A stretch of DNA of 51,752 bases from a virus. The DNA lies in IMG/VR virus record IMGVR_UViG_3300004463_000209, positions 1-51,752 of that record. One strand, 5' to 3'. The notes under the pieces were generated by a model. The model saw nothing but the letters and a program-made list of their open reading frames with translations, did not search any database and was not told the DNA's origin. The position numbers and the translations under genes are program-made. Numbering within the stretch: the first letter of the stretch is position 1; every line of letters starts with the position of its first letter. Shown here one piece after another: positions 1 to 51,752 of this stretch.

Positions 1-32
1 TCGAACAAGTAGAAAAATTAGAAAACCATTTA
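1..32. repeat. Terminal direct repeat, copy 1 (circular-map overlap)
   Basis: The first 32 bases are identical to bases 51721-51752. An open reading frame continues in phase from 51624 through 51752 into base 3 and ends at 254. This fits a circular or circularly permuted genome opened at an arbitrary point, with a short assembly overlap, rather than a true physical end. Confidence 0.95.
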
Positions 33-254
33 AGACATTGGAAGAAAGTTGCGGAGACAGAAGAAACAAGGGTTAGAAAATTACAAGAGTTAAACAGAAA
101 ACTACAAAAAGAATCTGAAGGTTATCGCTCAAATTGGATTAAAGCATCAGACAAAGCGATTGAGTTGCAAAAGGAAACTGAACGATTAGACGAAGAACGA
201 TCTCATTGGAAAATGAAATGGCGTGACTTGGTTCAGTTAGATGATGAAGAATAG
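1..254 (+). CDS. C-terminal part of coiled-coil protein (N-terminus at 51624-51752)
   Basis: This frame is open from base 3 (first full codon GAA) to the TAG at 252-254 and continues the reading frame that starts at 51624. Joined across the map ends, the protein is 116 residues. It is rich in Lys, Glu and Leu with heptad-like spacing (KLQELNRKLQKE, ELQKETERLDEE), so a long coiled coil is likely. It is the last gene but two of the rightward accessory block, followed by a 56-residue ORF and dUTPase. I do not recognise a family; function is unknown. Confidence 0.85.
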   Translation, partial: EQVEKLENHLRHWKKVAETEETRVRKLQELNRKLQKESEGYRSNWIKASDKAIELQKETERLDEERSHWKMKWRDLVQLDDEE

Positions 255-290
255 AACCAAAACCAAATTCAGTCGGGAAGGATGATGACA

Positions 291-461
291 ATGTTTAAAA
301 AGCTATTCGGTGGGAATCGAGATGAACAAGACGAGTATGTAAAAAGTATTCAAGATATGAACCGTATTGTACAATCAGATATGGACGAAGAGAATAAACG
401 TAGAATTGTCCAAAATATGAATGATGATATTACAGAGAATTGGAGAGATGAAGATGAATAA
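291..461 (+). CDS. Small acidic hypothetical protein, 56 aa
   Basis: ATG at 291 follows GGGAAGG by nine bases; in-frame ATGs at 282 and 285 lie too close to that ribosome site. The protein begins MFKKLFGGNRDEQDEY and is strongly charged, with Asp, Glu and Arg through the C-terminal half. It has no membrane span or zinc motif. Its stop (459-461) overlaps the dUTPase start, so the two are translationally coupled. No family is recognised. Confidence 0.75.
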   Translation: MFKKLFGGNRDEQDEYVKSIQDMNRIVQSDMDEENKRRIVQNMNDDITENWRDEDE

Positions 462-987
462 TTACAAACGTACTAGAGGTTTCGAATACGTAGGAGTTCC
501 TTACATGAAGAACTATTATGTACCAAAGGATGAAAAAGGAGATTATGATACTTTATACACTCATAATGGCGAACTAAGAGGGTATTATGACTTTGATCTA
601 CCTTGCCCACAAACTACAGGTGCAGCAGCTTCAGACGTATATAGTCCGATTGATTTCACTATTCCGGCAAATGACTCATACTTCCTATGGACTGATGTAA
701 AAAGCTATATGCTACGGAATGAAGTCTTAATTGCCAATGTTCGTAGTAATCAAGGAAAATTACGACTTAGATTAGCTAATACCCAGGGATGGATAGATCA
801 AGATTACTATTCCAACCCTAAAAACGATGGAAATATTGGCCTAGAATTTATCAATGACTCTGAAGAGGATGTGATCTACAAACGGAATGATCGTATTGCA
901 CAATTGATGTTTGTTCCTTGCTTAATGCCTGATAATCCGGCTAAGGATGTGCAACGTCAATCAGGTTATGGAAGCACTGGCGTATAA
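454..987 (+). CDS. dut: dUTPase (dUTP diphosphatase), trimeric type
   Basis: Hydrolyses dUTP to dUMP and pyrophosphate, keeping uracil out of phage DNA and supplying dUMP for thymidylate synthesis. The trimeric dUTPase motifs are visible: GWIDQDYY followed by the NDGNIGLEF strand, then DRIAQLMFVP, and the C-terminal arm SGYGSTG that closes over the active site. Length is 177 residues, normal to slightly long because of an N-terminal extension. ATG 454 sits six bases after GGAGAG; upstream starts at 421 and 448 are less well placed. A ThyX-like protein is encoded at 16.5 kb. Confidence 0.88.
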   Translation: MNNYKRTRGFEYVGVPYMKNYYVPKDEKGDYDTLYTHNGELRGYYDFDLPCPQTTGAAASDVYSPIDFTIPANDSYFLWTDVKSYMLRNEVLIANVRSNQGKLRLRLANTQGWIDQDYYSNPKNDGNIGLEFINDSEEDVIYKRNDRIAQLMFVPCLMPDNPAKDVQRQSGYGSTGV

Positions 988-1013
988 TCCGTAGTAATTA
1001 GTTTAAAATTCAT

Positions 1014-1110
1014 GTATACAATTTACGGAACTATGGTATAATACAGTTACATAGTTCCTTGTATACAAGAAATCATTTTCGTTCGACAAGTGGCTTCTTG
1101 TATGCAATAT
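1014..1110 (+). promoter_or_regulatory. Promoter with extended -10 inside nested inverted repeats
   Basis: TATAAT at 1037-1042 is preceded by TGG (extended -10). The -35 position (1014-1019) is occupied by the palindrome GTATAC. The -10 is enclosed by a perfect 9-bp inverted repeat, GGAACTATG (1027-1035) and CATAGTTCC (1050-1058). Downstream, TTGTATACAAGAA (1059-1071) can pair with TTCTTGTATGCAA (1095-1107) as a 13-bp RNA stem with one G-U pair. This looks like a repressor-controlled promoter and a structured leader for the gene at 1155. Confidence 0.65.
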
Positions 1111-1154
1111 TTTGTAAAATTAGTCATATGATGGAATATAGAGGAGGAATTACA

Positions 1155-1781
1155 ATGATTGAAATGTTATCGAAAACATGTTCAGTTTGCTCAAGGGAGA
1201 AGAAAAAGAAAGATGCTATCTTATATGCTTCAGATGGTTTACAGCCGTATTGTGCGACACCTTATATGTGCGGGGATAAAGAAAATCACCCGAACTACCC
1301 ACTAGCGATTGCAAAACGTGGGAATGTATTCCCGTTAATTACAGCAGAGGAAGCGAAGCAACGTATGAATACAGTCCTTAGAGAAAAGTATGCCGACCCT
1401 GCTATGATGGATAGAGTGTCTAAACTACTTACACAACCTAGCACAATTCGTATTAGTGAAGTGGAGCATGCTGAATTTATCATTAGCTTAATGGATGAAT
1501 ACAATTTTAAGACTAAGACAGATGTGTTCCGCTTCTGTATCGAAGAAGCTATGCGCTCATATAAACGATTACACCAAGCAGAAGCAGAACTATACAACGA
1601 TGGATTCCCTTCTCCACCTGTAGACCCGATTCCGGCAGTAGCTATTGAGTCATTAATTGACCCAACTTTAGAAATTGAGGAACAACTAGAGGAGCAGGAA
1701 GAGGAAATTGAGGAAGTTATCGAAGAAACTAAGGAAGAAGAGAAGAAAGAAGTCGTAGTTAGTGGGGAGTGGGATTTTTAA
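1155..1781 (+). CDS. Zinc-finger protein with Glu-rich tail, 208 aa
   Basis: ATG 1155 follows GAGGAGG by the usual spacing, so the 32 upstream in-frame codons are leader rather than protein. Residues 9-12 (CSVC) and a later CATPYMC form a likely zinc-binding module. The middle is mixed helix, and the last 40 residues are mostly Glu and Lys (EEQLEEQEEEIEEVIEE), probably disordered or coiled coil. The stop overlaps the start of the next gene (TAATG). Function is unknown; position downstream of a regulated promoter at the head of the replication block suggests an early role. Confidence 0.75.
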   Translation: MIEMLSKTCSVCSREKKKKDAILYASDGLQPYCATPYMCGDKENHPNYPLAIAKRGNVFPLITAEEAKQRMNTVLREKYADPAMMDRVSKLLTQPSTIRISEVEHAEFIISLMDEYNFKTKTDVFRFCIEEAMRSYKRLHQAEAELYNDGFPSPPVDPIPAVAIESLIDPTLEIEEQLEEQEEEIEEVIEETKEEEKKEVVVSGEWDF

Positions 1782-2527
1782 TGGAAAAACTACCTGTAAC
1801 AGTTAATTTGGCAAACAATCCACATGTGAAACAACTATTGGAAAGTGATCCTGAAGCATTGAAAACAATCATAAAGGCTTTTACTGGCATCTTTGATACA
1901 GCCTGTAGAGAACGTTGGGATTTACTACCTGGTGAACTGGATGCTACAGGGGAAATGACGTTTGAAGCACTATTGCATGGGATGTTAGAGGGTAGTTTCA
2001 ATGCTAAGGAATTCAACCCAACCTTATTCGAGGTATTGGGTATGAGTATTCATCCCTTAGCAGTCCTCAAGAAGCAAAACTTGATGAGTGTTAACACTTC
2101 AGATGATAAAATGTATGACTGGCGTGAATTCTATGCGCTACCGAGAGATGCCAAAGTGGATAAAGATTCCATAGCTGAAATTATTCGGAACATCCTACGC
2201 TACAATAGATGGATTCCAACAAAGGAATTTTATGAAGCATTGGGAGCCGGAGGGGATGCAGTAGACCTCTTCCGTCAAATGGACGAAAATCAGGTTGCTA
2301 AACTAGCATACCTTCCTGCCCTGAAATACCAACGCAGAGTCTTAGGTGAGTTGCATGTAGGTAGGTTTTTAGGAAATACAGGTGCTTTTGATGCGGGAAC
2401 TATCCGAGGTAACTATGATGATGAAATGTTTTGTCCTGCTTGTGAACTTGAACACCTAACACCTTTTAATGAAGCACAAAAAGTATGTCTACGTTGTCAG
2501 GCCGGATTCACCATACAGGAGGGATAA
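1781..2527 (+). CDS. Hypothetical protein with C-terminal zinc ribbon, 248 aa
   Basis: ATG 1781 overlaps the upstream stop and has GGGGAGTGG upstream; a GTG four codons earlier (1769) is an alternative. The C-terminus carries a two-knuckle zinc ribbon (FCPAC about 225-229 and CLRC about 239-242), usual in nucleic-acid-binding phage proteins. The rest has no motif I recognise. The next gene begins at its stop codon (TAATG), so 1155-2757 forms one translationally coupled set. Confidence 0.75.
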   Translation: MEKLPVTVNLANNPHVKQLLESDPEALKTIIKAFTGIFDTACRERWDLLPGELDATGEMTFEALLHGMLEGSFNAKEFNPTLFEVLGMSIHPLAVLKKQNLMSVNTSDDKMYDWREFYALPRDAKVDKDSIAEIIRNILRYNRWIPTKEFYEALGAGGDAVDLFRQMDENQVAKLAYLPALKYQRRVLGELHVGRFLGNTGAFDAGTIRGNYDDEMFCPACELEHLTPFNEAQKVCLRCQAGFTIQEG

Positions 2528-2757
2528 TGATGGAAAAGGATGAGTTACTAAGAGTTAGAGGTATGTTTCATCAAGCACAGGGAACGCCTATCTTTCAGGT
2601 TGGAATGAAGTTGTTAAAAGAGATTGAACGCCTTCAGAGACAAAACACCTATGTAGATGCCTTAGCTGATCGAGTAACCGTCCTAGAATCCTTCTTGAAC
2701 ACTGTAAAAGATGACCTACCATCGGAGAAAATGATAAAGGCGTATGAAATTCTGTAA
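2527..2757 (+). CDS. Small hypothetical protein, 76 aa
   Basis: Two adjacent ATGs (2527, 2530) follow GGAGGG; the first overlaps the upstream TAA. The protein MMEKDELLRVRGMFHQ is largely helical with a short amphipathic segment around ERLQRQNTYVDALADRVTVLESF, so it may form a coiled coil. It is the last gene before the structured leader at 2800. No family is recognised. Confidence 0.7.
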   Translation: MMEKDELLRVRGMFHQAQGTPIFQVGMKLLKEIERLQRQNTYVDALADRVTVLESFLNTVKDDLPSEKMIKAYEIL

Positions 2758-2764
2758 CTTAGTA

Positions 2765-2793
2765 TTGAATATTATATACTTTATGGTTATAAT
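2765..2793 (+). promoter_or_regulatory. Sigma-A promoter for structured RNA/helicase operon
   Basis: TTGAAT (2765-2770), a 17-base spacer and TATAAT (2788-2793). Transcription would start near 2800 and run into the structured region before the 2999 gene. The spacer resembles the TGAATA-TTA-TACT sequence seen at the other early promoters of this genome. Confidence 0.8.
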
Positions 2794-2799
2794 AGAGAT

Positions 2800-2990
2800 G
2801 TACTCTTCATTTACAAAGGTTCAAGTGTTAAATCCCAAAGACAGTAGAGGTTCACCGGCCAGTATTCCTCTACTGTCCTTATAAGATAAGCGGAGTGCGG
2901 AAACACTCCACATTTCCCCTTTTATGTATAGTTGGTTTGTATGGAGGAAGGACTTTCTTCCTTCCGCTTATCTTATAACCTAGAAAGGAG
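2800..2990 (+). ncRNA. Large structured leader or small RNA
   Basis: This 240-base gap between genes has no ORF but contains a perfect 11-bp hairpin (2840-2850 with 2867-2877, 16-base loop). It is followed by a perfect 16-bp stem, 2879-2894 with 2963-2978, that closes a 68-base interior. That interior holds GGAGTG/CACTCC (2892-2897 with 2904-2909) and an 8-bp hairpin at 2943-2964, both of which partly compete with the closing stem. It lies directly downstream of a consensus promoter and nine bases before a ribosome site, so it could be a cis-acting leader or a processed RNA. It matches no riboswitch class I can name. Confidence 0.6.
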
Positions 2991-2998
2991 AATTACAA

Positions 2999-3181
2999 AT
3001 GCAATTAAAATCACATCCGATTGAAAAGACAGCAGAACAACTAAGACAAAGCATCAAGAGACTAGAGGTATATTTAGAAATTCACAACAAGGCTAATCCT
3101 GAGGAAAATAAGTTCGTAGACAGCTTAATCAAATACTTAGATCATGCACTAGCAGTTATTCCAGAGGAATACCGCAAATGA
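2999..3181 (+). CDS. Small helical hypothetical protein, 60 aa
   Basis: ATG 2999 follows AGAAAGGAG. The product (MQLKSHPIEKTAEQLRQS) appears to be an all-helical small protein with no cysteines or membrane span. Its last codons overlap the helicase start (ATGA at 3178), so it is translationally coupled to the helicase. It is the first gene after the structured leader. No family is recognised. Confidence 0.75.
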   Translation: MQLKSHPIEKTAEQLRQSIKRLEVYLEIHNKANPEENKFVDSLIKYLDHALAVIPEEYRK

Positions 3182-4791
3182 TTAAAGCACTCACCGATGA
3201 CGCATTATATATGACTCTTCCTTATGAATCTAAGGAAGCGATAAAGGAAATCTTGAATGGTACGTGGTCTAAGAAACAAAAGGCGTGGAAATTCCCTAGA
3301 AATACACATGTTATGAGGGAATTAATGGATTACTTCTCACACCTGAAGAGAGATGCAACGTTTATGGTTACATATGAACGTATGCAGCAAGCTAAGATAA
3401 AGTTTTTACAAACTAAGGTGGAAGATGTAGTCATTGATGATCGACTGAGGGAGTACCAAAATCAAGACATTAATTATCTGAAGAAACTACCTTCAGCAGG
3501 AATATTTAATCAACAACGTACAGGTAAGAGTCCAACAACAATAATCATGTTAAAAGAAATCAAAGCACTATCTGTATTACTTGTGTGCCCTGCTTCCCTA
3601 CTAATAAACTGGTCTAAAGAATTTAATACATGGGACTCTAGGGAAGTATTTATATACAAGGGAACTAAGAAGCAAAGAGAGAAAATACTCCATGAATACA
3701 TTAGTTGTGCAGGAAGAAGTGTACTCATTATTTCTAAGGACACACTGAAGAATGACTTAGAAATACTAAAACCCATTAATTTTGACGCTATGGTAGTTGA
3801 TGAAGCACATTATATGAGAAAAATGAAGTCTAAACAATCCGTAGCAGTGTATGAAATGGGAAAAAGAATAAACAGAAGGTACACGTTAACCGGAACCCCT
3901 ACGACTTCACATGATTCTGAAATATATGGCCTTTTGCACTTCCTATATCCTAAAAAGTTTGCATCATACTGGAATTTTGTAAATCGTTATTTTGAAGTGA
4001 ACGATGATTATTGGGGAGGGAAGTCTTTAGGTGAAGTCAAAGGACACCGAAAAAAGGAACTTGAAGAACTAATATCCTTAGTGAGTGTACAACGTAAACG
4101 ATCTGAAGTAATGGGTTGGTTGCCAGAGAAAACATTCCAAACAATATCTATTGAAATGTCCACTAAGCAAGAGAAATTATACAAACAAATGGTGGAATCA
4201 TTCGTAGCTGTAGACGAGGAAACAGGTCATATTGTAGACACTCCATCCGTATTAGCGCAGTTAACACGTTCCAGGCAGCTTTTGTTAGACCCTAGATTAT
4301 TAGGTTTTGATGTAAAAGGCGAAAAGACTGAAACTATCCTAGAAGAACTTGAAAACACAAACGAACCTATTATCATAATGAGCATGTTTACTTCCTATCT
4401 GAAGTTATTAGGTAAAGAAATCAAAGGAAAAGAGATTGGTTTTATACATGGTGAAATGTCAGCACATGAAAAACAATCTACTGTCACCAAGTTTCAGCAG
4501 GGAAAAATTGATGTACTACTATGTCATATCATTAGTGCGGGAACGGGTTTTACTTTAGACCGAGGGGAACAGATTTGGTATACTGATTTACCATTCAACT
4601 ACACAGATTTTGAGCAATCTCAAGATCGTATCATTCCAACAACTAAGGATAAAATACACAAATCCCATATAATCACGTTTGAGTGTCATAATACAGTGGA
4701 TGAGCGCATAAATGATATATTAAAACAGAAAAAATCACTTACAGATGTTATCCGAAATGGTAACGCTGAAACTTTAAGGAGGTTGTTATGA
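3178..4791 (+). CDS. SNF2-family DNA helicase/translocase
   Basis: A superfamily 2 ATPase of 537 residues that would translocate on or remodel DNA during replication or recombination. Motif I is QQRTGKSPTT (about residues 115-124), motif II VVDEAHYM, motif III TGTPTTS. The C-terminal RecA-like lobe ends in QSQDRIIPTTK, the SNF2-like motif VI region, after ISAGTGFTLDRG. The N-terminal 90 residues resemble a small DNA-binding extension (KKQKAWKFPRNTHV, a HARP-like pattern). Overlaps both neighbours by four bases. Family assignment is firm, precise role inferred. Confidence 0.87.
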   Translation: MIKALTDDALYMTLPYESKEAIKEILNGTWSKKQKAWKFPRNTHVMRELMDYFSHLKRDATFMVTYERMQQAKIKFLQTKVEDVVIDDRLREYQNQDINYLKKLPSAGIFNQQRTGKSPTTIIMLKEIKALSVLLVCPASLLINWSKEFNTWDSREVFIYKGTKKQREKILHEYISCAGRSVLIISKDTLKNDLEILKPINFDAMVVDEAHYMRKMKSKQSVAVYEMGKRINRRYTLTGTPTTSHDSEIYGLLHFLYPKKFASYWNFVNRYFEVNDDYWGGKSLGEVKGHRKKELEELISLVSVQRKRSEVMGWLPEKTFQTISIEMSTKQEKLYKQMVESFVAVDEETGHIVDTPSVLAQLTRSRQLLLDPRLLGFDVKGEKTETILEELENTNEPIIIMSMFTSYLKLLGKEIKGKEIGFIHGEMSAHEKQSTVTKFQQGKIDVLLCHIISAGTGFTLDRGEQIWYTDLPFNYTDFEQSQDRIIPTTKDKIHKSHIITFECHNTVDERINDILKQKKSLTDVIRNGNAETLRRLL

Positions 4792-4910
4792 TGAAGGATG
4801 AAGAAAAATACATTCCTAAAGATGGTTTTTACGAATGGTTTGTTCCACTAATGGCCATTATTGGGGGTTGTGGTGTAATCGGTAGTTTTTGGCTAAGTAT
4901 TATCCACTGA
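4788..4910 (+). CDS. Single-span membrane peptide, 40 aa
   Basis: Tandem ATGs (4788, 4791) overlap the helicase stop and follow AAGGAGG. The peptide has a charged start (MMKDEEKYIPKDGFYEWF) and one hydrophobic span (VPLMAIIGGCGVIGSFWLSII), so it is a small inner-membrane protein. It is followed by a perfect 7-bp hairpin with a GAAA loop (4908-4925). One of several membrane micropeptides in this genome; function unknown. Confidence 0.7.
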   Translation: MMKDEEKYIPKDGFYEWFVPLMAIIGGCGVIGSFWLSIIH

Positions 4911-4945
4911 GGAAGAAATTCCTCAAAAAATTTTCTTTCAGGGTA

Positions 4946-4975
4946 TTGAATACTTAATACTAAGTATGTTATATT
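4946..4975 (+). promoter_or_regulatory. Early promoter, TTAATACTAAGTATG class
   Basis: TTGAAT (4946-4951) is followed by a spacer ACTTAATACTAAGTATG and TTATAT/TATATT (4969-4975). The spacer contains an inverted repeat, ATACTTA-ATAC-TAAGTAT. Near-identical sequences occur at 7087, 15732 and 50084 and a diverged one at 2765, so this is probably a shared operator. It drives the Gam/ATPase genes. Confidence 0.75.
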
Positions 4976-5004
4976 AAATACAAGAAGCAAAGGGAGATGA
5001 GAGA

Positions 5005-5574
5005 ATGAATATTGATGAACTAAAGGCCATTATGGAGGAAGAGTTTCCAGTAAGTCCAGGTGAAATCACTACCTTAGAAGAAGCTACTGAAGCGCAGAGA
5101 AGAATCCAGTATTTTGAGGGTAAGATCAAGGAAGTCATTGACGTAGCAGCAGTACAGATTAAAAAGCTAAATGAGCAAATCGAGAAAATTGAAGCATGGG
5201 AAGAAAAAGAAACTGTCGGACTTCACAACAGGGTAATATTTTACACAGTTTCGTTACAGTCATACATGCAAAGGCAGATAGAACAGCAAATCATGAGAGG
5301 TCGAACACCTAAGAAGTCATTAAAACTTCCCTATGGTAGCATAGCTTTTAAGTCACAGCAGCCGGAATATGTGAAAGATGATGAACTCCTCATGCGATAT
5401 GCTAAGGAAAATGGATTCATCAAGGTGAAAGAGGAAGTGGATTGGAAAGCACTAAAGGATTCCTGCTCCATAGTCGATGGTAAGTTAGTCGATGCAAACG
5501 GTGAAGTCGTTCGAGGTGTTGAGGTTCGAGACCGAGAGGATAAATTTGAAGTCAAACTAAAGGATGTGGAATGA
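5005..5574 (+). CDS. Gam-like host-nuclease inhibitor
   Basis: Mu Gam-type proteins bind double-stranded DNA ends and block host exonucleases. This 189-residue protein shows the typical plan: an N-terminal helical hairpin (about 25-75, ATEAQRRIQYFEGKIKEVID) and then a strand region KLPYGSIAFKSQQPEYV followed by YAKENGFIKVKEEVDWKALK. Size fits the family. It directly follows an early promoter and precedes a RecA-like ATPase and an SSB-like protein, consistent with a recombination module. Assigned by pattern rather than by alignment. Confidence 0.7.
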   Translation: MNIDELKAIMEEEFPVSPGEITTLEEATEAQRRIQYFEGKIKEVIDVAAVQIKKLNEQIEKIEAWEEKETVGLHNRVIFYTVSLQSYMQRQIEQQIMRGRTPKKSLKLPYGSIAFKSQQPEYVKDDELLMRYAKENGFIKVKEEVDWKALKDSCSIVDGKLVDANGEVVRGVEVRDREDKFEVKLKDVE

Positions 5575-5756
5575 TGGCGCATACTTGGGACGGTAAAGGT
5601 TTTCATATTTGGCACAATGGTATTATGGCGAAGGATGACGAGATTGACATTGTTGATTCTTCATCGGGAGGAATGGTTCATAAGGTTCCTGTTTTAGAGT
5701 TGATTCGATTTCTGGAAGAAGAATATTATCCATATCATGGGAGGGAAAATCGATGA
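5571..5756 (+). CDS. Small hypothetical protein, 61 aa
   Basis: ATG at 5571 (or 5574) overlaps the Gam-like stop. Sequence MMAHTWDGKGFHIWHNG looks like a small beta-rich domain ending in a helix (VLELIRFLEEEYYPYH). It has no cysteines or membrane span. It is coupled to both neighbours, since its TGA overlaps the next ATG (5753). No family is recognised. Confidence 0.7.
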   Translation: MMAHTWDGKGFHIWHNGIMAKDDEIDIVDSSSGGMVHKVPVLELIRFLEEEYYPYHGRENR

Positions 5757-5923
5757 GATTTATTGTGATCTTAGATATTAATGCGGACGTTGTTGAAGAA
5801 GAACTATCTTTTGATGAAAAAGTTCAAATTATTGAATGTGTTTTGGATTCAGGATCAGAAGCTACAAACATTGATATTAAAGCTGAAATTCTAAAAGAAA
5901 TTGATATTAAGGGGGAGTTTTAA
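5753..5923 (+). CDS. Small acidic hypothetical protein, 56 aa
   Basis: ATG 5753 overlaps the upstream stop and follows GGGAGG. The product (MRFIVILDINADVVEEEL) is acidic and alternates short strands and helices. It ends one base before the ATPase start at 5925, and its own last codons (AAGGGGGAG) form the ATPase ribosome site. Unrecognised family. Confidence 0.7.
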   Translation: MRFIVILDINADVVEEELSFDEKVQIIECVLDSGSEATNIDIKAEILKEIDIKGEF

Positions 5924-5924
5924 A

Positions 5925-6878
5925 ATGGCACAAAGAGCAAAACGTGAGAAATTAAAATTGGTTATGGGATTAATTGCACCATCAGGAGCAGGAAAAACAT
6001 TAGGTGCTTTGATGACTGCCTATGGTATGATGAGTAAAGCATATCCTGAACTGGATGAATTCGATGTATGGGGTAAAATTGGCGTAGTTGATACGGAGCA
6101 TGAACGCTCTAAGGTATATGTTGATCGTGAGTTTGGAGACTTCAAGGTTGGAGAGTTTTGGTGGGAAGGTGTAAAAGCACCATTCACCGTAGATGCCTAC
6201 AATCGTGCCATTCAATCACTGAAAAAAGAAGGCGTAGAGGTTGTTATCATCGACTCTCTGTCACATGCCTGGGCAGGTGAAGGTGGTATCCTGGAACAGC
6301 ATGGTCAAATGTCCGGCAATAGCTTTCAAAACTGGGGTAAGTTGGCTCCTGAAACAAGTACCTTAGTTCGTCACTTGACTGCAAACAACGTCCACATCAT
6401 CAGCACACTACGGACGAAACAAGAATACGTAGTAGAAACAAATGAGCAAGGAAAAGCGGTTCCTCGTAAAGTAGGCTTGAAACCTGTTCAGAAGGATGAC
6501 ATGGAATATGAATTCATGATTAACCTTAGTATTGATATGTCTCACGTAGCAGAAGCAACGAAGGATAACTCCGGCCTATTTGAAGGTCAACGCTTCAAGA
6601 TCACTCCTGAAGTTGGGGAGAAGTTGTACGAATGGTTGGAATTAGGTGTAGATGTGAAAGGTCGTGAAGAAGCAGAGCGACAAGGATACTTAGCTGCACT
6701 TAGATCATTGTTTGAAATCTATGGTGATCCTGTTGGTAAGAAGTTAGATGAATTCTCTTTCAAACTACGGAATACACCTGTTGAGGAATTCAATCATGCG
6801 CAAATGAAACGTGCGTTAGAAGTAGTCAATATCATGATTGAACAAGAAAAATTAGAACCTGTTAAGGTGGAGGGATAA
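5925..6878 (+). CDS. RecA/Sak4-like recombination ATPase
   Basis: A 317-residue P-loop ATPase of the phage AAA_24/Sak4 type, which promotes single-strand annealing with an SSB partner. Walker A is GLIAPSGAGKTLGAL (about residues 17-31), and the Walker B strand is VEVVIIDSLSHAW. A conserved DTEHERS segment follows the first beta-alpha unit. ATG 5925 is chosen because AAGGGGGAG sits just upstream; eight upstream codons are not needed. Flanked by Gam-like and SSB-like genes, which supports a recombination module. Confidence 0.82.
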   Translation: MAQRAKREKLKLVMGLIAPSGAGKTLGALMTAYGMMSKAYPELDEFDVWGKIGVVDTEHERSKVYVDREFGDFKVGEFWWEGVKAPFTVDAYNRAIQSLKKEGVEVVIIDSLSHAWAGEGGILEQHGQMSGNSFQNWGKLAPETSTLVRHLTANNVHIISTLRTKQEYVVETNEQGKAVPRKVGLKPVQKDDMEYEFMINLSIDMSHVAEATKDNSGLFEGQRFKITPEVGEKLYEWLELGVDVKGREEAERQGYLAALRSLFEIYGDPVGKKLDEFSFKLRNTPVEEFNHAQMKRALEVVNIMIEQEKLEPVKVEG

Positions 6879-6879
6879 T

Positions 6880-7071
6880 ATGAGTAAAACAACACATGAT
6901 TTAATTGAATGTCCTCATTGTGAACATATGCACAGTAACTATGATGATTACATTGAAGTTGGAGATATGAGTGGGGAATTTAATATGGATTGTGAAAATT
7001 GTGGAGAGTCATTTAATGTAGATTTCTATAGTATCTTCCATTTCACAGCTACTAAGAAGACAGAAGCATAA
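6880..7071 (+). CDS. Zinc-ribbon protein, 63 aa
   Basis: Two CxxC knuckles (CPHC near residue 11 and CENCG near residue 38) make a compact zinc ribbon, with an acidic linker between. It starts one base after the ATPase stop, with GGTGGAGG upstream, so it is co-translated. Probably a DNA- or RNA-binding accessory protein; no named family. Confidence 0.75.
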   Translation: MSKTTHDLIECPHCEHMHSNYDDYIEVGDMSGEFNMDCENCGESFNVDFYSIFHFTATKKTEA

Positions 7072-7086
7072 AATAAAAACTTTTAG

Positions 7087-7149
7087 TTGACTGAATACTG
7101 AATATTAAGTATGATAAAAACATGCGATAGGCGTGAGACTCGCCTATCG
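7087..7149 (+). promoter_or_regulatory. Early promoter plus leader hairpin before SSB-like gene
   Basis: TTGACT (7087-7092), 17-base spacer containing the shared GAATATTAAG operator core, TATGAT (7110-7115). The leader carries a perfect 9-bp hairpin, CGATAGGCG (7125-7133) with CGCCTATCG (7141-7149), 26 bases before the gene start. The hairpin may stabilise the transcript or tune its translation. Confidence 0.75.
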
Positions 7150-7175
7150 TACATAACCCAAAGGAGGAATTTATA

Positions 7176-7655
7176 ATGGCATTTTTCAAATCTAATCATG
7201 GTGACTCTGACAATCCGTTTGGCGTACTTCCAGTAGGAGAATATGAAGCTATCATTAAAAAAGCAGAACACAAAACAGCATCTACAGGTAGTGAGATGAT
7301 CGCTTTAACATTAATCATTCGTGATGACTATGAGCAGCAAGGTAAGAAACGCCAGTTGTTCGACAACCTAGTATTGACTGAAAAAATGGTGTGGAAAGTG
7401 AATCAGGTGTTAAAAGTAGTTGGTTCACCGGATGGTATCGAGTTTGAAACAGCGCAGGAATTAATCAATGTACTACAATTCCAACCTGTTCGCATTAAAG
7501 TAGGTCAACGTGAATGGCAAGGTAACAAGCAAAACAATGTGCAGGAATACAAACCAACTATGAAGCCTGGTGTTGAAATGGTTATCGAGCAAGGTGACGG
7601 TGAACTAAACGGTGGAAAACCAATCGAAATCAGTGACGATGTGTTACCCTTTTGA
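7176..7655 (+). CDS. DUF669 single-strand-binding-like protein
   Basis: A 159-residue protein matching the DUF669 pattern: an N-terminal GVLPVGEYEAIIKKAE strand, then KTASTGSEMIALTL, a middle LFDNLVLTEKMVWKVNQ, and a C-terminal acidic tail ending ISDDVLPF. An acidic tail ending in phenylalanine is typical of SSBs that recruit replication partners. It has its own promoter and lies directly after the RecA-like ATPase, as in many phage recombination modules. Likely binds ssDNA. Confidence 0.8.
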   Translation: MAFFKSNHGDSDNPFGVLPVGEYEAIIKKAEHKTASTGSEMIALTLIIRDDYEQQGKKRQLFDNLVLTEKMVWKVNQVLKVVGSPDGIEFETAQELINVLQFQPVRIKVGQREWQGNKQNNVQEYKPTMKPGVEMVIEQGDGELNGGKPIEISDDVLPF

Positions 7656-7806
7656 TGCAGAAAGATTTGAGAAAAGTATAGATCATTTTCCGAATGTATG
7701 CGCTAGTTGCAAATACTTCGATATGTCGAATACTTTCTGCAAAACACATGAATTAAAATTATCACCTAAAACTCCAAAGTGTGATAAATGGAGATATGCT
7801 TTTTAA
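7639..7806 (+). CDS. Cysteine-motif protein, 55 aa, overlapping SSB-like gene
   Basis: ATG 7639 lies within the end of the SSB-like gene and overlaps it by 17 bases in another frame; a GTG at 7612 is less likely. Cysteines and histidine are spaced CASCKYF...CKTHELKL...CDKW, a short zinc-binding module common in phage proteins. It ends just before the alternative hairpins at 7814. Function unknown. Confidence 0.65.
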   Translation: MCYPFDAERFEKSIDHFPNVCASCKYFDMSNTFCKTHELKLSPKTPKCDKWRYAF

Positions 7807-7813
7807 ACAAAGA

Positions 7814-7878
7814 GGAACCAACTATGTTGGTTCCTTGCCAAATGCTACCGATAATGGTCGGTGGTGTTTTGCAAGGAA
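7814..7878 (+). promoter_or_regulatory. Mutually exclusive leader hairpins before primase-helicase
   Basis: GGAACCAAC (7814-7822) pairs perfectly with GTTGGTTCC (7826-7834). The 3' arm bases TTCCTTGC (7831-7838) can instead pair with GCAAGGAA (7871-7878), enclosing a small ACCGA/TCGGT hairpin (7847-7851 with 7858-7862). The two folds cannot coexist at 7831-7834. The region lies between the 7806 stop and the start at 7898, so it is a candidate switch for expression of the next gene. No U-run follows either hairpin, so translation control is more likely than termination. Confidence 0.5.
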
Positions 7879-7897
7879 TCTAAGGGGAGAGAAAGCC

Positions 7898-10810
7898 ATG
7901 AAGGGAAAATTTTTATACCACTTTTTTTCACAGAGAGAGAATATACAATCCCCAAACTACAAAGGTGAGATTCAAGTACGTTGTCCATTCCCACATGATA
8001 AAGGAGGTTTGGAAGAAAGACCAAGTGCTTTTATCAACATCGAGAACGGACTTTTTAAATGCTTTACCTGTCAGGCTGAAGGTCGTTTCAACAACGGTGG
8101 TATGGGTGAGTTAGGGTTCGTCCGAGAATACTATGGTATAACTTATGATGATGCGGTTAAGTTTATGCGTAGTTTATCTTGGGAAAGTAGAGAAGATTGG
8201 AAAACAGCTACGAAAAACCTCTTAGGGAATACGGAATTGATGCAATATCTAAGTAATCGGGGGATTACTACAGATGTAATTGAAACATACGGGTTAGGAT
8301 ATGTAGGAGATGGGATAGCGTATCCGATATACGTGCATGGAATTTGCGTAGATGTGCGTACATACAACATTAATCCCGACAAAGAAAAGAATGAACCTAA
8401 GATCAAAGGTCGTGCGGGCTCCACTACGATGCTTTACCCATTCGACCACTGGAAAGAAACAGAATCAGAGGTAACAATCTTCAATGCAGGAGAAAATGAT
8501 ACGCTCCTCATGCGGAAACATGGTTTCAACGCACTTACATCTACATTAGGTGAAGGCTCGATACCTAAGATGCTGCTGAAGTTTTTTTCCGGAAAGAAAG
8601 TCATAGTCTTATATGATTGTGATGCAGCAGGAGACAGCGCATCTATGAAAATCGCTTTCTACCTGAAGGAAGCCGGAGCCGATGTGTTCATAGCTGATCT
8701 TCGGAACGTTGGTCTTACAGGTGAGAAGGATGATAAAGACATAACTGACTACTTTATCAAACATAATGGGTCGGCTGAAGAACTACAGAAAAAGGTACTA
8801 GATATAGCATATCCATTTACCGATGAGATGTTAAAACAAGTGAAGAATCGAGAATTTCCCTTAGTTGATTTATGGGACGTACATGATGGAGAATATCGTG
8901 GTCGGAGGTTATCAAGTCGGGTATTGATGATCGGGATGCCGGAAATGATTCCACTAGGGATTCCATCTATCATAGAGGGTCAATGTGGAAATGCGGTACT
9001 TGATGAAAAAGGATTGTCTCCTTGCCATAACTGTAGTTTTCGAGACGGTGAGAGTCAGCTATGGGATTTGAACGAAAAGGAACTACAGCATGTGATTCCA
9101 CTATCAGACCACAATGAGGATAAGATGAATTCCTACATCAAGAATCGTATCTTCCAAGTACCGAAAAAGTGTCCTGAAAGTTTCTTCTCCATCTTCAACA
9201 TCATTAGTGAGAAAAAGGTACAGAAAGTATACTTGAATCCAGATGTTGAGTCGGAAAGCGAACTACTAGGGTATAAAGATGCAATAGCCTTTGCCTACGT
9301 ATTAGAGAATGAGGAAAAAATGGTCATGGCCAATGGTGGTCGCTATCGGATATTCTTCAAACGGTATACACATTTCAATGATTCAACGATGAACCTCATC
9401 ATAGACCACTTTGAAAACTCCGATAACAGTCTGAATACCTTTGAAGTGACGGATGAGATCATGGAGGATTTAAAGCAATTTCAAGGTCATCCGAATGAAG
9501 CTGTGAGCGCTAGGGTGGAACACATCAAGGAGTTAATCGGGAATCAAGCGCATGAAATGACTATCATGGCTACTGACCTTGTGTATCATAGCGTATTGGA
9601 CTTCAAGTTCGGTAAGGAAATCATCAAAGGTCATCCTGAAGGACTCATCATAGGTGCTCCGAATACCGCTAAGTCATCCGTTTCAAGATTCATGCAGAAA
9701 TACTACGGGATGGGTAACTTCAAAGGTGTGAAAGGTGATACTTTTGCCGGATTAGTTGGTGGAGCAGAGCAGCAGAACGGAAAGAAGTGGAATATCAAAT
9801 GGGGTGCTATCCCACGAAACAATGGTGGAATGTTGATCTTAGATGAATTATCCGGCTTGAATCGTGAAGTTATCAAGCAAATGACATTCGTTCGTAGTGA
9901 ACGGATTGCTGAAATCACTAAGATTGCAGAAGGACGAGCGCAGGCCAAGACTCGATTGCTATGGATTTCCAATCCGGCAGTTATGAAAAGCGGGAAGTCT
10001 CGGAACATGACGGACTACACGAATGGAGTTGACATTACCAGGGAGTTAGTTGGCTCCAATGAGGACATTAGACGTTTTGACTTCATCATTACGCTACCGT
10101 CTATGGGATATGTCAGTCAGTTTGGTGAAAACGGTGAGGACTTAGAAGCATATGTGGGTGGAATTAGTGAGTCACATCGTAACTTGATACGTTGGGCGTG
10201 GACTCGTAAGGCTCACAACATCAAGTTTGACCATCTCATAGCTTGGTATATCGAGAAAGAAAACATCCGAATAAACAACAAGTTCTATGATGGAAGTGAC
10301 TTACACATCCTGGGGAACGTAGGAGCGCAGAAGTTGGCTCGTATAGCCGTTTCTGTAGCTGCTATGTGCTTCAGTCATGATGGAACAGGTGAAAATGTAT
10401 TCGTAAAGAAAGAACACGTAGATTGGGCAGTTCAATTTATTGAAAAATGCTACGACAACGATGTGTTCAGACTTCCGGCCTATGTTGAGCAAGAAAAACT
10501 CATGAATAATACGAATGATGAAGTCAATGCTCACTTTGCTAAGTTAGCGAGTGCGGGAGATTTAATCATATATTCCTTAGAACATCAAGGATATTGTAGT
10601 ATGAGGAACCTGCAAATCATATCAGGATTGTCACATGAGGACTTTGGAACCATCATCAATCAGATGGTGAAATTGTATCTTGTTCGTATTAATGGTGACT
10701 CGTTAATATCAACTGGACGGTTCCGCAAGGCATTAGCTGTATACAAAAAGCACTATGAACGCAAAGACCCAAAAGGGATGAGTGAGAAAGCATTTAACAC
10801 ACCTAAATAG
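7898..10810 (+). CDS. Primase-helicase fusion: DnaG-type primase plus MCM-type AAA+ helicase
   Basis: A 970-residue replisome enzyme that would unwind the fork and lay down primers. The N-terminus is a CHC2-like zinc finger (Cys29, His33, Cys55, Cys58), followed by a TOPRIM domain (GENDTLL near 197, LYDCDAAGD near 237). After a central region comes an AAA+ domain with MCM signatures: Walker A GAPNTAKSS (about 584), Walker B GGMLILDELSGL (about 645), sensor ISNP, and arginine-finger segment NEDIRRFDF (about 720). A C-terminal winged-helix is likely. ATG 7898 follows AAGGGGAGAG; the 39 upstream in-frame codons are the structured leader. Confidence 0.87.
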   Translation: MKGKFLYHFFSQRENIQSPNYKGEIQVRCPFPHDKGGLEERPSAFINIENGLFKCFTCQAEGRFNNGGMGELGFVREYYGITYDDAVKFMRSLSWESREDWKTATKNLLGNTELMQYLSNRGITTDVIETYGLGYVGDGIAYPIYVHGICVDVRTYNINPDKEKNEPKIKGRAGSTTMLYPFDHWKETESEVTIFNAGENDTLLMRKHGFNALTSTLGEGSIPKMLLKFFSGKKVIVLYDCDAAGDSASMKIAFYLKEAGADVFIADLRNVGLTGEKDDKDITDYFIKHNGSAEELQKKVLDIAYPFTDEMLKQVKNREFPLVDLWDVHDGEYRGRRLSSRVLMIGMPEMIPLGIPSIIEGQCGNAVLDEKGLSPCHNCSFRDGESQLWDLNEKELQHVIPLSDHNEDKMNSYIKNRIFQVPKKCPESFFSIFNIISEKKVQKVYLNPDVESESELLGYKDAIAFAYVLENEEKMVMANGGRYRIFFKRYTHFNDSTMNLIIDHFENSDNSLNTFEVTDEIMEDLKQFQGHPNEAVSARVEHIKELIGNQAHEMTIMATDLVYHSVLDFKFGKEIIKGHPEGLIIGAPNTAKSSVSRFMQKYYGMGNFKGVKGDTFAGLVGGAEQQNGKKWNIKWGAIPRNNGGMLILDELSGLNREVIKQMTFVRSERIAEITKIAEGRAQAKTRLLWISNPAVMKSGKSRNMTDYTNGVDITRELVGSNEDIRRFDFIITLPSMGYVSQFGENGEDLEAYVGGISESHRNLIRWAWTRKAHNIKFDHLIAWYIEKENIRINNKFYDGSDLHILGNVGAQKLARIAVSVAAMCFSHDGTGENVFVKKEHVDWAVQFIEKCYDNDVFRLPAYVEQEKLMNNTNDEVNAHFAKLASAGDLIIYSLEHQGYCSMRNLQIISGLSHEDFGTIINQMVKLYLVRINGDSLISTGRFRKALAVYKKHYERKDPKGMSEKAFNTPK

Positions 10811-10832
10811 AGATAAGGGGAGAATGATACGT

Positions 10833-12557
10833 ATGTTGTTCTATGATGCAGAGGTTACGAAGTTTGATTGGATGTTTTGTATAAAGGATACTGAAACAAG
10901 AACCACTCACAAGATCATCAATGACAGAGATAAGTTGATCGAACTATATGAGAAACACAAGAATGACATTTGGGTAGGTTTCAATTCCAGATTTTATGAT
11001 GTTTACATCGTCAAGTCAATTATTTGTGGATTCAATCCATATGATGTTTCACAATACATCATCGAGAAGGACATGGGAGGTTGGTCTTATTCCGATAAGT
11101 TCCAACAAATCCAGTTATTCAACTTCGATTTAATGACCACAATGCACGGTTTGAAGCAACTTGAAGCATTTATGGGTAGTAGTATTCAAGAGACTTCAAT
11201 CCCCTTCGACATAGATAGAAAACTAACTCCTGAAGAATTAGAGGAAATGTTTGAATACTGTAATCATGACGTTAATCAAACAATGTGGGTGTTTCAAGGT
11301 AGAAAAGATGATTTTACTTCACAAATTGATTTGATTAAGGAGTTCAATCTTCCGGCCAAACACTTCAGTAAAACAAAGGCTCAACTATCGGCTATGATCT
11401 TAGGAGCAATCAAATCATACCGTAGTGATGAGTTTGACATTTCCATTCCTACGACTCTACGAGTTGAAAAATACAAACACATCGTAGATTGGTATAAGAA
11501 TAAAGACAACATGGATTACGAAAAGAAACTCATCATAGATGTTGCGGGCGTTCCTCATGTGTTTGCATGGGGAGGAATACATGGAGCAATACCAAACTAC
11601 AAAGGTGAAGGAATCTACGTCAACATGGATGTAAAATCCTACTATCCGGCTCTTATGATTGAATACAACTATCTAAGTCGGAACGTATTGAGTTCTGAGA
11701 AATACCGTAGAATTCGTGATATGCGATTGGATTTGAAAAGTAAAGATGACCCTAGGGAGAAACCTTATAAGATCGTATTAAATGCAACCTACGGAGCCAT
11801 GAAAGATAAGTACAACAATCTCTATGACCCACTCATGGCTAATAATGTATGTGTGGCCGGACAATTGCTTCTACTGGATTTGATTGAACACTTAGAACCT
11901 CATTGCCAGGTGATTCAAAGTAATACGGATGGGGTTATGGTGAAGATTGAAAAAATGGAGGACTTTGAAGTTATCAAATCCGTAGCTGCTGAATGGGAAA
12001 AACGAGTACACATGGAATTAGAATTTGAGTTTTTCTCAAAAGTGTATCAGGGTGACGTTAACAATTACATTTTCGTTCCTGAAGGTGAATTGTACGACAA
12101 GAAGGGTAAGCCGAGATGGAAAACTAAGGGTGCTTATGTGAAGAAACTAAGTAACCTAGACAACGATCTTCCGATTGTGAATAAGGCCATTGTTGATTAT
12201 TTTGTAAAAGGTATACCGATTGAAACAACAATCAATGAATCCAATTCCTTAGTTGATTTCCAAAAGGTTGTAAAAGTATCTAGGAAGTATCAATATGCGC
12301 TACATGGTGAAAACAAAGTGCAAGAGAAAGTTCTTAGAGTATTTGCTTCCAATCGTGAGGAAGATGGAGGAATCACTAAGGTTCATGTGAACGGGAAACC
12401 CGCTAAGGTTGGGAATACTCCTGAGAAATGCTTCATAGATAATTCAGACATAAAAGAAAAAGGTATACCGGAATACTTAGACCGTAATTGGTACATTGAA
12501 ACAGCTAAGAGTCGAGCAAAGAAATTTAACGGAGGAAAGGTGATTGCTAATGTATGA
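10833..12557 (+). CDS. Small family B DNA polymerase
   Basis: A 574-residue replicative polymerase with proofreading. Exonuclease motifs: YDAEVTKFD (Exo I), FNSRFYD (Exo II) and YCNHDV (Exo III). Polymerase motifs: DVKSYYPALM (motif A, Dx2SLYP type), KIVLNATYGAMK (motif B, Kx3NSxYG type) and SNTDGVMVKI (motif C, a single-Asp variant of DTDS). The size is close to phi29 polymerase, yet a DnaG-type primase lies upstream, so priming by RNA is more likely than by a terminal protein. ATG 10833 has AAGGGGAG ten bases upstream; ATG 10824 is only one base from it. Confidence 0.87.
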   Translation: MLFYDAEVTKFDWMFCIKDTETRTTHKIINDRDKLIELYEKHKNDIWVGFNSRFYDVYIVKSIICGFNPYDVSQYIIEKDMGGWSYSDKFQQIQLFNFDLMTTMHGLKQLEAFMGSSIQETSIPFDIDRKLTPEELEEMFEYCNHDVNQTMWVFQGRKDDFTSQIDLIKEFNLPAKHFSKTKAQLSAMILGAIKSYRSDEFDISIPTTLRVEKYKHIVDWYKNKDNMDYEKKLIIDVAGVPHVFAWGGIHGAIPNYKGEGIYVNMDVKSYYPALMIEYNYLSRNVLSSEKYRRIRDMRLDLKSKDDPREKPYKIVLNATYGAMKDKYNNLYDPLMANNVCVAGQLLLLDLIEHLEPHCQVIQSNTDGVMVKIEKMEDFEVIKSVAAEWEKRVHMELEFEFFSKVYQGDVNNYIFVPEGELYDKKGKPRWKTKGAYVKKLSNLDNDLPIVNKAIVDYFVKGIPIETTINESNSLVDFQKVVKVSRKYQYALHGENKVQEKVLRVFASNREEDGGITKVHVNGKPAKVGNTPEKCFIDNSDIKEKGIPEYLDRNWYIETAKSRAKKFNGGKVIANV

Positions 12558-12921
12558 CTACGATCAAATTCATAAGTATGGTTATGTTCCCATTGGTGAA
12601 TTATCAAATATGATTGTAGAAGCTATCACGCAATTAGCTACGTTGGGAAAAGGTCGTACTGAAATCTCTAGGATACTTCGGATGAGTCGCAATACTCTTA
12701 ATCAGTACATTGATGAACACAATATCCAAGTCATAGATGCTCGCTCGACATTGAAAACAAAACCACGTAAGTTATTAGGTAGAACGATTGAAGAATACCA
12801 GGAGTTATGTAAGACATATAATAACGCTGAGATATGTGAGTTATGGGATACAAATATGGTGACACTTAGAATATGGCGTAAAGAACAAGGACTCACCATT
12901 CGTAAAGGAAACATACGATAA
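12550..12921 (+). CDS. Helix-turn-helix DNA-binding protein, 123 aa
   Basis: ATG 12550 overlaps the polymerase stop and has GGAGGAAAGG upstream. A helix-turn-helix is visible at KGRTEISRILRMSRNTLNQY (about 36-55), resembling resolvase/transposase-type DNA-binding domains. A second possible one (NNAEICELWDTNMVTLRIW) is near the C-terminus. Two tandem HTH units suggest a sequence-specific DNA-binding role such as origin or promoter recognition. Family not named. Confidence 0.7.
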   Translation: MYDYDQIHKYGYVPIGELSNMIVEAITQLATLGKGRTEISRILRMSRNTLNQYIDEHNIQVIDARSTLKTKPRKLLGRTIEEYQELCKTYNNAEICELWDTNMVTLRIWRKEQGLTIRKGNIR

Positions 12922-12975
12922 ATACTTGATTTTGTCGTAATTGAATAAAACTATGTAACAGAAAGGGGATTTAAA

Positions 12976-13344
12976 ATGCCTAACAAAACACCTTTACAAG
13001 TAGGTCAAAAGGTATGGTTAGAAACAACACACAGACATGGGTGTGACGTTCGTTACGAAGATGAACCTTGCGAAATGATTGTATTGGAAGCGAACAAAAC
13101 AAGTGCCTATATATGTCATAATGAACAATCAAAAGTACGTTATAAAGTTGAGCAAAAGACACATCAAGTTAAATATTCAATTCCAGATGGTCGATCATAT
13201 CGTCTGTGGTTGTCTAAAGAAGACTATCATCAAAATGTTATTTACGAGAAAGAAACTAAAGAATTACGGCAAAAGTTACACAATACCATCGATGTTATGA
13301 GTTTGAGCCAGCTAAAATCATTACACGATTCATTGTTTAACTGA
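12976..13344 (+). CDS. Hypothetical protein, 122 aa
   Basis: ATG 12976 follows AGAAAGGGG. Sequence starts MPNKTPLQVGQKVWLETT, with a basic, beta-rich middle and a helical C-terminus (SLSQLKSLHDSLF). An N-terminal GQKVWLE strand pattern resembles small SH3-like folds, but this is only an impression. The intergenic sequence before it resembles that at 51160 (ACTTGATTTTGT). Function unknown. Confidence 0.7.
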   Translation: MPNKTPLQVGQKVWLETTHRHGCDVRYEDEPCEMIVLEANKTSAYICHNEQSKVRYKVEQKTHQVKYSIPDGRSYRLWLSKEDYHQNVIYEKETKELRQKLHNTIDVMSLSQLKSLHDSLFN

Positions 13345-13366
13345 AATCCGATTTGGTGGTGAAGTA

Positions 13367-13492
13367 ATGGGTAAATGTTCTGATTGCTATATTTTTGTCA
13401 AATTGAATTGGGATGCGGGTTGCTACGATAAAGAAACAGAAGAACCGAAAGAACCTTGTTTTATTAAAGAACCAATTAAAAAAGAAGATTAA
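13367..13492 (+). CDS. Cysteine-containing small protein, 41 aa
   Basis: ATG 13367 follows GGTGGTGAAG. The peptide (MGKCSDCYIFVKLNWDAG) has a CxxC followed by single cysteines (GCYD, EPCF), a C4 zinc-binding arrangement, and an acidic/lysine tail. It is preceded by an AAATCCGATTTGG intergenic motif and followed by ACAGAATCCGATTG, the recurrent spacer motif of the small-gene blocks. Function unknown. Confidence 0.65.
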   Translation: MGKCSDCYIFVKLNWDAGCYDKETEEPKEPCFIKEPIKKED

Positions 13493-13524
13493 AACAGAAT
13501 CCGATTGCGTAGGAGGCTATGAGT

Positions 13525-13755
13525 ATGGACTTGAAATTAGAAAGACTCGAAATTGAATTAGCAGAGATAAACAAACTTATGGATTGTGCTTTCTCATTAG
13601 TGCAACAAGGAAAAATAACAGATGAAGATTACGATAAATTAACTGCCTATCCTTTCAGAAAGAGAACAGAAGTTAAAAACAAGATTGATCGACTAAAAGA
13701 GGGAAATTCAAAAAATCTAAACGGTGGTATCAATGCACCAAAGACTTTTCTATAG
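13525..13755 (+). CDS. Coiled-coil small protein, 76 aa
   Basis: AGGAGG at 13511-13516 fits ATG 13525 (eight bases) better than ATG 13519 (two bases). The sequence (MDLKLERLEIELAEINKL) is an amphipathic helix pair, probably a dimeric coiled coil. It is the last rightward gene before a bidirectional terminator that separates it from the leftward FtsK cassette. No named family. Confidence 0.7.
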   Translation: MDLKLERLEIELAEINKLMDCAFSLVQQGKITDEDYDKLTAYPFRKRTEVKNKIDRLKEGNSKNLNGGINAPKTFL

Positions 13756-13771
13756 ATTCCGAATTGAGTAA

Positions 13772-13804
13772 AAAAGAGGTTACGCATAAGCGCTAACCTC
13801 TTTT
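13772..13804. terminator. Bidirectional terminator between convergent genes
   Basis: AAAAGAGGTTA (13772-13782) pairs perfectly with TAACCTCTTTT (13794-13804), with an inner CGC/GCG extension. A-rich and U-rich flanks lie on both sides, so it can stop transcription from the rightward 13525 gene and the leftward cassette. The stop codon of the leftward gene lies inside the stem. Confidence 0.85.
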
Positions 13805-14358
13805 AATTGGGAAAAACTAATGGTTTCTAAGGTGAATCCTTCATGAATGGTTAGTTTGAAATTCATATCGGTAACTAAGGTGAAAGTCGTAGCATCGTGC
13901 GCTCTCTTGAAATAGGAGTCTACGAAGTTATTCACCTTCTGCTGCATATCTTTGTTTGAGATACGGGAGCGTTGTATCTCAACGATGTATGATTTACCCT
14001 TTTCATCCTTATAATAAATATCAGGTCGATATGAATGTCCATTGAGAGAAGGTTCGATGACAAATGTTTGAGGGTATTTTGCGTGAATGTAGAAGTCGGC
14101 TATCGCCATCCAGTGTTCAATGTGTGTACTTCTAGGGTGAATGAGGGTAGGATTTGGCATGTAGATGTATTGATTTTCTCTTGGTTGTGGAATTGCGGTG
14201 ATATGAGTATCCCTAGCCAATCTTTTCAGGACTCGATTCACCGTCATTGTAGGTCGTGCTACGTCCGAGCAAGTCATGATTGCTAATTGATTGCGACTCA
14301 AGACTTTGAATTCCCGTAGTAATCTGATTATCAATTTGTCTCTCCAACTGAGTGCCAT
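13780..14358 (-). CDS. Replication-relaxation family protein
   Basis: A 192-residue protein of the 'replication-relaxation' type found with FtsK-like ATPases on Bacillus plasmids and mobile elements. An N-terminal winged helix (SWRDKLIIRLLREFKVLSRN, then ARPTMTVNRVLKRLARD) is followed by a nuclease-like core with YRPDIYYKDEKG and YIVEIQRS, which resembles a PD-(D/E)xK fold (Asp then ExQ). ATG 14358 follows GGAGG by ten bases, so it overlaps the end of the FtsK-like gene by 146 bases in another frame. Likely acts on DNA together with the FtsK-like protein. Confidence 0.75.
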   Translation of the reverse strand: MALSWRDKLIIRLLREFKVLSRNQLAIMTCSDVARPTMTVNRVLKRLARDTHITAIPQPRENQYIYMPNPTLIHPRSTHIEHWMAIADFYIHAKYPQTFVIEPSLNGHSYRPDIYYKDEKGKSYIVEIQRSRISNKDMQQKVNNFVDSYFKRAHDATTFTLVTDMNFKLTIHEGFTLETISFSQLKEVSAYA

Positions 14359-15472
14359 ATTTCTTGAACCTCCTAGCGATTTCTTCACATTGTTTTGGAT
14401 TAATGTACGGAACCTGGACTGTTTCCATGATTCCATCTAAGAGGATGGCTCTCCCTTTGATTCCTCCGAGGTAAGCGCAGTCCTCTGAACCTATGATGAG
14501 TTTACTATTGTTTTCATCAGCAGTCGTAAGTCCCATACGTGCTATGATGTTGGCCTTGATTCTTGGTTTGAGGACGGTAGTTGCATCCGGCCTTTGTGTA
14601 GCTAAGATGATATGAACATCTACGTAGCTATAGGTTTCAATGAGTTCCATAACGACTTCCTGTATTTCTTCAATGTCAGCAAGTCGAGCGTATTCATCTA
14701 TGATGAGAATGATTGGTTCCATTGGTTCATCGGGATAAACTTCTCTGAAGTGTTTGAGGTCGATAACGTTTCCCTTCTCTTTCAGAAGGTCTTTTCTCCG
14801 TTTAGCTTCTATGAGAATGTCATTTAACATTTGGATGGTTTCATTTACATCATCAGTGAGGTTGATATTCGGGAACATGTAGAAGTCGGATGCTTTCGTG
14901 GTGCTAAGGTGTACCTGTAGTTTTCCTTTCATCCCTTCCATGATGGAGGATAGCAGGAGTCTAAGGAATACGGTCTTGCCTGTTCGTGCTGCTCCTCCCA
15001 CTAGGAGATGCCAACTTGCTTCATCATAGAGGTCGAAGTGGATGAGTCCGAAGTGAGACATGAGTGGAACCTTTAGTCCGTCCGTTATCATGCTAGGGGA
15101 AAAGGATATTTTCTCATTGAGGTCTTTTTTACCGATGTGCATTTCACAATCCCTCCCAAAGATATGTTTGAATTTAATCTTACACCATAGGTCTTGCTCG
15201 ATAGCCGGAATCACTTTTTTGAAAGAAGCTATGGTGATTCCTTGCGGTAGTCTGAGTTTGAGATGGAATCCGTAGTCAGTTTTATCGTACTTAGTGAGTT
15301 CCACGAATGTAGTTTCATCTATGATCTTATGAGTCTGTAGGCTCCTACGGAAATCATCTAAGAAGTAATCAGGTTCGGGTGGTGGAGTGAAATACGCTTT
15401 GAGTTGCCTGTATCCCATCGTAGCAAGTGAACCGACTGTCAGAACTGCACCGAGAATAGGCGTAATAAACAC
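14213..15472 (-). CDS. FtsK/SpoIIIE-like DNA translocase
   Basis: A 419-residue membrane-anchored DNA-pumping ATPase. Start is GTG 15472, eight bases after AAGGGGG. An N-terminal hydrophobic stretch (ITPILGAVLTVGSLATMGY) anchors it. Walker A is GGAARTGKTVFL (about residues 158-169), Walker B PIILIIDEYARL, and the FtsK-type ILATQRPDA motif follows. It lacks the gamma domain and long linker of cellular FtsK, like plasmid and ICE TcpA/FtsK coupling ATPases. Forms a leftward cassette with 15439-15657 and 13780-14358. Could move phage or episome DNA; role inferred. Confidence 0.83.
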   Translation of the reverse strand: MFITPILGAVLTVGSLATMGYRQLKAYFTPPPEPDYFLDDFRRSLQTHKIIDETTFVELTKYDKTDYGFHLKLRLPQGITIASFKKVIPAIEQDLWCKIKFKHIFGRDCEMHIGKKDLNEKISFSPSMITDGLKVPLMSHFGLIHFDLYDEASWHLLVGGAARTGKTVFLRLLLSSIMEGMKGKLQVHLSTTKASDFYMFPNINLTDDVNETIQMLNDILIEAKRRKDLLKEKGNVIDLKHFREVYPDEPMEPIILIIDEYARLADIEEIQEVVMELIETYSYVDVHIILATQRPDATTVLKPRIKANIIARMGLTTADENNSKLIIGSEDCAYLGGIKGRAILLDGIMETVQVPYINPKQCEEIARRFKKYGTQLERQIDNQITTGIQSLESQSISNHDLLGRSTTYNDGESSPEKIG

Positions 15473-15657
15473 ATATATACCCCCTTGAATACGTATACGT
15501 ACAGATTTGCACCACCAAACATGGAAAATACGAGTTCAAGCAACATACTAAGTGCTAATATCTTAGTAACTGTAAGTGCAACCTGTAGTGGTTTTACATC
15601 TTCTTTCTTTTCTACGACTACATTCTGCACTGGAATACCTTGAATCTTGATAACCAT
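15439..15657 (-). CDS. Membrane peptide of the FtsK cassette, 72 aa
   Basis: ATG 15657 follows AGGAGG. One or two hydrophobic segments (LTVTKILALSMLLELVFSMFGGANLYVYVF) mark a membrane protein. It overlaps the FtsK-like start by 34 bases, so the two are coupled, and it may assist anchoring. It is the first gene of the leftward cassette, divergent from the 15732 promoter. No named family. Confidence 0.65.
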   Translation of the reverse strand: MVIKIQGIPVQNVVVEKKEDVKPLQVALTVTKILALSMLLELVFSMFGGANLYVYVFKGVYMCLLRLFSVQF

Positions 15658-15731
15658 GACATAACCTCCTCTATCTAATACATGATATGCAAATCGCTTA
15701 GAAAATATATCTAGTCCCTGTATAATTTATC

Positions 15732-15760
15732 TTGTTATGGAATATTAAGTATGCTATACT
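15732..15760 (+). promoter_or_regulatory. Early promoter before recoded RuvC-like gene
   Basis: TTGTTA (15732-15737), a 17-base spacer TGGAATATTAAGTATGC and TATACT (15755-15760). The AATATTAAGTATG core matches the promoter operators at 4946 and 7087. It is divergent from the FtsK cassette and starts the resolvase-ThyX-PhoH operon. Confidence 0.75.
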
Positions 15761-15790
15761 TAATGAAAATAGACTAAAGGAAGTGGTCGT

Positions 15791-16289
15791 ATGAAGACAT
15801 TAGTCTTCGATCCCTAGTGGAAACTATGGTGAAAAGGAAGGGTACGGTACGACAGGTTTTGCCCTGTTTGAAAATGGTGAACTACAATTATTCAGTGATA
15901 TATTGGCTAGACATGCGGATAGTAAGCAAGAATACTTTTCGTATCATCGTGATTTAATTGAAACTGAGTTTCCTGATATAATAGTTTGTGAGTCATACGA
16001 TTTATTCGGTCACAAAGCTAAGCAACAGTCGGGCAGTGACTTAGGTACTGCTCAATTGGTGGGATACATTATGATGATTGCGTATGACATGAAGATAAAA
16101 TTTGTACTCCAATCACCTAGTCAGAAAACAAGAGTTGCAGACCCCATCTTAGTTAAAGAAGGTGTATTCGAGAAACGAGGAAATAAATACTACTGTCAAG
16201 GTGAACTCACAAATATGCACATGCGGGACAGCATTAGACATGGTATATTCTTTCATAGATACAATAAGGAGTGGAAAAATGACAATTAA
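15791..16289 (+). CDS. RuvC-like Holliday-junction resolvase, requires +1 frameshift at CCC TAG T
   Basis: ATG 15791 (after AAAGGAAG) encodes MKTLVFDP and then meets TAG at 15815-15817. Skipping T15815 gives DPSGNYGEKEGYGTTGFALF and a 165-residue product that runs to 16289. FDPSG supplies the first catalytic Asp of RuvC-type RNase H-fold nucleases, and IIVCESYDLF carries the second acid (Glu). The second frame has no ATG near its start and would lose the catalytic Asp, so both parts are needed. A 6-bp hairpin (GAAGAC-ATTA-GTCTTC, 15793-15808) precedes the slip site. Programmed recoding is preferred to decay, because the same heptamer occurs at 26297-26303. Confidence 0.75.
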
Positions 16290-16503
16290 AGATCGTATTA
16301 ATAAGTTATTAGATCAGCAAAACGCTAAGGGATTAGCTGAATACGGTATTTCCTTAGATGATGTAGATGTGAACTCCTACGATTGGAAGAATGAGATGAT
16401 TATGGAACTCATAGATGCTCTCCAATATCAAACTAAGGAAGTCATTCGTTTGGAAAAAGAATTAAAAGTAGCAAATCATGAACTACGATGGAGGGGATAT
16501 TAA
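16279..16503 (+). CDS. Small helical hypothetical protein, 74 aa
   Basis: ATG 16279 follows TAAGGAG inside the end of the resolvase gene, overlapping it by 11 bases. The product (MTIKDRINKLLDQQNAKG) is an alpha-helical protein ending in a coiled-coil stretch (KEVIRLEKELKVANHELRW). Its stop overlaps the ThyX-like start (TAATG). No family named. Confidence 0.7.
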   Translation: MTIKDRINKLLDQQNAKGLAEYGISLDDVDVNSYDWKNEMIMELIDALQYQTKEVIRLEKELKVANHELRWRGY

Positions 16504-17321
16504 TGATTACAACTAAGGATGGATTATTGACTTACGTAGGGGATACATTTGAAATTCGGGTCACTCGTTATAGTGACCCTGAACGTTTAAACTTGGCTCG
16601 TAATGCTGCTCGTTATTTGGCTAAACCGGATGTAAACAACATACGAAGACCACTTAATATACTTAGAATGGGACACGTTCCTGCGATTTTCAGAGGTGAA
16701 CATGTGGAGTTCGAGTTTCATGGAGTTAGCAAAGAAGTCTATGACCATTTGATTGTATATATGACTGCTGACCTTAGAGTGTCAGGAGGAAATAGGGCAA
16801 ACACAAGTGATGATGTTACCTACCCTAGCGACAAAATGAAGGATGAATGGCGAGTAAAACAAATGGTCGATGAGTCATTCAATCGCTATGAAGTTCTTCT
16901 TGAAACAGGTGAAACACCACAGGTTGCCCGTAGTGCCATGCCTGTAGCAGCTAAGTTGAATACATTCGTATATCAGTGGAACTTCTTAACATTGGGGGCA
17001 TCCATTTTCCCTCAACGTATTTGGCAAGTAGGAGCGCAAGGGAATACGAAAAAAGTTGTTCAAGGTCTATGGGAACTATGTCGTTTCCATGATAACGAAC
17101 TATGGGATGCTTTCTATGAATGTTGTGGGGTTCCTGCGATTGAGTGGAGTGAGGTTCGTAGAAAGCTAGGGAAGAAAAAGGTTACACTTGGTCAAATGTT
17201 CAATATGTTAGCTGATTTACAGTACAAGGCGAACCAAGAAGGAAATTTGGACGAGGTTGGAGAAATGTTACTTGAGGACTTCTTGAAGAAGGAATACGGG
17301 AAACAACATTCTATGTGGTGA
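16503..17321 (+). CDS. ThyX-like protein with altered signature motif
   Basis: Flavin-dependent thymidylate synthase makes dTMP from dUMP. The fold pattern is recognisable over 272 residues: GHVPAIFRGEHVEFEFHGVS corresponds to the ThyX substrate-binding segment, and ETPQVARSAMPVAAKLNTFV with AQGNTKKVVQ to the C-terminal part. However, the RHRx7S signature is not intact; the equivalent stretch reads TADLRVSGGNRAN. It may be a divergent active enzyme or one with a changed activity. ATG 16503 follows GGAGGGG. Its neighbour PhoH and a distant dUTPase fit nucleotide metabolism. Confidence 0.6.
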   Translation: MITTKDGLLTYVGDTFEIRVTRYSDPERLNLARNAARYLAKPDVNNIRRPLNILRMGHVPAIFRGEHVEFEFHGVSKEVYDHLIVYMTADLRVSGGNRANTSDDVTYPSDKMKDEWRVKQMVDESFNRYEVLLETGETPQVARSAMPVAAKLNTFVYQWNFLTLGASIFPQRIWQVGAQGNTKKVVQGLWELCRFHDNELWDAFYECCGVPAIEWSEVRRKLGKKKVTLGQMFNMLADLQYKANQEGNLDEVGEMLLEDFLKKEYGKQHSMW

Positions 17322-17334
17322 GGAGGACAATACA

Positions 17335-17550
17335 ATGGATGAGGATAACATTCGATACGTTGAATTTAGTGAAGCTAAGATGGGTAAATTCATGTTCGAG
17401 AGATTAATTGCTGAATACGGCTACTGCATAGACAAAGAACTTGAGAACGCAATTGCAGCCATTGTATTTGATTACTTAGACGGACTAGGGATTCTAGACT
17501 ACGTTGAATATGAGGACATTGACGAGGAGGATGACGATGCCACTTCCTGA
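17335..17550 (+). CDS. Acidic small protein, 71 aa
   Basis: ATG 17335 follows GAGGAGG. The product is very acidic, ending DIDEEDDDATS, with a helical core (FMFERLIAEYGYCIDKEL). It overlaps the PhoH-like start by 14 bases. Acidic phage proteins of this size often act as inhibitors or DNA mimics, but nothing specific supports that here. Confidence 0.7.
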   Translation: MDEDNIRYVEFSEAKMGKFMFERLIAEYGYCIDKELENAIAAIVFDYLDGLGILDYVEYEDIDEEDDDATS

Positions 17551-18163
17551 ACATAACATGTTTTTCGGGATTAATTTGAGTGAAGAACAGAGGGAATACG
17601 CTGATAGCATATTTGACCACACTTTGACCATTACTGATTCCATATCAGGTAGTGGTAAAACTACCGTAGCAGTAGGATGTGCTAAGATTCTTCAGAAGAA
17701 ATTATATTATGTATTCGCTCCTGTTCAAGAGAAGGAATTAGGTTTCACTCCTGGTGACGTTGAGGAAAAGGTCGAAAAGTATCTTTCTCCACTGTACGAT
17801 GCCTTAGAGGAAATAGGGGAAACTCCCGAAAAAGTCATATTCACTAAAAAAGAATTTAGACCTCATGCTTGGGTTTATCCTGTTCCACATACGTTCCTTA
17901 GAGGTTGTAACTTCAAAGATGCAGTTGTTATCTTAGAAGAAGTACAAAATATGACGGAGCATGAAATTCGTAAGATACTCACACGTTGTCATGATTCATG
18001 TACGGTTATAATGATAGGTCACCAAAAACAAACGGATATACCTCTTCATAAGAGTGGATTCCCTAAGTATAAAGAAGCTGCTAAGGGTCAATGGTTCGCT
18101 AAGATCGTAACTTTAACGAAGGACTACAGAGGAAACTTAGCTAGATGGGCTGACAATGTTTAA
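17537..18163 (+). CDS. PhoH-like ATPase
   Basis: A 208-residue P-loop ATPase of the PhoH family, common in phages and probably an RNA- or DNA-dependent ATPase. Walker A SISGSGKTTVAV is near residue 36, and the Walker B region VVILEEVQNM has Glu-Glu in place of the usual Asp-Glu. The later GHQKQTD resembles the family's sensor motif GDxxQ. ATG 17537 follows GAGGAGG. The gene's 3' end contains a consensus promoter (18150-18178) for a downstream RNA. Confidence 0.78.
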   Translation: MPLPEHNMFFGINLSEEQREYADSIFDHTLTITDSISGSGKTTVAVGCAKILQKKLYYVFAPVQEKELGFTPGDVEEKVEKYLSPLYDALEEIGETPEKVIFTKKEFRPHAWVYPVPHTFLRGCNFKDAVVILEEVQNMTEHEIRKILTRCHDSCTVIMIGHQKQTDIPLHKSGFPKYKEAAKGQWFAKIVTLTKDYRGNLARWADNV

Positions 18164-18178
18164 CAGACATGCTATAAT
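18150..18178 (+). promoter_or_regulatory. Strong promoter inside the PhoH 3' end
   Basis: CTGACA (18150-18155), 17-base spacer, TATAAT (18173-18178), with TG at 18170-18171 forming an extended -10 element. No rightward ORF follows before the terminator at 18264, so it appears to serve a noncoding RNA. Confidence 0.8.
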
Positions 18179-18184
18179 ATTCTT

Positions 18185-18290
18185 ACTATATCTTATTTAT
18201 CAGGAGAGGTTAGTAGGCTTCTCCTTCCGATGGTGATTTGTCCCACCATTTGAGAATTAGAAAAGCAGCCTCATGGCTGCTTCTTTTTTG
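18185..18290 (+). ncRNA. Predicted phage small RNA, about 105 nt
   Basis: The segment is bounded by an extended -10 promoter and a Rho-independent terminator, and contains no plausible ORF. Two further stems precede the terminator: AGGAGA with TCTCCT near 18202-18224, and ATGGTG with CACCAT near 18230-18249. The AGGAGA arm could pair with ribosome sites. The order promoter, hairpins, terminator is that of a free trans-acting sRNA; it also runs antisense into the holin gene's 3' end. Confidence 0.65.
18264..18290. terminator. Rho-independent terminator (rightward, partly bidirectional)
   Basis: AGCAGCC (18264-18270), TCAT loop, GGCTGCT (18275-18281), followed by TCTTTTTT. On the other strand TTTTCTAATT follows the stem, so it can also end the leftward late transcript just after the holin. 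Confidence 0.9.
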
Positions 18291-18486
18291 TCAATGAATC
18301 TTTTAATTTATTATATGAGGTTGTCTTATAAATAATACCACCTACTGTCACAATAAAACCAATTACATTCAGGTAAGCATCTAATTCCTCATCCGATAAG
18401 GGATACCCTAGTGAAGCGGAGATGACCTTGATGGAACCCGCTAATGACACTAATAGGATAAACCATTCCTTTGATCTATAGTTCAT
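18271..18486 (-). CDS. Holin, SPP1/phi11-like
   Basis: A 71-residue membrane protein with two hydrophobic segments (EWFILLVSLAGSIKVISASL and YLNVIGFIVTVGGIIYKT) and a basic C-terminus (KDSLTKKKQP). This topology and the GIIYxxTS motif match small Gram-positive phage holins, which open the membrane so that endolysin reaches the wall. It is the last late gene; ribosome site GGAGGG precedes ATG 18486. The upstream intergenic carries ACAGAATACGGCTTT, also found before the 32299 tailspike. Confidence 0.75.
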   Translation of the reverse strand: MNYRSKEWFILLVSLAGSIKVISASLGYPLSDEELDAYLNVIGFIVTVGGIIYKTTSYNKLKDSLTKKKQP

Positions 18487-18496
18487 ATTATCCCTC

Positions 18497-18516
18497 CAAA
18501 GCCGTATTCTGTTGTA
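18497..18516 (-). repeat. ACAACAGAATACGGCTTT repeat, copy 2
   Basis: Second copy, directly after the tailspike 2 stop and before the holin ribosome site. It shares 18 or more bases with the copy at 32327-32346. Confidence 0.8.
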
Positions 18517-18524
18517 TTTTACCT

Positions 18525-20432
18525 TTACTCTAACACGTAATAATTTCGCGTAATTGTATTAGCAACGCCAGCATAACCAACTAAATCAAATGTAAAATAA
18601 CGATTTGTTAAAGCTCCAATTGATACCGTTGCATACTTGAATACTTTTCCGTTCGACATTTTTGCAAATACCCTCATGTTTGAAGTGTTTGCCACAAGAG
18701 ATATTGCAAGTTCAACGGTTTCACTAGCAGTTGGAGTATATGAAAATGTCATTGTATCAGTACCGTTGATTCGTACCGTGAAATTATTGGCTACAACAGG
18801 TAAAGTTAAGCACACTGTCAACGTTTTCTTCCCTGAGACAGGGAATCTTACACGGGAGTTAGAATAAATAGTTGAGTTTGTATCGGATGCAATCGTGAAA
18901 AACGCACATCCTTGGTCAAATTGTTCACTGCCCGAAAAATCGTGATTCCCCTTGATCCTAAGAGAACCTAATTCAGCATCCATTACATCGTAATAATTAA
19001 AAGAATTTCCGTTTATAGTGTTATCTTCATAATAAGTTGAACTATCTTTTTGGATTGGAATTCTATTGCAATTAAAAATATTGTTATTAGTAACGATATT
19101 TTTTGTTCCGTAAATAGAGAGAGCGGGGGAATTGTCGTGACAAATAATCGTGTTACTCTTAACCGACATTGTTCCTCTGGTGCAACCCATTATTGAACCT
19201 GCTCCACTTCTGTTTCCGTCAATTAAAGTGCAGTTTTCAATCGTAGTGTATAAAGCATCAACGGAAGTAACTGAACTTCCTGTTCCTCCAAAATGAAGAG
19301 TGGAATTTCTTAAAGTATTGAATGCTCCATTATTAAACGTAAATCCTACATCACTGTTAACTAAACTTCCAACACGAAAATATCTCAAATTTTCCATAAC
19401 GTTCATATATTGAAATTCGCAGTTATCAGATGTTCCACCGTGATAATTTCCATAGCAATTTCTGAATTTAGTAAATGCAGACAGGTTACTTCCTACAGGC
19501 GTAGAACCATAAAACTTAATATTTTCGAATAAACTTTCATAACATGAAGTGAAAAGTACGTACCAGCCAGAAGAAGCACTGTCCACCGCTTGCTCTAAAA
19601 ACAAATCATGAACATATAAATTCCTGCCCACATAAACAGTCTTATTAATTCCATATGTCGCAGCACTAAACATATTGTCAAAAATAGTAAGGTTGGCAAT
19701 ATTGGTTTGACCACTTACAAAACCATCAAGTAAAATTCCGTATTTAAGTGTTATAACACCTGTAGAACTATTGATAGAACGTACTTCGTCAATCTGCTGA
19801 TACAGAGGATTGTGATCTCCTTGCTCGACACTTCGGACGAGTACGATGTCACCAACGTTAAATTTACTTACGTTAGATGTTGCAATAGTTACATCTCTTG
19901 AACCTTTTGCAAACGATGTAACTGCGTAATAAGGTGCTTCTTTACAGGAGTTGGAATGATAAGTATCACCATAAACACCAGCAACAAGAACCATTCTATT
20001 CGCACCTGTTGCAGTAGTATTTGTGATTTTAGAAGTCTCACCATCTCCGTAGAATTCTTGATTTTGGTATAAAAATAGCGGAGAAGTTATTTTATACACT
20101 CCACTTGGCACATAGATTTTCTTATTACAATCAATGGCATTTTGGATAAATGTTGTGCAATCAGTTGTACCGTCTCCAACTGCTCCATATCTCCTGATAT
20201 CTCCGTAAGGGTAACTTTTATTGACCACTTTATTCCCTTCGGTTCCTAAAATAGGATATTTTGTAGTCGTTGCTAAATCTTGCTGCACAATCCCAATTGT
20301 GTCGTCAATTCCACTAAGGCGACCACTAAGGGAACCATTGGAACCCCTAGCAGCTAAAACCTCTCCACCATACGTTCTCATATCTGCTAATTCGGTTAAG
20401 GAGACATCATTTGTTGAAATAACTTTAACCAT
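18525..20432 (-). CDS. Tailspike 2, pectate-lyase-like beta-helix
   Basis: A 635-residue receptor-binding protein. Residues 1-50 (STNDVSLTELADMR) match the N-terminus of the other tailspike (30587-32299) and probably attach it to the virion. RRYGAVGDGTTDCTTFIQNA starts a pectate-lyase superfamily beta-helix, carrying repeated N-rich turns (TIENCTL, IVTNNNIFNCN). The C-terminal 120 residues look like a beta-sandwich tip. Such spikes bind or cut surface polysaccharide. ATG 20432 follows GGGAGGTG. Separated from the first tailspike by about 10 kb. Confidence 0.82.
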   Translation of the reverse strand: MVKVISTNDVSLTELADMRTYGGEVLAARGSNGSLSGRLSGIDDTIGIVQQDLATTTKYPILGTEGNKVVNKSYPYGDIRRYGAVGDGTTDCTTFIQNAIDCNKKIYVPSGVYKITSPLFLYQNQEFYGDGETSKITNTTATGANRMVLVAGVYGDTYHSNSCKEAPYYAVTSFAKGSRDVTIATSNVSKFNVGDIVLVRSVEQGDHNPLYQQIDEVRSINSSTGVITLKYGILLDGFVSGQTNIANLTIFDNMFSAATYGINKTVYVGRNLYVHDLFLEQAVDSASSGWYVLFTSCYESLFENIKFYGSTPVGSNLSAFTKFRNCYGNYHGGTSDNCEFQYMNVMENLRYFRVGSLVNSDVGFTFNNGAFNTLRNSTLHFGGTGSSVTSVDALYTTIENCTLIDGNRSGAGSIMGCTRGTMSVKSNTIICHDNSPALSIYGTKNIVTNNNIFNCNRIPIQKDSSTYYEDNTINGNSFNYYDVMDAELGSLRIKGNHDFSGSEQFDQGCAFFTIASDTNSTIYSNSRVRFPVSGKKTLTVCLTLPVVANNFTVRINGTDTMTFSYTPTASETVELAISLVANTSNMRVFAKMSNGKVFKYATVSIGALTNRYFTFDLVGYAGVANTITRNYYVLE

Positions 20433-20446
20433 TTAGACACCTCCCA

Positions 20447-20722
20447 TTAGTATAAAGCTAAGATGGATGTTGCAGTTGTTCCAGTTGACTTCACTCTTGA
20501 AACTGCGATAGGGTGAGTAACTCCAACCGCTAATGCTGTTAATGTTACGGCGCTCCCATCTGCCATTAGAACAGCTACGTTACCCGCTGCACCGATATAC
20601 AATCCTCTAGTAACTCCACCTGATAAATCAGTTGAATCATTCGGAGTAACCGCACTTGCTTTTTGAAACCCTATAGCTTCTGTTCTTGAACCATAACTTT
20701 TATCTGTTAATTCTCTAGCCAT
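20447..20722 (-). CDS. Virion spike-base/decoration-like protein, 91 aa
   Basis: Sequence pattern AVTPNDSTDL...GLYIGAAGNVAVLMADG...ATSILALY resembles small beta-rich phage proteins annotated as spike base proteins (RCAP_Rcc01079-like) of gene-transfer agents and phages. Located between endolysin and tailspike 2 in the leftward operon, with AGGAGG before ATG 20722. It may connect tailspike 2 to the virion; the role is inferred. Confidence 0.6.
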   Translation of the reverse strand: MARELTDKSYGSRTEAIGFQKASAVTPNDSTDLSGGVTRGLYIGAAGNVAVLMADGSAVTLTALAVGVTHPIAVSRVKSTGTTATSILALY

Positions 20723-20734
20723 TTTAAACTCCTC

Positions 20735-21652
20735 CTATCGTAATAGTTCTAAGTAATCCTTACCTTCAGTATCGTTGGAATACATCCAACCTTTATTTCC
20801 TTTATCATCTATGAGGACTTGATGCCAACCGTTACCCAAGTTAGCAACAACGTTGTATTTTTCATCTTCTTTAGCTTTCTTAATCACATCGAATTGAGTT
20901 CCGGCATCTGAGCGAATATTCAAGACAGGAACCTTTACTCGAACTACACCGATGATTGGACTAGGAATTGAACTTTTAAGTGCTGAGATTGTAGCGGTTC
21001 CGGCTAATCCATCAACCACTAACCCCTTGTCAGATTGGAATTTGCGAACCTGAGCATCCGTCTTATCACCGAATTCCCCATCCACTTCACCTACGTTGTA
21101 ACCAACTTGATTCAACAAGGACTGAAGTTCTTTGACAGCATCCCCGCTATCACCTTTTTCCAAATAAGTCTTAGGTTGAGAAACTACGGAAGTGGAATCA
21201 CCATTGTAAGGTTTGATTTTCTCACCATCTACTACATTGTAAAGTTCAAAGTGAGGATAGTCTTTGAATCCTCTCCAATCTCCACCCCATTTGAAACCCT
21301 TAGCTTTCATAGCAGCTACGATCTTTTTAAAACCATCAGTTGTCTCATCCCAAATGGCATCCGAACCATCTTCAGTATATTGGAATAAGTCTACCGCTAC
21401 TCCGTAGTTGTGGTTAGATTGTCCACCTTTTGCGTTCGTCACTTTCTTACCAGGAGTAGTTCGACCTTGAGCATACAGAGCATTTTGTTCCGCAAATGAA
21501 CGGAAAGCAGGATTACCAATTCCAACATAGATTCCTAGTTTGTACATTTCTTCAATTACTTGACGAGTCTTGTCAGCAGTTTCTTTGTTCATTCCAGGGT
21601 CATTCAATTTACGATTTGCTTTTTCTAACAACGAATCTAAGGTCATAGTCAT
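20735..21652 (-). CDS. Endolysin: M15 peptidase, PG-binding and SH3 domains
   Basis: A 305-residue modular lysin. The N-terminal VanY/CwlK-like L-alanoyl-D-glutamate peptidase has the zinc motifs SNHNYGVAVD (HxxxxxxD) and YPHFEL. The middle holds a peptidoglycan-binding_1 domain (KGDSGDAVKELQSLL through FGDKTDAQVRKFQSDKGL). The C-terminus is a bacterial SH3 domain (LNIRSDAGTQFDVI, GWMYSN). No signal peptide, so export depends on a holin. It lies between the XhlA-like protein and tailspike 2 genes. Confidence 0.92.
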   Translation of the reverse strand: MTMTLDSLLEKANRKLNDPGMNKETADKTRQVIEEMYKLGIYVGIGNPAFRSFAEQNALYAQGRTTPGKKVTNAKGGQSNHNYGVAVDLFQYTEDGSDAIWDETTDGFKKIVAAMKAKGFKWGGDWRGFKDYPHFELYNVVDGEKIKPYNGDSTSVVSQPKTYLEKGDSGDAVKELQSLLNQVGYNVGEVDGEFGDKTDAQVRKFQSDKGLVVDGLAGTATISALKSSIPSPIIGVVRVKVPVLNIRSDAGTQFDVIKKAKEDEKYNVVANLGNGWHQVLIDDKGNKGWMYSNDTEGKDYLELLR

Positions 21653-21689
21653 TTGTATTCACTCTCCCTTTATCTCTAGTATACAACAA

Positions 21690-21893
21690 TTACAATCCTT
21701 TTTGTATTAAAAACACTATAATGGCAATCATACCACTAACTCCTGCTGTAACAACTGCACCTGTAATCATCCTACGAACCCAACGAGTATCTTCACGAAT
21801 ATCTTTAATGTTCTCTTTAACATCAGCCATATCGTTCTCCAATACACTCACTCGAATTTTTAGGTCTACAATTTCTTGGTCAACGTTCGCCAT
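21690..21893 (-). CDS. xhlA: XhlA/hemolysin-type membrane protein
   Basis: A 67-residue protein with an N-terminal coiled coil (VDLKIRVSVLENDMADVKEN) and a C-terminal single membrane span (ITGAVVTAGVSGMIAIIVFLI). This is the layout of XhlA, which works with the holin and endolysin in PBSX-like prophages. AGGAGG precedes ATG 21893. The gene is immediately upstream of the endolysin, completing a lysis set. Confidence 0.82.
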   Translation of the reverse strand: MANVDQEIVDLKIRVSVLENDMADVKENIKDIREDTRWVRRMITGAVVTAGVSGMIAIIVFLIQKGL

Positions 21894-21920
21894 TTCAATA
21901 CCTCCTAGATTCCCATTCCC

Positions 21921-24900
21921 CTACTGTTGAGGGGAATAGGTGTTAGGCAAGAACAAACTTCTCAAGGCATCCGTAATTGTAACATCCTCATTGAACATAG
22001 GTTTCGACAACTTCCCGAAAATACCTGTTTGATTCGCCAAATAGCTTGCTAATTTTTGATTATCGTAATCTCCTGTTTTCGCATAGTTGTAATCAATCGG
22101 TTTACCATTGTAGAATTGTTTATTTGCCCAATACTCCATAGGAACCTTCATGAATGGATTCAAGCTACCACCTAAGAATTTAATTCCATCCATAGGTGTT
22201 AGATTTCCAAGAGAACCTAAGTCCTGAATCGGTAATCTAGGGTCAACGTATTGATTTGTAAATGGAAGTCTAAGTCCTGTATTCCGCATGAATTCAGGTA
22301 GGTTTTCCGAGTCATCACCCTGTAGGTCTGTAATCACTTTATGGTAAGCAGCAGCATACTTCGGATTACTCATCAATCCTTTGAGTTGTAGCGGAATGTT
22401 TCGCTTCATCCAGTTCCAGAATGGGAACGGAACCTTAGCCAATCGGTCAGCTTTTGTAATCTCATTGTAGTTGAATAGGTATTTCCGAACTGACTCTCCG
22501 GCCTTCTCAAAGCTACCTGTTTTCTTGTAAACATCTACGAAGTGAGCCAAACGAGTGAGATCATCACTGTTTTCCCCATGTTTGGAAATGAATTTCGCAT
22601 ATCCATTATTCATGATGAACTTCTCATTGAACTTATCTATGATGTTCGTAGCTTCTCTCTTCGGTAAGAAGTCAGCCGAGAAACCATTTAGGACTCCACG
22701 TTGAGCAGCTTCATTAAATATCTTCTCATCTGTTCCCTCAAGTTTACCGCTACCGAATTTACGAATGAGACTGAAAGCATCCGTATATGACTTAGGTTTG
22801 ATTCCCGCCATAACGTTATTCGCTACGTTACCAATGAAGTTGTTTAGATAATGGACAGGAACATAGGAAGTTACAAACTGTCTCCATACATTCGTAGCAG
22901 ATACAAGATGGTCAACTAATTTGTTCATTCCTTGATCGGTGAATATCTCTTCAGCCTGTTTAAATGACTTCAGTACATCAGGGTGCATGTAGTTTGACTT
23001 ACCCTCTAAGCCAAATGCCTTAGCTTCTTCAGGAGTTAGTTTCTTCAATCCTTCCGTAATGCGGTCATTTTCTGTAATCTTTCCACTCCGAGAATACAGT
23101 AGACCGTCTTTCTTCAGATTGTTTTGAATCTCCTTCATAGCAGAAGACTTAACTCCCGCATAAAAACGTTGAGCAAAGGCATCTATCGGATTACGCTCAA
23201 ACATGTTGGATAGAATGTCAATCTTCTCCTGAAGTGCATCAGCTTTATCAGGGTCTTTTTCATTATCCAACTGCTTCATCATACCGTAGATTTTCTCATC
23301 TACTTCCGCTAAGGTCTTAGCACCTTGACGTTGACGATTGTTCTTGAGGTCTGAAGATTTCCCGATAATCTTTCCAATGTCAGGGTCATTTTCATACTTC
23401 TTAGCTGCATACGCTAAGTCTGCATCTTGACCTTTCTTAATCATGTGAGGGAAGTAATTCTTGATAGTGTTATCTAACGCACCTGATTTCCCTTCCATCT
23501 TAGCCATTTGAGCAAATACAGGTTTCATATAATTTGCAATTGCATTTAGCTTCTGCACCTTTTCACTCGTCAATCCCTTTCGAGAAGCCCATTCATCTAA
23601 GGACTTCTTACCAGGAAAACGATTCTGAATGATGTAAGGTACAGTTTTCAACTCTTCATCCGACAAGCCTTTTCTCATATTCTGTAACTTGTCATAGTGT
23701 TTTTGGATAATATGTCTCATGCCGGACTGTTTTGTGTAGCCATCCTGCAAATACTCTCCTGCTTTAGAAGCTAGGACATTGGAACTTGCGACATGTCGAG
23801 CATTGAACTTATCTAAGAATGGGAGTTTCTCACGTAATCCATCTCCAACCTTAGAAGTTCCTCCGGCATCCAAGTGGTATTTCCGACTTGTCAGCGCATT
23901 ACGAACGTCCTTTTCAAACTGGACATTGGATGTTCTTCCAATCTTCGTTTGAGTACGTTCAACCTTATGCGGTTTCTTCACTGGATTCACATACGGAACA
24001 TTGTGGTCATCCAATAACCTAGAACCGCTAGGGTAGTTATGATTAGGGTTCATGTCCTTCTTCATTCTCGCTACGATGTTTTCCCCTTTAGGGAGATCAT
24101 TTATGATATTATCTAAGGATACTTTCTTAGGTTGCGTATAGCCTTTTTTAATCATGTCGTAGGTTGCTTTTTCTAAGAACTTATCGAACTTAGCACCCTT
24201 AGATGCACTCATTTGTTTTGGCACACCTTTTGTTTTCTTAGGGAAATGTTTCCCTAATTCCTTCATGATTTCCGCTTGAGATTTCATGACAGGAGGTGTT
24301 ACCTTCAGTCCTTTTTCCATAACAGGACTTGAAATTCCATCAGTGATATAATCACCTGTATTTCTCATGAGTGTTTGGACTGTCTTGTTCAAATGTTCAA
24401 ATTGGTCATTCGTGAGTTCACCGAAGTTATTCACTCCATAGTGTTTCTTCACGATGTTTTTATCAGCAACACCTACGGAATTCAGTAAGTTTTCTACTGC
24501 TCTTGCGTTTTCAGAACCAATTTGTTTGAACTCACGCTTCATCCATTGAGGTTTTTTACCAACGCCTTTTACCATGTTCGTGAATGGGACATTGATTGCA
24601 AACAAGGAATCATCCATAGCTTTACGAGCAGGATTCGCTAACTCCGCAATTCGTTGTTCAATATCAGAGTAGGCTTTTGAACCTTCTTTGACCTTTCCTG
24701 AAGCAACTAAGTCATCCAATGTACGGTAGACATTCTTTCCCGCTTCGATTCCATGTTCAGCAGCCAAAGCAGTATTCAATCCCTTAGTAGCTTTGAGTCC
24801 TGCTTTTAATGCTCCTGCTCCACCGCCACTAATGAGGTTGAGTGGGTCGAGAACTAAGTCTCCGGCTAACCCGCCCCATGTTAAAGCAGCTTTATTTTTA

Positions 24901-25337
24901 ACCCCTAAGTTACCGAGAGTATCTTTAAATCCTTTTCCATCACGACCAATTCCCATGAGTGCAAGTGCGGGAGCGCTAAGGATTGCATTTGCTGAGTGAA
25001 ACCCACCTTTATTGAACTCATCACCTATGGACTTCTTCGCCATATTGAATTGATCGTACAGTGGAATATCACCTAGTGTAGCTTTCCCATCCGTCCAGTT
25101 TGCCAATTGGTGAGTGACTGTTTTCCCGAAACCACCTATGGTATCTAAGGTGTTCAGGAATAAGTTCTTACCCGCTTCCTTAGCCTTATCACCAGTTGTT
25201 TTCGCAACTGGCAAATTCAGCGTAGGTAACGTTGATTTCTTGGCATTCCGAGTTACCCTGTAATCATACGTTGGAGCATTTTGTATTTTACTAAGAACCC
25301 GCTTCTGATAATCTTGATAATTGGTAGGTAGTGCCAT
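21921..25337 (-). CDS. Large internal virion/DNA-ejection protein, 1138 aa
   Basis: The largest gene. Hydrophobic and Gly/Ala-rich segments occur near residues 100-190 (SAPALALMGIGRDG, LAGDLVLDPLNLISGGGAG). The rest is long, basic and helical, as in phage polyvalent or ejection proteins that enter the cell with DNA. No tape-measure repeats or transglycosylase motif are visible in it; the wall hydrolase is encoded just upstream (25349-27650). AGGAGGTG precedes ATG 25337. In a podovirus this position fits an internal core protein; assignment is by size, composition and context. Confidence 0.6.
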   Translation of the reverse strand: MALPTNYQDYQKRVLSKIQNAPTYDYRVTRNAKKSTLPTLNLPVAKTTGDKAKEAGKNLFLNTLDTIGGFGKTVTHQLANWTDGKATLGDIPLYDQFNMAKKSIGDEFNKGGFHSANAILSAPALALMGIGRDGKGFKDTLGNLGVKNKAALTWGGLAGDLVLDPLNLISGGGAGALKAGLKATKGLNTALAAEHGIEAGKNVYRTLDDLVASGKVKEGSKAYSDIEQRIAELANPARKAMDDSLFAINVPFTNMVKGVGKKPQWMKREFKQIGSENARAVENLLNSVGVADKNIVKKHYGVNNFGELTNDQFEHLNKTVQTLMRNTGDYITDGISSPVMEKGLKVTPPVMKSQAEIMKELGKHFPKKTKGVPKQMSASKGAKFDKFLEKATYDMIKKGYTQPKKVSLDNIINDLPKGENIVARMKKDMNPNHNYPSGSRLLDDHNVPYVNPVKKPHKVERTQTKIGRTSNVQFEKDVRNALTSRKYHLDAGGTSKVGDGLREKLPFLDKFNARHVASSNVLASKAGEYLQDGYTKQSGMRHIIQKHYDKLQNMRKGLSDEELKTVPYIIQNRFPGKKSLDEWASRKGLTSEKVQKLNAIANYMKPVFAQMAKMEGKSGALDNTIKNYFPHMIKKGQDADLAYAAKKYENDPDIGKIIGKSSDLKNNRQRQGAKTLAEVDEKIYGMMKQLDNEKDPDKADALQEKIDILSNMFERNPIDAFAQRFYAGVKSSAMKEIQNNLKKDGLLYSRSGKITENDRITEGLKKLTPEEAKAFGLEGKSNYMHPDVLKSFKQAEEIFTDQGMNKLVDHLVSATNVWRQFVTSYVPVHYLNNFIGNVANNVMAGIKPKSYTDAFSLIRKFGSGKLEGTDEKIFNEAAQRGVLNGFSADFLPKREATNIIDKFNEKFIMNNGYAKFISKHGENSDDLTRLAHFVDVYKKTGSFEKAGESVRKYLFNYNEITKADRLAKVPFPFWNWMKRNIPLQLKGLMSNPKYAAAYHKVITDLQGDDSENLPEFMRNTGLRLPFTNQYVDPRLPIQDLGSLGNLTPMDGIKFLGGSLNPFMKVPMEYWANKQFYNGKPIDYNYAKTGDYDNQKLASYLANQTGIFGKLSKPMFNEDVTITDALRSLFLPNTYSPQQ

Positions 25338-25348
25338 ATTTACACCTC

Positions 25349-26299
25349 CTATTTGTAGTAGCGGAGAACGTTATCAACGTAGTTTACGTCACCATAGCGT
25401 TTCCAACCATATTTTTTTGCGTAATAGTTAGAGTATTGTTGAACAACTGACTTACTGTATTGCCCACCTGAATATTGGTCGAACCATTTGAGGAGTCCTG
25501 CGCCCATGTTATAAGCAGCAAGAGCCTTACGAACATCTCCTCCGGCTTCTCTATATCGAGCAGCGAATTCCTTCGTTCCTGCTTCAATAGATGCTTCGTA
25601 TGAGTTGAATTGTCCACCTCCGGCTACTCCACCGTTTGCTTCCATGATGTTCTTACCTGTTGTTTTACCCATAGAAGATTCTTGCATGGACATAGCCATC
25701 AAGATGCTAGGGTCAACTCCGTATTTTTGTCCGGCAGATTGGAACATTGGAGCGAATTTACCCGCTTGTTGATTAATCCAGGGTTTAGCACCACCTACTG
25801 ATAATCCTCCCGAAGAAGGAGCAGAAGTCGTAGCACCTCCACCAATCCTACGAACAGTACCGCTAAAGTGTTGCTTCCAATAACCACTATTCATATCAGC
25901 AATCGCAACACCTGTTGCAGACTGAGAACCCATAAACTTACCATTTCCAAGATAAATCCCAACGTGACCGTTCTTCTTGTATGTATCGAAGAATACTACG
26001 TCACCTACTTGCATTTGGTTCGGATTTACCGCAGTTCCTTGACGAACTAAGGTGTCAGTGTTTCCACCGCCTAAGTCCATACCCGCTTGCTTGAACGCAT
26101 ACAGGATGAATCCAGAACAGTCGAAATATCCCTTAGCAACGTCAGAAGCGGTACGTCCTCCACCCCATACATACTTCGTTTTACCAATGAGGGATTGTCC
26201 TATGTTAATAGCTTTTTGTGCTACGCTACTCTGAGTTGTAGATTGCGTATAACCCCTCGTATTCTGAGCATAACCTCCCCCGTTAGAGGAGGAGCGACT
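25349..26299 (-). CDS. NlpC/P60 plus lytic transglycosylase module reached by +1 frameshift
   Basis: This frame has no ATG, GTG or TTG before the catalytic core, so it is read by a +1 slip from the 27650 gene. An NlpC/P60 domain comes first: YVWGGGR, YFDCSGF with the catalytic Cys, then DVVFFDTYKKNGHVGIYLG with the His. A lytic transglycosylase domain follows (FQSAGQKYGVDPSILMAMSM, then ESSM with the catalytic Glu, AYNMGAG). ATG 26080 lies after the catalytic Cys and would yield a damaged enzyme. Fused product: 450 + 316 = 766 residues. Confidence 0.75.
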   Translation of the reverse strand, partial: SRSSSNGGGYAQNTRGYTQSTTQSSVAQKAINIGQSLIGKTKYVWGGGRTASDVAKGYFDCSGFILYAFKQAGMDLGGGNTDTLVRQGTAVNPNQMQVGDVVFFDTYKKNGHVGIYLGNGKFMGSQSATGVAIADMNSGYWKQHFSGTVRRIGGGATTSAPSSGGLSVGGAKPWINQQAGKFAPMFQSAGQKYGVDPSILMAMSMQESSMGKTTGKNIMEANGGVAGGGQFNSYEASIEAGTKEFAARYREAGGDVRKALAAYNMGAGLLKWFDQYSGGQYSKSVVQQYSNYYAKKYGWKRYGDVNYVDNVLRYYK

Positions 26300-27650
26300 A
26301 GGGTGTGGAAGCGTCAGAAGCGTAAGTCGTACCTAGCTTATTCACCAACTGATTGTAGTATTGAGTTAGTATCTTCTGCTGAGATTCGTCCTTTGTATTC
26401 TTCAATAAGCTAGTGACATTATCGAGCGCTGCTTTTGTAGATTGGAACTCCATTTTCAAAGATTGATTCACCATGCTATTCTCCATGTCTTGGATTTTCG
26501 CATTGGTTTCATTCACCTTATTATCAAGTTGCGCCCAACCTAATGACAAATCAGCAGCTTTCAATTGAGAGTCATTCTGCCACTTTGAAACATTAGCGGA
26601 TAACTCTTGACGTTTCATGTCTAATTCAGAGTTACTAATGGATGTTTTTGTATAGTTGTCCAATACATTATTAGCAGTAGGCATAGCGTATGGAGCAACT
26701 GCCTTAATGTAGTCTAAGATGCTTTTTGATTGTTCACTCTTATCAGCTAGGGCGTTATTTTTGTAAGTATCAAATAACTTTTGAGCCGTTACAGAATCAA
26801 TAAGTTTACCCTTTTCACCATTGATGTCCGATACGTTTTTGTTGTATCCGTCAATGAGGCTCTTGATATTTTCATCAGATTTCGCATACGTCTCACCCAT
26901 AGCACGTTGAGACTCCATGTTGTTACGAAGTGCAGCATCTACGGAAATAGCTTGACCCGTCATACCCCTAGAAGCAGAATCTTGTTGTGCTTTCAAAGAG
27001 TTTAAGAACGCTTGCTCCTGAGAAGAAGAGATTGCACGATTCAAGTCGTTATTCAGAATACCTAATTGATCGGTTTTAGCAGTTCCAAGTTCACCTAACA
27101 ACTTGTCGTAGTATGCTCTTTGTTCTGCATTTTGAGCCTTAGCGTCACTATTGGCCTTAGATTGTAAGGATGATAGTTCATCATTACTTAATCCTGATTG
27201 CAATAGATTAAACTTATCCATTTGAGCCTGAATTTCAGGACTAATTTGTGGTGTTTGGAATCCACTAAAGTCAGCATATTCGCTTGTAGGAATATCATAA
27301 CCAACCTGACCGCTATCGGAAAAATCACTATTCCCACCTGATGGTGCTGCTTGACCATCTGATGCTGCTTTGTTTACAATGTTTTTAGGAGGAGCATAAG
27401 GAGCCTTTTGTTGTGAAATAGGCTTCGCAACTCCAAGTGTGGCAGTGATTCCACTATTTGATTGTTTCTGATTAATCGTATTCAAGCCATTAGTTCGCAT
27501 CAACCCTATGGAATAATTGTTGGTTGATTTATTTGCAGGTTTCTTTGGCGCAGTATACGTAGTGTATGTTTTACTTTTATTTTTATCTACTCCTAATAAT
27601 TTATTACGAAGTGATAATACAGAATTTGTTACAGTATTAAAGAATGTCAT
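26298..27650 (-). CDS. Ejection/internal protein, 450 aa in zero frame, +1 fusion to wall hydrolase
   Basis: The zero-frame product ends ASDASTP at TAG (26300-26298). It is Gln/Ser/Asn-rich and mainly helical (LNSLKAQQDSASRGMTGQA, ELDMKRQELSANVSKWQND), as in podovirus internal core proteins, with a low-complexity N-terminus. The last sense codon and stop are CCC TAG followed by T; skipping one base continues into SRSSSNGGGYAQNT and the hydrolase. A 6-bp hairpin (TCCTCC/GGGGGA) starts four bases after the stop. This would produce both a short form and a hydrolase-tipped long form. ATG 27650 follows AGGAGG. Confidence 0.75.
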   Translation of the reverse strand: MTFFNTVTNSVLSLRNKLLGVDKNKSKTYTTYTAPKKPANKSTNNYSIGLMRTNGLNTINQKQSNSGITATLGVAKPISQQKAPYAPPKNIVNKAASDGQAAPSGGNSDFSDSGQVGYDIPTSEYADFSGFQTPQISPEIQAQMDKFNLLQSGLSNDELSSLQSKANSDAKAQNAEQRAYYDKLLGELGTAKTDQLGILNNDLNRAISSSQEQAFLNSLKAQQDSASRGMTGQAISVDAALRNNMESQRAMGETYAKSDENIKSLIDGYNKNVSDINGEKGKLIDSVTAQKLFDTYKNNALADKSEQSKSILDYIKAVAPYAMPTANNVLDNYTKTSISNSELDMKRQELSANVSKWQNDSQLKAADLSLGWAQLDNKVNETNAKIQDMENSMVNQSLKMEFQSTKAALDNVTSLLKNTKDESQQKILTQYYNQLVNKLGTTYASDASTP

Positions 27651-27663
27651 TCAAATAACCTCC

Positions 27664-27909
27664 TTATTCGTTTTCTACAACTACTGCTCCTTCGTTTACA
27701 GGAGTCAATCTATCTTGTAACTTACTAATCTCTTTTGCAGCAGCTAAGAGGGATTTTTCTAAGGATTCAATCTTAGCATCCTTTTCCTCTAATTCTTCCT
27801 GTAGGGATTCCAATTCAATTTCATAAATTACAATTTGCGCTTCTTTTTCTGCAATCTTCTGAGCCAATTTTTGAATCATTAATCCGTATTTATCATTCTC
27901 ATTTGTCAT
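27664..27909 (-). CDS. Coiled-coil protein, 81 aa
   Basis: ATG 27909 follows GGGAGAG. Nearly the whole sequence is a heptad repeat (IELESLQEELEEKDAKIESL), predicting a long parallel coiled coil. It is the first gene after a strong leftward promoter (27944-27973) and precedes the ejection proteins, so it could be a scaffold or small virion protein. No named family. Confidence 0.7.
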   Translation of the reverse strand: MTNENDKYGLMIQKLAQKIAEKEAQIVIYEIELESLQEELEEKDAKIESLEKSLLAAAKEISKLQDRLTPVNEGAVVVENE

Positions 27910-27943
27910 TACTACACACTCTCCCATTGTTCGTATTATCTAA

Positions 27944-27973
27944 ATTATACCGTACAAATACAGGAAAAAACAA
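27944..27973 (-). promoter_or_regulatory. Leftward promoter for ejection and lysis genes
   Basis: On the minus strand: TTGTTT (27973-27968), 18-base spacer, TATAAT (27949-27944). It directly follows a leftward terminator, so it would restart transcription for 27909 down to 18271. Confidence 0.65.
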
Positions 27974-27994
27974 GAAGAGTTTCCCCTTCTTGTT
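27961..27994 (-). terminator. Leftward Rho-independent terminator
   Basis: Minus strand: AACAAGAAG (27994-27986), 8-base loop, CTTCTTGTT (27977-27969), then a U-rich TTTTCC tract. It lies right after the stop of the fibre-like gene (27993) and divides the late region into two transcription units. Confidence 0.88.
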
Positions 27995-28775
27995 AACCAA
28001 TAAACGTTATGGAAGCATATCCACTCATAGCACGATTCACTACGTCCTGATTGCGAAGCATGAGTCCTACTCGGTTATCTTTTGGAATCTCAACATCAAT
28101 CGCACCTGAGATGTAGTGTAGAGTCGCAATTCCAGTACCACCTACGAATCCCAATTGACGATCTAAGGTAGCAACATCGGAACTGTTTGCAATTCTAAGG
28201 ATGATTTCTCCCCATTTACTAGCTGCTAATCCATCAATAGCTATGTTATATGAGATTCGATAAATTCCCGTTTGAGGAACTATGAACAAATATGGATTCC
28301 CTGAACTCTTCGTGAATCCACCTTTCATAGTTGTAATATCAAAGTCGATCCCCCAAAGACCAGGAGCCGTATTTACAGACTGTCGTTTCCCGTATACATA
28401 TGGTAAGTCAGGGAAAAACACCTTATTTTTAAACTCAATCCCGTTTGCAAAGTTGTTGTTCGGATTGAATGTAACTTTGTCACCTACGGAAGTGTCGTAT
28501 GATGTTAGGATATTCTTCTCATATGCTCGAAAGTCATTCTTTGCGGTTCCGGCAAACTTATAGTTTCCCCAATCTCTATGGAGATTTGTGTCAACCATAT
28601 GATTCAAGATGTTCGAGTAAGCTGTGAAGTATTCAGCAGGAGCCTGTGACACTAACCGATTGTAGTTGTCATTGATCGCTGCTCGTAAAATCGCAAACTC
28701 TTGGTCTAACATATCACCTGTGACTTCATCACCATCTGTCCAGTTTCTAAGGACTCCTTCAGGAATTTGACCCAT
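27993..28775 (-). CDS. Fibre-like virion protein with C1q/TNF-like C-terminus, 260 aa
   Basis: The N-terminal helical part (LDQEFAILRAAINDNYNRL) precedes a beta-rich C-terminal domain with FIVPQTGIYRISYNIAID and RVGLMLRNQD, the pattern of C1q/TNF-like fibre knobs that trimerise and bind surface ligands. AGGGGATA precedes ATG 28775. Located after the nozzle-like protein in the tail module and ended by a terminator. Receptor binding is inferred. Confidence 0.65.
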   Translation of the reverse strand: MGQIPEGVLRNWTDGDEVTGDMLDQEFAILRAAINDNYNRLVSQAPAEYFTAYSNILNHMVDTNLHRDWGNYKFAGTAKNDFRAYEKNILTSYDTSVGDKVTFNPNNNFANGIEFKNKVFFPDLPYVYGKRQSVNTAPGLWGIDFDITTMKGGFTKSSGNPYLFIVPQTGIYRISYNIAIDGLAASKWGEIILRIANSSDVATLDRQLGFVGGTGIATLHYISGAIDVEIPKDNRVGLMLRNQDVVNRAMSGYASITFIG

Positions 28776-28786
28776 ATTATCCCCTC

Positions 28787-30574
28787 CTATGCTTTCATTA
28801 GTTTAAATACATATGCAATTCCTAAAATCTGATTAGGAGTGGCATCATTATGTTCAATTCTCATGCTCGTTTTGTAGCACTTACCGCCAACTGGAAGTTT
28901 GGTCAACATTGTATCGGAAGAACCTAAGGTATTCTCACCTAAAATCCATCCACCAACTACTGCTCCCGATTCTACGGTGACGTTCGGGTCACTTCCTGAT
29001 TTCCAAGTGATAATTCCCTCAAAGTCTACAACTGCTTCACCAGGTGGAGGTGCTAAGACTACCGCCTTATCCGCATACACTGACACATTCAAGTTGACCT
29101 CATCGATTTGAGTGGCCACTACAAGTCGAGTCTCCCGTAGTTTCTTGATATGTTGTGGATTACCAAAGTCAAATTGCTTTGTTTCCACTACGTCAGAGTA
29201 AATGTATACATCATCTCGGAATATTGTAGAATCGAATTGTCGAATGTCTCCTGTACCTTCACTTTGACCATATAGGTTGTTATCCCAAACCCACATTTGG
29301 CTAAAGTCCAACTTAGGAGATTCATCCTTCGTCCACACTTTGAAGTCGTTGTAATATCTAAGTCGTATATCCTTTTCAGGGAAAACTATGTGATACTGAC
29401 CATCGTAGAATATTCCACAAGCATCCTTGTCTCTCGGTACGATGTTCTGAATATTCTTATCCACCTTTGTAACGTTGAGTCCATAAGTATCCAATCGACT
29501 TGAAACTAAGGAATATACGCCATCACTCGATAGGAACATGACGTTGTTTCCAACCATACATGCGGAGAATGGAGCAATACAACCTATGGAACCATTGACA
29601 TTCTGTCTTTGATAATCAGCAGGAGATTTCCCGTACATCGCCTGAATACTACTAGGCATGAAAATCAGTAGCGCATCTCGAAAATGTACGATTGCTGAAA
29701 CTCCCTCTTGTTTCTCATTTTTGAAGTCAATGGTATTCGGGATTGGGAAATATCTAGGAACATTCACATGAGATACATATATCTGAGATGAGTTTGCACT
29801 ATCTCCATATAGAATCAAACGATCCCAATGAAGCGTCACACGATTACAAGTGTGTATTCCATCTACTGACAGATTAATGTTATCATCTACGGACTTAGCA
29901 GTATACTTCGGAACGTAGTATGTTGAATCTGCAATCCCCGTATTCCCTGTTTTCCATGCTCGAATTCTAAGAGTGTATTCCCCTTCATTTGGAGGACTCC
30001 ATGTGAAGGTTTTATTTCCCGCACCTCTCGCACGTATTTCCGTACCTGAGCCAGTGAAATCCGTACCCGTAAAATACACAATTTCATATTCCAATGTATC
30101 AGAAGCACCTTTTGTGATAACAATATTGAATGTAGTATTCTGACCCACAATCCCAATACGTTTGTCAAAGGTAACTGCATTAATCGCTATCGCACCTACG
30201 CCATCAGAAATGTAGTTATCAGGAGAATCCGCTAAACCATTCGTCCCTATATACATGGCTTCAAGGGGTTGTGGGTTGTACGGAACAACTACTTTTGCAG
30301 TTGTTCCGTCATATTCCACAAACTTAGTCCCTGTTGCTATGAACAATGAGTTTCCGTATTGAATCGCTTCAATCGGTTCGTCTGTTTGGAATCCGAACGG
30401 TAAACCATCTATGGGAATATTCGTACCATCCGATAGTTTATACAGTTTCCCTTGAATCGCTACGATTTCAGTGAGTTGGTGCGTAGAATTGTAGTACCTA
30501 AAGTACCCTTGTCCTTTTCCTTGAACTAAGATGGACGGTTTGAATATCTTTAAGTCTCCCCAATTCATACTCAC
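28787..30574 (-). CDS. Tail hub/nozzle-like beta-propeller protein, 595 aa
   Basis: Large beta-rich protein with repeats typical of tail stabilisation or nozzle proteins: GQGYFRYYNSTHQLTEI, PIEAIQYGNSLFIATG, then RVTLHWDRLILYGDS and VMFLSSDGVYSL. A PKD/Ig-like insertion (about 120-220, KTFTWSPPNEGEYTLRI) is present. It appears to lack the usual N-terminal segment (GGLNT...RGSMKRR), which instead is encoded alone at 34872-35123, 4.3 kb upstream. AGGAGGTG precedes ATG 30574. Confidence 0.7.
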   Translation of the reverse strand: MSMNWGDLKIFKPSILVQGKGQGYFRYYNSTHQLTEIVAIQGKLYKLSDGTNIPIDGLPFGFQTDEPIEAIQYGNSLFIATGTKFVEYDGTTAKVVVPYNPQPLEAMYIGTNGLADSPDNYISDGVGAIAINAVTFDKRIGIVGQNTTFNIVITKGASDTLEYEIVYFTGTDFTGSGTEIRARGAGNKTFTWSPPNEGEYTLRIRAWKTGNTGIADSTYYVPKYTAKSVDDNINLSVDGIHTCNRVTLHWDRLILYGDSANSSQIYVSHVNVPRYFPIPNTIDFKNEKQEGVSAIVHFRDALLIFMPSSIQAMYGKSPADYQRQNVNGSIGCIAPFSACMVGNNVMFLSSDGVYSLVSSRLDTYGLNVTKVDKNIQNIVPRDKDACGIFYDGQYHIVFPEKDIRLRYYNDFKVWTKDESPKLDFSQMWVWDNNLYGQSEGTGDIRQFDSTIFRDDVYIYSDVVETKQFDFGNPQHIKKLRETRLVVATQIDEVNLNVSVYADKAVVLAPPPGEAVVDFEGIITWKSGSDPNVTVESGAVVGGWILGENTLGSSDTMLTKLPVGGKCYKTSMRIEHNDATPNQILGIAYVFKLMKA

Positions 30575-30586
30575 ACCTCCTCTTTA

Positions 30587-32299
30587 TTATCCGAGCCAAG
30601 CGGAACCATTCCAATATACTAACTTGTTCAAATCTGTATCAAAATACGTATATCCACGATCACCTATTACAAGTGACGGTCGGTTCGCAGTCGTACCTTC
30701 ACCCGTCCCATATGCAACCCAAGTTCCTGGGGAGCCTGTTGTGACACAACGCCATCGGTCAATATTCTTAACTAACGTGGCATTTACGTTTTCAATCACA
30801 TCACCTTTTGAATATGAGCCGGACGTTGGAGCAGCACTACCTGCTAATGTCTTACTGTTATTTGAGTTAGTCCAAAAGAATCCGTCAACCTCAATGTACT
30901 TGGTTTTCCACTTACCCGTCATATTTCGAACAGCGTAACTGTAATCACCTGAACCACCCCATTGTGCAGCAATAGCGGTATTAGAACCTGTGGAACTTGC
31001 TTCATCTAAGGTGCTGTTTTTAAGGTTCGCTGCTGAAATATCAGTGTAGTACACATTCCCTTTAAATTCATTGACAACTAATGCACTAACTTTTATTCCT
31101 TCAGATATATCTTTAAAATTAATACCATGAACAAATGTGGAGGAGAATCCCGCAATCGTAACAGCGTTAAATTGAACTCCTTTTGTTTGCCATAACTCAA
31201 TCGAGTATATAGCATCCGTTCCAACTTCAGTCCATGTTAAATCACCATCCGTAACAGTTGCTCCTACTCCTGTAGGCCACGTTGGTTCCACCGTTCCACT
31301 TGTTTTAGCTCCGGTGGCAGTAGTCACCTTATATACATGTCCATTTGGTGTACTTGGTCTACGGATATACCCAACCGGATAAACTTTACTAGCGCCCCAC
31401 GCGATATGATTTGCTTCAATGTGCATACCATTAAACTGAATACCAGTGACAACCTTTGTCTTACCTAATCGTACAGGCAAACGACCTCCGAAATAACATG
31501 AGTTGAACACATACGTATCCAATCCTGCACTTGTGTTACTATCCATCTCTAGTCCAATGTCTAAGCCGTTTGTACTAGATGAAGCGGTTCTTCCAAATGT
31601 ACAATCATCAAAGATGGCAACCCCCGCATTGTAGGAGTCATTTGTAATGTATAATCCAGTACCACCATCACCGTACCCACTACGGACATCTTTCATGTTA
31701 ACATGAGAAGCATTGTTCATTAGAATGCCGATTTGGTTTGCACCGATACCACTAATGGTAATGTGTTCTAGTCCAATCTGACGAGGTAGGATTCCATTAT
31801 CACGATCAAGGTTTGCCCCAATATCTCCAATACGAATCCCTGAGTTTGAACCATTTAGAGTTAGAGCGAAATTCCCTAATCTTTGACGTAAATGCGAACC
31901 TGATGTAACAATGGCATAACCTGTTCCAGTGTAGGTAAGTTCAGTCACCGTTGCGTTATTACCTTGACCTTCAAAATCCACTACATCGGGAATTGCTAGG
32001 GAAGATGAAAAGGTGTACTCAACTCCTGCCCCTAACTTGACCTTACCTCCACCTTTAGATACAGCATCAGTGAACACCCGATTCAAACGAAGAGTATCAT
32101 CCGTTTCACCTGTCAATCTAGGGTATAGTTCACCAATTAAACCCGTACCTAACATAATTTCAAAATCATCATCCATTGCATCAAAACGACCACCTAATGA
32201 AGTTTCACCACCCCTAGCAACATTAACCTCAGCAGTCGTATCTTTTAAACCTTGTAAATCAGTTAAGGAAATATCATTTGTTGTAATCATCTTTGGCAT
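30587..32299 (-). CDS. Tailspike 1, beta-helix receptor-binding protein
   Basis: A 570-residue spike. Residues 1-50 (TTNDISLTDLQGLK, ARGGETSLGGRFDAMDDD) match tailspike 2, giving both the same virion anchor. The middle is a right-handed beta-helix (FEGQGNNATVTELTYTG, IGLEHITISGIGANQIGI). A carbohydrate-binding-like insertion with HVYKVTTATGAKTSGTVEPT follows, and the end (RGYTYFDTDLNKLVYWNGS) is a small tip motif common in phage fibres. GGAGGGG precedes ATG 32299. Confidence 0.8.
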   Translation of the reverse strand: MPKMITTNDISLTDLQGLKDTTAEVNVARGGETSLGGRFDAMDDDFEIMLGTGLIGELYPRLTGETDDTLRLNRVFTDAVSKGGGKVKLGAGVEYTFSSSLAIPDVVDFEGQGNNATVTELTYTGTGYAIVTSGSHLRQRLGNFALTLNGSNSGIRIGDIGANLDRDNGILPRQIGLEHITISGIGANQIGILMNNASHVNMKDVRSGYGDGGTGLYITNDSYNAGVAIFDDCTFGRTASSSTNGLDIGLEMDSNTSAGLDTYVFNSCYFGGRLPVRLGKTKVVTGIQFNGMHIEANHIAWGASKVYPVGYIRRPSTPNGHVYKVTTATGAKTSGTVEPTWPTGVGATVTDGDLTWTEVGTDAIYSIELWQTKGVQFNAVTIAGFSSTFVHGINFKDISEGIKVSALVVNEFKGNVYYTDISAANLKNSTLDEASSTGSNTAIAAQWGGSGDYSYAVRNMTGKWKTKYIEVDGFFWTNSNNSKTLAGSAAPTSGSYSKGDVIENVNATLVKNIDRWRCVTTGSPGTWVAYGTGEGTTANRPSLVIGDRGYTYFDTDLNKLVYWNGSAWLG

Positions 32300-32326
32300 T
32301 GAAACCCCTCCTTTCTTTTACTTCAA

Positions 32327-32346
32327 AAGCCGTATTCTGTTGTATA
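32327..32346 (-). repeat. ACAACAGAATACGGCTTT repeat, copy 1
   Basis: The minus-strand sequence ACAACAGAATACGGCTTT lies before the tailspike 1 gene and is repeated before the holin gene (18497-18516). Related ACAGAATCCGATTG motifs lie between small rightward genes at 13.4 and 51.4-51.6 kb. Confidence 0.8.
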
Positions 32347-32364
32347 ACTATCGAACGCCGTTAG

Positions 32365-33060
32365 TTAGATAACTGGCTCAATTCGTTGTAATTCACCGAC
32401 TACAACCTCTGCTAATCTTTTAGCTCCTAGCGCAGCAGTCGGATGCAACCAAGCCCCATCGTTATCCATATAGTTAGCGATGGTTGTTGAGTTCCATCCT
32501 GCTTTTGCGTGTACATCTATAACAGGAACGCTATACTTTTTACCGATAGCAAGTACAGCATCTGCATAGTCTCTTGTAGAGAATCCTGCGTTATTTACCA
32601 CACCACCCGATGCGGTAAAACGAGTCGGATAAGTTCCGCAAGGTGTTGTATTTAATACGATTCTTGCTGTTGGGAATCTTGCAAATAATTTACCCATCAT
32701 GACATTCAATGCGCCATAAAAAGTTGTTACATCTGTACTATCAATAGTCCCCATTTGTACACTTTGCGCCCAATCATTTGTACCACCCATCACGATTACC
32801 AAATCAGCATTTGCATCAAGAGCGTTTATTCGTTCATCTCTACACATAGAGGTTGTCGAAGTACCACCCTCACCCGTGTCTCCTAGATCAGCAATCCTTG
32901 TTCCGCTTATCCCTTGATTCACTGTCGTCAACCCAAATTTAGATTCCAAGTAAGGCTGCCATCTGAATTGATATGTGATGGAATCGCCCATAAAGACTGC
33001 TTTTTTACCTTTCCATTTGCTTGGTGCAACTACAGCATTAGCAGGACTATAACGCGACAT
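32365..33060 (-). CDS. SGNH/GDSL hydrolase, probable surface-glycan esterase
   Basis: A 231-residue esterase: block I AVFMGDSITYQ supplies the catalytic Ser, block II Gly lies in NQGISGTRI, block III is VIVMGGTNDW, and block V AWLHPTAAL carries the Asp/His pair region. It likely deacetylates host surface polysaccharide. ATG 33060 follows GGGGAAGG and overlaps the end of the upstream gene (33047). Placed beside a tailspike, it fits a receptor-processing enzyme on the virion. Confidence 0.83.
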   Translation of the reverse strand: MSRYSPANAVVAPSKWKGKKAVFMGDSITYQFRWQPYLESKFGLTTVNQGISGTRIADLGDTGEGGTSTTSMCRDERINALDANADLVIVMGGTNDWAQSVQMGTIDSTDVTTFYGALNVMMGKLFARFPTARIVLNTTPCGTYPTRFTASGGVVNNAGFSTRDYADAVLAIGKKYSVPVIDVHAKAGWNSTTIANYMDNDGAWLHPTAALGAKRLAEVVVGELQRIEPVI

Positions 33061-33625
33061 AAGAAACACCTTCCCCTGAGTTGGCAGCCACAATCGAAAT
33101 TAAATTTGCGTTGGAAACTGCAAAAGTATAGCTTCCGTCTGCGCTTAATTCGACACCGTAACTACCTAAGTTTACGTTGGCTCCTCCAACAAAAACAGAA
33201 CCGACATTAGCCTTCTTAGCAATGACCGTAACTTCTCGACATGGGACGTTGGGTAATGTGGCATAAGCCTTTCTTGTGAAGGTATATATATCAAATAAGC
33301 TATTACTAACTGATAAACGGACATAGGCACAATTTGAGGGAGTTGTGATAATCCCTGTTGTTCCAGTACTTCCACTGATATAAACCTGATTGCTATCGTA
33401 AAAAGCCATATCATGCACATAAGACTTTATATAGTTGGCACTTGGGCTAACTGCTATAAACTCTGATACATAAAATGATGCCGATGCTACTAGGTTGCCG
33501 TTGGTGGAATTTACATAATAACCAGATGTTGCGTTTGCTTTAATAAATAAGTTGGATGAATCTAAAGCATTTACTACACCGTGTTTTAAGGAGTTACTTA
33601 CTGGGATGATTGCTATCCCTGCCAT
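33047..33625 (-). CDS. Fibre-associated virion protein, 192 aa
   Basis: A beta-rich protein beginning MAGIAIIPVSNSLKHGVVNA, with Ser/Asn-rich strands (NSTNGNLVASASFYVSEF, AYVRLSVSNSLFDIYTF) typical of fibre or carbohydrate-binding modules. Its stop overlaps the esterase start, so the two are coupled and may form one assembly. Starts next to the stop of the 126-residue gene. No specific family. Confidence 0.6.
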   Translation of the reverse strand: MAGIAIIPVSNSLKHGVVNALDSSNLFIKANATSGYYVNSTNGNLVASASFYVSEFIAVSPSANYIKSYVHDMAFYDSNQVYISGSTGTTGIITTPSNCAYVRLSVSNSLFDIYTFTRKAYATLPNVPCREVTVIAKKANVGSVFVGGANVNLGSYGVELSADGSYTFAVSNANLISIVAANSGEGVSYVAL

Positions 33626-34006
33626 CTAAGCCACCCACTTCCCAGCAATATTTACGTTACCGCCACTAACCGCGATCACGTTGGCTTGAACATTAGAAAA
33701 ACCTTGAACGTCAATTTCATAAATTCCAGCAGCAGTTATGGTGGATGCAGGAGACAGTGAAGTTAGATTGACTGGCTGAAGAGTATAATAGGCTCCACTA
33801 GCGTTCGCTTCATTTACTTTAATCTCAACAGTAAAAGTACCTGTTCCCCATACTTCAATACGTAACATCTTATTCGTTCCAATAGGTTTTGCTGTCCCTG
33901 CACCTGGCGTAGTCACAGTTGAAAGCAAAGATACATCTTCAACTTTACTGCCCGTTAGTTGAACATTTAGCACTTTATTTACTATTTCAGTGAGAATAAA
34001 CGCCAT
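33626..34006 (-). CDS. Small beta-sandwich virion protein, 126 aa
   Basis: MAFILTEIVNKVLNVQLT opens a protein of regular beta strands (MLRIEVWGTGTFTVEIKV, GIYEIDVQGFSNVQANVI). The pattern resembles phage BppU or capsid-fibre-like beta sandwiches that compare sample means of noise, so it is probably a virion appendage. Tightly packed between 34008 and 33625. Role inferred from context. Confidence 0.55.
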   Translation of the reverse strand: MAFILTEIVNKVLNVQLTGSKVEDVSLLSTVTTPGAGTAKPIGTNKMLRIEVWGTGTFTVEIKVNEANASGAYYTLQPVNLTSLSPASTITAAGIYEIDVQGFSNVQANVIAVSGGNVNIAGKWVA

Positions 34007-34007
34007 A

Positions 34008-34871
34008 TTATATTACCCCTTTCGTAATGGACGTTATAATCCCATTACCGTCACGATTTAATGTAGTCGTTACTGTTTTAGTCCCTATAATTTCAACAAG
34101 ACTTGTGACAACTCCATCCACACCACGATTCACAGTTGAAGATTCCATTACTTCCAACCCATCTTTCACTTCAACTAATGTGATTAATCCATTTACATCT
34201 CTCGTAATGAATGTGGAATAATTGTCAATTCCCTTATTATCTAAGGAATCAATCCTAGCTTTTAAAGATGTAAATGTTTTATTTGAACTATCCGTTCTAG
34301 CTGATTGAACTTCCGTTGTCGTTTGAGCATACATAGGTGATTCGTTTGCAGTTGTAACTAAGTCCCCATCATCCTCAAATGTAATGTCATATCGTTGACC
34401 ATTTGGAGCCGAACCTGTTAATGTAGTAGCGGGTAAACTCGTAGCAGTTGTGACGATATCACCATCGTTTTCAAAGGTGATCTCAAAACGATTCCCACTA
34501 GGAGATGTACCAACTAAGGAACGAACTGCTCCCGTTGAGACAGTCGTGATAACTCCACCTAAGTCATCGAATGATATTTCATATTTCGTACCATTTGGAG
34601 AAGCGCCAATCATAGGAACAATCTCAACACCTAATGTTTGTTGTTGCACATTGTCGTACACCCATTTGATAGCAGCCTGTAAGTTTGGTTGAACGGAACC
34701 ATCAGGAGATGTTCTCGCTTGAGTGACTTCATCCTTAACGGATTGAGCCTTATCATCAGATGCTTTGATTCCCGTATCAATCTTATTGAAGTTATCAGCT
34801 AAGGATTGGTGTACGTCCTCTGTTCCCGTAGGACTAGGGATTAATAAATTATAATTCGGTGTATTCGCCAT
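34008..34871 (-). CDS. Fibre/connector protein with three internal repeats, 287 aa
   Basis: MANTPNYNLLIPSPTGTEDV opens like phage fibre adaptor proteins with a helical N-terminus. Three repeats follow with about 32-residue period: GASPNGTKYEISFDDLGG (near 89), GTSPSGNRFEITFENDGD (near 121) and GSAPNGQRYDITFEDDGD (near 153). The C-terminal part has two related blocks (FITRDVNGLITLVEV and TLNRDGNGIITSI). Probably an elongated beta rod that links fibres to the tail. Starts directly after the 34872 gene. Confidence 0.65.
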   Translation of the reverse strand: MANTPNYNLLIPSPTGTEDVHQSLADNFNKIDTGIKASDDKAQSVKDEVTQARTSPDGSVQPNLQAAIKWVYDNVQQQTLGVEIVPMIGASPNGTKYEISFDDLGGVITTVSTGAVRSLVGTSPSGNRFEITFENDGDIVTTATSLPATTLTGSAPNGQRYDITFEDDGDLVTTANESPMYAQTTTEVQSARTDSSNKTFTSLKARIDSLDNKGIDNYSTFITRDVNGLITLVEVKDGLEVMESSTVNRGVDGVVTSLVEIIGTKTVTTTLNRDGNGIITSITKGVI

Positions 34872-35123
34872 CTATATCAACTCCTTCCATGTCTTTCCTT
34901 GCAAATCTATCCATTTCAGAGGGTCAGTCGTTTTCGGTGCTATGGATTTCATTCCATATCTTCGCTTCATACTACCCCTCATATCTAAGTCCATATTCTT
35001 CAGTTCTGTAACCTCGGAATCTCCTAAGTTACCACTTGCGGTAGTTGTATTCAAACCACCTATGAAGTTACTGTAAACCTCTAATTGCTTTTCGGGAGAT
35101 ACACGATATGGTTGACGAGCCAT
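34872..35123 (-). CDS. Detached N-terminal segment of a tail nozzle-like protein, 83 aa
   Basis: The segment NFIGGLNTTTASGNLGDSEV with LKNMDLDMRGSMKRRYGM is the usual N-terminus of phage tail stabilisation/nozzle proteins, which continue into a beta-propeller. Here it stops after KTWKELI, and the expected continuation starts a separate gene at 30574. Five tailspike and fibre genes lie between. It may function in trans or be a remnant. Starts four bases from the previous gene's stop. Confidence 0.6.
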   Translation of the reverse strand: MARQPYRVSPEKQLEVYSNFIGGLNTTTASGNLGDSEVTELKNMDLDMRGSMKRRYGMKSIAPKTTDPLKWIDLQGKTWKELI

Positions 35124-35126
35124 CCA

Positions 35127-35705
35127 CTACCACCCCACATAGCCTTCCGGCATATAGTTATAAGTCGGATTGTTTTCCCACTTGATCGTTACTTTATCAT
35201 TCAGAACAGCCGGACTCACTAAGGTAATATTTCCTCCACCGTTACGGGAGAATAAGACCTCTACATTGTTTACATATACTTTGACAGGAGTGTAGTCATT
35301 ATATGTATCTTTCGTGACTACAAATAATGTCTGACCTTCTGTTGCTACGAATTGCTGCGTATAAGCATCATCTAGGTATTGCGGAGCAGGAACGTACTCT
35401 CCTTGAATCTGCTTGAGCATTGTATCAAATCGAGTATCCATTGCATCCATCTTCTGCAAGTCACCTTCACCCTCACTATACCGAGCAACGGCATAAATCA
35501 CTAAGGACTCCTGGTATTTGTCAGGAATAGCGGGTTCCAATTCAGAGGATGCTACGCCCTCATCATTCAACAAACTAGGGAAATTTGCGTTCAAAAGAAG
35601 CCCGATTTGACGTTGTGCGTCATCGAACCACCCTAATACCTTGTTGAAAGCTAAGACCTCATCCGTTCGGTCATTTACCTTCTTCACGAGTGCTGTCAGT
35701 TTCAT
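35127..35705 (-). CDS. Head-tail adaptor-like protein, 192 aa
   Basis: An N-terminal helical domain (VLGWFDDAQRQIGLLLNANF, YQESLVIYAVARYSEGEGD) resembles gp6/adaptor-type head-tail connectors, followed by a C-terminal beta extension (GQTLFVVTKDTYNDYTPV, NKVTIKWENNP-like). Position after the capsid and before the tail genes agrees. Its start overlaps the 59-residue gene. Role inferred. Confidence 0.6.
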   Translation of the reverse strand: MKLTALVKKVNDRTDEVLAFNKVLGWFDDAQRQIGLLLNANFPSLLNDEGVASSELEPAIPDKYQESLVIYAVARYSEGEGDLQKMDAMDTRFDTMLKQIQGEYVPAPQYLDDAYTQQFVATEGQTLFVVTKDTYNDYTPVKVYVNNVEVLFSRNGGGNITLVSPAVLNDKVTIKWENNPTYNYMPEGYVGW

Positions 35706-35850
35706 TCTTCTTCACCACTCTTTTCTTCGGCTTCTCTTCTTGTTTCGACAAAAGTTTCGTCAATTCCTGTATGGAATCGTTGATTCTACGAAGTTCCTGA
35801 ACTAATAATCGTTCATGTTGATTGGATGGATATTGTTCTTGCATTTCCAT
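35671..35850 (-). CDS. Small charged protein, 59 aa
   Basis: ATG 35850 follows AGGAGG. MEMQEQYPSNQHERLLVQ leads into an amphipathic helix (RRINDSIQELTKLLSKQ) and a basic tail (KPKKRVVKKNE). It overlaps the adaptor gene start by 35 bases in another frame. A coiled-coil accessory of the connector module is possible. Unrecognised. Confidence 0.65.
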   Translation of the reverse strand: MEMQEQYPSNQHERLLVQELRRINDSIQELTKLLSKQEEKPKKRVVKKNETDSTREEGK

Positions 35851-35870
35851 AGTTCTTCCTCCTAATAGAA

Positions 35871-35899
35871 ATACCCCCTCGCCATGAGGGAGGGGGTAT
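35871..35899 (-). terminator. Leftward hairpin terminator after the HNH gene
   Basis: Perfect 10-bp stem ATACCCCCTC (35871-35880) with GAGGGGGTAT (35890-35899), nine-base loop, followed on the minus strand by TTCTATT. It lies just after the HNH gene stop and before the next ribosome site. The weak U-run suggests partial termination. Confidence 0.65.
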
Positions 35900-35907
35900 T
35901 GAATGGG

Positions 35908-36531
35908 TTATTTCCTTGATAACGTGTTTGTTTTCTTAGTATCCATTTCCATACCTAACTCATTTCTCTTTTTACGGAGGAATGAATCATGTACACCTAA
36001 GATTTCAGCAGCCTTTTTCCAAGTACCACCCACTTGAAAAGCGAGTTCGATTTCAGTCTTTGTTAGTCTCCTATAAGACTTATTCTCTTCTCCTTTTCTA
36101 GCATTTGATAACTGAGGGAGTCCGAACTCATTTCGTTTTCTACGTAATGTAGCCCTTGTGACTCCTAAGAATTTAGCAGCTTCTTCTAAGGTAGATGTAA
36201 GTTCAATCGCACGTTCAACTTGCTCTTTTGTTATATGTTTATAATGGTTATTGTTAAAAGAACTACGATGATGAATAGCGTGACACGCTCTGCACCATGT
36301 TATGAGATTATCCATCTTATTGTTTTCAACGTTTTCATCTTTATGATGAACGACTAAATCATCTTTCGCTCCACAAGTTTGGCAAGTAAAGTTATCTCGC
36401 TTCAGCACGTTAAAATGATTACCACCGTAACGATGTCTACTAAGATGTTTCTTATCACAACATTCTTTTGAACAATACAGTTGGTTCGGTCTACTCTGTT
36501 TAAAATCAATTTCACAATATCCACATTTCAT
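35908..36531 (-). CDS. Free-standing HNH homing endonuclease, 207 aa
   Basis: Site-specific DNA nuclease inserted between capsid and connector genes. An N-terminal zinc knuckle (CGYCEIDF, CSKECC) is followed by an HNH core: CQTCGAKDDLVVHHKDENVE, N at NLITWC, then HAIHH. Two C-terminal HTH repeats follow (LEEAAKFLGVTRATLRRKRN and WKKAAEILGVHDSFLRKKRN). The start codon lies in the 3' arm of a 10-bp hairpin, and a separate promoter overlaps the 5' arm (see 36529-36589). Not in an intron; it behaves as an independent mobile gene. Confidence 0.88.
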   Translation of the reverse strand: MKCGYCEIDFKQSRPNQLYCSKECCDKKHLSRHRYGGNHFNVLKRDNFTCQTCGAKDDLVVHHKDENVENNKMDNLITWCRACHAIHHRSSFNNNHYKHITKEQVERAIELTSTLEEAAKFLGVTRATLRRKRNEFGLPQLSNARKGEENKSYRRLTKTEIELAFQVGGTWKKAAEILGVHDSFLRKKRNELGMEMDTKKTNTLSRK

Positions 36532-36589
36532 GGTATCATCTCCTTATTTGTCATAAGTCAATGATACCATGAGAACAGTCATTGGTCAA
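36529..36589 (-). promoter_or_regulatory. HNH start-codon hairpin with internal promoter
   Basis: Plus-strand arms CATGGTATCA (36529-36538) and TGATACCATG (36562-36571) pair perfectly. The HNH ATG is in one arm and AAGGAG in the loop. On the minus strand, TTGACC (36589-36584), a 17-base spacer and TGG-TATCAT (-10 at 36566-36561) form a promoter whose transcripts start near 36554, after the first arm. Readthrough capsid mRNA would fold the hairpin and block translation; HNH-promoter mRNA would not. Confidence 0.7.
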
Positions 36590-36596
36590 TTATTTA

Positions 36597-37538
36597 TTAA
36601 ACTGTACCTGAACCATCGCTTCCCACTATCCCTCTGTAATCCGAAAATCCTACAGAGAAACGCATGTACGCTTGGAACTTGGACTGCATAGTGTCAAAGT
36701 CCTTCTCACGATTGAACTCAAGACGGTTACGCCAGAAGAAGTTCAATTGAGCAACTTTACTATCCATTAAGAACCAACCGTTTCCACCGTTTACGTTTAG
36801 GTAGTCCATAACTACTAACTTCAAACCACGATCTTTCAGAAGGTTTTTGTCAGAGTTATAAGCTGAACCTGTTCCACGAGTAGAAAGAGCAGCAGATTCT
36901 AACATTGTACGTGCTTGGAACTCCAATTGTGGAGAAACAATCAACGTATCAGGTTGCGTTTGAATAAGGATGCCTTTGTCATCCACTTGCTTACGCATTT
37001 GGACTAATGCACCTTTTAAGTTACGGTCAGACAATTTACCATTTGCTTGAGCATCTGTTACTACGTCAGCTTCAAGTTTGTTGGACATTGTACCACCGTC
37101 TAAACGCTTATGAGTAGAGGAAATCAAAGGTACTCCATCAAATCCGTTAGTAGTGAACGCATTGTTCAATACTTCGATAGCCTTTGTCTCTACTGTCGCA
37201 CGAGCAGCACGACCTAAGAGTTTAGGGTTTTTGTTGATTGTGTTGTATTGCTCGTCCTCGATCATTTTGCGCTCAATCGTGAATCCTGAAGCAAACTCTT
37301 CATGGATGTATTGTAACGCTAGACCACTAGGAAGGTCTTGGTATTGTACAGAACCCGCAGAATCTTTACGCTCGAATAATCCGAACGCACCCATGCGGTA
37401 ATCAGTTTCGATAGCTTTTTTAGAATCCATTACGTTGAATACTTGAGAGTATTGTTCAGGAAGTTCTTGATATGTGTCAAAGAAAATCTTTCTAAGACCT
37501 GGCTCAAGTAAACGACCAAATTGACCTTGTTGAATCAT
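36597..37538 (-). CDS. Major capsid protein, Mu gpT-like
   Basis: A 313-residue HK97-fold head subunit. It matches the Mu gpT-type pattern: FDTYQELPEQYSQVF, then the strand region GAFGLFERKDSAG, LQYIHEEFASGFTIERKMIED with AIEVLNNAF, and GVPLISSTHKRLDGG. No protease site is evident. It follows decoration and scaffold genes in the normal head order. ATG 37538 is preceded by GGAGGGG. Confidence 0.85.
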   Translation of the reverse strand: MIQQGQFGRLLEPGLRKIFFDTYQELPEQYSQVFNVMDSKKAIETDYRMGAFGLFERKDSAGSVQYQDLPSGLALQYIHEEFASGFTIERKMIEDEQYNTINKNPKLLGRAARATVETKAIEVLNNAFTTNGFDGVPLISSTHKRLDGGTMSNKLEADVVTDAQANGKLSDRNLKGALVQMRKQVDDKGILIQTQPDTLIVSPQLEFQARTMLESAALSTRGTGSAYNSDKNLLKDRGLKLVVMDYLNVNGGNGWFLMDSKVAQLNFFWRNRLEFNREKDFDTMQSKFQAYMRFSVGFSDYRGIVGSDGSGTV

Positions 37539-37556
37539 CCTAATTCCCCTCCTTTA

Positions 37557-38063
37557 TTATACGGATGCTGTATTAATACGTACGAATGCGTATTTGTTAT
37601 CTTTAGATACATCAACTACTGTAAGTGGTTTACCAGTTGCAGCAGAATCGTAAGTTTGATCTCCTGTAGTACCATCAACTGCTACGCCACCTGTTTGTCC
37701 TGCAACTGGTGTTACGCCATTTTTGACAGCAATACGGAAGATATTGTGAGTACCGATACGAACTTTACCAAGTCCGTTTACGTATTTAGAGTTAGCAACT
37801 ACATCAGCAGTTTGAGAAGCGTTAGCCACTGTCTCTGTTCCTGCACCGAATGAAGTTCCTACTAATCCACCAAACTCCCAACCTTCTACGATACCCGCTA
37901 CAGCAGTAGTAGTCGCAATTGCACGAACTAACTCACCACTAACGATAGTAACTAAGTCACCTTTGATGAATTTGTTTGGCGTACCGTAAGCAGATGCTCT
38001 TGGAAAATCTTTCACTACGGATGCTGCATCAGCATTTGTATTATAAGCAAATTCTAAAGCCAT
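37557..38063 (-). CDS. Head decoration protein, 168 aa
   Basis: A Gly/Ala/Val/Thr-rich beta protein (MALEFAYNTNADAASVVKDF), with IVSGELVRAIATTTAVAGIV and FRIAVKNGVTPVAGQTGGVA, typical of small capsid-stabilising proteins encoded directly before the major capsid gene. AGGAGG precedes ATG 38063. Assigned by position and composition. Confidence 0.65.
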   Translation of the reverse strand: MALEFAYNTNADAASVVKDFPRASAYGTPNKFIKGDLVTIVSGELVRAIATTTAVAGIVEGWEFGGLVGTSFGAGTETVANASQTADVVANSKYVNGLGKVRIGTHNIFRIAVKNGVTPVAGQTGGVAVDGTTGDQTYDSAATGKPLTVVDVSKDNKYAFVRINTASV

Positions 38064-38086
38064 GAGAGATTTCCTCCTTTACTGAA

Positions 38087-38914
38087 TTATTTGTATTTGA
38101 GATAATCCTCTTCAGAAATACCCATCGCTTTCGCTACGGCTGCTTCTTCAGCAGTCAATGAGCCAGTCTGTTTCGGTTTACCACCTTGAATAGCAACAGG
38201 AGATTTTTTACGTCCCGATTGTTCCGCTAACCACTCTTGCTTCGCTTTTTCAATCTCAGCCTTCATGATTTTATCGGAATGTAGATACTTTACTGCTCTC
38301 TCTAGTGGGGCATCAACCTGTCCACTCTCTAACAAGTGCATACGAGCATCTAAAAGGTCTTGGTCAGTCAGCATGGAATATGTATTCTTCAACGACTGTT
38401 CCTCGACTTTCATTCGGGAGTCCCATAATTGGAACTTCAACTGAGCAACTTCATCCTTTTGAGCGTTCAGTTGATTTTGTGTTTCCTGCTGTCTACGTAA
38501 AACCTCTACGGGAATGTTCTGAGATTTCGCTTCTTCTTGCAGCTTCGCATCTTCAATTTGCTTCATCAGTTGATCTACTGGCATACCGTACATATCTTCT
38601 AATTGTTTAGCAAGTTTATATTCGGCAGTCTGTTTCAACTGTTCGTCTAATTGTCGTTGTCTGCGCTGTTCTGCAAAACGAGCGTTTTCTTCAGAAGTTT
38701 GTTGTGGTTTAGTTGATTCCTCTTCGGAAGGTAGTTCTTCTTCAGCAGGAGTTTCCTCTTCTTCAGCCGGAGATTCCTCCTCTTCACCCTCGTACTCGTC
38801 ATCAACTTCGGGAACGTTACCTTCTTTGATGTTTTTCAGCGCTTCAGCTAATAACTCATCACCGGATAATTCCTCATTTACCTCATCAACAATGTTATCC
38901 AATTCTTCAGTCAT
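38087..38914 (-). CDS. Head scaffold protein, 275 aa
   Basis: Highly acidic N-terminal half (EEEESPAEEEETPAEEELPS) followed by long helices (QLDEQLKQTAEYKLAKQLED, QNQLNAQKDEVAQLKFQLWD) and a short basic-rich C-terminus (AIQGGKPKQTGSLTAEEA) that could bind the capsid protein. Charge pattern, size and place between portal and capsid genes are those of assembly scaffolds. It has its own promoter at 38994-39022. GGAGG precedes ATG 38914. Confidence 0.78.
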   Translation of the reverse strand: MTEELDNIVDEVNEELSGDELLAEALKNIKEGNVPEVDDEYEGEEEESPAEEEETPAEEELPSEEESTKPQQTSEENARFAEQRRQRQLDEQLKQTAEYKLAKQLEDMYGMPVDQLMKQIEDAKLQEEAKSQNIPVEVLRRQQETQNQLNAQKDEVAQLKFQLWDSRMKVEEQSLKNTYSMLTDQDLLDARMHLLESGQVDAPLERAVKYLHSDKIMKAEIEKAKQEWLAEQSGRKKSPVAIQGGKPKQTGSLTAEEAAVAKAMGISEEDYLKYK

Positions 38915-38993
38915 TGAAATTCCTCCATTTTTACCCTTTGGATGGGGCGATATAGACCTCTTGCGGAGTCACCCGAATACCTACTTGTCTATC

Positions 38994-39022
38994 ATTCTAC
39001 TACATCTTGTATTATTTGGCAA
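38994..39022 (-). promoter_or_regulatory. Leftward head-gene promoter
   Basis: Minus strand TTGCCA (39022-39017), 17-base spacer, TAGAAT (38999-38994). It is needed because a leftward terminator (39261-39290) follows the portal gene. The palindrome GTGTATACAC (39031-39040) lies just upstream and may control it. Confidence 0.7.
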
Positions 39023-39030
39023 CAACTAAT

Positions 39031-39040
39031 GTGTATACAC
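39031..39040. promoter_or_regulatory. GTGTATACAC palindrome, putative operator
   Basis: A perfect 10-bp palindrome centred between the leftward head promoter and two small rightward genes. The GTATAC core recurs near other promoters (1014, 1061, 41835, 41858, 46595, 46884, 47878). Confidence 0.55.
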
Positions 39041-39089
39041 GTTAAAAAATACGGTTAAAATAAAACTACAAACTACAGGGAGGGATGAC

Positions 39090-39176
39090 ATGGTTTGGGA
39101 GTTCTTATTCGGATTAGGTGGCGTACTCGTTTGGATTGTTCCAATTTTTCTAATGATTAAATACGGGGAGGATTAA
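39090..39176 (+). CDS. Membrane micropeptide, 28 aa
   Basis: ATG 39090 follows GGGAGGG. MVWEFLFGLGGVLVWIVPIF is a single membrane span followed by a short charged tail. The gene points right inside the leftward late region, between scaffold and portal. Its stop is one base before the next small ORF. Function unknown. Confidence 0.55.
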   Translation: MVWEFLFGLGGVLVWIVPIFLMIKYGED

Positions 39177-39177
39177 C

Positions 39178-39261
39178 ATGAAGGATACAGATGTTGATAT
39201 GTATAACATTATAACATGGAGCGTCATTGTAGGAATGGCACTAGGATGTATATTCAGATAA
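39178..39261 (+). CDS. Membrane micropeptide, 27 aa
   Basis: ATG 39178 follows GGGGAGG. MKDTDVDMYNIITWSVIVGM and a short tail form one membrane span with an acidic N-terminus. Paired with the 28-residue peptide at 39090 and ending at the terminator stem. Together they form a tiny rightward operon in the head-gene block. Function unknown. Confidence 0.55.
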   Translation: MKDTDVDMYNIITWSVIVGMALGCIFR

Positions 39262-39290
39262 AAGAAAAGAGCAACCACTAAGGTTGCTCT
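39261..39290 (-). terminator. Leftward terminator after portal gene
   Basis: Stem AGAGCAACC (39268-39276) with GGTTGCTCT (39282-39290), five-base loop, followed on the minus strand by TTTTCTTT. It ends the packaging/portal transcript; the rightward micropeptide stop also coincides with it. Confidence 0.85.
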
Positions 39291-39357
39291 CCACCCACCA
39301 ATGACAAAGGAAGAATGTACGTATTTCCAATGTACACCATCTAAGGTATTATGTCAA

Positions 39358-41325
39358 TTACATTCCTGCCATCATATTGGCATTGGCTTGACCTTTTGAA
39401 CCTCCACCGCTAGGAAGTGGGGAATTCGTTGAGACTCCTGTAGTCGGTTGTGCGTTTTGAGATGCACCCGTACTCATGATATTCTGTAAAATTTCATTTA
39501 CAGACTGTGAAATAGATGCCTGGATTTGGTCAGGATTCATGCCCTGAGATTCCATTTGCTTCTGTAATTCCACAACTTGCATGATTTGTTGAGCAGCACT
39601 TTGCGTTTCTTGCTCCATAAGTTTCTGACGATCATCCTTAATACGTTGAATCATCTTCTTCTTATTCGGGAAGTCCTGTAAATCCACCCATTCTTCAGGA
39701 ATAATGTATGGAGGATTCGCCTGAGTCTGCGCTTGAATCTGCATGAGTTTGTCGGCCTGTGATTTACGTGCTTCCTGTGAAGCAGGAGAAACAGCGTAAA
39801 TATCCACTTTAACTCGGTAATGTAGGTTGTCTAAATCAAAATCTGAGCCATTTTTTGATTTAACAGGTTGATACATTCCACGTTCTTGCTCTTGGTCAGA
39901 GTTCGTTCTCATCATTGGACGCTCGTCCTGCCAGTGAATAATGATGAACTTCACGATAAGATCGCTGAGAGTTTCTACGAAATCATTGATTTGAAGCGTT
40001 TTGTCCTTATCTCTAAGGGTCGCACGACCAATCAAGTCAGATACACCAGTGGAAGTCGTTAGGGAACCTACGGATTCACCTGTGTATGCTTCGTTTATTC
40101 CTGCAAAATCCTTCGTTAAAGCGATTAAATCATCCGTTAATTCCTTGTTACCTCTAGGAATATCAGGAACATCTAATAAGGTAATAGAATCCTTCGGTGA
40201 CATATTCGTAACCCATACTTTACCCGCTAAGGTTCCCGTTTTTGAAACTTCAGCCGGATTGATGCCGGACTCCCTTGATACAACCTTCTGTGGATTCTGC
40301 ATCATCGTTACAGTAGTTGCAGCAGCCTGTTTCGCTTTAGAAACAATCATCTGATTATCAATTATTTCCATAGCTGTAGAAGTACCCCAAAACTCATTCT
40401 CTTCCTCTTCATCATACAGGACAGCAAATGGATAACAAGATGGTTTTACATCCTCAAGTCTCTGAAGGATGAGGTCAGTTCCTCCAATGTAGTATGTAAC
40501 ATCTAGTTGACATTTACCCTCTTCATTCTTGAACTTCTCGAAATGAATGTGAACCGTAACTAAATCATCTTTTTTGAGGTTGTGGTTGCTATTGGTCTTC
40601 TTGTTTTCACGATTGAAGATGTCACCATTGGATTCATACATGGATTCTAGGTAAGAATTCGTGAGGTCTTTCAGTTTCTTACCCGCATAACTACGGAAGA
40701 ATGGATTATTCTTCACACTAGAGAGTGGCATAACTTCCGTAATCTCACAGTATTTTGCTTCCTCTAAGCTATCAGCGTCAGGGTCAATGAAGAAGTTCCC
40801 GACTTTGACTCTCTTAATCTTAATTTGACCACGATACAACTTGCCGTACTGCGCTAAGTCCTTATCATCACCGTAGTATGTTCCCTTTGTCTCATCCTCA
40901 CAGATAACCCATGCTAACTGCGTACCGTATAGTAAGCTAAGGTCTACACATCTACGAACAATTCGGTCAACTTTTTCCTCTTCCCATACGTGGTCGTGAG
41001 CCATTTGTAGGGAATCTATGAAGTCTGTGTCCTCCATCGTGACACTTGTGAAATGAGGTTTTGGGATGTTCAAGGCTAGGTTGGCACGTTTCATTGTACG
41101 AACATAACGGATTAAGTTGATATTCGGCTTACTAATCCAGGGTGGAAGAGGTTTATCCTTCCATTGTTCTGCCCTGTCGAACTGGTCAATCTGATTCCAC
41201 TTCTTCACAAGATGAGCCTTTCCTTGTTGAGCAGTCAGGAACCGCTTGTACATATCGTTTGTAAGTTTCTTAGCTTCATCTTCACTAAGAGGTTTTGTTT
41301 CTTCTTTTTCCTTAACCAAGATCAT
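39358..41325 (-). CDS. Portal protein, 655 aa
   Basis: Ring protein at the capsid vertex through which DNA is packaged and ejected. Typical features: N-terminal WNQIDQFDRAEQW, DLSLLYGTQLAWVICEDE, VKVGNFFIDPDADSLEEAKY, the FAVLYDEEEENEFWGTS stretch, and a long C-terminal helical, Gln-rich barrel (QQIMQVVELQKQMESQGMNP). Length is in the range of large podovirus portals. It follows the terminase in the late operon. Overlaps the 41312 gene by 14 bases. Confidence 0.88.
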   Translation of the reverse strand: MILVKEKEETKPLSEDEAKKLTNDMYKRFLTAQQGKAHLVKKWNQIDQFDRAEQWKDKPLPPWISKPNINLIRYVRTMKRANLALNIPKPHFTSVTMEDTDFIDSLQMAHDHVWEEEKVDRIVRRCVDLSLLYGTQLAWVICEDETKGTYYGDDKDLAQYGKLYRGQIKIKRVKVGNFFIDPDADSLEEAKYCEITEVMPLSSVKNNPFFRSYAGKKLKDLTNSYLESMYESNGDIFNRENKKTNSNHNLKKDDLVTVHIHFEKFKNEEGKCQLDVTYYIGGTDLILQRLEDVKPSCYPFAVLYDEEEENEFWGTSTAMEIIDNQMIVSKAKQAAATTVTMMQNPQKVVSRESGINPAEVSKTGTLAGKVWVTNMSPKDSITLLDVPDIPRGNKELTDDLIALTKDFAGINEAYTGESVGSLTTSTGVSDLIGRATLRDKDKTLQINDFVETLSDLIVKFIIIHWQDERPMMRTNSDQEQERGMYQPVKSKNGSDFDLDNLHYRVKVDIYAVSPASQEARKSQADKLMQIQAQTQANPPYIIPEEWVDLQDFPNKKKMIQRIKDDRQKLMEQETQSAAQQIMQVVELQKQMESQGMNPDQIQASISQSVNEILQNIMSTGASQNAQPTTGVSTNSPLPSGGGSKGQANANMMAGM

Positions 41326-41638
41326 GACCTCCCATTGAGTAGGCTTCAGGATTTAGAAGCCAGTCACGCATTTGTTCATGCCATTCTTCAGGATATTCTC
41401 TAAGGTCTATGGTGATAATCTCTGAAGGAGCAGCGTCTTTCTTTTCTTGGACTTCTAACTTCTGAATCCCTTTAATAAACGTGAGTTTAAGTGCGGATTC
41501 CGTTAGCATAACGTGGGATTTCCCATCCGTAAACGACTCATAAAGCAGTTTAGAGTCATCTTCATTAATAAATAGAATACGAGAAGTACCATCATCGTAT
41601 TCAACCATGTGTGGTTGCTTGGACTTAGGACGTGCCAA
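41312..41638 (-). CDS. Hypothetical protein, 108 aa
   Basis: Start is TTG 41638, seven bases after AGGAGGTGG. MARPKSKQPHMVEYDDGTSR is followed by short strands and a C-terminal helix (EEWHEQMRDWLLNPEAYSM). It lies between terminase and portal and overlaps the portal start by 14 bases, so it is coupled to portal translation. Possibly a packaging accessory; no named family. Confidence 0.65.
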   Translation of the reverse strand: MARPKSKQPHMVEYDDGTSRILFINEDDSKLLYESFTDGKSHVMLTESALKLTFIKGIQKLEVQEKKDAAPSEIITIDLREYPEEWHEQMRDWLLNPEAYSMGGHDLG

Positions 41639-41639
41639 A

Positions 41640-41804
41640 TTATTCCACCTCCTCTAAGCATTCTTCAGCAATCACAATCGCTTTCTGTACACTTAGGGTT
41701 TGTTGGTCTGAAAACATTGGAATTTCACTAATTCTTGTCAATGCCTTTTTCATTTCTGCATGTTCTTTCCTTAACTTTTCATACTCCCAAACTTGCATTA
41801 ACAT
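41640..41804 (-). CDS. Small helical protein, 54 aa
   Basis: ATG 41804 (or GTG 41807) follows AAGGAGG. MLMQVWEYEKLRKEHAEMKK begins a largely helical, acidic protein ending EECLEEVE. Its end overlaps the ribosome site of the 41638 gene. Two GTATAC palindromes (41835, 41858) precede it. Function unknown. Confidence 0.65.
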   Translation of the reverse strand: MLMQVWEYEKLRKEHAEMKKALTRISEIPMFSDQQTLSVQKAIVIAEECLEEVE

Positions 41805-41834
41805 CACGTATCATTCCTCCTTAACATAATTTAA

Positions 41835-41863
41835 GTATACCTTAAACAAGTGTTAAAGTATAC
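41835..41863. promoter_or_regulatory. Paired GTATAC palindromes between terminase and portal genes
   Basis: AAGTATACCTTAA and AAAGTATACTTAA repeat with 23-bp centre spacing (about two helical turns) in the gap after the terL stop. This looks like a two-site operator; no consensus -35 is visible. Confidence 0.5.
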
Positions 41864-41878
41864 TTAAACGTGGTTTAT

Positions 41879-42650
41879 TTACCAATAAGTTGCTGTAAAT
41901 TCGTGTTTACCATCCTCTGTCCAACCGAACTCATTCTCAGCGTATGATTGTTCAGTCGGTTTGACGTATCGAGTTGGTGGATTAAATGAGTCTGATTTGA
42001 GAAGGTCTATATTGTCTGGAAGTCGCATACAGAGATACCTTAATGCGTCCATCGCATGGTCTTGTGCTTTGATTGGTTTCTCGTCAAAGTTTTCATTCAC
42101 ACTATCAATGTCTAATTCTTCGTATTTATAGGCGTATGCTTCTTTAATGAGGTTAACGCAAGTGTGGAATACTTTCATCTTCCCACGTTCTATGAAGCTG
42201 TTAACCTTCAAAATTCCCGACTCGATGGAATTATTTCCCAATGAGAAGAATAATCCATACTCTTGGAATAGACCTTGTACACTTTTACCCTTTACAACGT
42301 CCAGTTTGTTCCCACAACTCGGATCGCACACCATGAATCGAAGCATTCCGTATGGGATTTCTGAGATTAATGGTTTTAGATTCTTGGCGTGGTCAGGAAG
42401 TAGCATATTTGGTTGATAATACTCATGATATATGACTAATTCACCATTTTTAGGGTTGATTGCACCAAATATAACAGCAGTCGGGTTTCGTTTACCCCAG
42501 TCCATACCAATTACACGTTCCCAATCTAAGGGAATACCAAACCTATCCGTCTTATCAGGAATAACTTGGTAAGAATCAATTACACATTCCTTAAAGTTAG
42601 GGTAAACGGCTCCATCTACTGCTTCAAAACTACCGAATAAGTATTTTCTG
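41879..42650 (-). CDS. terL: Terminase large subunit, exon 3 (nuclease domain)
   Basis: Third exon, joined after 43419. The splice restores DWWIRKYLFGSFEAVDGAVY, the linker between the ATPase and nuclease domains. The RNase H-like nuclease begins VIGMDWGKRNP (first catalytic Asp), followed by MVCDPSC and, near the end, KAQDHAMDALRY (last catalytic Asp). The nuclease cuts the concatemer during packaging. Complete TerL from 44386, 43975 and 42650 exons is 518 residues, normal for the family. Confidence 0.88.
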
Positions 42651-42784
42651 CAATGTATTCATGTGAGTTCGCTACTCTCACACCGTTCTCTCATGAACTG
42701 CTATACGTCACCGCATAGAGTAGACTATATCTTCACCCTTTCGGGTGCCCTCCGTTTCCCCCTGCTTAGGGGTACGCCTTTCGG

Positions 42785-43291
42785 CTAGTCGTTACACGTT
42801 TCCACATGGCTCCATTTCTTTCCGATCATAATGTTACGGATTGTTGTGTGACTCACACCAAACTTTTTAGCCAACGCCTTGTATCCATATCCTCTACCTT
42901 TACCACAATTCGTTTTAATCCAACGAACGTTCTCTTCAGTTAGTTTAGCGGATGGAACTTCTTCACCTTTCAAATCGGCAATCAGTCCCATTTTCCTACC
43001 ATGAAGTTGGTTTTCAGAATTAGTCATCCATTCCAAATTCGAGAAATGGTTATTTTTCTTATTACCATCCTTGTGGTTAACTTGTGGTTTTAAAGCGGGG
43101 TTTGGAATAAAGTGCTGAGCCACCAATCTATGGACAAATTTACGTGTTATTACTCCATTTTTATGCAAATTTACACGTAAATATCCTTTAGAATTTGGTT
43201 GTGGTTTCAAAATAAGAGTTCCACTCTTAACATTTCCGTAATTGCTAATTTCGTAATCGAAATCATGTATCTTCACCCATTTTTCAGTCAT
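42785..43291 (-). CDS. Intron-encoded HNH homing endonuclease, 168 aa
   Basis: Cuts intronless terL alleles and spreads the intron. NUMOD4 motif WVKIHDFDYEISNYGNVKSG is followed by the HNH core FVHRLVAQHFIPNP, QVNHKDGNKKNN and NLEW, then a C-terminal HTH (YKALAKKFGVSHTTIRNI). The final codons CND and TAG overlap the group I P7 strand (AACGACTAG). Its start codon is in an 8-bp hairpin (AGTCATAG/CTATGACT) and a near-consensus promoter (43315-43343) starts transcripts within the 5' arm. Confidence 0.9.
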   Translation of the reverse strand: MTEKWVKIHDFDYEISNYGNVKSGTLILKPQPNSKGYLRVNLHKNGVITRKFVHRLVAQHFIPNPALKPQVNHKDGNKKNNHFSNLEWMTNSENQLHGRKMGLIADLKGEEVPSAKLTEENVRWIKTNCGKGRGYGYKALAKKFGVSHTTIRNIMIGKKWSHVETCND

Positions 43292-43304
43292 AGTATCACT
43301 CCTC

Positions 43305-43343
43305 CTATGACTTAATTATAAAGGTAAACCACATTAGAGTCAA
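43305..43343 (-). promoter_or_regulatory. Intron HNH promoter with start-codon hairpin
   Basis: Minus strand TTGACT (43343-43338), 17-base spacer, TATAAT (43320-43315). Start is expected near 43308, inside the 5' arm AGTCATAG (43312-43305). The 3' arm CTATGACT contains the HNH start codon and GAGGAG is in the loop. Long terL pre-mRNA would sequester the start; mRNA from this promoter would not. Confidence 0.78.
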
Positions 43344-43418
43344 GAGGACTTCGCTCGGTATTGCCTTGATTTACAAGGTGTCCACCGAATTAGAAGGGTT
43401 TTAGGTGAACCAACCATA

Positions 43419-43975
43419 ATCCACCAATCCGGCTTTCCTTTACTGTTAATATCAATAAAGTCACTCGGTAAGAACTTGTTTAATTCTGTTTTCCATATAT
43501 AACAGTAAATCTGAGGGTTGTAGTCCTCATGATTGGGATGACGAGGGTCTTTCTTCTTATCATTATCAACAATTACAGGTTTGATCCACGTAGCCTCAGG
43601 ATTCGAGCATACAAACATGGCACGATTTTTCACAAACGGATCACGCATACGTGTTAAAAGCTGAACATAAATAGATTCTTTGATACCACTCGCCTCTTCT
43701 TCGTGAATGAGGCCTGCATTTATTGATCTCAATTTCTCTTCATCATCTGTCGGAATTGTATAGATGGTGAAATTATTAATTAATATGATTTCACCCTCCT
43801 GCTTATTGTACGATTTAATAAGCGGTGGAGGGCAAACTTCATTGAACCATGTTTTCAAAGTTGTCTTTTTTAACTGAGGTAATGTTTGTGCTAGGAAAAG
43901 TCCGGTTCCACGTTCATTTTCTAATGCTCTAATTAAAAATTCCGTTAAAGATGCTTTCGATTTACCACTACCGTA
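43419..43975 (-). CDS. terL: Terminase large subunit, exon 2 (ATPase core)
   Basis: Exon 2 starts YGSGKSKASLTEFLIRALEN, completing Walker A with the GTFGG of exon 1. It continues GTGLFLAQTLPQLKKTT and FTIYTIPTDDEEKLRSINAG, with Walker B at LIHEEEASG and coupling motif FVCSNPEATW. It ends KPDWWI at the second intron. The ATPase powers DNA translocation into the procapsid through the portal. Exon length is 557 nt, with phases fitting both neighbours. Confidence 0.9.
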
Positions 43976-44158
43976 CAGTGATGCACCCTCGGTTTCCCGA
44001 TATTTATTAGGGGATTAGACTATACCTTCTAAGAGAACCGTCTAGTCGTTACACCTTTCCTTTCGGACTTGGCTCGGTATTGTCATAGGTAAAATTTGTA
44101 CCCTTAGAGTTCCACCGAATTTGGCTCTTGTTTTTTAATTGGAGGCTACGGATTTTCT
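43976..44158 (-). ncRNA. Mini group I intron 1 of terL, 183 nt, no ORF
   Basis: P1: exon end GGTGGT pairs with intron GCCTCC, with U-G at the splice site and one U-U mismatch. P10: exon 2 start TACGG pairs exactly with CCGTA just before that guide. P3 AGAGCC/GGTTCT, P4 TCGGT/ACCGA, P6 hairpin with GAAA loop, P7 GACTA/TAGTC (R AACGACTAG, S AGGTATAGTCT) and a P9 GAAA hairpin (TCGG/CCGA) are all present. The intron ends in G at 43976. It interrupts the Walker A codons. It is very small for a group I intron. Confidence 0.88.
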
Positions 44159-44386
44159 ACCACCAAACGTCCCGATGATCTGCATTTTAATTCCACCAAA
44201 CTCATCCAATTCATAAGGAGTCGAGTGAAACTCCTCTTGATAGTCCTGAGCAAGATAAGTTAGATGTATAGCGCCACATCGGTCACATTCCACATAGCTT
44301 ACGTGTTCACTATCGGGTATCCTGTACTTCCCTGAATAACAGTGTGAACACGTTTCGTCCAAAAACGGCTCGTGTTCCTTAGCCAT
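44159..44386 (-). CDS. terL: Terminase large subunit, exon 1 (N-terminus)
   Basis: ATG 44386 follows GGGAGG; GTG 44398 is an unlikely alternative. Residues 13-37 carry a CxxC-x17-CxxC zinc finger (CSHC, CDRC), an unusual N-terminal addition to a terminase. QEEFHSTPYELDEFGGIK and MQIIGTFGG lead into the Walker A loop, which is completed in exon 2. Without splicing the frame would add RKSVASN and stop, losing the whole ATPase. Confidence 0.85.
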
Positions 44387-44387
44387 C

Positions 44388-44471
44388 TTACCTCCCACCT
44401 TTCCATAAATCTATGGCAAGCACGATTAGCGCAGCGATTCCCGCACATATTACTATCTGCTCGGCACTCAT
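44388..44471 (-). CDS. Membrane micropeptide, 27 aa
   Basis: ATG 44471 overlaps the upstream stop (ATGA). MSAEQIVICAGIAALIVLAI is one membrane span followed by a basic end (DLWKGGR). Its last codons (GGTGGGAGG) provide the terL ribosome site. One of several phage micropeptides; function unknown. Confidence 0.6.
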   Translation of the reverse strand: MSAEQIVICAGIAALIVLAIDLWKGGR

Positions 44472-45133
44472 TCGGACTGACTCGCTTTGCTGCTAGATTC
44501 TAAGGACTTACGCTTGGTCGCTTCTAAATCCGCTTCATGCTTAGCTTCTGAGTGCTGTAGATTTTGATGAGTATTTACTGCTTCTATTTCTCTTTTCTGT
44601 TCCATTTGTTGGATATTTTTTGCATGGGTTTCCTGTTTATGGGAAATATCCAAATTATGGAGTTCCTGCGCTCTGGAAATATCATCAACTTTTCCCTTCG
44701 CTTCCAATTTATTCATCATCATACGGTGTTCGAGGTCTAATCCATGAAGTTCCTGCGCTCGTTGTTCTTCACCCGCCATCCCATCATCCTTCATGACAGT
44801 CAACAAACTAACTAAGGAATCGCTAAGGCCTTTAATCCCATCGACCTGAACCTTCAAATCCAATTTCTTATTGGTAATCGTCTCATATAGGAAGTTATTC
44901 AACGCCTGGATTGTATCCTCTAAGCTACGGTCTTCCGGCTCCTGCGCTTGCTGTAGCATCTGTTGACCTTCAGGACTATCTAAGGAAAACTGGTCAGGAT
45001 ACGGAGCAACTCCGGCATCCTCAGGTGGTGCTTGTTGCCCCATATCATCCATAGGCGGTTGTTGCGGGCTCCCACCTTGAGACTGCATAAACTGTTGTTG
45101 CATTTGTGCCATTTGATCTTGTGGAATTGACAT
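44468..45133 (-). CDS. Gln-rich coiled-coil protein, 221 aa
   Basis: N-terminal Gln/Pro-rich disordered stretch (MAQMQQQFMQSQGGSPQQPP) followed by long helices with repeated RAQELHGLDLEH and RAQELHNLDISH units, predicting a coiled coil. Located between the gp49-like protein and terL in the packaging block. Could be a packaging or head accessory; no named family. Confidence 0.65.
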   Translation of the reverse strand: MSIPQDQMAQMQQQFMQSQGGSPQQPPMDDMGQQAPPEDAGVAPYPDQFSLDSPEGQQMLQQAQEPEDRSLEDTIQALNNFLYETITNKKLDLKVQVDGIKGLSDSLVSLLTVMKDDGMAGEEQRAQELHGLDLEHRMMMNKLEAKGKVDDISRAQELHNLDISHKQETHAKNIQQMEQKREIEAVNTHQNLQHSEAKHEADLEATKRKSLESSSKASQSE

Positions 45134-45399
45134 TATTTACCCTCCTCATACAATTTATTCTGTAAACAATAACCCTCTAATTCCCATACTTTATTTGCAA
45201 TTCGCTGACGACAAATCATTTCACCCATTGTCACATCATAATTAACCTTATCTACACATGCTGAACTTTCAACTATGATGAAACCGTTAGGGAGTTTACA
45301 AGTAACTACGGTACATTTATCATAAACCGTTTCAACATTCCAACATGCTTCATGTAAAATATTATCAATCTGATTTTGTGTCACTGTATTTTTCATCAC
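45133..45399 (-). CDS. Phage gp49-like protein, 88 aa
   Basis: Matches the small phage gp49/gp66 family pattern: KCTVVTCKLPNGFIIVESSACVDKVNYDVTMGE followed by helical IANKVWELEGY. (Motif given in two parts by position: KLPNGFIIVESSACVD near residues 34-49 and IANKVWELEGY near 68-78.) Function of the family is unknown. Starts ATGATG 45399/45396 after GGAGG, overlapping the previous stop. Confidence 0.7.
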   Translation of the reverse strand: MMKNTVTQNQIDNILHEACWNVETVYDKCTVVTCKLPNGFIIVESSACVDKVNYDVTMGEMICRQRIANKVWELEGYCLQNKLYEEGK

Positions 45400-45659
45400 A
45401 CTGTTCCTCCTTCAGTTGGTGGTTCTACTGGCGGGAAGCTATAGGCTTCTACGGTGTATTTGACTACGTTATCCAAGTTCAACACTCTCCATATTGGAGT
45501 CGCATCCTCTTCCATCGGCAGTATCACTCGTCTACGGTAGGATTGGTTTTGTAGTAACTCGGAACAGTTAAACGGCTCTAAGTGACAATATTCCACCTCT
45601 GCTGTCCCATCTGACATGTAAAATGTAATCTTTGATTTTACTTCTGCTTGTGTCATCAT
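45396..45659 (-). CDS. Hypothetical protein, 87 aa
   Basis: Tandem ATGs 45659 and 45656 follow GGAGGAG. The product (MMTQAEVKSKITFYMSDG) has alternating strands and a Pro-rich end (FPPVEPPTEGG). It overlaps the stop of the HNH gene upstream and the start of the gp49-like gene downstream. No named family. Confidence 0.65.
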   Translation of the reverse strand: MMTQAEVKSKITFYMSDGTAEVEYCHLEPFNCSELLQNQSYRRRVILPMEEDATPIWRVLNLDNVVKYTVEAYSFPPVEPPTEGGTV

Positions 45660-46078
45660 TTCTCCTCCAATTCTCCTTTTATCGCAGTCTCGAAGTCTTC
45701 TAAGGCTTCTGCGGTCATGTATTTCTGAAGAATCCATGTGTTGTAGGAAACGCTATGGACTCCGGTGTATTTTCCTCTATGGTGTTTAGAGCAGAGTACC
45801 ATCATCTGATCTATGTCGTCAGCATGGTCAATCTTAGGGTAGTCACTTTTGACCCTCTCCCAATCGACTCCACTGGCTGCTGAGAGTTCTATGATGCTAT
45901 GGTGTACTTCCAATTGGCCGGCACAGTAGCCATTATCTATGAAACACTTTCGACCCTCACGCTTGAATTTCCTCTTAATCTTTGAAAACTCCTCTGATTC
46001 GGTGCGCTGAGGATGTGCTTCATAATGCGTTAATTCCTTTAATGTTCGGACTTGGTTATGTTCAGGTGTGATTTTCAT
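45656..46078 (-). CDS. HNH nuclease-like protein of packaging block, 140 aa
   Basis: An HNH fold: CFIDNGYCAGQLEVHHSIIE (with the first His pair), DIDQMMVLCSKHHRGKY (Asp and terminal His-His). There is no NUMOD or HTH domain of the homing type. Its position next to TerS and TerL matches packaging-linked HNH proteins that assist terminase cleavage of phage DNA. ATG 46078 follows AAGGAGA. Packaging role is inferred from known phage layouts. Confidence 0.75.
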   Translation of the reverse strand: MKITPEHNQVRTLKELTHYEAHPQRTESEEFSKIKRKFKREGRKCFIDNGYCAGQLEVHHSIIELSAASGVDWERVKSDYPKIDHADDIDQMMVLCSKHHRGKYTGVHSVSYNTWILQKYMTAEALEDFETAIKGELEEK

Positions 46079-46087
46079 GTTGTCTCC

Positions 46088-46183
46088 TTACCATTTAGTT
46101 TCATTAAGAAAGATATAGACTATAATAGTGACAATTCCTAAGAAATAACCTAGACCAAAAGCTATGGTAAGATCATTCATCAT
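46088..46183 (-). CDS. Membrane micropeptide, 30-31 aa
   Basis: ATGATG (46183, 46180) follows GGAGG and overlaps the TerS stop. MNDLTIAFGLGYFLGIVTII plus VYIF is a single membrane span with a charged tail (LNETKW). Between TerS and the HNH gene. Function unknown. Confidence 0.6.
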   Translation of the reverse strand: MMNDLTIAFGLGYFLGIVTIIVYIFLNETKW

Positions 46184-46581
46184 TTAACCTCCCTTGGTTG
46201 TGGTCTCGGACAGGCATGAAGGATGACCACTGTTTTATCTGACTTGGAGCCGGTTTGGACGAATGATTTAAGTTCTCGAGCAGCCTGGACGTTCCCGTTT
46301 AGGGCTTGTTCTTCTAAGGTCTGGAAGAGTTTCCGTTCCATGATGTCCGCTTCTTTTTGCATGCGGCTACGGATGTATTGTCTGACGGGCTCAAGGTCTA
46401 GGAAGTCAGCCCACTGTGTACGGGAGAACGGTTGATTGAAAGCTGCTAATTCTTCTATGTTGTAGTATAGGTTATCTTTACGTTGTTGGAAAGCGTCAGC
46501 CATGCTGAGGTAGACGGTCTTGAGTTCGACTGGTAGTTTTTGGAAACCTTTATTGCTTGTTAAGAGTTCTTGTAATTTCAT
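46180..46581 (-). CDS. terS: Terminase small subunit-like protein, 133 aa
   Basis: First gene of the leftward late operon. ATG 46581 follows AGGAGGTG; the 49 upstream in-frame codons are leader. Helical throughout, with YYNIEELAAFNQPFSRTQWA resembling an HTH and MQKEADIMERKLFQTLEEQA followed by NVQAARELKSFVQTG, typical of TerS oligomerisation domains. TerS recognises the packaging start and regulates TerL. Context is strong, sequence match moderate. Confidence 0.7.
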   Translation of the reverse strand: MKLQELLTSNKGFQKLPVELKTVYLSMADAFQQRKDNLYYNIEELAAFNQPFSRTQWADFLDLEPVRQYIRSRMQKEADIMERKLFQTLEEQALNGNVQAARELKSFVQTGSKSDKTVVILHACPRPQPREVK

Positions 46582-46912
46582 AGGTACACCTCCTGTATAC
46601 ATTGTACTATGGTTGTTGTATTTTGGGTAGTCCTGGGATGGGGGAATGGAGGGGAAAAGTATTCCTCCCTCTCGCCAGTTTACCCCACATATGCGGAGTC
46701 CCATTTTTGTCCCACCCTCACCGGCCACACCCCCTCCAAAATAATTTCACATACCACAAAACAAATCCGGCCACACAGCTAACGTTTGTCGAATAATTAT
46801 TATCTCATTATTAGGGAACAGCTAAGGCATTGAGGTGTCGAATTATGTCGACGATTAATTGTTGTATTATATAGTCGTCGAGTGTATACTAATAACATAA
46901 GGAGGAGATAAC
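46582..46912. promoter_or_regulatory. Divergent control region; possible packaging site
   Basis: 331 bases without a gene. Left: GTATAC (46595-46600) overlaps a -10-like TACAAT (minus strand 46606-46601) without a -35. Middle (46640-46780): a C-rich plus strand with a direct repeat CCGGCCACAC at 46721-46730 and 46767-46776. Right: CGACGA/TCGTCG inverted repeat near 46849-46880 and promoter TTGTAT (46862-46867), 17, TATACT (46885-46890) for the 46913 gene. Next to terS, so a pac or cos site is plausible. Confidence 0.6.
46862..46890 (+). promoter_or_regulatory. Rightward promoter overlapping GTATAC operator
   Basis: TTGTAT, 17-base spacer, TATACT with GTATAC across the -10 (46884-46889). The spacer lies between CGACGA and TCGTCG arms. 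It drives the small HTH gene and the HNH gene. Confidence 0.7.
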
Positions 46913-47089
46913 ATGGAGGTTAAATTGTATTCAGCAGCTATGATCGGGAAAGAGCTAGGACTAACTAAGGATTATATTCACAAGTTATTAAAGCTAGGGA
47001 AAATACCTGAACCATTGTACTCTCTTGGTAACATGAAGGGTTGGAGTGAATCACAATTCGAAACTATTGTAAAGGAGCTACGGAAATGA
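46913..47089 (+). CDS. MerR/excisionase-like HTH protein, 58 aa
   Basis: ATG 46913 follows AAGGAGGAG. MEVKLYSAAMIGKELGLTKD with YIHKLLKLGKIPEPL is the winged-helix pattern of small MerR-like/excisionase DNA-binding proteins (A..L.v....i..li..G.iP). It lies beside the late-operon promoter region, so it could regulate the late switch. Its stop overlaps the HNH start (ATGA at 47086). Confidence 0.75.
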   Translation: MEVKLYSAAMIGKELGLTKDYIHKLLKLGKIPEPLYSLGNMKGWSESQFETIVKELRK

Positions 47090-47502
47090 AGAGGATACTA
47101 CTTGACGGAGATGTATTTTACGTTGAATATGAACACTTCAATCGCTTTAGAAAAAGCTACTACTCTATGAAGACAAGAACAAGTCCAGACACAAAGACTC
47201 AACGTGTACAGAAACACTATGTATCCAGAGGAATAACAACATGTGAGCTATGGTCTAACAGTTTCAAACAGTTTTTCTTAGACATGTATGAAAGCTACTG
47301 CGATCACGTAATTATCTATGGTATTAAAAACACAACATTAGACAGAATTGACAATGATAAAGGCTACTCAAAAAGCAATTGCAGATGGGCCACATTTAAA
47401 CAGCAGCTAAATAATACATCCAGACAAATACACTATCGCAAGCGCCATCTACAATCAACTAGGGAAATGATTTACAAACTCATGACACATCCACAATCAT
47501 AA
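47086..47502 (+). CDS. Phage HNH/AP2-type endonuclease-like protein, 138 aa
   Basis: The C-terminal half has the signature TLDRIDNDKGYSKSNCRWAT followed by KQQLNNTSR, shared by phage HNH endonucleases and GIY-linked DNA-binding domains. The N-terminal half (SRGITTCELWSNSFKQFFLD) matches the companion FxxDM(G/Y) region. Likely a homing-type nuclease coupled to the HTH gene. No intron signature surrounds it. Confidence 0.75.
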   Translation: MKRILLDGDVFYVEYEHFNRFRKSYYSMKTRTSPDTKTQRVQKHYVSRGITTCELWSNSFKQFFLDMYESYCDHVIIYGIKNTTLDRIDNDKGYSKSNCRWATFKQQLNNTSRQIHYRKRHLQSTREMIYKLMTHPQS

Positions 47503-47875
47503 ATAAACCTTTGTGTCAAGGGAACATGTGTGCTTAAAATGGGGTGTATAACCTTTGTATGCAACATGTTGTATCTTAACTTGTATACTGCAATTAGATA
47601 CTACCAGTTTTAGAGGGTTAGTTTTAGGGACTAAGGGTGAAAAAAAAAAATGTAATATAATATGTATATTCACGTTTAATATACAATTGAATATATAGTA
47701 TACGATTATCTAACATTGTATCAAATTAAATTACAGTTTTTTTTTTTTTTTCTAGGCTCCATACAAGGGGGGTCTGAACATGCAACTTAATTTACGCATA
47801 CAACAAAACAGCATACATCGAAGCGTATACTCTTGCATTCTGTAATCATTTTAAAATATATTTTTCAATAAACTC
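47503..47875. other. AT-rich noncoding region, candidate replication origin
   Basis: About 430 bases without an ORF (to 47933). An 11-base A run (47640-47650) and a 15-base T run (47737-47751) bracket about 85 bp of very AT-rich DNA with the inverted repeat GTATATT/AATATAC near 47668-47688. GTATAC elements occur at about 47584, 47694 and 47824. Low GC, inverted homopolymer runs and regulatory-site clustering fit an origin or a control region; no iteron set is clear. Confidence 0.45.
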
Positions 47876-47904
47876 TTGTATACTGCAAAATAATATGATA
47901 CAAT
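47876..47904 (+). promoter_or_regulatory. Promoter of HTH regulator with GTATAC at -35
   Basis: TTGTAT (47876-47881), 17-base spacer, TACAAT (47899-47904). The GTATAC palindrome (47878-47883) covers the -35 element, so the downstream HTH protein may repress its own promoter. Confidence 0.75.
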
Positions 47905-47933
47905 CAACTTACAAACTTAAAGGAGGCAACACA

Positions 47934-48341
47934 ATGAACAATCCAAACCCACACATTGAAGCATACACCTTAGCTAAATATGGCCGTAACATCTTCCCAC
48001 TCTTAACAGATGAGGCCATCAGACTCTCACTAGCATCATACTTTGGTTTTCATCCTTCAGAGAAAGACGTTCAAACTTTCTTGGATAAAATCCCGCCAAA
48101 GTCCATGAAAACCACTATTATCAAGCATTTGAAGAGCATGGGATTCTCACAAATGCAAATTGCTGAACTCACAGGTATGTCACAAGCTATGGTATCCCGC
48201 TACGCAAACAGAGAGACAAAAGACGAATATGTACCATCATATTACTTTACTTTCGTTCGATCAGAGTACACATTTGAAGATGACCACAGATTTCGAGAAT
48301 ATTATTTTAAATTTATACATGTGAAGCAAAAAATAATTTAA
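47934..48341 (+). CDS. HTH transcriptional regulator, 135 aa
   Basis: ATG 47934 follows AAAGGAGG. A clear helix-turn-helix is at MGFSQMQIAELTGMSQAMVS (about residues 75-94) after a helical N-terminal region. The C-terminus is Phe/Tyr-rich with basic residues. Its promoter bears GTATAC at the -35, a motif found near several other promoters, so this is the best candidate for the phage-wide GTATAC regulator. Repressor family not named. Confidence 0.75.
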   Translation: MNNPNPHIEAYTLAKYGRNIFPLLTDEAIRLSLASYFGFHPSEKDVQTFLDKIPPKSMKTTIIKHLKSMGFSQMQIAELTGMSQAMVSRYANRETKDEYVPSYYFTFVRSEYTFEDDHRFREYYFKFIHVKQKII

Positions 48342-48458
48342 TCCTTAGTTTATTACAACTCACATAATATCTTGCAAATCGTATTCTGTATTCACCGTTG
48401 CAATTATGATTTCAACACACTGTTTTTAACTACTACAAAACAGAAAGGATGTGTATAC

Positions 48459-48656
48459 GTGAAAGAAGAAAAGATAGTCATTAATGGTGAACTATATTAC
48501 ATGTTCATCCAAGAATTCGAGTTTATACCGACTCATGCCGTTGTCGTATGTACCTATGATGATAAAGTACGTCTAGTTACATTGCATAAAAGTAAGATGA
48601 AAGGTATGTATTTCAGTTACAAAGGCAAACGTTGTTATTTGAACACATTTTATTAA
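48459..48656 (+). CDS. Small beta-rich protein, 65 aa
   Basis: Start is GTG 48459, after AAAGGATG; the upstream codons from 48372 lack a ribosome site. The product (VKEEKIVINGELYYMFIQEF) is beta-rich and basic (KSKMKGMYFSYKGKRC). It is followed by an 8-bp hairpin (48664-48691). Function unknown. Confidence 0.6.
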   Translation: MKEEKIVINGELYYMFIQEFEFIPTHAVVVCTYDDKVRLVTLHKSKMKGMYFSYKGKRCYLNTFY

Positions 48657-48663
48657 TAAACAA

Positions 48664-48691
48664 AAGCTATGTCCCATCAAGGCCATAGCTT
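48664..48691 (+). terminator. Hairpin after 48459 gene, weak terminator
   Basis: AAGCTATG (48664-48671) pairs with CATAGCTT (48684-48691), 12-base loop, followed by CCC and then A-rich sequence rather than U. It may mark an mRNA 3' end or stabilise it. Confidence 0.45.
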
Positions 48692-48728
48692 CCCAAAAAA
48701 CTTTCTTGTAAACAAAACGAATAAATAC

Positions 48729-48757
48729 TTTACAAATAACATACAATAAGTTATACT
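48729..48757 (+). promoter_or_regulatory. Promoter before 48789 gene
   Basis: TTTACA, 17-base spacer, TATACT. The upstream CTTGTAAACAAAA and the spacer element ACATACAATAA recur at the next promoter (49014), so the two are duplicates. Confidence 0.75.
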
Positions 48758-48788
48758 TAAACTACACCAAACAAAGGGAGATGTTAAT

Positions 48789-48989
48789 ATGTATAAAGTA
48801 AATGTGCAAGTTAGAATGGATATTTTAGGAAACATTGTAGATCGTTTATCTATCGAAATTGATGAATACGGAACTAAAAAAGAAGCAAAAAAGGCAGCAG
48901 AACAAAAGGCACATAAGGAAAATTGCCAACGTTATGGTATGCCAGTTCACTTTATCGCCACTACTTGTAGTAATTGGGAATCAAAATAA
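48789..48989 (+). CDS. Small hypothetical protein, 66 aa
   Basis: ATG 48789 follows AAAGGGAG. MYKVNVQVRMDILGNIVDRL and KKEAKKAAEQKAHKENCQRY suggest a beta-hairpin followed by a basic helix, a compact alpha-beta fold. Expressed from its own promoter. Unrecognised. Confidence 0.7.
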   Translation: MYKVNVQVRMDILGNIVDRLSIEIDEYGTKKEAKKAAEQKAHKENCQRYGMPVHFIATTCSNWESK

Positions 48990-49013
48990 CTTGTAAACAA
49001 AAGTAATATTATC

Positions 49014-49042
49014 TTGACTTATCACATACAATAAACTATAAT
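49014..49042 (+). promoter_or_regulatory. Strong promoter before 49085 gene
   Basis: TTGACT (49014-49019), 17-base spacer, TATAAT (49037-49042), the closest to consensus on the right arm. The spacer shares ACATACAATAAA with the 48729 promoter. Confidence 0.82.
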
Positions 49043-49084
49043 CAAATTAACACCAACCAAATACAATTAAAGGGGAAATGTAAA

Positions 49085-49417
49085 ATGAAATCAACTAAAG
49101 CTATGGTAAAACGATTCGTAGAAGCAGGAGGTTACATGACTGATTCTGTATCAACTGCCATTTACATCTTAGCTGATGGTCAAATGATTGACGGTGAATT
49201 CGATGGAGGTTGTCGTGGTCAAGACCATAGAATTATCGAATGTGCTGTAGACGGTGATCGTTATGATAATGACTTTTGGGATAATTTACACAAAAACTAT
49301 AGGGTTGTTCGCTTAGTACCGGAAACAGGTTATGCTTTATTAAAAGGCCGTCAACGCTTAACAGAAGTACAAAAGGAAATCTTATCCACTACTCACTATG
49401 AAATCGAAAGATACTGA
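49085..49417 (+). CDS. Hypothetical protein, 110 aa
   Basis: ATG 49085 follows AAAGGGGAAATG. KSTKAMVKRFVEAGGYMTDS opens an alpha-beta protein with DGQMIDGEFDGGCRGQDHRI and a C-terminal helix. Similar proteins of about this size occur in Gram-positive phages without assigned function. Driven by a strong promoter, so probably abundant early after infection. Confidence 0.7.
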   Translation: MKSTKAMVKRFVEAGGYMTDSVSTAIYILADGQMIDGEFDGGCRGQDHRIIECAVDGDRYDNDFWDNLHKNYRVVRLVPETGYALLKGRQRLTEVQKEILSTTHYEIERY

Positions 49418-49430
49418 GGAGGTTGTAATT

Positions 49431-49565
49431 GTGGAAAAGGAATGTAACTGCCATGAAATGTATAATTGTTGTGATTGTGGTAAGCCAATAGATGCTGATA
49501 GTGGTTGTGGATGCCGTTATTGTTGGTCTTGTAACGCTTGTGAGGAATGTTTAAGTGAAGAATAG
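49431..49565 (+). CDS. Very cysteine-rich small protein, 44 aa
   Basis: Start GTG 49431 follows AGGAGG. Twelve of 44 residues are Cys (ECNCHEMYNCCDCGKP, GCGCRYCWSCNACEECL), with one His. It probably binds two or three zinc ions, or acts as a metallothionein-like peptide. Followed by a perfect 11-bp hairpin (49577-49615). Unrecognised family. Confidence 0.7.
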   Translation: MEKECNCHEMYNCCDCGKPIDADSGCGCRYCWSCNACEECLSEE

Positions 49566-49576
49566 TTGACTCCTCA

Positions 49577-49615
49577 AAAGCTAAGGAACTAAATAGAGAG
49601 AATATCCTTAGCTTT
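49577..49615 (+). terminator. Perfect 11-bp hairpin
   Basis: AAAGCTAAGGA (49577-49587) pairs with TCCTTAGCTTT (49605-49615), 17-base loop. It follows the Cys-rich gene; there is a short T run but no long U tail, so it is either a terminator or a processing structure. Confidence 0.55.
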
Positions 49616-49666
49616 ATGAGTAGCCATACTCAAACCAACTATATTAATTACAAAGGGGAAATGAAC

Positions 49667-50047
49667 ATGAGAACAACTAATAAGGAATTTAAAGCACAAG
49701 TACAGGAGCATATCTTGGATAATCTTTCCACAGATGAGTATACAGAGCCAATGTTCCAATTAAATCAAGTCGTAGAAGAATTTAAAAACTGGTACTCACC
49801 TTATGAAAAAAGACAACATCCTAACCGTCAAGAAGCATTTACTAATTGGTTGAATGGACTCCCTAGCTGCTTACACGTTGAATACATGAATTACAGTATT
49901 AATCAAACGTTGAAACAATGGTTTGAAAATTGCGGAATGATTTATAAAGATCGTGATTCAGATAAAGAGTCGGAATTATACCGTAACTTAATCTATCGTG
50001 AATTCCGTACTCTTTGCAAAAAACATAACGTTGAATTATCATTCTAA
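49667..50047 (+). CDS. DUF7222-like hypothetical protein, 126 aa
   Basis: ATG 49667 is eight bases after AAAGGGGA; ATG 49661 is too close. MRTTNKEFKAQVQEHILDNL, followed by FTNWLNGLPSCLHVEY, is the pattern of a small Gram-positive phage family of unknown function. Followed by a 7-bp hairpin (50053-50072) before a promoter. Confidence 0.65.
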   Translation: MRTTNKEFKAQVQEHILDNLSTDEYTEPMFQLNQVVEEFKNWYSPYEKRQHPNRQEAFTNWLNGLPSCLHVEYMNYSINQTLKQWFENCGMIYKDRDSDKESELYRNLIYREFRTLCKKHNVELSF

Positions 50048-50052
50048 TCCAT

Positions 50053-50072
50053 AGGGGAGTTCATTCTCCCCT
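50053..50072 (+). terminator. Hairpin before 50084 promoter
   Basis: AGGGGAG (50053-50059), six-base loop, CTCCCCT (50066-50072). The following sequence is GTATAAAAAC, with no U-run. Likely a transcript end or barrier. Confidence 0.5.
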
Positions 50073-50083
50073 GTATAAAAACA

Positions 50084-50112
50084 TTGAATACTTAATACTA
50101 AATTGATACAAT
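50084..50112 (+). promoter_or_regulatory. Early promoter, TTAATACTAA class
   Basis: TTGAAT, 17-base spacer ACTTAATACTAAATTGA, TACAAT. The first 14 spacer bases match those of the 4946 promoter. It serves the zinc-knuckle and small-protein operon 50125-51160. Confidence 0.78.
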
Positions 50113-50124
50113 GGAGGTAAGGAC

Positions 50125-50229
50125 ATGGAGAAATGCGGTTATTGTGAACAGACTCATTCTACTGAGGATATGCGCTATGATGGTCAGTATTGGATTTGCA
50201 TATGGTGTGACGATGAAGGGGAGGAATGA
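50125..50229 (+). CDS. Zinc-knuckle micropeptide, 34 aa
   Basis: ATG 50125 follows GGAGG. MEKCGYCEQTHSTEDMRYDG continues into ICIWCDDEGEE, giving a CxxC-x(18)-CxxC zinc ribbon. The next gene's ribosome site (GGGGAGG) lies within its end. Function unknown. Confidence 0.65.
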   Translation: MEKCGYCEQTHSTEDMRYDGQYWICIWCDDEGEE

Positions 50230-50233
50230 CAAC

Positions 50234-50410
50234 ATGAATTGTCCAACGTGTAACGAACCTATGGTGAAAATCCTTAGCGGTTTAGATTCCGGCTTAGTTT
50301 GTCAAAATGATTCATGCGGTGAAGAGTTGGATTGGTGCAACAAATGTGATAAACCTGAAACACATTGTTACTGTTGTTTCTATTCAGATGATGAAGGGGA
50401 GGAAAACTAA
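50234..50410 (+). CDS. Zinc-ribbon protein, 58 aa
   Basis: ATG 50234 follows GGGGAGG. MNCPTCNEPMVKILSGLDSG with CQNDSCGEELDWCNKCDKPE and HCYCC gives several cysteine knuckles, enough for two zinc sites. The acidic tail ends DDEGEEN. Its stop overlaps the next start (TAATG). Nucleic-acid or protein binding is likely; no named family. Confidence 0.7.
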   Translation: MNCPTCNEPMVKILSGLDSGLVCQNDSCGEELDWCNKCDKPETHCYCCFYSDDEGEEN

Positions 50411-50613
50411 TGAATTTAATCGAATTGTTTGAAGAATATTTTAATCAGGATGACCTTTCTAATGAGAAAAAGGAATCATTTTTAATCAATCTATACATCG
50501 GTGCAAATAAGCATGATAGAGCAGTAATTGATAATGTGTTAACTGGTCTTTGTGGATACACTCTGAAAACTCTCATTAAAAAGAGCAAGGAGGATAATGA
50601 CAATGAAGAGTGA
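50410..50613 (+). CDS. Small acidic helical protein, 67 aa
   Basis: ATG 50410 overlaps the upstream stop after GGGGAGG. MNLIELFEEYFNQDDLSNEK begins a helical acidic protein (LINLYIGANKHDRAVIDNVL). It overlaps the next gene by 11 bases. Unrecognised. Confidence 0.65.
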   Translation: MNLIELFEEYFNQDDLSNEKKESFLINLYIGANKHDRAVIDNVLTGLCGYTLKTLIKKSKEDNDNEE

Positions 50614-50860
50614 ACACGTAAAAAAGCGTATTGAGGACTTAAAAATAATCCTTAGCGGTTTTGAGAAGGAAAAAGAAGCTGCTTTCCTAGCAAATGACAA
50701 CATAGCCCATAGCGTAGCATCTTCAAATGTTTCATACTATCGTGGGAAGGTGGAGTCTTTTGAACTCCTCCTACCTACGATTGAAGAACAAGAACATGAG
50801 ATACTAAGACTTCAGGAATTACGCTTTGCACTAATCGACTTTATAGAAAGGAAGTGTTAA
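50603..50860 (+). CDS. Coiled-coil protein, 85 aa
   Basis: ATG 50603 follows AAGGAGG. MKSEHVKKRIEDLKIILSGF and EEQEHEILRLQELRFALIDF are amphipathic helices, suggesting a helical hairpin or coiled coil. Coupled to its neighbours. Unrecognised. Confidence 0.7.
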   Translation: MKSEHVKKRIEDLKIILSGFEKEKEAAFLANDNIAHSVASSNVSYYRGKVESFELLLPTIEEQEHEILRLQELRFALIDFIERKC

Positions 50861-50863
50861 ATC

Positions 50864-51058
50864 ATGAAGAAATATGGAGCATTAAAACGTGCTGATTCGG
50901 GAATTTGGTACATTGAAACAGAGTACGTAGATATTACCGTAGGGGATTATTCAAGCTACATTAGTGCTTTAAATGCAAGTAGTGAGTTAGGTTGGAACTT
51001 AGTAGCCTTTTGGGTTGGCGAACATTACACGACTTACATTATGACTATGGAGGTGTAG
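50864..51058 (+). CDS. Small hypothetical protein, 64 aa
   Basis: ATG 50864 follows GAAAGGAAG. MKKYGALKRADSGIWYIETE, then a helix (SYISALNASSELGWNLVAFW) and a final strand suggest an alpha-beta fold similar to DUF4177-type small proteins. Followed three bases later by a membrane micropeptide. Confidence 0.65.
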   Translation: MKKYGALKRADSGIWYIETEYVDITVGDYSSYISALNASSELGWNLVAFWVGEHYTTYIMTMEV

Positions 51059-51061
51059 GGA

Positions 51062-51160
51062 ATGGGATTCTTGTTCGACTTTGGTCTAATATCCTTAGCG
51101 ATCATATACCTTAGTATGTTCGTAGTGGAAAATACGCTTGGTAAATGGTCACGTAAATAA
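51062..51160 (+). CDS. Membrane micropeptide, 32 aa
   Basis: ATG 51062 follows GGAGGTG. MGFLFDFGLISLAIIYLSMF is a single membrane span with a basic C-terminus (ENTLGKWSRK). The stop is followed by AACAGATACTTGATTTTGTTGG, a spacer similar to that at 12921. (The spacer is described by position; core ACTTGATTTTGT.) Function unknown. Confidence 0.6.
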   Translation: MGFLFDFGLISLAIIYLSMFVVENTLGKWSRK

Positions 51161-51195
51161 AACAGATACTTGATTTTGTTGGAAAGGGTGGTTTG

Positions 51196-51381
51196 ATGGA
51201 ATACACAGAGAAAGAGTTTCAAGAAATGCTACGTAAATTCATGGAGGAAAACCACAAAGTACGCCTTATTTTACGAAATGGTAAAAAGCCTTTTAACAAA
51301 TTGGATTCTTACCAAAAGGAATTAATTTTAAATGCGTTAGGACTTAAACAGAAAGTTGTCGTTACTTACGAAACAATTTAA
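51196..51381 (+). CDS. Small basic protein, 61 aa
   Basis: ATG 51196 follows AAAGGGTGG; TTG 51193 is an alternative. MEYTEKEFQEMLRKFMEENH with a basic segment (VRLILRNGKKPFNKL) suggests helical DNA- or protein-binding. Its stop is followed by the spacer motif CAAATCCGATTGTATAG. Unrecognised. Confidence 0.65.
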   Translation: MEYTEKEFQEMLRKFMEENHKVRLILRNGKKPFNKLDSYQKELILNALGLKQKVVVTYETI

Positions 51382-51418
51382 CACAAATCCGATTGTATAG
51401 AAAAAGGAGTGCGTGAAA

Positions 51419-51580
51419 ATGGATGTTAAGAAATTTGAGAAATTAATGTATTACATGACAAAAGAATCTGCACGAATCAGCTTTGTTGATTTTTTAGAGA
51501 GCATCGGTCTAACCGAAGATGATTATGAAGAAATCAAAAAACATTTAAAAGAAACTTACGGAATTAAAACATATCTATAA
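51419..51580 (+). CDS. Small helical protein, 53 aa
   Basis: ATG 51419 follows AAAAGGAG. MDVKKFEKLMYYMTKESARI and LTEDDYEEIKKHLKETYGI make a compact helical protein. It is flanked on both sides by ATCCGA-type spacer motifs. Unrecognised. Confidence 0.65.
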   Translation: MDVKKFEKLMYYMTKESARISFVDFLESIGLTEDDYEEIKKHLKETYGIKTYL

Positions 51581-51623
51581 TTTTTAACAGAATCCGAATT
51601 GTATAACGAAATGAGGTAATCAA

Positions 51624-51752
51624 ATGGATGAATTAAAAAAGATAAAAGAACGGATGGACAAAGTCACTCATTTAGAATGGGTATCTGGAAACATCAAAAG
51701 TGAGGATGTTTATTGGCTTATCGAACAAGTAGAAAAATTAGAAAACCATTTA
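51624..51752 (+). CDS. N-terminal part of coiled-coil protein (continues at 1-254)
   Basis: ATG 51624 follows ATGAGG. MDELKKIKERMDKVTHLEWV and later VEKLENHL are helical; 43 codons reach the window end exactly in phase with base 3 at the window start. The joined protein is 116 residues. This shows the genome map is circular. Confidence 0.85.
   Translation, partial: MDELKKIKERMDKVTHLEWVSGNIKSEDVYWLIEQVEKLENHL
51721..51752. repeat. Terminal direct repeat, copy 2
   Basis: Identical to bases 1-32; see the entry for copy 1. One copy should be removed to obtain the unique circular length of 51,720 bases. Confidence 0.95.

Follow-up and report, generated by a model that had tools for sequence, protein, structure and literature searches.

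Very likely programmed +1 frameshifting from a late phage protein onto a wall hydrolase, with -1 and in-frame counterparts in relatives

The window analysed here, by which we mean the whole stretch of 51,752 bases, is a single metagenome-derived IMG/VR virus record with a 32-bp direct repeat at both ends. On its minus strand a late gene of 450 codons ends at CCC TAG, and a frame with the domains of a peptidoglycan hydrolase continues from there in the +1 register. The features of this junction and its surroundings are the following.

26298..27650, minus strand: upstream late protein of 450 aa, 0 frame, C-terminus ...ASTP at CCC TAG, predicted to be mostly helical
26297..26303, minus strand: putative shift site CCC TAG T, at which CCC in the P site would re-pair on CCT (+1)
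26275..26294, minus strand: hairpin CTCCTCC/GGGGGAG of 7 bp, probable stimulator
25349..26299, minus strand: +1-frame hydrolase extension of 316 codons, without a start of its own before the active-site Cys
25853..26179, minus strand: NlpC/P60 domain (Pfam 8.5e-27), Cys codon at 26119-26117
25394..25759, minus strand: lysozyme-like / SLT transglycosylase domain (Pfam 6.8e-10 and 6.9e-10)
26078..26080, minus strand: first in-frame ATG of the hydrolase frame, 3' of the catalytic Cys codon
21921..25337, minus strand: next gene, a large late protein of 1138 aa, used as phylogenetic marker

At the end of the 450-aa ORF the minus strand reads ACA CCC TAG TCG, and +1 reading past this end gives SRSSSNGGGYAQNT... 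The hydrolase frame has a stop at 26335 and is open from 26332 to 25349; its first ATG, GTG or TTG occurs only at 26080, after the catalytic Cys (residue 61, 26119). Pfam identifies NlpC/P60 in the extension (8.5e-27, residues 41-149), followed by Lysozyme_like/SLT (~7e-10), and the closest solved structure is that of the DL-endopeptidase CwlO (PDB match 1.1e-38). The NlpC/P60 domain is complete, with catalytic Cys and His intact. AlphaFold models residues ~26-153, corresponding to NlpC/P60, with confidence and the lysozyme part with low confidence. Since the confident model begins at residue 26, the NlpC/P60 domain would not survive initiation at 26080 (residue 74). The original prediction, made without database searches, had described a 450-residue ORF ending in TP at CCC TAG T, a +1 continuation into NlpC/P60 and then a transglycosylase, the lack of ATG, GTG or TTG before the catalytic Cys with a first ATG at 26080, and a hairpin just past the stop, and all of this held upon inspection of the sequence and Pfam analysis. 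That the extension is a virion-associated peptidoglycan hydrolase is inferred from gene position and from relatives annotated as 'lytic tail protein'; both its enzyme activity and its presence in the particle are part of that inference.

A degraded gene, with the hydrolase as a relic and frames that came apart through neutral mutation, can be all but excluded. The frame break itself is all that speaks for it, whereas 316 open codons, intact catalytic Cys and His, full domains and retention of the split in divergent relatives speak against it.

The CCC-stop ending is unique to the 450-aa ORF among window ORFs of at least 60 aa. When all CCC-stop hexamers of the window are considered, the junction alone has long frames on both sides (450 + 316 codons), the runner-up having 43 and 56 open codons. 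CCC is a rare proline codon, used for 12 of the 217 prolines in the late genes. The wording of the prediction, which spoke of the same heptamer, presumably referred to another finding; a second CCC-stop with long flanking frames is absent from the window. As a separate observation, CCCTAG, the most frequent NNCTAG hexamer, is found 31 times in the whole window, where 12.65 +- 3.65 would be expected. No Rfam families were detected in the window.

Beginning 3 nt past the stop, the window hairpin has the form CTCCTCC-TCTAAC-GGGGGAG. Two related loci with a +1 junction, L013 (arms GCCCGG/CCGGGC) and L014 (arms TCCCGGC/GCCGGGG), likewise have a GC-rich hairpin 3 nt after the stop, and all three have an equal span (23 nt from the stop). 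Ranked by stability within their own sequences, the 26 nt following the stop fall in the top 0.15% (window, compared with 26-nt windows of the late region), 0.09% (L013) and 0.15% (L014); no comparable post-stop stability was found at the -1 junctions described below, except for L022 at 0.7%. In a gap-free three-way alignment 20 of 21 cells pair and four of the seven pairs show a compensatory change, with a sharp drop when the alignment is slid. Dinucleotide-shuffle z-scores are modest (-1.4 for the window, -2.3 and -0.8 for the other two) and only three sequences are available, so the case for the hairpin rests on position and covariation. The arms also code in part for a Ser/Gly linker.

The hydrolase could instead be made separately, from a non-standard start past the stop codon reached through reinitiation or internal initiation, aided by the Shine-Dalgarno-like stretch GGGGGAGG at ~26281-26274. 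In favour of this are that stretch and the existence of separate hydrolase genes with their own starts in relatives L135 and L137. Against it, ATG, GTG and TTG are missing before the Cys, the ATG at 26271 opens only 16 codons and belongs to the third frame, the Shine-Dalgarno-like stretch is buried in the hairpin, and the ATT and ATA codons at 26209-26188 lack a Shine-Dalgarno sequence. Moreover, CCC-stop and slippery heptamers, which recur in unfused relatives, are unnecessary for reinitiation. We consider separate initiation very unlikely.

The identity of the upstream protein is less clear. The 450-aa protein has no Pfam or PHROG family match and its AlphaFold model is helical and of low confidence; Foldseek with this model yields weak matches to internal virion and DNA transfer proteins. 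The HMM of PHROG 13399, which represents the Pagevirus upstream protein, matches five out of ten junction proteins, the window protein not being among them, and the latter is tied to the junction proteins of relatives by synteny and weak alignment only. The label 'ejection protein' given in the original prediction thus remains an inference, and an internal protein of the T7 gp14 type, helical and ejected with the DNA, is possible on the basis of a helical model and weak structural matches but no more than that.

Relatives were collected with the hydrolase as query, which identified eight viral contigs and the cultured Pagevirus group (B. megaterium podophages), and further ones were added by profile searches, among which the Pagevirus-like profile A3 was productive. 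Searches with the 450-aa protein as sole query gave no matches, and profile A2 gave no confirmed matches. Matches in genome contigs were uninformative, most of them being cellular proteins or other NlpC/P60 proteins whose long N-termini are in frame. No alignable junction was obtained for L165. API480 (Paenibacillus) is closely similar in its portal and 595-aa protein, but the hydrolase is missing from the interval between the corresponding genes. In the common gene order, spike/fibre genes come first, followed by a ~600-aa protein and a small protein; the upstream helical protein then precedes the hydrolase, and a protein of 1,100-1,700 aa comes last. In Pagevirus, holin and endolysin come after this shared block. 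In the relatives a homologous or syntenic upstream protein joins a wall hydrolase at the same point, and a shift-prone sequence is present at the junction of every split-frame relative.

Three further observations concern the gene content of the window. An 83-aa ORF (34872-35123, minus strand) matches the initial ~60 aa of a single gene of relatives (API480_11, L123), and a 595-aa ORF (28787-30574, minus strand) matches its other ~580 aa. In the window a distance of 4.3 kb, with five fibre/spike-like genes in it, separates the two, an arrangement in which a receptor-binding cassette splits a structural gene. The large terminase is seemingly in two parts (43340-43858 and 41879-42505, minus strand) with an HNH endonuclease ORF (42785-43291) in between, an intron-like arrangement, and Rfam detected no intron at gathering threshold. 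An FtsK/SpoIIIE-like gene (14213-15472, minus strand; PHROG 1358, 3.4e-44) is flanked by plus-strand genes.

The junctions of the relatives fall into several types. The hydrolase frame is +1 at CCC-stop in the window (CCC TAG) and in L013 and L014 (both CCC TAA). It is -1 in L002, L003 and L123, where the motif is G GGA AAG-stop, at A AAT TTT in L006 and L159, at G GGT TTT in Pagevirus L010/L011, L022, L162 and L164, and at the weaker, less perfect motifs GAT TTT C (L015) and TCT TTT C (L110). The exact slip position is not fixed in the latter -1 sets, since a stop-adjacent P-site codon (GGG, CCG) could re-pair too. The frames overlap by 13 nt in L002/L003 and by 19-22 nt in L010, L022, L123, L159 and L162, with the motif inside the overlap. 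Upstream protein and lysozyme domain form an uninterrupted single ORF in L106, L109 (same as L158), L114 and L160; PHROG 13399 and transglycosylase families occur in one ORF in L106, L109 and L114, and Pfam SLT in L160. These in-frame fusions were seen in the Pagevirus-like clade only, with none in the clade of the window, and carry the lysozyme domain alone, without NlpC/P60. L135 and L137 encode lysozyme and NlpC/P60 separately, each gene having its own start and a new N-terminus. Lytic modules are exchanged at the junction: NlpC/P60 plus lysozyme, lysozyme alone, M23 plus lysozyme (L110, L159) and a VgrG3-like C-terminal domain (L162, L164).

To assess the specificity of the motifs, 15 phage sequences were used, which together contain 162 ORFs no shorter than 150 aa. 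CCC-stop endings occur in 3/162 ORFs and an X_XXY_YYZ heptamer directly before the stop in 4/162, all of them junction genes; CCC makes up 0.25% of the codons in this set. L002 and L003, as well as L013 and L014, are near relatives, hence independent events are fewer than the motif counts.

These comparisons bear on the possibility of a sequencing or assembly error, according to which the gene would truly be one in-frame ORF. The in-frame fusions of L106, L109, L114 and L160 lend this some plausibility. The split frames, however, are found in many independent assemblies, cultured Pagevirus genomes included, and the splits are always at shift-prone motifs and differ in direction; errors would not pick CCC-stop or X_XXY_YYZ. 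An error is therefore very unlikely.

A phylogeny was built on the neighbouring large protein (the 1138-aa gene in the window). Clade 1, with 100/100 support, comprises the window, L123, L006, L124, L002 and L003; clade 2 comprises L014, L015, L010, L110, L106, L109 and L114. The sister of L114 (fused) is L014 (+1), and that of L109 (fused) is L015 (-1). The placement of L106 and API480, both on long branches, is unsure. On this tree, the states +1, -1 and fused must have changed into one another five times or more. Frameshift direction is not conserved among relatives. From the tree we infer separate origins, or separate retention, of the +1 mode in the two clades. That relatives make the same fusion by other skip signals or without a skip indicates that the fusion is selected.

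The CCC-stop slip itself is known. In Bacillus phage SPP1 a +1 shift at CCCUAA, producing gp17.1 and gp17.1*, is experimentally established and a 3:1 ratio enters the tail (PMC6316719); in tsh of Listeria phages PSA, A118 and A500, +1 at CCC_UGA is likewise experimentally established (PMC5009743). The window site resembles these in having CCC directly before the stop, a +1 shift and a C-terminal extension of a putative virion protein in a phage of Gram-positive hosts. In SPP1 and Listeria tsh the base is the abundant major tail tube protein, whereas here it is a different protein; the SPP1 extension is a non-essential FN3-like domain, whereas here it is a bifunctional wall hydrolase; and PSA tsh depends on the stop codon, whereas the window site has a hairpin after the stop.

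As in lambda G/GT, a conserved recoded gene pair in which direction (-1, -2, +1) varies between phages is seen (Xu, Hendrix & Duda 2004, cited in PMC5009743). The GGGAAAG heptamer, as in L002, L003 and L123, is the lambda G/GT heptamer. The lambda products are assembly chaperones that are missing from mature virions and are encoded beside the tape measure; here we deal with short-tail phages and a hydrolase product. The window junction is not a tail-chaperone pair, as its neighbours are spike/fibre-like genes and the 1138-aa protein. Ig-like extensions of phage coat and tail proteins are made by -1, +1 or in-frame, and have been read as modules landing in any frame (PMC5009743). The mixed -1/+1/in-frame pattern is shared; unlike the Ig-like extensions, the modules here are lytic enzymes (NlpC/P60+lysozyme, lysozyme, M23+lysozyme, VgrG3-like).

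The Pagevirus 'lytic tail protein' (Pavlov gp19, Pascal gp18) shares synteny and hydrolase domains with the window extension, its hydrolase frame being -1 at GGGTTTT. It is annotated as a separate gene from an internal GTG; a frameshift is not annotated in the Pavlov or Pascal genomes and is unmentioned in the genome announcements searched. The annotated GTG start at L010 6037 (Pavlov gp19) removes the first part of the domain, which is probably an annotation error brought about by the frameshift. In the literature searched, outside which most subscription journals fall, we found no report of frameshifting onto a virion wall hydrolase. The slip mechanism is already known; that literature gave no description of its use for a wall hydrolase, of its conservation in two clades of short-tailed phages of Gram-positive bacteria, or of changes between the +1, -1 and in-frame modes.

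Since -2 yields the same frame as +1, and -2 shifts are known in some phages (PMC5009743), the hydrolase frame might also be reached by a -2 shift, or by transcriptional slippage. Polymerase slippage finds no homopolymer beyond CCC at the site; CCC to CCU is a documented +1 re-pairing (PMC6316719), while -2 re-pairing would be poor. Both routes are very unlikely.

Programmed +1 frameshifting is the best explanation of the junction and is very likely, with a probability of roughly 0.92 in our estimate, supported by frames, domains, the missing start, the conserved junction, shift motifs, hairpin covariation and fused relatives, in the absence of protein-level data. The frameshift interpretation of the original prediction is hence supported, comparison with relatives showing the fusion either conserved or replaced by an in-frame fusion; its further claim, a fixed ratio of short to hydrolase-bearing protein in the virion, remains an inference without proteomics. 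Most ribosomes on the 450-aa gene would terminate at UAG. With UAG slow in the A site and the GC-rich hairpin downstream, some peptidyl-tRNA-Pro may slip from CCC to CCU (+1), a step proposed without data on the proline tRNAs of the host. Shifted ribosomes would continue as SRSSSNGGG... and yield a protein of ~766 residues with NlpC/P60 endopeptidase and lysozyme-like domain. In the particle, plain copies would then be numerous and lysin-bearing copies few, and the latter may cut the wall during genome delivery. Actual shifting, its efficiency, the ratio, the occurrence of both forms in virions and enzyme action at entry are all inferred.

In a bolder reading, which we consider likely, the end of this virion gene in two clades of Gram-positive podoviruses is a hot spot for the swapping of lytic modules, where +1 or -1 frameshifting, interconverting with fused or separate genes, doses the lysin-bearing subunits per particle, and the junctions form a new conserved recoded class. 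If programmed frameshifting is true, virion wall hydrolases would join the short list of phage proteins made in this way, and the missing proper starts of annotated Pagevirus 'lytic tail proteins' would be explained. The natural series of +1, -1, fused and separate arrangements would then pose the question why these phages recode, for enzyme dosage per particle or as a consequence of the frame in which a module landed.
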